Below are positions 1 through 9,324 of a stretch of 9,324 nucleotides of DNA, piece after piece. How positions within the stretch are numbered: position 1 is the stretch's first letter; every line of letters starts with the position of its first letter. Both the position numbers and the translations under genes were made by a program. The notes below the pieces were generated by a model. That model was not told the DNA's origin. It was given only the letters and a program-made list of their open reading frames with translations, and did no database searches. Source of the DNA: an uncultured Lachnospiraceae bacterium (GTDB lineage Bacteria; Bacillota_A; Clostridia; Lachnospirales; Lachnospiraceae); NCBI GenBank assembly GCA_902783205.1, contig CACZQE010000278.1, positions 1 to 9,324 on the forward strand, given 5' to 3'.

Positions 1-53
1 ACATGGATTCCGGCAGAGTTAATCCCGTCATCATTCACGATCAAAATCTTCAT
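1..53 (-). CDS. surE: SurE 5'/3'-nucleotidase, N-terminal fragment (cut by window edge)
   Basis: Only the first 17 codons are present; they read MKILIVNDDGINSAGIH. This is the SurE N-terminus: a short beta strand followed by the NDDG metal-binding motif (D8, D9 here), which holds the divalent cation in this family. SurE dephosphorylates nucleoside monophosphates and is linked to stress survival and stationary phase. The ATG at 53 is preceded on the minus strand by GGAGAGGAG about 8 bases upstream, a good ribosome binding site, so the start is well supported. It is divergent from the GntR regulator with a 181-base spacer. Neither its full length nor its operon partners can be seen. Recognition rests on a short but highly characteristic N-terminus. 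Confidence 0.85.
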   Translation of the reverse strand, partial: MKILIVNDDGINSAGIH

Positions 54-89
54 GCTTGCCTGCTCCTCTCCACATAAAAATCTACTTTA

Positions 90-97
90 ATTATAAT
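90..97. promoter_or_regulatory. Palindromic -10 element serving divergent promoters (surE side best supported)
   Basis: The 8-base palindrome ATTATAAT gives a perfect TATAAT on both strands. On the minus strand it lies 37 bases upstream of the surE start, with a weak -35-like TATACA 17 bases further upstream; this fits a surE promoter. On the plus strand TATAAT at 92-97 has TCCACA (69-74) at 17-base spacing and could fire toward the GntR gene with a long leader. No strong -35 is seen on either side, so the assignment is by position and -10 quality only. Confidence 0.45.
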
Positions 98-139
98 AGA
101 TTCCCTATCGAATGTATATCTTTTTTTGCCCCTCTCATC

Positions 140-168
140 TTGTATTTGCCTATACTGTCTGATAAACT
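140..168 (+). promoter_or_regulatory. Possible promoter of the GntR/FCD regulator
   Basis: TTGTAT (140-145) and TAAACT (163-168) are separated by exactly 17 bases and lie about 65 bases upstream of the GntR start. A second possible -10, TATACT at 151-156, lies within the spacer. Both hexamers are imperfect. The segment TATACTG also occurs in the near-palindrome found in the operon promoter near 4777-4792, which could mean autoregulation, but seven bases overlapping a -10-like sequence are weak evidence. Confidence 0.35.
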
Positions 169-234
169 AAAAACACAGGCGGATGGCAGCAGCACGGTAT
201 TTACATAATGATCTCATTTCCGCGGGAGGTATCT

Positions 235-918
235 ATGGCGAAAAAAGACACCCCAATGCTTCAGGTACAGGCTTATGATTACCTGAAGGAACTGATCAAG
301 AACGACGATCTGGATCCGGACAAGTTCTATTCTCTCAACCAGATGGCAAAGGAACACGGATTTTCCAGAACCCCCTTCCGGGACGCGGTCCTGCGGCTGG
401 AGCAGGAACGCTACATCGATATCTATCCCAGCAAAGGCTTCAAGCTTCACGCCATGACCCGTGAAGACATGGTTGAAACCTATCAGATGCGCGGTGCCAT
501 CGAATCATACTGTCTTAAGGAACTGTCCCGGGGACTGGATACGGAGCGCGGACAGCAGTACTATGAAAAGATCACCGGCAAGGTAAGGCTTCAGAGAGAA
601 ATCATGAACACCACCGGAGACCCGGAGGATTTCGGCCGCAAGGATTACGAATTCCACCGCAGTATCGTTCAGTATGTGGGAAACCGGGTCATGCTGGAAA
701 TCTACCGACAGTTCATGTACAGGATATTCTGGCTCAATGTCTCCTCTTTCTCGAGGAAAGGCCGGATGCAGGAAGCCGTGGAAGAACATGAGCGTTTTCT
801 CAGTCTGATCAGGGAAAAAGACCTGGCCGGTCTGGACGACCTGCTCAATCACCATCTGAGCGTACCCAGAGCCATCAACGTGGACCTGGTAGGCACATCC
901 GAAGACAGCCCGGCCTGA
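235..918 (+). CDS. GntR-family transcriptional regulator, FCD subfamily
   Basis: Predicted 227-residue DNA-binding repressor or activator. Residues about 10-75 form the GntR winged helix-turn-helix (core SLNQMAKEHGFSRTPFRDAV at 33-52, then the wing YPSKGFKL). Residues about 78-210 form the all-helical FCD ligand-binding domain. The family's metal-site residues appear present: D137 and H141 in DYEFH, H185 in EEHE, and H206/H207 in NHHL. Length matches the family (220-240). An earlier in-frame ATG at 208 lacks a ribosome site, whereas the ATG at 235 follows GGGAGG at about 5 bases, so 235 is chosen. FCD regulators usually sense small carboxylic acids or sugar acids and control adjacent catabolic genes. 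Here the convergent acid-sugar operon (1554-4665) is the likely target; this is inferred from proximity and from the GTATAC-centred site at 4777-4792. The true effector is not visible. Confidence 0.93.
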   Translation: MAKKDTPMLQVQAYDYLKELIKNDDLDPDKFYSLNQMAKEHGFSRTPFRDAVLRLEQERYIDIYPSKGFKLHAMTREDMVETYQMRGAIESYCLKELSRGLDTERGQQYYEKITGKVRLQREIMNTTGDPEDFGRKDYEFHRSIVQYVGNRVMLEIYRQFMYRIFWLNVSSFSRKGRMQEAVEEHERFLSLIREKDLAGLDDLLNHHLSVPRAINVDLVGTSEDSPA

Positions 919-941
919 TACGGACAATATAAACGGCTACG

Positions 942-1017
942 AGAAAAAGGCGTCGCAGTTATGATTGGCCCATTTTATAAAAATGGGCCAATCATAACTG
1001 CTGACGCCTCTTTTTTT
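942..1017. terminator. Long bidirectional hairpin terminator after the GntR gene
   Basis: Bases 948-976 pair with 980-1009. A 7-base outer stem (AGGCGTC/GACGCCT) is followed by one small internal irregularity at 955/1001-1002 and a 21-base perfect inner stem (956-976 with 980-1000) with a three-base loop ATA. On the plus strand it is followed by CTTTTTTT (1010-1017). On the minus strand the A-run at 944-948 gives a T-run, so it can stop transcription from both sides. The stem of about 28 pairs is much longer than a usual intrinsic terminator. Confidence 0.9.
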
Positions 1018-1116
1018 AATACTTGAACTTTAATTCTGATCATTCCTGTTTAAATGATTTAAAAACCTTTTATGTTGATACCTGCCCCCTTCCCATCATA
1101 GTAATCCTCTTCTTCA

Positions 1117-1384
1117 TTTTTGATGGACGTTCAAGATCGCATGTCATGTATACTTTTGCCTTTAGATACTTTGATGGTACATTTTCCTGATTTTTCATGT
1201 ATAAATCGTGTCATCGTTGTATTTGGTAATATTCTCCACTTTCATTTTCATGGATAGATATGTAGAAGTTTTCTTTTGATGGAAACAGGCAAAATACGTC
1301 ATGTATAAATAAGTATACTTATATTTTGATGGAAGGAATTTTTATATTGTCATGTAAAAATCAACTTTAAATAACGATTGATGG
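1117..1384. repeat. Array of two-box direct repeats with about 51-base period
   Basis: TTGATGG occurs at 1120, 1171, 1276, 1326 and 1378, and a decayed copy TTGGTAA sits at 1223, giving steps of 51, 52, 53, 50 and 52. In each of the first five units a second box follows 23-25 bases after the first: TCATGTATA at 1144, 1195 and 1299, TCATGTAAA at 1350, and decayed TCATGGATA at 1248. Sequence between the boxes (16-18 bases, then 18-19 bases) is not conserved. The last unit has only the first box. The array lies between convergent transcription units, so it is not an ordinary promoter array for either neighbour. Conserved blocks are too short for a normal CRISPR repeat. I do not recognise the element. 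Confidence 0.8.
1309..1322. promoter_or_regulatory. Perfect 14-base palindrome ATAAGTATACTTAT
   Basis: The sequence is identical to its reverse complement and is centred on GTATAC, the same core as the candidate operator at 4777-4792. It lies in the variable part between repeat units four and five of the array. It could be a binding site for the GntR/FCD protein or another dimeric regulator, but its flanks (ATAA/TTAT) differ from the operator's (TACC/GGTA), and there is no promoter nearby to control. Confidence 0.3.
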
Positions 1385-1450
1385 AAAACTTCCCCAGGGA
1401 CAAGAAAAAACCGGCAAAACGCATCACCCCCTGGGAGCTCAAAACACGAA

Positions 1451-1482
1451 GAAAGGGCTGCCGCTTTTGCGACAGCCCTTTC
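1451..1482 (-). terminator. Hairpin at the end of the acid-sugar operon (weak terminator)
   Basis: GAAAGGGCTG (1451-1460) pairs with CAGCCCTTTC (1473-1482). An inner CGC/GCG stem and a four-base loop continue it after one mismatch. It lies 71 bases beyond the stop codon of the last operon gene. On the minus strand it is followed by TTCGTGTTTT rather than a clean T-run, so it may be a weak terminator or a 3' stability structure. The plus strand has no T-run directly after it. Confidence 0.6.
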
Positions 1483-1553
1483 CGGTTACCTTCTCCGTGG
1501 GTTTTCTGATTCCCCGTAACCTTTTATCGACAAATCAAAACTTGTAAGCCTGA

Positions 1554-2240
1554 TTATTCAACTTCTGCGATACATACAACCTGGCTGGAGTCCAGTCCGA
1601 GGATTCTCAGAGGCGCATTGAAGAAACGAACGATCTTTGCGTCTTTGGGCAGCTCGCTCAGATGCATATCCTCAACACCTGTTACGAATTTGCCTGTGTA
1701 GTATCCCAGCATATGACGATGGCAATCCGGCGGGAACTCGCCTTCCGGACAATCCGGAGAAGCGGATCCGATAGCCAGGAAGTCCATACCTACTCCCTTT
1801 AAGTTGGGGAAGTTCTCTGTCAGATAGTCGCCTGCGGAAGGAGCGATGAAAGCGCCCTTGTTCTGGTAGATATCCTGGTTTGTATCTCTGTACTGCTCCA
1901 TACCTGTACGGATCAGAGCGAAGGAAACTTTGGAGAGGATGTCAGCGAAGGGCTCCAGGTCCTCTTTATAGATTCCCTCAACCGGTCCCTTGGGGATCTC
2001 GAGAAGAGCAACCTCTGTATGGCAGAAGTACTCGATTCCGAGCTGGTTGATATCCAGACCGTCTTTTACGAAATGACGCGGAGCATCCATATGTGTTCCG
2101 AAATGGTTGGGCAGAACGGAAACGAAGCTGCAGAAAGGTGTCTCTTCGCAAACGTCTGTGCACTGTTTAATCTCTACTACAGGCTCGCCCGGCCATGCAT
2201 AACCATTGGGATCTAACGGGTGGGATAAAAACATAAACAT
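1554..2240 (-). CDS. Cyclase-family (kynurenine formamidase-like) metal-dependent hydrolase
   Basis: Predicted 228-residue cytoplasmic enzyme of the cyclase family (PF04199). The family signature HxGTHxDxPxH is complete as HFGTHMDAPRHF at residues 46-57, giving metal ligands H46, H50, D52 and H56. Further likely active-site residues are H174/H176 and E190 in the GVEDMHL segment. Known members hydrolyse N-formylkynurenine, isatin and related amides or cyclic compounds, often with Mn or Zn. The start is well fixed by AGGAGG seven bases upstream. It is the last gene of the operon, 94 bases after the kinase. No tryptophan-degradation gene is nearby, so a formamidase role is unlikely; hydrolysis of a lactone, ester or amide of the sugar acid handled by the operon is a guess. 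Family assignment is secure, substrate unknown. Confidence 0.88.
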   Translation of the reverse strand: MFMFLSHPLDPNGYAWPGEPVVEIKQCTDVCEETPFCSFVSVLPNHFGTHMDAPRHFVKDGLDINQLGIEYFCHTEVALLEIPKGPVEGIYKEDLEPFADILSKVSFALIRTGMEQYRDTNQDIYQNKGAFIAPSAGDYLTENFPNLKGVGMDFLAIGSASPDCPEGEFPPDCHRHMLGYYTGKFVTGVEDMHLSELPKDAKIVRFFNAPLRILGLDSSQVVCIAEVE

Positions 2241-2279
2241 AATGTGTCCTCCTTTACTTTAATACATTTTATTCTTTTG

Positions 2280-2318
2280 CCGCTGTCTTCCGGCAGCGGA
2301 TTGCTTCTTTTGCAAAAG
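2280..2318 (-). other. Intercistronic hairpins between kinase and cyclase-family genes
   Basis: CCGCTG (2280-2285) pairs with CAGCGG (2294-2299) around an eight-base loop. Next to it lies the perfect palindrome CTTTTGCAAAAG (2307-2318). The minus-strand sequence downstream of the first hairpin is A-rich, not T-rich, so it is not an intrinsic terminator. It may be an mRNA processing or stability element that sets different levels of the two proteins. The spacer (94 bases) is large compared with the 18-base spacer upstream in the same operon. Confidence 0.45.
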
Positions 2319-2334
2319 TCCCTTCTGGGCTTTC

Positions 2335-3756
2335 CTATTTCATCAGTACTTCCGCTGCTTCTTTAAGGGTGGAGATCTCTCCTACATTTCCGGGGAAGAT
2401 CACATAAGGTGTCAGCGGGAACTTACTTTCATCGCCGGTCTGCCATACCGGGATACCCGGCTTGATCTGACCTAATACATTTGCTTTCTGTACTTTCAGT
2501 GCCTTGGTTCCGACATCGGAGGATGTGATTCCGCCTTTTGCAATAACAAAGCTGGGAACGATCTCAAGTCTGCCGACCAGGGATGCCACTGCGTCGGAAA
2601 TCCTGACGGAGAGACGAAGGTCATCTTCCTTGTCGCCGGTGTCTGCCGTGATCAGGGCCCGGGTCGTGTATACGCAGACGGTCTTTCCGGCCGCGATGCA
2701 CTCTTCTTCCAGCTTGAGGCAGCGGTCTACTTCAGCAGCGAAAGCTTCCTCATCCTTAACCAGGGTGGCATTGAGCTCGATGAACTCTATATCGGGATTC
2801 TCCTTGAGCATTTCCACCTGTTTTGTGGTCTTGTCCGTGTGGGAGCCGACTACGATGATACCGCCGTTGTCTGTCTCTTTAACGACCATCTTTTCTCTTG
2901 TCAGCAGAGGCTGGTCTGTCACGCCGCCCATAACCTTTACTATTCCTGCAGCGGTACGGAACATGAATACCTTGCCCTGTGCCATTGCCCGGTAGAGAGC
3001 CACACAGAAGATCTTTACATCCACGTAATCCACAGCGTTAACGATGATCTTATTGAAATCTTTTACAGCCATCAGCTGCTCAGTAATCTTGTCATAGTTG
3101 AGAGCTCTGATGTCGTCAAGGGATACGGAAGTTACGTCAGCTGCCTTAAATGCGCCGCCTGTCTTCTCCTCTACATATTCCTTGATATCGGATTTGGTGT
3201 ATCCGAATGTCTTGTCTTTTGCGAACTCGGTCTCTGCGGCAGGAACAAGCTCGTCACCGTATTTTACATAATGAATATCATTAATGGTGAAGCGGCCGCC
3301 CTCTTTGAAGAAGGGACACATAACCTCGCCGTCCACCGGCTTTCCTGAAGTGGATTCGATCGCCTCACGGAGCAGGGTGGTCTCCAGGGGATAATGTCCG
3401 CGCAGGGTGGAATCACTTCTGCTGATAAAGATATAGTCGATGCCGGTTTCCTGAGACACCTCTTCAACTACCGCAGCGATTTCCTTGTGGGCTTTGGTTG
3501 TCTCCTCTGCCGTAAACCCTCTTGAGTTTGTCAGTACGTAGAAGACCTTGTTCTCCTCGGCAAAACCTTTCTCGATACTGTCTTTGGACCAGTTGGTGTA
3601 TACGGAAATATCATGGACTGTCTGCACGCCTGTAGGATCGTCGTCCAGAACCACGATCTTCTTGTTATTCTTACGGATCTCTTCCTGAAGAAGGGCATCC
3701 ACTGCCGCCTCGTCAACAGACGGGAATGATTCTAAAATCTTTGCATCAATAGCCAT
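2335..3756 (-). CDS. DUF1537 four-carbon acid sugar kinase family protein
   Basis: Predicted 473-residue cytoplasmic ATP-dependent kinase. The N-terminal sugar-acid-binding domain (about 33-280) has DDDPTG at 38-43 and SRSDSTLRGH at 112-121. The C-terminal nucleotide-binding domain (about 298-470) has GSHT at 304-307, the glycine-rich AKGGITSSD at 406-414 and FPGNVG at 454-459. Length is normal for the family. Characterised members phosphorylate 3-oxo-tetronate (OtnK), D-threonate (DtnK) or 3-oxo-isoapionate (OiaK). The first two products go to an aldolase or dehydrogenase, the last to a RuBisCO-like protein. Here no OtnC-type aldolase, OtnI isomerase or PdxA2 is adjacent, but a RuBisCO-like gene lies at the window's right end. 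The start has AGGAG six bases upstream. It is second in the operon, 18 bases after the dehydrogenase. Family is firm; substrate cannot be read from the sequence. Confidence 0.92.
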   Translation of the reverse strand: MAIDAKILESFPSVDEAAVDALLQEEIRKNNKKIVVLDDDPTGVQTVHDISVYTNWSKDSIEKGFAEENKVFYVLTNSRGFTAEETTKAHKEIAAVVEEVSQETGIDYIFISRSDSTLRGHYPLETTLLREAIESTSGKPVDGEVMCPFFKEGGRFTINDIHYVKYGDELVPAAETEFAKDKTFGYTKSDIKEYVEEKTGGAFKAADVTSVSLDDIRALNYDKITEQLMAVKDFNKIIVNAVDYVDVKIFCVALYRAMAQGKVFMFRTAAGIVKVMGGVTDQPLLTREKMVVKETDNGGIIVVGSHTDKTTKQVEMLKENPDIEFIELNATLVKDEEAFAAEVDRCLKLEEECIAAGKTVCVYTTRALITADTGDKEDDLRLSVRISDAVASLVGRLEIVPSFVIAKGGITSSDVGTKALKVQKANVLGQIKPGIPVWQTGDESKFPLTPYVIFPGNVGEISTLKEAAEVLMK

Positions 3757-3774
3757 ATCTGTCTCCTTCTCCCC

Positions 3775-4665
3775 TCAGTCTACCTTCTTTACCTGCACAT
3801 CTGCCAGTTTCTCAAAGTACTGTACGATTCCGCCGTGGTCGTCGTTCATATGTCCGTGTACTTTCAGTGTCTGCAGGATCTCAAAGAGCTGTGCGGAATA
3901 AGGAATCGGAACGTCCAGTGCGTGTGCCGTATTCACTACGTTCTTGATATCCTTGTGGTTGATGGAAATCTTGCCGCCGGGTACAAAGTTTCTCTCCACG
4001 ATCATGGGGATCTTTGCGTCCAGAACCGCACTGCCTGCCAGTCCGCCCCGGATTGCATTGTATACCTTTACGGGATCTGCTCCTGCCTTTGCTGCCAGTA
4101 CAAATGCCTCGGACACGATAGCGATGGTATTGTTAACGATGATCTGATTAGCAAGTTTTGTAACAGAGCCGCTGCCGCTGCCGCCGATCAGGACTGCGGA
4201 AGATCCCATGATGTCAAAGTAGGGCATCAGCCTGTCAAATGTATCCTGGTCGCCGCCTGCCATAAATGCAAGAGTGCCGTTGATTGCTCCGGGTTCTCCG
4301 CCGGATACGGGGGAATCCACAAATCCTACGCCGATCTCTTTCAGTTTGTCATAGCACTCATTTGACTCTACAGGAGTCACGGAACTCATATCGCAGACAA
4401 CCTTGCCTTCGCTGAGTCCTTCTGCCACGCCGCCCTCGTCAAAAAGAACGCTTTTACAGATGTCACCGTTGGGAAGAATCAGGAAAACAAAGTCGCATTC
4501 TTTACCGATAGTAGCGTAATCGCCCTTCTCTGCGCCCAGAGCGCAAAGCTCATCAACCGCTGCCTGATTCATATCGTTCACCATCAGGCTGACGCCGCCT
4601 TCGATCATGTTCTTTGCCATGGGTTTACCCATGATTCCCAATCCGATAAAACCAACCTTGCTCAT
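3775..4665 (-). CDS. garR: GarR-like 2-hydroxy-3-oxopropionate reductase (3-hydroxyacid dehydrogenase family)
   Basis: Predicted 296-residue NAD(P)H-dependent enzyme of the 3-hydroxyisobutyrate dehydrogenase superfamily, closely resembling E. coli tartronate semialdehyde reductase. The Rossmann dinucleotide motif GFIGLGIMG is at residues 5-13, the substrate-binding SPVSGGEPGA at 118-127, the catalytic lysine K170 with N174 in TKLANQIIVNN, and K238 in the NHKDIKN segment. AIRGGLAGSAVLDAK (204-218) is also a GarR hallmark. An upstream in-frame ATG at 4677 would add MYVF, but the family starts at the (S)KVGFIGLG strand, so 4665 is preferred; the ribosome site (AAAGGCGG) lies between good distances for the two. 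First gene of the operon. GarR reduces tartronate semialdehyde to glycerate, while relatives such as LtnD oxidise sugar acids, and next to a DUF1537 kinase either direction is possible. Symbol given by similarity. Confidence 0.87.
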   Translation of the reverse strand: MSKVGFIGLGIMGKPMAKNMIEGGVSLMVNDMNQAAVDELCALGAEKGDYATIGKECDFVFLILPNGDICKSVLFDEGGVAEGLSEGKVVCDMSSVTPVESNECYDKLKEIGVGFVDSPVSGGEPGAINGTLAFMAGGDQDTFDRLMPYFDIMGSSAVLIGGSGSGSVTKLANQIIVNNTIAIVSEAFVLAAKAGADPVKVYNAIRGGLAGSAVLDAKIPMIVERNFVPGGKISINHKDIKNVVNTAHALDVPIPYSAQLFEILQTLKVHGHMNDDHGGIVQYFEKLADVQVKKVD

Positions 4666-4772
4666 AAAAACATACACCGCCTTTCTAAGTTATTTATATA
4701 TATTTTGTTCCTTAAGTTTCCTTTTTGTGACCTTCACCGGCCCTGTAAATCTCCTGCATTTTTCTTGTCTTT

Positions 4773-4802
4773 ATTTTACCAGTATACCGGTATATTAGTC
4801 AA
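4773..4802 (-). promoter_or_regulatory. Promoter of the garR-like/kinase/cyclase operon
   Basis: On the minus strand TTGACT (4797-4802) and TAAAAT (4773-4778) are 18 bases apart, each matching the consensus at five of six positions. It lies about 105 bases upstream of the first start codon and AT-rich sequence (4800-4845) lies upstream, as for an UP element. It is the best promoter-like sequence in the 293-base gap between the operon and the transporter gene. Confidence 0.7.
4777..4792. promoter_or_regulatory. Candidate operator TACCAGTATACCGGTA (FCD-type) inside the operon promoter
   Basis: The 16 bases are a palindrome with a single mismatched pair: TACC-x-GTATAC-x-GGTA. It fills the -35/-10 spacer and touches the -10, the classic position for a repressor site. 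GTATAC- or TGGTATACCA-centred sites are known for FCD GntR regulators such as ExuR/UxuR and VanR-type proteins. Binding by the GntR/FCD protein at 235-918 is inference. Confidence 0.6.
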
Positions 4803-4907
4803 TATATTTTTCAGAGAATACAGAATTTTTTTCAGATATTTCTGATGACTGCCCTTTGTGACCGGGGATTTTTCTGAGGATTTCACCCGATCATGTCTTT
4901 ATGATGT

Positions 4908-4957
4908 AAAAAACATCCGGCCCGCAATTTTTCGATCACGTGCCGGATGGCTTTTTT
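4908..4957. terminator. Bidirectional terminator after the Na/Pi-transporter gene
   Basis: CATCCGGC (4914-4921) pairs with GCCGGATG (4942-4949). The A-run at 4908-4913 gives a T-run on the minus strand, where it ends the transporter transcript 14 bases before the outer T-run. CTTTTTT at 4951-4957 gives a T-run on the plus strand as well. The 20-base loop contains the palindrome CACGTG. Confidence 0.88.
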
Positions 4958-4970
4958 GCAATATAAATCT

Positions 4971-6794
4971 TTACTGTTCTTTTTCCTGTTCCTCTTGCAG
5001 CTCCTTAAGCTTGCCGAAGTATTTTTCCTTCCATTCCTCAAAAGCTTCCAGATACTCCCGGTCATCCGAGTGGTGAAGGTCATGCAGATACTGGTGCTCA
5101 TTTCCGTTGATCCTGTCATCATACCGTCCCAGCAGGTAAACAGCCAGGTCCGAGCACTGGTCCGATACCCGTTCCAGGTTCAGGAGGATATTCTGGAAGC
5201 TGATGCCGGTCACGATATCGCAGTTCTTATGAGTCACCCGGTATACATGGTAATCGTGAATCTTCTCTATCAGGGCATCGATGACCTCTTCCAGAGGCTC
5301 TACCTGTCTGGCCAGGATGACATCGCCCTTTCTGCAGGCTTCAGCTGTCATTTCAAGGATTTCATTGACTGCTTCCACGCCCACCATAAGTTCTTTGTAT
5401 CCGATATCGGAAATCTTCAGGTTATTGTTGTTAAGCTCTTTGAAACAGTCCGCTATATTCAGGGCAAGGTCTCCGATCCGCTCAAGGCAGAGAAGAGCCT
5501 GCATCTGATAATTCTGCTTTTTCTGGTCATGCTGCAGGGTAATATAGGGTGTCATGGATACCAGATAACGGTTGGTCGCACTGGCCATGACATCTAAAAG
5601 ATCCTCCCTCTCGCTGATCCTTTCATAACGTTTCTCGTCATATTCATCAATCAGAGACATGGCAGATGTGAAATTGTGAAGGGCCACATCGATCATATCC
5701 TCAAGGACAAGACTGGTTTCATTCATGGCAATACTGGGGTTGTCCAGAAGACGGTTGTCCAGCTTGCGCAGGTTCTCCTTGATAGCCGAGTCCTCATCGT
5801 AAACTTCCTTCTCGGGTACCAGTTTCTCAGCAAGGCCGGCAAAGAAGCCGGTGAAAGGCAGCAGGCATACGGCAGGTACAAGACGGAAAAGTCCGTGCAC
5901 GTTGGCTATACCGCCGGATCTGAGTCCCATGTACCAGATATCGTCCCCCAGAACACCCGTGACCCGCAGAAGAGTCAGGGTTACAATGATCAGCGCAGCA
6001 GCACAGATATTGTAAATGATATGTACCATACAGGTTCGGATCTGCTCTGTCTTGGCTCCGATCCGGCAGACCAGATAGGTAGTCAGGCAGTCACCGATAT
6101 TGACACCGATGATAATGCCGATGACGCCGCAGAACCGCATACCCACAGAACTGGCTATGGACTGGAGGATACCGATCACAGCCGAGGAACTCTGGATGAC
6201 ACCTGTTACCACCACGCCGGACAGGAATCCCAGAATGTAATTGCCTTCAAATGAGATCAGAAGGCCCTTTAAGGCTTCCCCAAACTGAGACACGGAAGCG
6301 CTCATGTTCATCAGTCCCACAAAAAGGATACCAAAGCCCATGCAGACTGTTCCTGCAGATTTGGCACTGCGGCTGCCCACAAACATGATCAGGATAATAC
6401 CGATGATCAGGGCCATGGGGGCCAGATTATCAGATTTGAAAAAATAAAGAATGCTGCCCGCGTCTGCCTGCACGTCCATAAGACGGATGATCTGCGCGGT
6501 GATGGCCGTTCCGACATTTGCGCCCAGTACGACACCGATTGACTGTCGGAATGTAATGAAGCCCGCTCCTACCAGTCCCACTGTAAGGACGATGGTGGCA
6601 GTCGAACTCTGGATCATGCAAGTCACCAGCATACCCAGGAGGAATCCCATGGCCGGGCGGTTGGTGATCTTGGCCAGGGCCGCCTTCATGGCTCCTCCCG
6701 AACTGCTCTTGAGGCCGTCGCCCATGATCCGCATACCGTAGAGGAACATGGCCAGACCGCCCAGCAAACTTACAATCCGGTAAAACATACTCAC
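4971..6794 (-). CDS. Na/Pi-cotransporter family protein with C-terminal PhoU-like domain
   Basis: Predicted 607-residue integral membrane protein. The N-terminal half has two inverted Na/Pi-cotransporter repeats (PF02690), each with the diagnostic QSS motif: MIQSSTATIVL at 60-70 and VIQSSSAVIGIL at 199-210. Each repeat also has a glycine-asparagine motif (GANVGT 91-96, GVNIGD 230-235), and about eight to nine hydrophobic segments run to residue 325. Residues about 340-570 form a helical, charged PhoU-like domain, and the tail is rich in Glu and Lys. Homologues such as YjbB and NptA move phosphate. The start is uncertain: upstream ATGs at 6845 and 6815 lack ribosome sites, while AAAGGAG lies nine bases before a GTG at 6794 (reading VSMFYRIV), so that GTG is chosen. 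It is a single-gene unit with its own terminator. Pho-box-like repeats upstream suggest phosphate control. Confidence 0.92.
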   Translation of the reverse strand: MSMFYRIVSLLGGLAMFLYGMRIMGDGLKSSSGGAMKAALAKITNRPAMGFLLGMLVTCMIQSSTATIVLTVGLVGAGFITFRQSIGVVLGANVGTAITAQIIRLMDVQADAGSILYFFKSDNLAPMALIIGIILIMFVGSRSAKSAGTVCMGFGILFVGLMNMSASVSQFGEALKGLLISFEGNYILGFLSGVVVTGVIQSSSAVIGILQSIASSVGMRFCGVIGIIIGVNIGDCLTTYLVCRIGAKTEQIRTCMVHIIYNICAAALIIVTLTLLRVTGVLGDDIWYMGLRSGGIANVHGLFRLVPAVCLLPFTGFFAGLAEKLVPEKEVYDEDSAIKENLRKLDNRLLDNPSIAMNETSLVLEDMIDVALHNFTSAMSLIDEYDEKRYERISEREDLLDVMASATNRYLVSMTPYITLQHDQKKQNYQMQALLCLERIGDLALNIADCFKELNNNNLKISDIGYKELMVGVEAVNEILEMTAEACRKGDVILARQVEPLEEVIDALIEKIHDYHVYRVTHKNCDIVTGISFQNILLNLERVSDQCSDLAVYLLGRYDDRINGNEHQYLHDLHHSDDREYLEAFEEWKEKYFGKLKELQEEQEKEQ

Positions 6795-6896
6795 GATAAT
6801 TTTCTCCTTTGTCATAAAAATATAGTCAGAGGGAACCTCTCCCATTTGCTATACTAACCTTTTTATGTCAAATGTACAAGAGAAAATCGAAGTTTG

Positions 6897-6944
6897 TGTG
6901 AAATTAACTAAATAAAACGTGAATAAGTCAGCAATTTTTGTAAA
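6897..6944 (-). promoter_or_regulatory. Pho-box-like triple direct repeat upstream of the Na/Pi gene
   Basis: On the minus strand TTTACA (6939-6944), TTCACG (6918-6923) and TTCACA (6897-6902) are spaced exactly 21 bases apart, two helical turns. A half-way box TTTAGT sits between the last two. The Gram-positive PhoP consensus is TT(A/T/C)ACA repeated about every 11 bases, so the boxes and phasing are compatible. It lies about 100-150 bases upstream of the start. A clear -35/-10 pair downstream was not resolved. Confidence 0.4.
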
Positions 6945-6947
6945 AAA

Positions 6948-8435
6948 TCAGTCCCGGTTTTTTCGGATCAGGGAGAGAAAATCATGGAGGATTCTTCCTG
7001 TGACCCCCCAGATCACACCGCCTTCGGTATTATAAAAATACATGGGATTACGCTTTTTTCTCCACCTGTAATCTTTGCCGCCGGGAATCAGTTCATAGGG
7101 GAAGTCTGCTGCCGGTACCGATATCAGCTCCACATCATGTCGGTCCGGTTCATAACCGGCCAGCCGGTCCGCACTGACACGGAAGACATGATCCACCTCT
7201 CCTTCCGAAAATGTTCCCCGGTAATCACGGATCCGGGCCGCAAAGGGCCAGATCAGAGAGCCGCCCGGTCCCAGAACAGGGGAAAGGGGCGCCAGAATTT
7301 CTATCTGGTTTCTGTCAACCAGAAGTTCTTCCATGGTCTCCCGGATCGCCGCCTCCTCGGCAGTCTCCCCTCCTTCTATATGCCCTCCGGGAAAACAGAT
7401 TTCTCCCGGCTGAGCCTTTAAAGCCTCCGATCTCTGTTCGAAAAGTATATCATAAGAGCCGGCTTCTCCCCGGCCGCTTTCTCCGGAAGAAATCAGGGGA
7501 ACCAGGACTGCAGACTCCTTTTTCCTGACTGAGGAGAGGGCATCCCTGTCCCGGGCGAGACTGCGGATCCTGTCCGCCAGGTCTTCTCCTGTGTGCTCTT
7601 TTTTAAAAGTCATGATCATATCGGCTGTCAGGCTCAGCTCTGAAGCTTCCCGCCCGATCTCCCCGGCGGGAACCCAGGCGGCACTGGACAGCTCTTCCCT
7701 GTCCAGATTCACCTGTCCGGATCCGTCCACCCGGCAGAAAAATCCCATAAGCAGGTTGCCGGCAAAGCCCCAGGGCTGGCTGCCGTAATAGCTTATATCC
7801 TTTACCTTAAGGCCGACCTCTTCCATAACCTCTCTTTTTACAGTTTCCTCCACCGTCTCACCGATCTCGCAGAATCCTGCGATCAGGGCATTTCCAGTGT
7901 AGGGCCGCCCTGCATATCTGGTCATGAGAATCCTGTCCTCATCCGTTACCGCAACAATCACGGCCGGCGAGATCACCGGATAAATCTTGTTGCCGCAGGC
8001 AGGGCAGGACAGCATCCGCTCTTTTCCGTCCCGGACCGTCGGGGTTCCGCAGCGGCCGCAGTGGCGGTGGTCCCGGTACCATACGTAAAGGTGCCATGCT
8101 GTCATGCCGGAGAAGGAGAACTCTCTGTCTATGATCCGCCGGAAGATCCGGGTGGAACGATAGACATATCCCTGATCCTTCATTTTTTCTTCACTTATTT
8201 CCCTGTCACCTGTATAGAGATAGTAATTTCTGTCATCTATGCAGAAAAGATAGGTCAGGTCTTCTCCGCCAAACATACCGGCTCTCGGGCAATCCTCAAG
8301 GCTTACCGCCTGTCTGTCTCCCGGATCTTTCACCAGGACCTCATGTCCGGAAAAGACAAAGACCGGATCCTCCTTCTTTGCCGGCACCGGATGGTATTCA
8401 TTATGAAAAACTTTAGGCCATATATCCTGTATCAT
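6948..8435 (-). CDS. NudC-like NADH pyrophosphatase fused to a CoA-pyrophosphatase-like Nudix domain
   Basis: Predicted 495-residue protein, about twice the usual NudC length (about 260). Residues 1-120 are a NudC-type N-terminal region, and C126, C129, C144 and C147 form a four-cysteine zinc ribbon. Nudix domain 1 (about 155-280) has a perfect Nudix box at 187-209 (G-x5-E-x7-REVMEEVGL), followed by SQPWGF at 219-224 where the NADH-specific signature is SQPWPF. Nudix domain 2 (about 305-490) has GEICFPGG at 344-351, a box at 351-373 with RETMEELLV (the usual glycine is leucine) and a late IWGVTGRIL, features of the NudL CoA-pyrophosphatase group. NudC hydrolyses NADH and NAD-capped RNA; NudL-type enzymes cleave CoA. 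The start overlaps the preceding HAD gene by 23 bases, suggesting translational coupling. Whether domain 2 is active is unsettled. Confidence 0.9.
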   Translation of the reverse strand: MIQDIWPKVFHNEYHPVPAKKEDPVFVFSGHEVLVKDPGDRQAVSLEDCPRAGMFGGEDLTYLFCIDDRNYYLYTGDREISEEKMKDQGYVYRSTRIFRRIIDREFSFSGMTAWHLYVWYRDHRHCGRCGTPTVRDGKERMLSCPACGNKIYPVISPAVIVAVTDEDRILMTRYAGRPYTGNALIAGFCEIGETVEETVKREVMEEVGLKVKDISYYGSQPWGFAGNLLMGFFCRVDGSGQVNLDREELSSAAWVPAGEIGREASELSLTADMIMTFKKEHTGEDLADRIRSLARDRDALSSVRKKESAVLVPLISSGESGRGEAGSYDILFEQRSEALKAQPGEICFPGGHIEGGETAEEAAIRETMEELLVDRNQIEILAPLSPVLGPGGSLIWPFAARIRDYRGTFSEGEVDHVFRVSADRLAGYEPDRHDVELISVPAADFPYELIPGGKDYRWRKKRNPMYFYNTEGGVIWGVTGRILHDFLSLIRKNRD

Positions 8436-8988
8436 TATTCTCTCTCCGTCTCCTGATAAGCATTCTGCGGGCCACGTAAAGCCGCAGTTTCTCAGAAAAT
8501 GTCAGTTTCCTTCTGAGAATCTGACCTGCCCGGGCTGCGTGCTCCTCCATAAGACCGCCTTCCATGGGATCTGTCCGAACCCAGCGCCGGTCCATCCCGT
8601 ATCTTTTCCAGCTGTAATCATTATCATCCAGGATCAGGTAGGACTCCGCCTTCTCCGGGACACTCCCCAGATAGAGAAGGATTTCCTCCTCCCTGTGTCC
8701 GTTTCTGAGCTCCGGTGTCTTATCAGAGATCTCCAGGCCGGAAGCCAGGAGCACCCGGTCCATAAAACGGCAGGAGGGGTGTGTCTTATCCGTTTCTCTC
8801 TCCCAGCCGGCCCGCCAGGAAGATGACAGGATAATCCTGACCTCTCCCCCTCCGCTTTCTTCAATGATCCGGGCCAGGACAGCCACACTTTTCTCATTGA
8901 CAGGGGCGTCAGTCACCCGGTCCTCATTCTCCATAAAATAATCCACTGAATTCAGCACACCGTCTATGTCAAGAAAGATATACTTCAT
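8413..8988 (-). CDS. Small HAD-type phosphatase (RNA-repair 'Swiss Army Knife' HAD group)
   Basis: Predicted 191-residue cytoplasmic hydrolase. The HAD motif I FLDIDGVLN is at residues 5-13 (nucleophile D7, acid/base D9), motif II is LSSSWR at 54-59, and an acidic motif LDDND at 120-124 holds the metal. The spacing and the SSSWR motif resemble the compact HAD domain found in Swiss-Army-Knife RNA repair proteins (PF18143-like), without their other domains. The C-terminal 30 residues are strongly basic (RRK, RRMLIRRRR), which could favour nucleic-acid binding. The start follows a modest AGG five bases upstream. It is first in a two-gene unit and overlaps the Nudix gene by 23 bases, so the two products probably work together. 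Substrate is not known from sequence; phosphatase chemistry follows from the motifs. Confidence 0.78.
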   Translation of the reverse strand: MKYIFLDIDGVLNSVDYFMENEDRVTDAPVNEKSVAVLARIIEESGGGEVRIILSSSWRAGWERETDKTHPSCRFMDRVLLASGLEISDKTPELRNGHREEEILLYLGSVPEKAESYLILDDNDYSWKRYGMDRRWVRTDPMEGGLMEEHAARAGQILRRKLTFSEKLRLYVARRMLIRRRRENNDTGYMA

Positions 8989-9031
8989 TCCAACCTACTT
9001 TCTTTTTACAGCCTTCATCCCGGTTTTTTCC

Positions 9032-9040
9032 AGTATAGCA
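9032..9040 (-). promoter_or_regulatory. Extended -10 promoter of the HAD/Nudix unit
   Basis: On the minus strand TGCTATACT (plus 9032-9040) is an extended -10 (TGn-TATACT) lying 43 bases upstream of the HAD start codon. No recognisable -35 exists, as the position falls in the preceding terminator, which is acceptable for extended -10 promoters. This is the only good promoter-like sequence in the 135-base gap. Confidence 0.45.
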
Positions 9041-9041
9041 C

Positions 9042-9071
9042 AAAAAAAGAAGACCCGAAGGCCTTCTTTTT
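9042..9071 (-). terminator. UUCG-loop terminator of the RuBisCO-like gene
   Basis: On the minus strand AAAAAGAAGGCC pairs with GGTCTTCTTTTT around a UUCG tetraloop closed by C-G, with one G-U pair, and continues into a run of seven Ts (plus-strand A-run 9042-9048). It begins 53 bases after the RuBisCO-like stop codon and separates that gene from the HAD/Nudix unit. Confidence 0.9.
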
Positions 9072-9123
9072 CAGATCATATGCATGTAAGAATTTACTAT
9101 GGTATAAATTCATTAATCTGCGA

Positions 9124-9324
9124 TTAGATTGCGTAAAGATCCTTGCTGTGTGTCTCGCCGTAGATGCCCCATTTCTCAATGGACCATGTAAGCTCGGGAG
9201 AGTTCTTTGCAGCTTCTCTCAGCGGAACATCATTCATGCATGCTGCGATAGCGTCACGGTGAGCCTTAGCGCCTGCTCTCGGTCCCATTCCATGGCCGTG
9301 GATACCTGCGCCTACGCCGAGAAG
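9124..9324 (-). CDS. RuBisCO-like protein, C-terminal fragment (cut by window edge)
   Basis: The last 66 codons of a gene entering from the right. The stretch GAGIHGHGMGPRAGAKAHRD followed by AIAAC (about residues 5-29 of the fragment) aligns without gaps to the phosphate-binding end of RuBisCO large subunits (GGGTLGHPWG...GA.A.R.A...AC), with about half the positions identical. In plant numbering the G403/G404/G405 triplet reads G-A-G here, and the usual GHP is GHG. The tail EKWGIYGETHSKDLYAI resembles RuBisCO-like proteins rather than photosynthetic enzymes. RuBisCO-like proteins act as enolases, isomerases or, in D-apionate pathways, decarboxylases or transcarboxylases of 3-oxo acid phosphates made by a DUF1537 kinase. 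The catalytic lysine region lies outside the window, so the reaction cannot be told. It ends at a UUCG terminator. Confidence 0.85.
   Translation of the reverse strand, partial: LLGVGAGIHGHGMGPRAGAKAHRDAIAACMNDVPLREAAKNSPELTWSIEKWGIYGETHSKDLYAI

Follow-up and report, generated by a model that had tools for sequence, protein, structure and literature searches.

Between two convergent genes of an uncultured Lachnospiraceae bacterium, two 7-base words, TTGATGG and TCATGTA, alternate at nearly constant distances with dissimilar sequence between them. What kind of element is this, and what could have kept the words and their spacing? We refer to the whole stretch that was analysed, 9,324 nucleotides of contig CACZQE010000278.1 (assembly GCA_902783205.1), as the window, and to the two words as boxes B1 and B2. 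A sequence-only reading of the window had offered three guesses for the array: a multi-site binding platform, a set of tandem small RNAs, or a decayed mobile element.

The array in the window and its genomic setting

The alternation of B1 and B2 spans window positions 1120–1384 and comprises four intact units, one decayed unit and a closing B1 box (Table 1). Box positions thus match the earlier claim that four of the first five units are intact, that one is decayed and that the sixth has the first box only; the span given with that claim, 1117–1384, needs a small correction, since the first box begins at 1120. Steps between successive B1 boxes are 51, 105 (two units), 50 and 52, and those between B2 boxes are 51, 53, 51 and 51. 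The pattern B1-N14-20-B2 has four matches in the window, compared with 0 of 200 dinucleotide shuffles having any, and these shuffles, together with the exact boxes, bear out the alternation over six units. Over six core positions, with the decayed unit included, agreement is 0.83 among the six B1 boxes and 0.93 among the five B2 boxes; a value of 1.00 applies to the four units chosen for having both boxes. Agreement of the interiors, again with the decayed unit included, is 0.19 after B1 and 0.33 after B2, against 0.30 expected by chance from base composition, and the interiors of the four intact units alone agree at 0.26. Likeness between the interiors of different units is therefore not above chance, while most boxes and the distance between them are intact.

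Table 1. Positions of the array boxes, neighbouring genes and bordering hairpins in the window
Feature	Position	Strand	Basis
GntR/FCD regulator, upstream neighbour	208..918	+	gene calling and domain search
Long hairpin followed by T run, probable terminator of the GntR gene, 5' border of the extra DNA	944..1019	+	energy −50.4
B1 box, unit 1 (TTGATGG)	1120..1126	+	exact match
B2 box, unit 1 (TCATGTA)	1144..1150	+	exact match
B1 box, unit 2	1171..1177	+	exact match
B2 box, unit 2	1195..1201	+	exact match
Decayed B1 box, unit 3 (TTTGGTA at the expected phase)	1222..1228	+	sequence; matrix score of unit 3, 8.8
Degenerate B2 box, unit 3 (TCATGGA)	1248..1254	+	sequence
B1 box, unit 4	1276..1282	+	exact match
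B2 box, unit 4	1299..1305	+	exact match
B1 box, unit 5	1326..1332	+	exact match
B2 box, unit 5	1350..1356	+	exact match
Closing B1 box without B2	1378..1384	+	exact match
Terminator-like hairpin, cyclase side, 3' border of the extra DNA	1450..1483	−	terminator scan
Cyclase-family protein (PF04199), convergent neighbour	1554..2240	−	gene calling and domain search

Common words in AT-rich DNA could align by chance. Single copies of either box are also present in the window outside the array (B1 at 872 on the − strand and at 3959 on the + strand; B2 at 713), and many genomes contain an isolated two-box match. Against this stand the shuffles, 2,000 first-order resamples of positions 901–1560, of which 0 had two or more hits of at least 15 to the weight matrix described below, and the recurrence of phased arrays in two other genomes, G406 and G133, which refutes chance alignment and leaves it a negligible probability.

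The array lies between a GntR/FCD regulator gene and a gene for a cyclase-family protein, as the sequence-only reading had stated for convergent genes. This setting holds for the window copy and not as a trait of the family: gene order around the arrays, read by eye, is convergent at 2 of 12 loci, and divergent and tandem settings also occur. The long hairpin on the regulator side has perfect arms at 955–976 and 980–1001 and is absent from the output of a simple terminator scan. Forty-three loci encoding relatives of the cyclase were collected, and 18 of these were examined for the gene gap. The same convergent pair is present in seven, with gaps of 34–112 bp compared with 635 bp here, so the array region is extra DNA of this genome; a gain of the array DNA in the window genome is the simplest reading. 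Two more of the 18 loci (L005 and L016) have a gap of about 1.25 kb, and the other nine have the pair in a different order or no regulator that was found. A search of 19 of the 43 loci with profile R1 (see below) returned no array and one weak partial match (L016, E 0.018).

Other genes of the window are recorded here as side observations. An operon-like run on the − strand (1554–4677 and 9124–9324) includes the cyclase-family protein, a protein like D-threonate/3-oxo-tetronate kinases (below the NCBIfam cut-offs), a 2-hydroxy-3-oxopropionate reductase (above the NF008592 cut-off) and, at the window end, the C-terminal end of a RuBisCO-family protein (PF00016). To judge from these assignments, the run is perhaps a pathway of acid-sugar breakdown with a RuBisCO-like protein. 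Also on the − strand, 6948–8435 encodes a 495-aa protein with two NUDIX stretches and an NADH-pyrophosphatase zinc ribbon, apparently a fusion; adjoining it, 8413–8988 encodes a protein with an HAD_SAK_2 domain (the HAD domain of Swiss Army Knife RNA repair proteins).

Arrays of the same build in other genomes

Two other Lachnospiraceae genomes, G406 and G133, carry arrays of this build in several of their intergenic regions. The window genome is distant from both: a 3,465-base query made of two genes matches 158 bases at 68% in each, and additionally matches G133 over 41 bases at 83%. A strict two-unit pattern matched one of 397 Lachnospiraceae genomes, G133, where the match is such an array. 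In the genus of G133 (three genomes), further matches were found in G133 and G406 and none in G405. A relaxed pattern matched 40 of the 397 genomes; matches beyond G133 and G406 were ascribed by eye to histidine-rich coding DNA or chance.

Two profiles were used in wider searches: R1, a sequence-only profile of 19 units, and R2, a profile of 44 units. With R1, 48 of the 397 family genomes had a match at E 0.01 or better and 3 of 116 relatives had one at 0.001 or better, but multiple strong matches were confined to G133 and G406 in both sets; the third of the relatives, G440, had one match. With R2, 6 of 391 genomes of the class had a match at 0.0005 or better, and multiple matches were limited to G406, with one match in each of the other five. 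These genome groups are samples, and the large searches scored 13 or 45 candidates per genome, so that weak or single copies were missed. A profile search of five genomes gave 41 matches in G406, nine in G133 and none in G405, which shares its genus with G133 and G406, or in two relatives of the window, G001 and G009. The 41 matches in G406 include weak singles (C47, C69, C76, C101 and C88:1549), which were left out of the array count. There remain seven loci in G406 (C62, C84, C94, C113, two on C88 and one cut by the end of C88), and in G133 two arrays (C14 and C217), two single units (C267 and C307) and one doubtful copy (C245). The sequence-only reading had proposed searching for recurrence with the same spacing and different interiors, and the arrays in G406 and G133 answer that check positively. 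That the window array belongs to a family of two-box repeats dispersed between genes is well supported.

Because the training alignment of R2, A2, contains window units, R2 matches in the window are not independent. We therefore rely on a two-box weight matrix built from ten arrays of G133 and G406 only, with each array weighted once and the window excluded. Its top four hits in the window are the four intact units, all on the + strand (28.0, 25.3, 24.5 and 15.6); the fifth-best hit scores 14.4. With the scored array left out of training, the ten arrays score between 12.0 and 32.9. Three other sets of sequence stay below 24 throughout: 24 of the 43 cyclase-relative loci (775,986 bases, both strands counted), other G406 contigs (510,138 bases) and viral loci that had been picked for box-like matches (1,187,552 bases; best 23.3). 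The matrix does not respond to arrays alone: of 34 loci chosen as the best single matches of other genomes, three reach at least 24 (best 27.9), never in phase with a second hit, which makes phased repetition the mark of the family. Indeed, none of these 34 loci (L094–L122 and L166–L170), searched over their whole length, has two hits of at least 12 in phase.

Aligned units, compared by eye, give a consensus of about TGATGGWAA for B1 and about TTTCATGTA for B2. Across 44 units in 11 arrays, the distance from B1 to B2 is 25 bp in 40, 24 bp in three and 23 bp in one; the distance from B2 to the next B1 is 27 bp in 37, 26 bp in four and 28 bp in three; and the period is 52 bp in 37, 51 bp in five, 50 bp in one and 53 bp in one. 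The count took as B2 the best match within 20–30 bp, which carries a small bias toward regular spacing. All four short B1-to-B2 distances belong to the window, where four of the five units measure 23 or 24 bp, so phasing looks looser there. Since 37 of 44 steps are exactly 52 bp, the earlier remark that the period is close to five helical turns fits. The 52-bp period is not divisible by three. The decayed window unit 3 is part of the 44-unit count and was left out of alignments A1 and A2, of the intact-unit agreement and of the half-site test, in which B1 and B2 were compared as versions of one half-site (p 0.08 direct, 0.11 inverted); B1 as an inverted form of B2 is thus not significant. Absent from A1, A2 and the 44 units are a contig-edge unit of L088, a doubtful copy (L153) and a 35-bp lead unit of L088A and L090; the last C62 unit, which ends on a degenerate box, belongs to A2 and the matrix training set and stands outside the 44 units.

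The shortest arrays have a single unit and the longest, C62 of G406, at least 13 in succession at 52 bp; GC content across arrays is 0.23–0.38. Arrays close on a lone B1-like box, degenerate in some cases, and several G406 arrays open with B2. In C62 and C84 of G406, adjoining units are often near copies, even alternating in type, and interiors differ between loci. Such near-identical neighbours make it likely that tandem duplication is at work. In the longest array (L150 2814–3553, G406 C62), the second half alternates two interior types, suggesting duplication of a two-unit block.

One array can be compared directly between genomes. Upstream of a gene with PF02579 and FKBP (PF00254) domains, both G406 and G133 carry an array of equal unit number, with 48 of 52 box positions identical, 57 of 108 interior positions and 102 of 109 positions of the gene-side flank, a flank that may itself be constrained as a promoter region. 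At this gene, boxes are kept and interiors change faster than the adjoining flank. A shared 35-bp lead unit, with B1 and without B2, precedes both arrays (L088 and L090), and beyond the far side of the array the two genomes are no longer similar, as would fit an array standing at the border of a rearrangement. Other copies are gained and lost: the C62 array of G406, about 760 bp long and next to the start of a shikimate kinase gene (PF01202), on its upstream side, has no counterpart in the corresponding gap of G133 and G405. The borders of these array-free sites cannot be aligned to the base. On C88 of G406, a small array (L088 4467–4567) has a flavodoxin gene on one side and a PF04199 cyclase gene on the other; the PF04199 family stands beside an array at 2 of 12 loci (the window and L088), which is probably coincidence.

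Known repeat systems and the RNA-level reading

A search of open-licence PMC papers found no description of this two-box repeat family. MIRU of Mycobacterium are dispersed intergenic tandem repeats with a unit about as long as here; MIRU units are conserved over their whole length, whereas two-box arrays are conserved mainly in two short boxes. Conserved blocks of the arrays measure 6–9 bp, and interiors are repeated within C62 and C84 of G406, unlike the long, near-identical repeats and unique spacers of a CRISPR array.

The closest known kind, as far as the sections of its description consulted go, are the STAR elements of Staphylococcus. That source describes a short direct-repeat motif, intergenic and in tandem at about 50 nt, at many loci per genome; spacers that are distinct between loci and often alike within a locus; variable copy number; and locations that differ between species, with function and mode of spread given as unknown (PMC3532100). 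Two-box arrays share the intergenic tandem layout and locus-specific spacers, with seven loci in G406 and a period of 52 bp in 37 of 44 units. By contrast, STAR as described there is one GC-rich 14-bp motif, whereas the arrays have two motifs alternating at a fixed 25 and 27 bp in AT-rich DNA, occur in another bacterial class and have unrelated box sequences. Set against the STAR consensus given in that description, T(G/A/T)TGTTG(G/T)GGCCC(C/A), the aligned units conserve no GGCCC block. Because the motif differs and a second motif stands at a fixed distance, the arrays are not STAR elements, although they are laid out alike. BOX elements of Streptococcus are likewise dispersed repeats with a variable number of tandem inner modules, set between boxA and boxC ends and predicted to form a stem-loop RNA, according to the portions of the account used here (PMC3049150). 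Unlike BOX elements so described, two-box arrays have no common end modules seen by eye, a mean folding z of −0.11 and 0 consensus pairs.

A further likeness is to TIGR arrays, in which two short repeats also alternate with variable stretches between them and the closing repeat is truncated; the passages drawn on give repeats of 8–12 nt, spacers of 9 nt (up to 12) and RNAs of 36 nt (PMC12045711). The layout raises the possibility that the arrays act at the RNA level, with small RNAs released from a transcript by cleavage at the boxes, in the manner of CRISPR or TIGR, and the interiors serving as guides. That window interiors are unlike one another would agree with this. So might the interiors of G406: in 23 of 64, a 12-mer recurs in the remaining G406 sequence (317,070 bases compared), against 17.6 (sd 3.2) for shuffles and 12 for reversed segments; this small excess rests on non-independent segments because the C62 and C84 interiors are near copies, and the guide idea was rejected. 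Near copies are also not the unique spacers that guides would call for, and the 52-bp period and longer free stretches contrast with the spacers and 36-nt RNAs of TIGR as reported in those passages (PMC12045711).

Folding and gene content argue against the RNA-level reading as well. Folding of 21 units gave a mean z of −0.11 on each strand (single units −2.2 to +1.5) and consensus folding of 44 units gave 0 pairs: neither units nor consensus show a sign of RNA structure, which disfavours the earlier guess of tandem small RNAs. A scan of the window against Rfam at gathering thresholds returned nothing. Pfam searches of 20 neighbour genes of the other arrays found no domain of a transposase or recombinase; Nop and Cas domains were likewise found neither in these genes nor in the window's seven complete genes and 3' partial gene; the Nop search left out the partial gene at window 1–50, ORF L150 2221–2658 and ORF L089 3–539. 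The arrays thus differ from TIGR, as far as its description was seen, in spacer length and in having no adjacent Nop-domain Tas gene among the neighbours examined. Overall, an RNA-level role is improbable.

What may recognise the boxes

Genes next to the arrays belong to varied, unrelated families and differ between loci. At 7 of 12 arrays (the doubtful C245 copy included), a terminator-like hairpin of −16 kcal/mol or lower ends within 120 bp upstream on the array strand, a descriptive count with no background rate. A stricter first terminator detector placed a same-strand upstream hairpin at 2 of 12 arrays; it missed long hairpins, and the detector was therefore widened. Beside the array on C84 of G406, a 101-aa frame (L148 1175–1480) matches only an LD-carboxypeptidase C-terminal domain (PF17676) and is perhaps a gene fragment.

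These settings bear on whether the arrays are operators, on which a transcription factor bound to the boxes would control the neighbouring genes. Multi-site operators are common, and a gene starts within a few hundred bases downstream of several arrays, among them L088A, L089, L090 and L148. However, the neighbour genes come from unrelated families, those flanking the window copy are convergent, a strong hairpin precedes 7 of 12 arrays, and at least 13 units would be very long for an operator. We consider an operator array unlikely, if somewhat less so than an RNA-level one.

The main rival to a protein-binding platform is a selfish or neutral dispersed repeat, whose boxes would be recognised by a copying or moving enzyme and whose unit number would change by slippage, with no gain to the host. 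Its patchy distribution (arrays in 2 of 397 family genomes and 1 of 391 class genomes), the array of about 760 bp at the shikimate kinase gene of G406 with none in G133 or G405, and the near copies among adjoining units of C62 and C84 all suit such a repeat. It is less easily squared with the neighbour genes, of which 0 of the 20 searched by profile is a transposase or recombinase and one (L149) encodes a Uma2-type putative endonuclease, or with the lack of common ends or clear target duplication seen by eye. Nor would it lead one to expect that two genomes share the array at the PF02579/FKBP gene, its boxes better kept than its interiors, or that the window array retains most boxes though its interiors are at chance. 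We regard a selfish or neutral repeat as a serious possibility but not the likeliest one. The earlier guess of a decayed mobile element survives in the weak sense of a dispersed repeat, with the neighbour genes, free of transposase and recombinase domains, counting against more than that.

Phage origin was also considered and rejected. The strict pattern matched two viral contigs once each, L044 in an open frame and L045 in what was read as chance, and a looser viral pattern gave 62 stretches with at most three B1 boxes in phase (three stretches, all in open frames). The loose box pattern also matches tandem repeats of 165 bp, mostly in open frame, on two viral contigs, L188 and L202. Comparison with phages and plasmids by blastn returned no match for the G406 C62 array, and for the window no plasmid and one weak 29-base phage match (E 0.04).

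Among the three guesses of the sequence-only reading, the binding platform fares best; the binding itself we infer. Phased binding sites for a putative DNA-binding protein are probably what the arrays provide. To the fuller proposal, a family of dispersed two-box repeats whose boxes contact one or more putative sequence-specific DNA-binding proteins on phased sites, we give about even chances. Kept boxes with interiors at chance point to sequence-specific recognition, and the position of arrays beside unrelated genes in both orientations favours a platform over a promoter operator. Counting against a platform, no candidate binding protein was found, no gene travels with the arrays, and the family is patchy, with no match in G405, G001 or G009. 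Moreover, kept boxes are expected equally if they are recognised by an enzyme that spreads the repeat, and the boxes alone cannot separate a platform from a selfish or neutral repeat.

Each copy repeats a unit of B1, some 18 free bases, B2 and some 20 free bases, and ends with a last B1. If the platform reading is right, the boxes would be contacts for one (or two) putative sequence-specific DNA-binding proteins. The usual distances of 25 and 27 bp add up to a 52-bp step, or five turns at 10.4 bp per turn, which would place B1 boxes on one face of the helix and B2 boxes on another. Copies of the putative protein may then assemble cooperatively along the like-facing boxes, and array length, from one to at least 13 units, would set the number of molecules loaded. 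Length itself may change by tandem duplication, as the near-identical adjoining units in G406 suggest. The role would likely be that of a structural or titrating chromosomal platform and not of a promoter operator.

Two motifs at fixed spacing, with interiors at chance in one array, separate kept from free sequence, and the 52-bp unit with its two boxes offers an exact probe with which to isolate the putative protein. More tentatively, and with the odds rather against it, phased two-box arrays may constitute an undescribed element of chromosomal architecture, on which a putative Lachnospiraceae protein would polymerise along one face of the DNA, with array length setting its load or titration.
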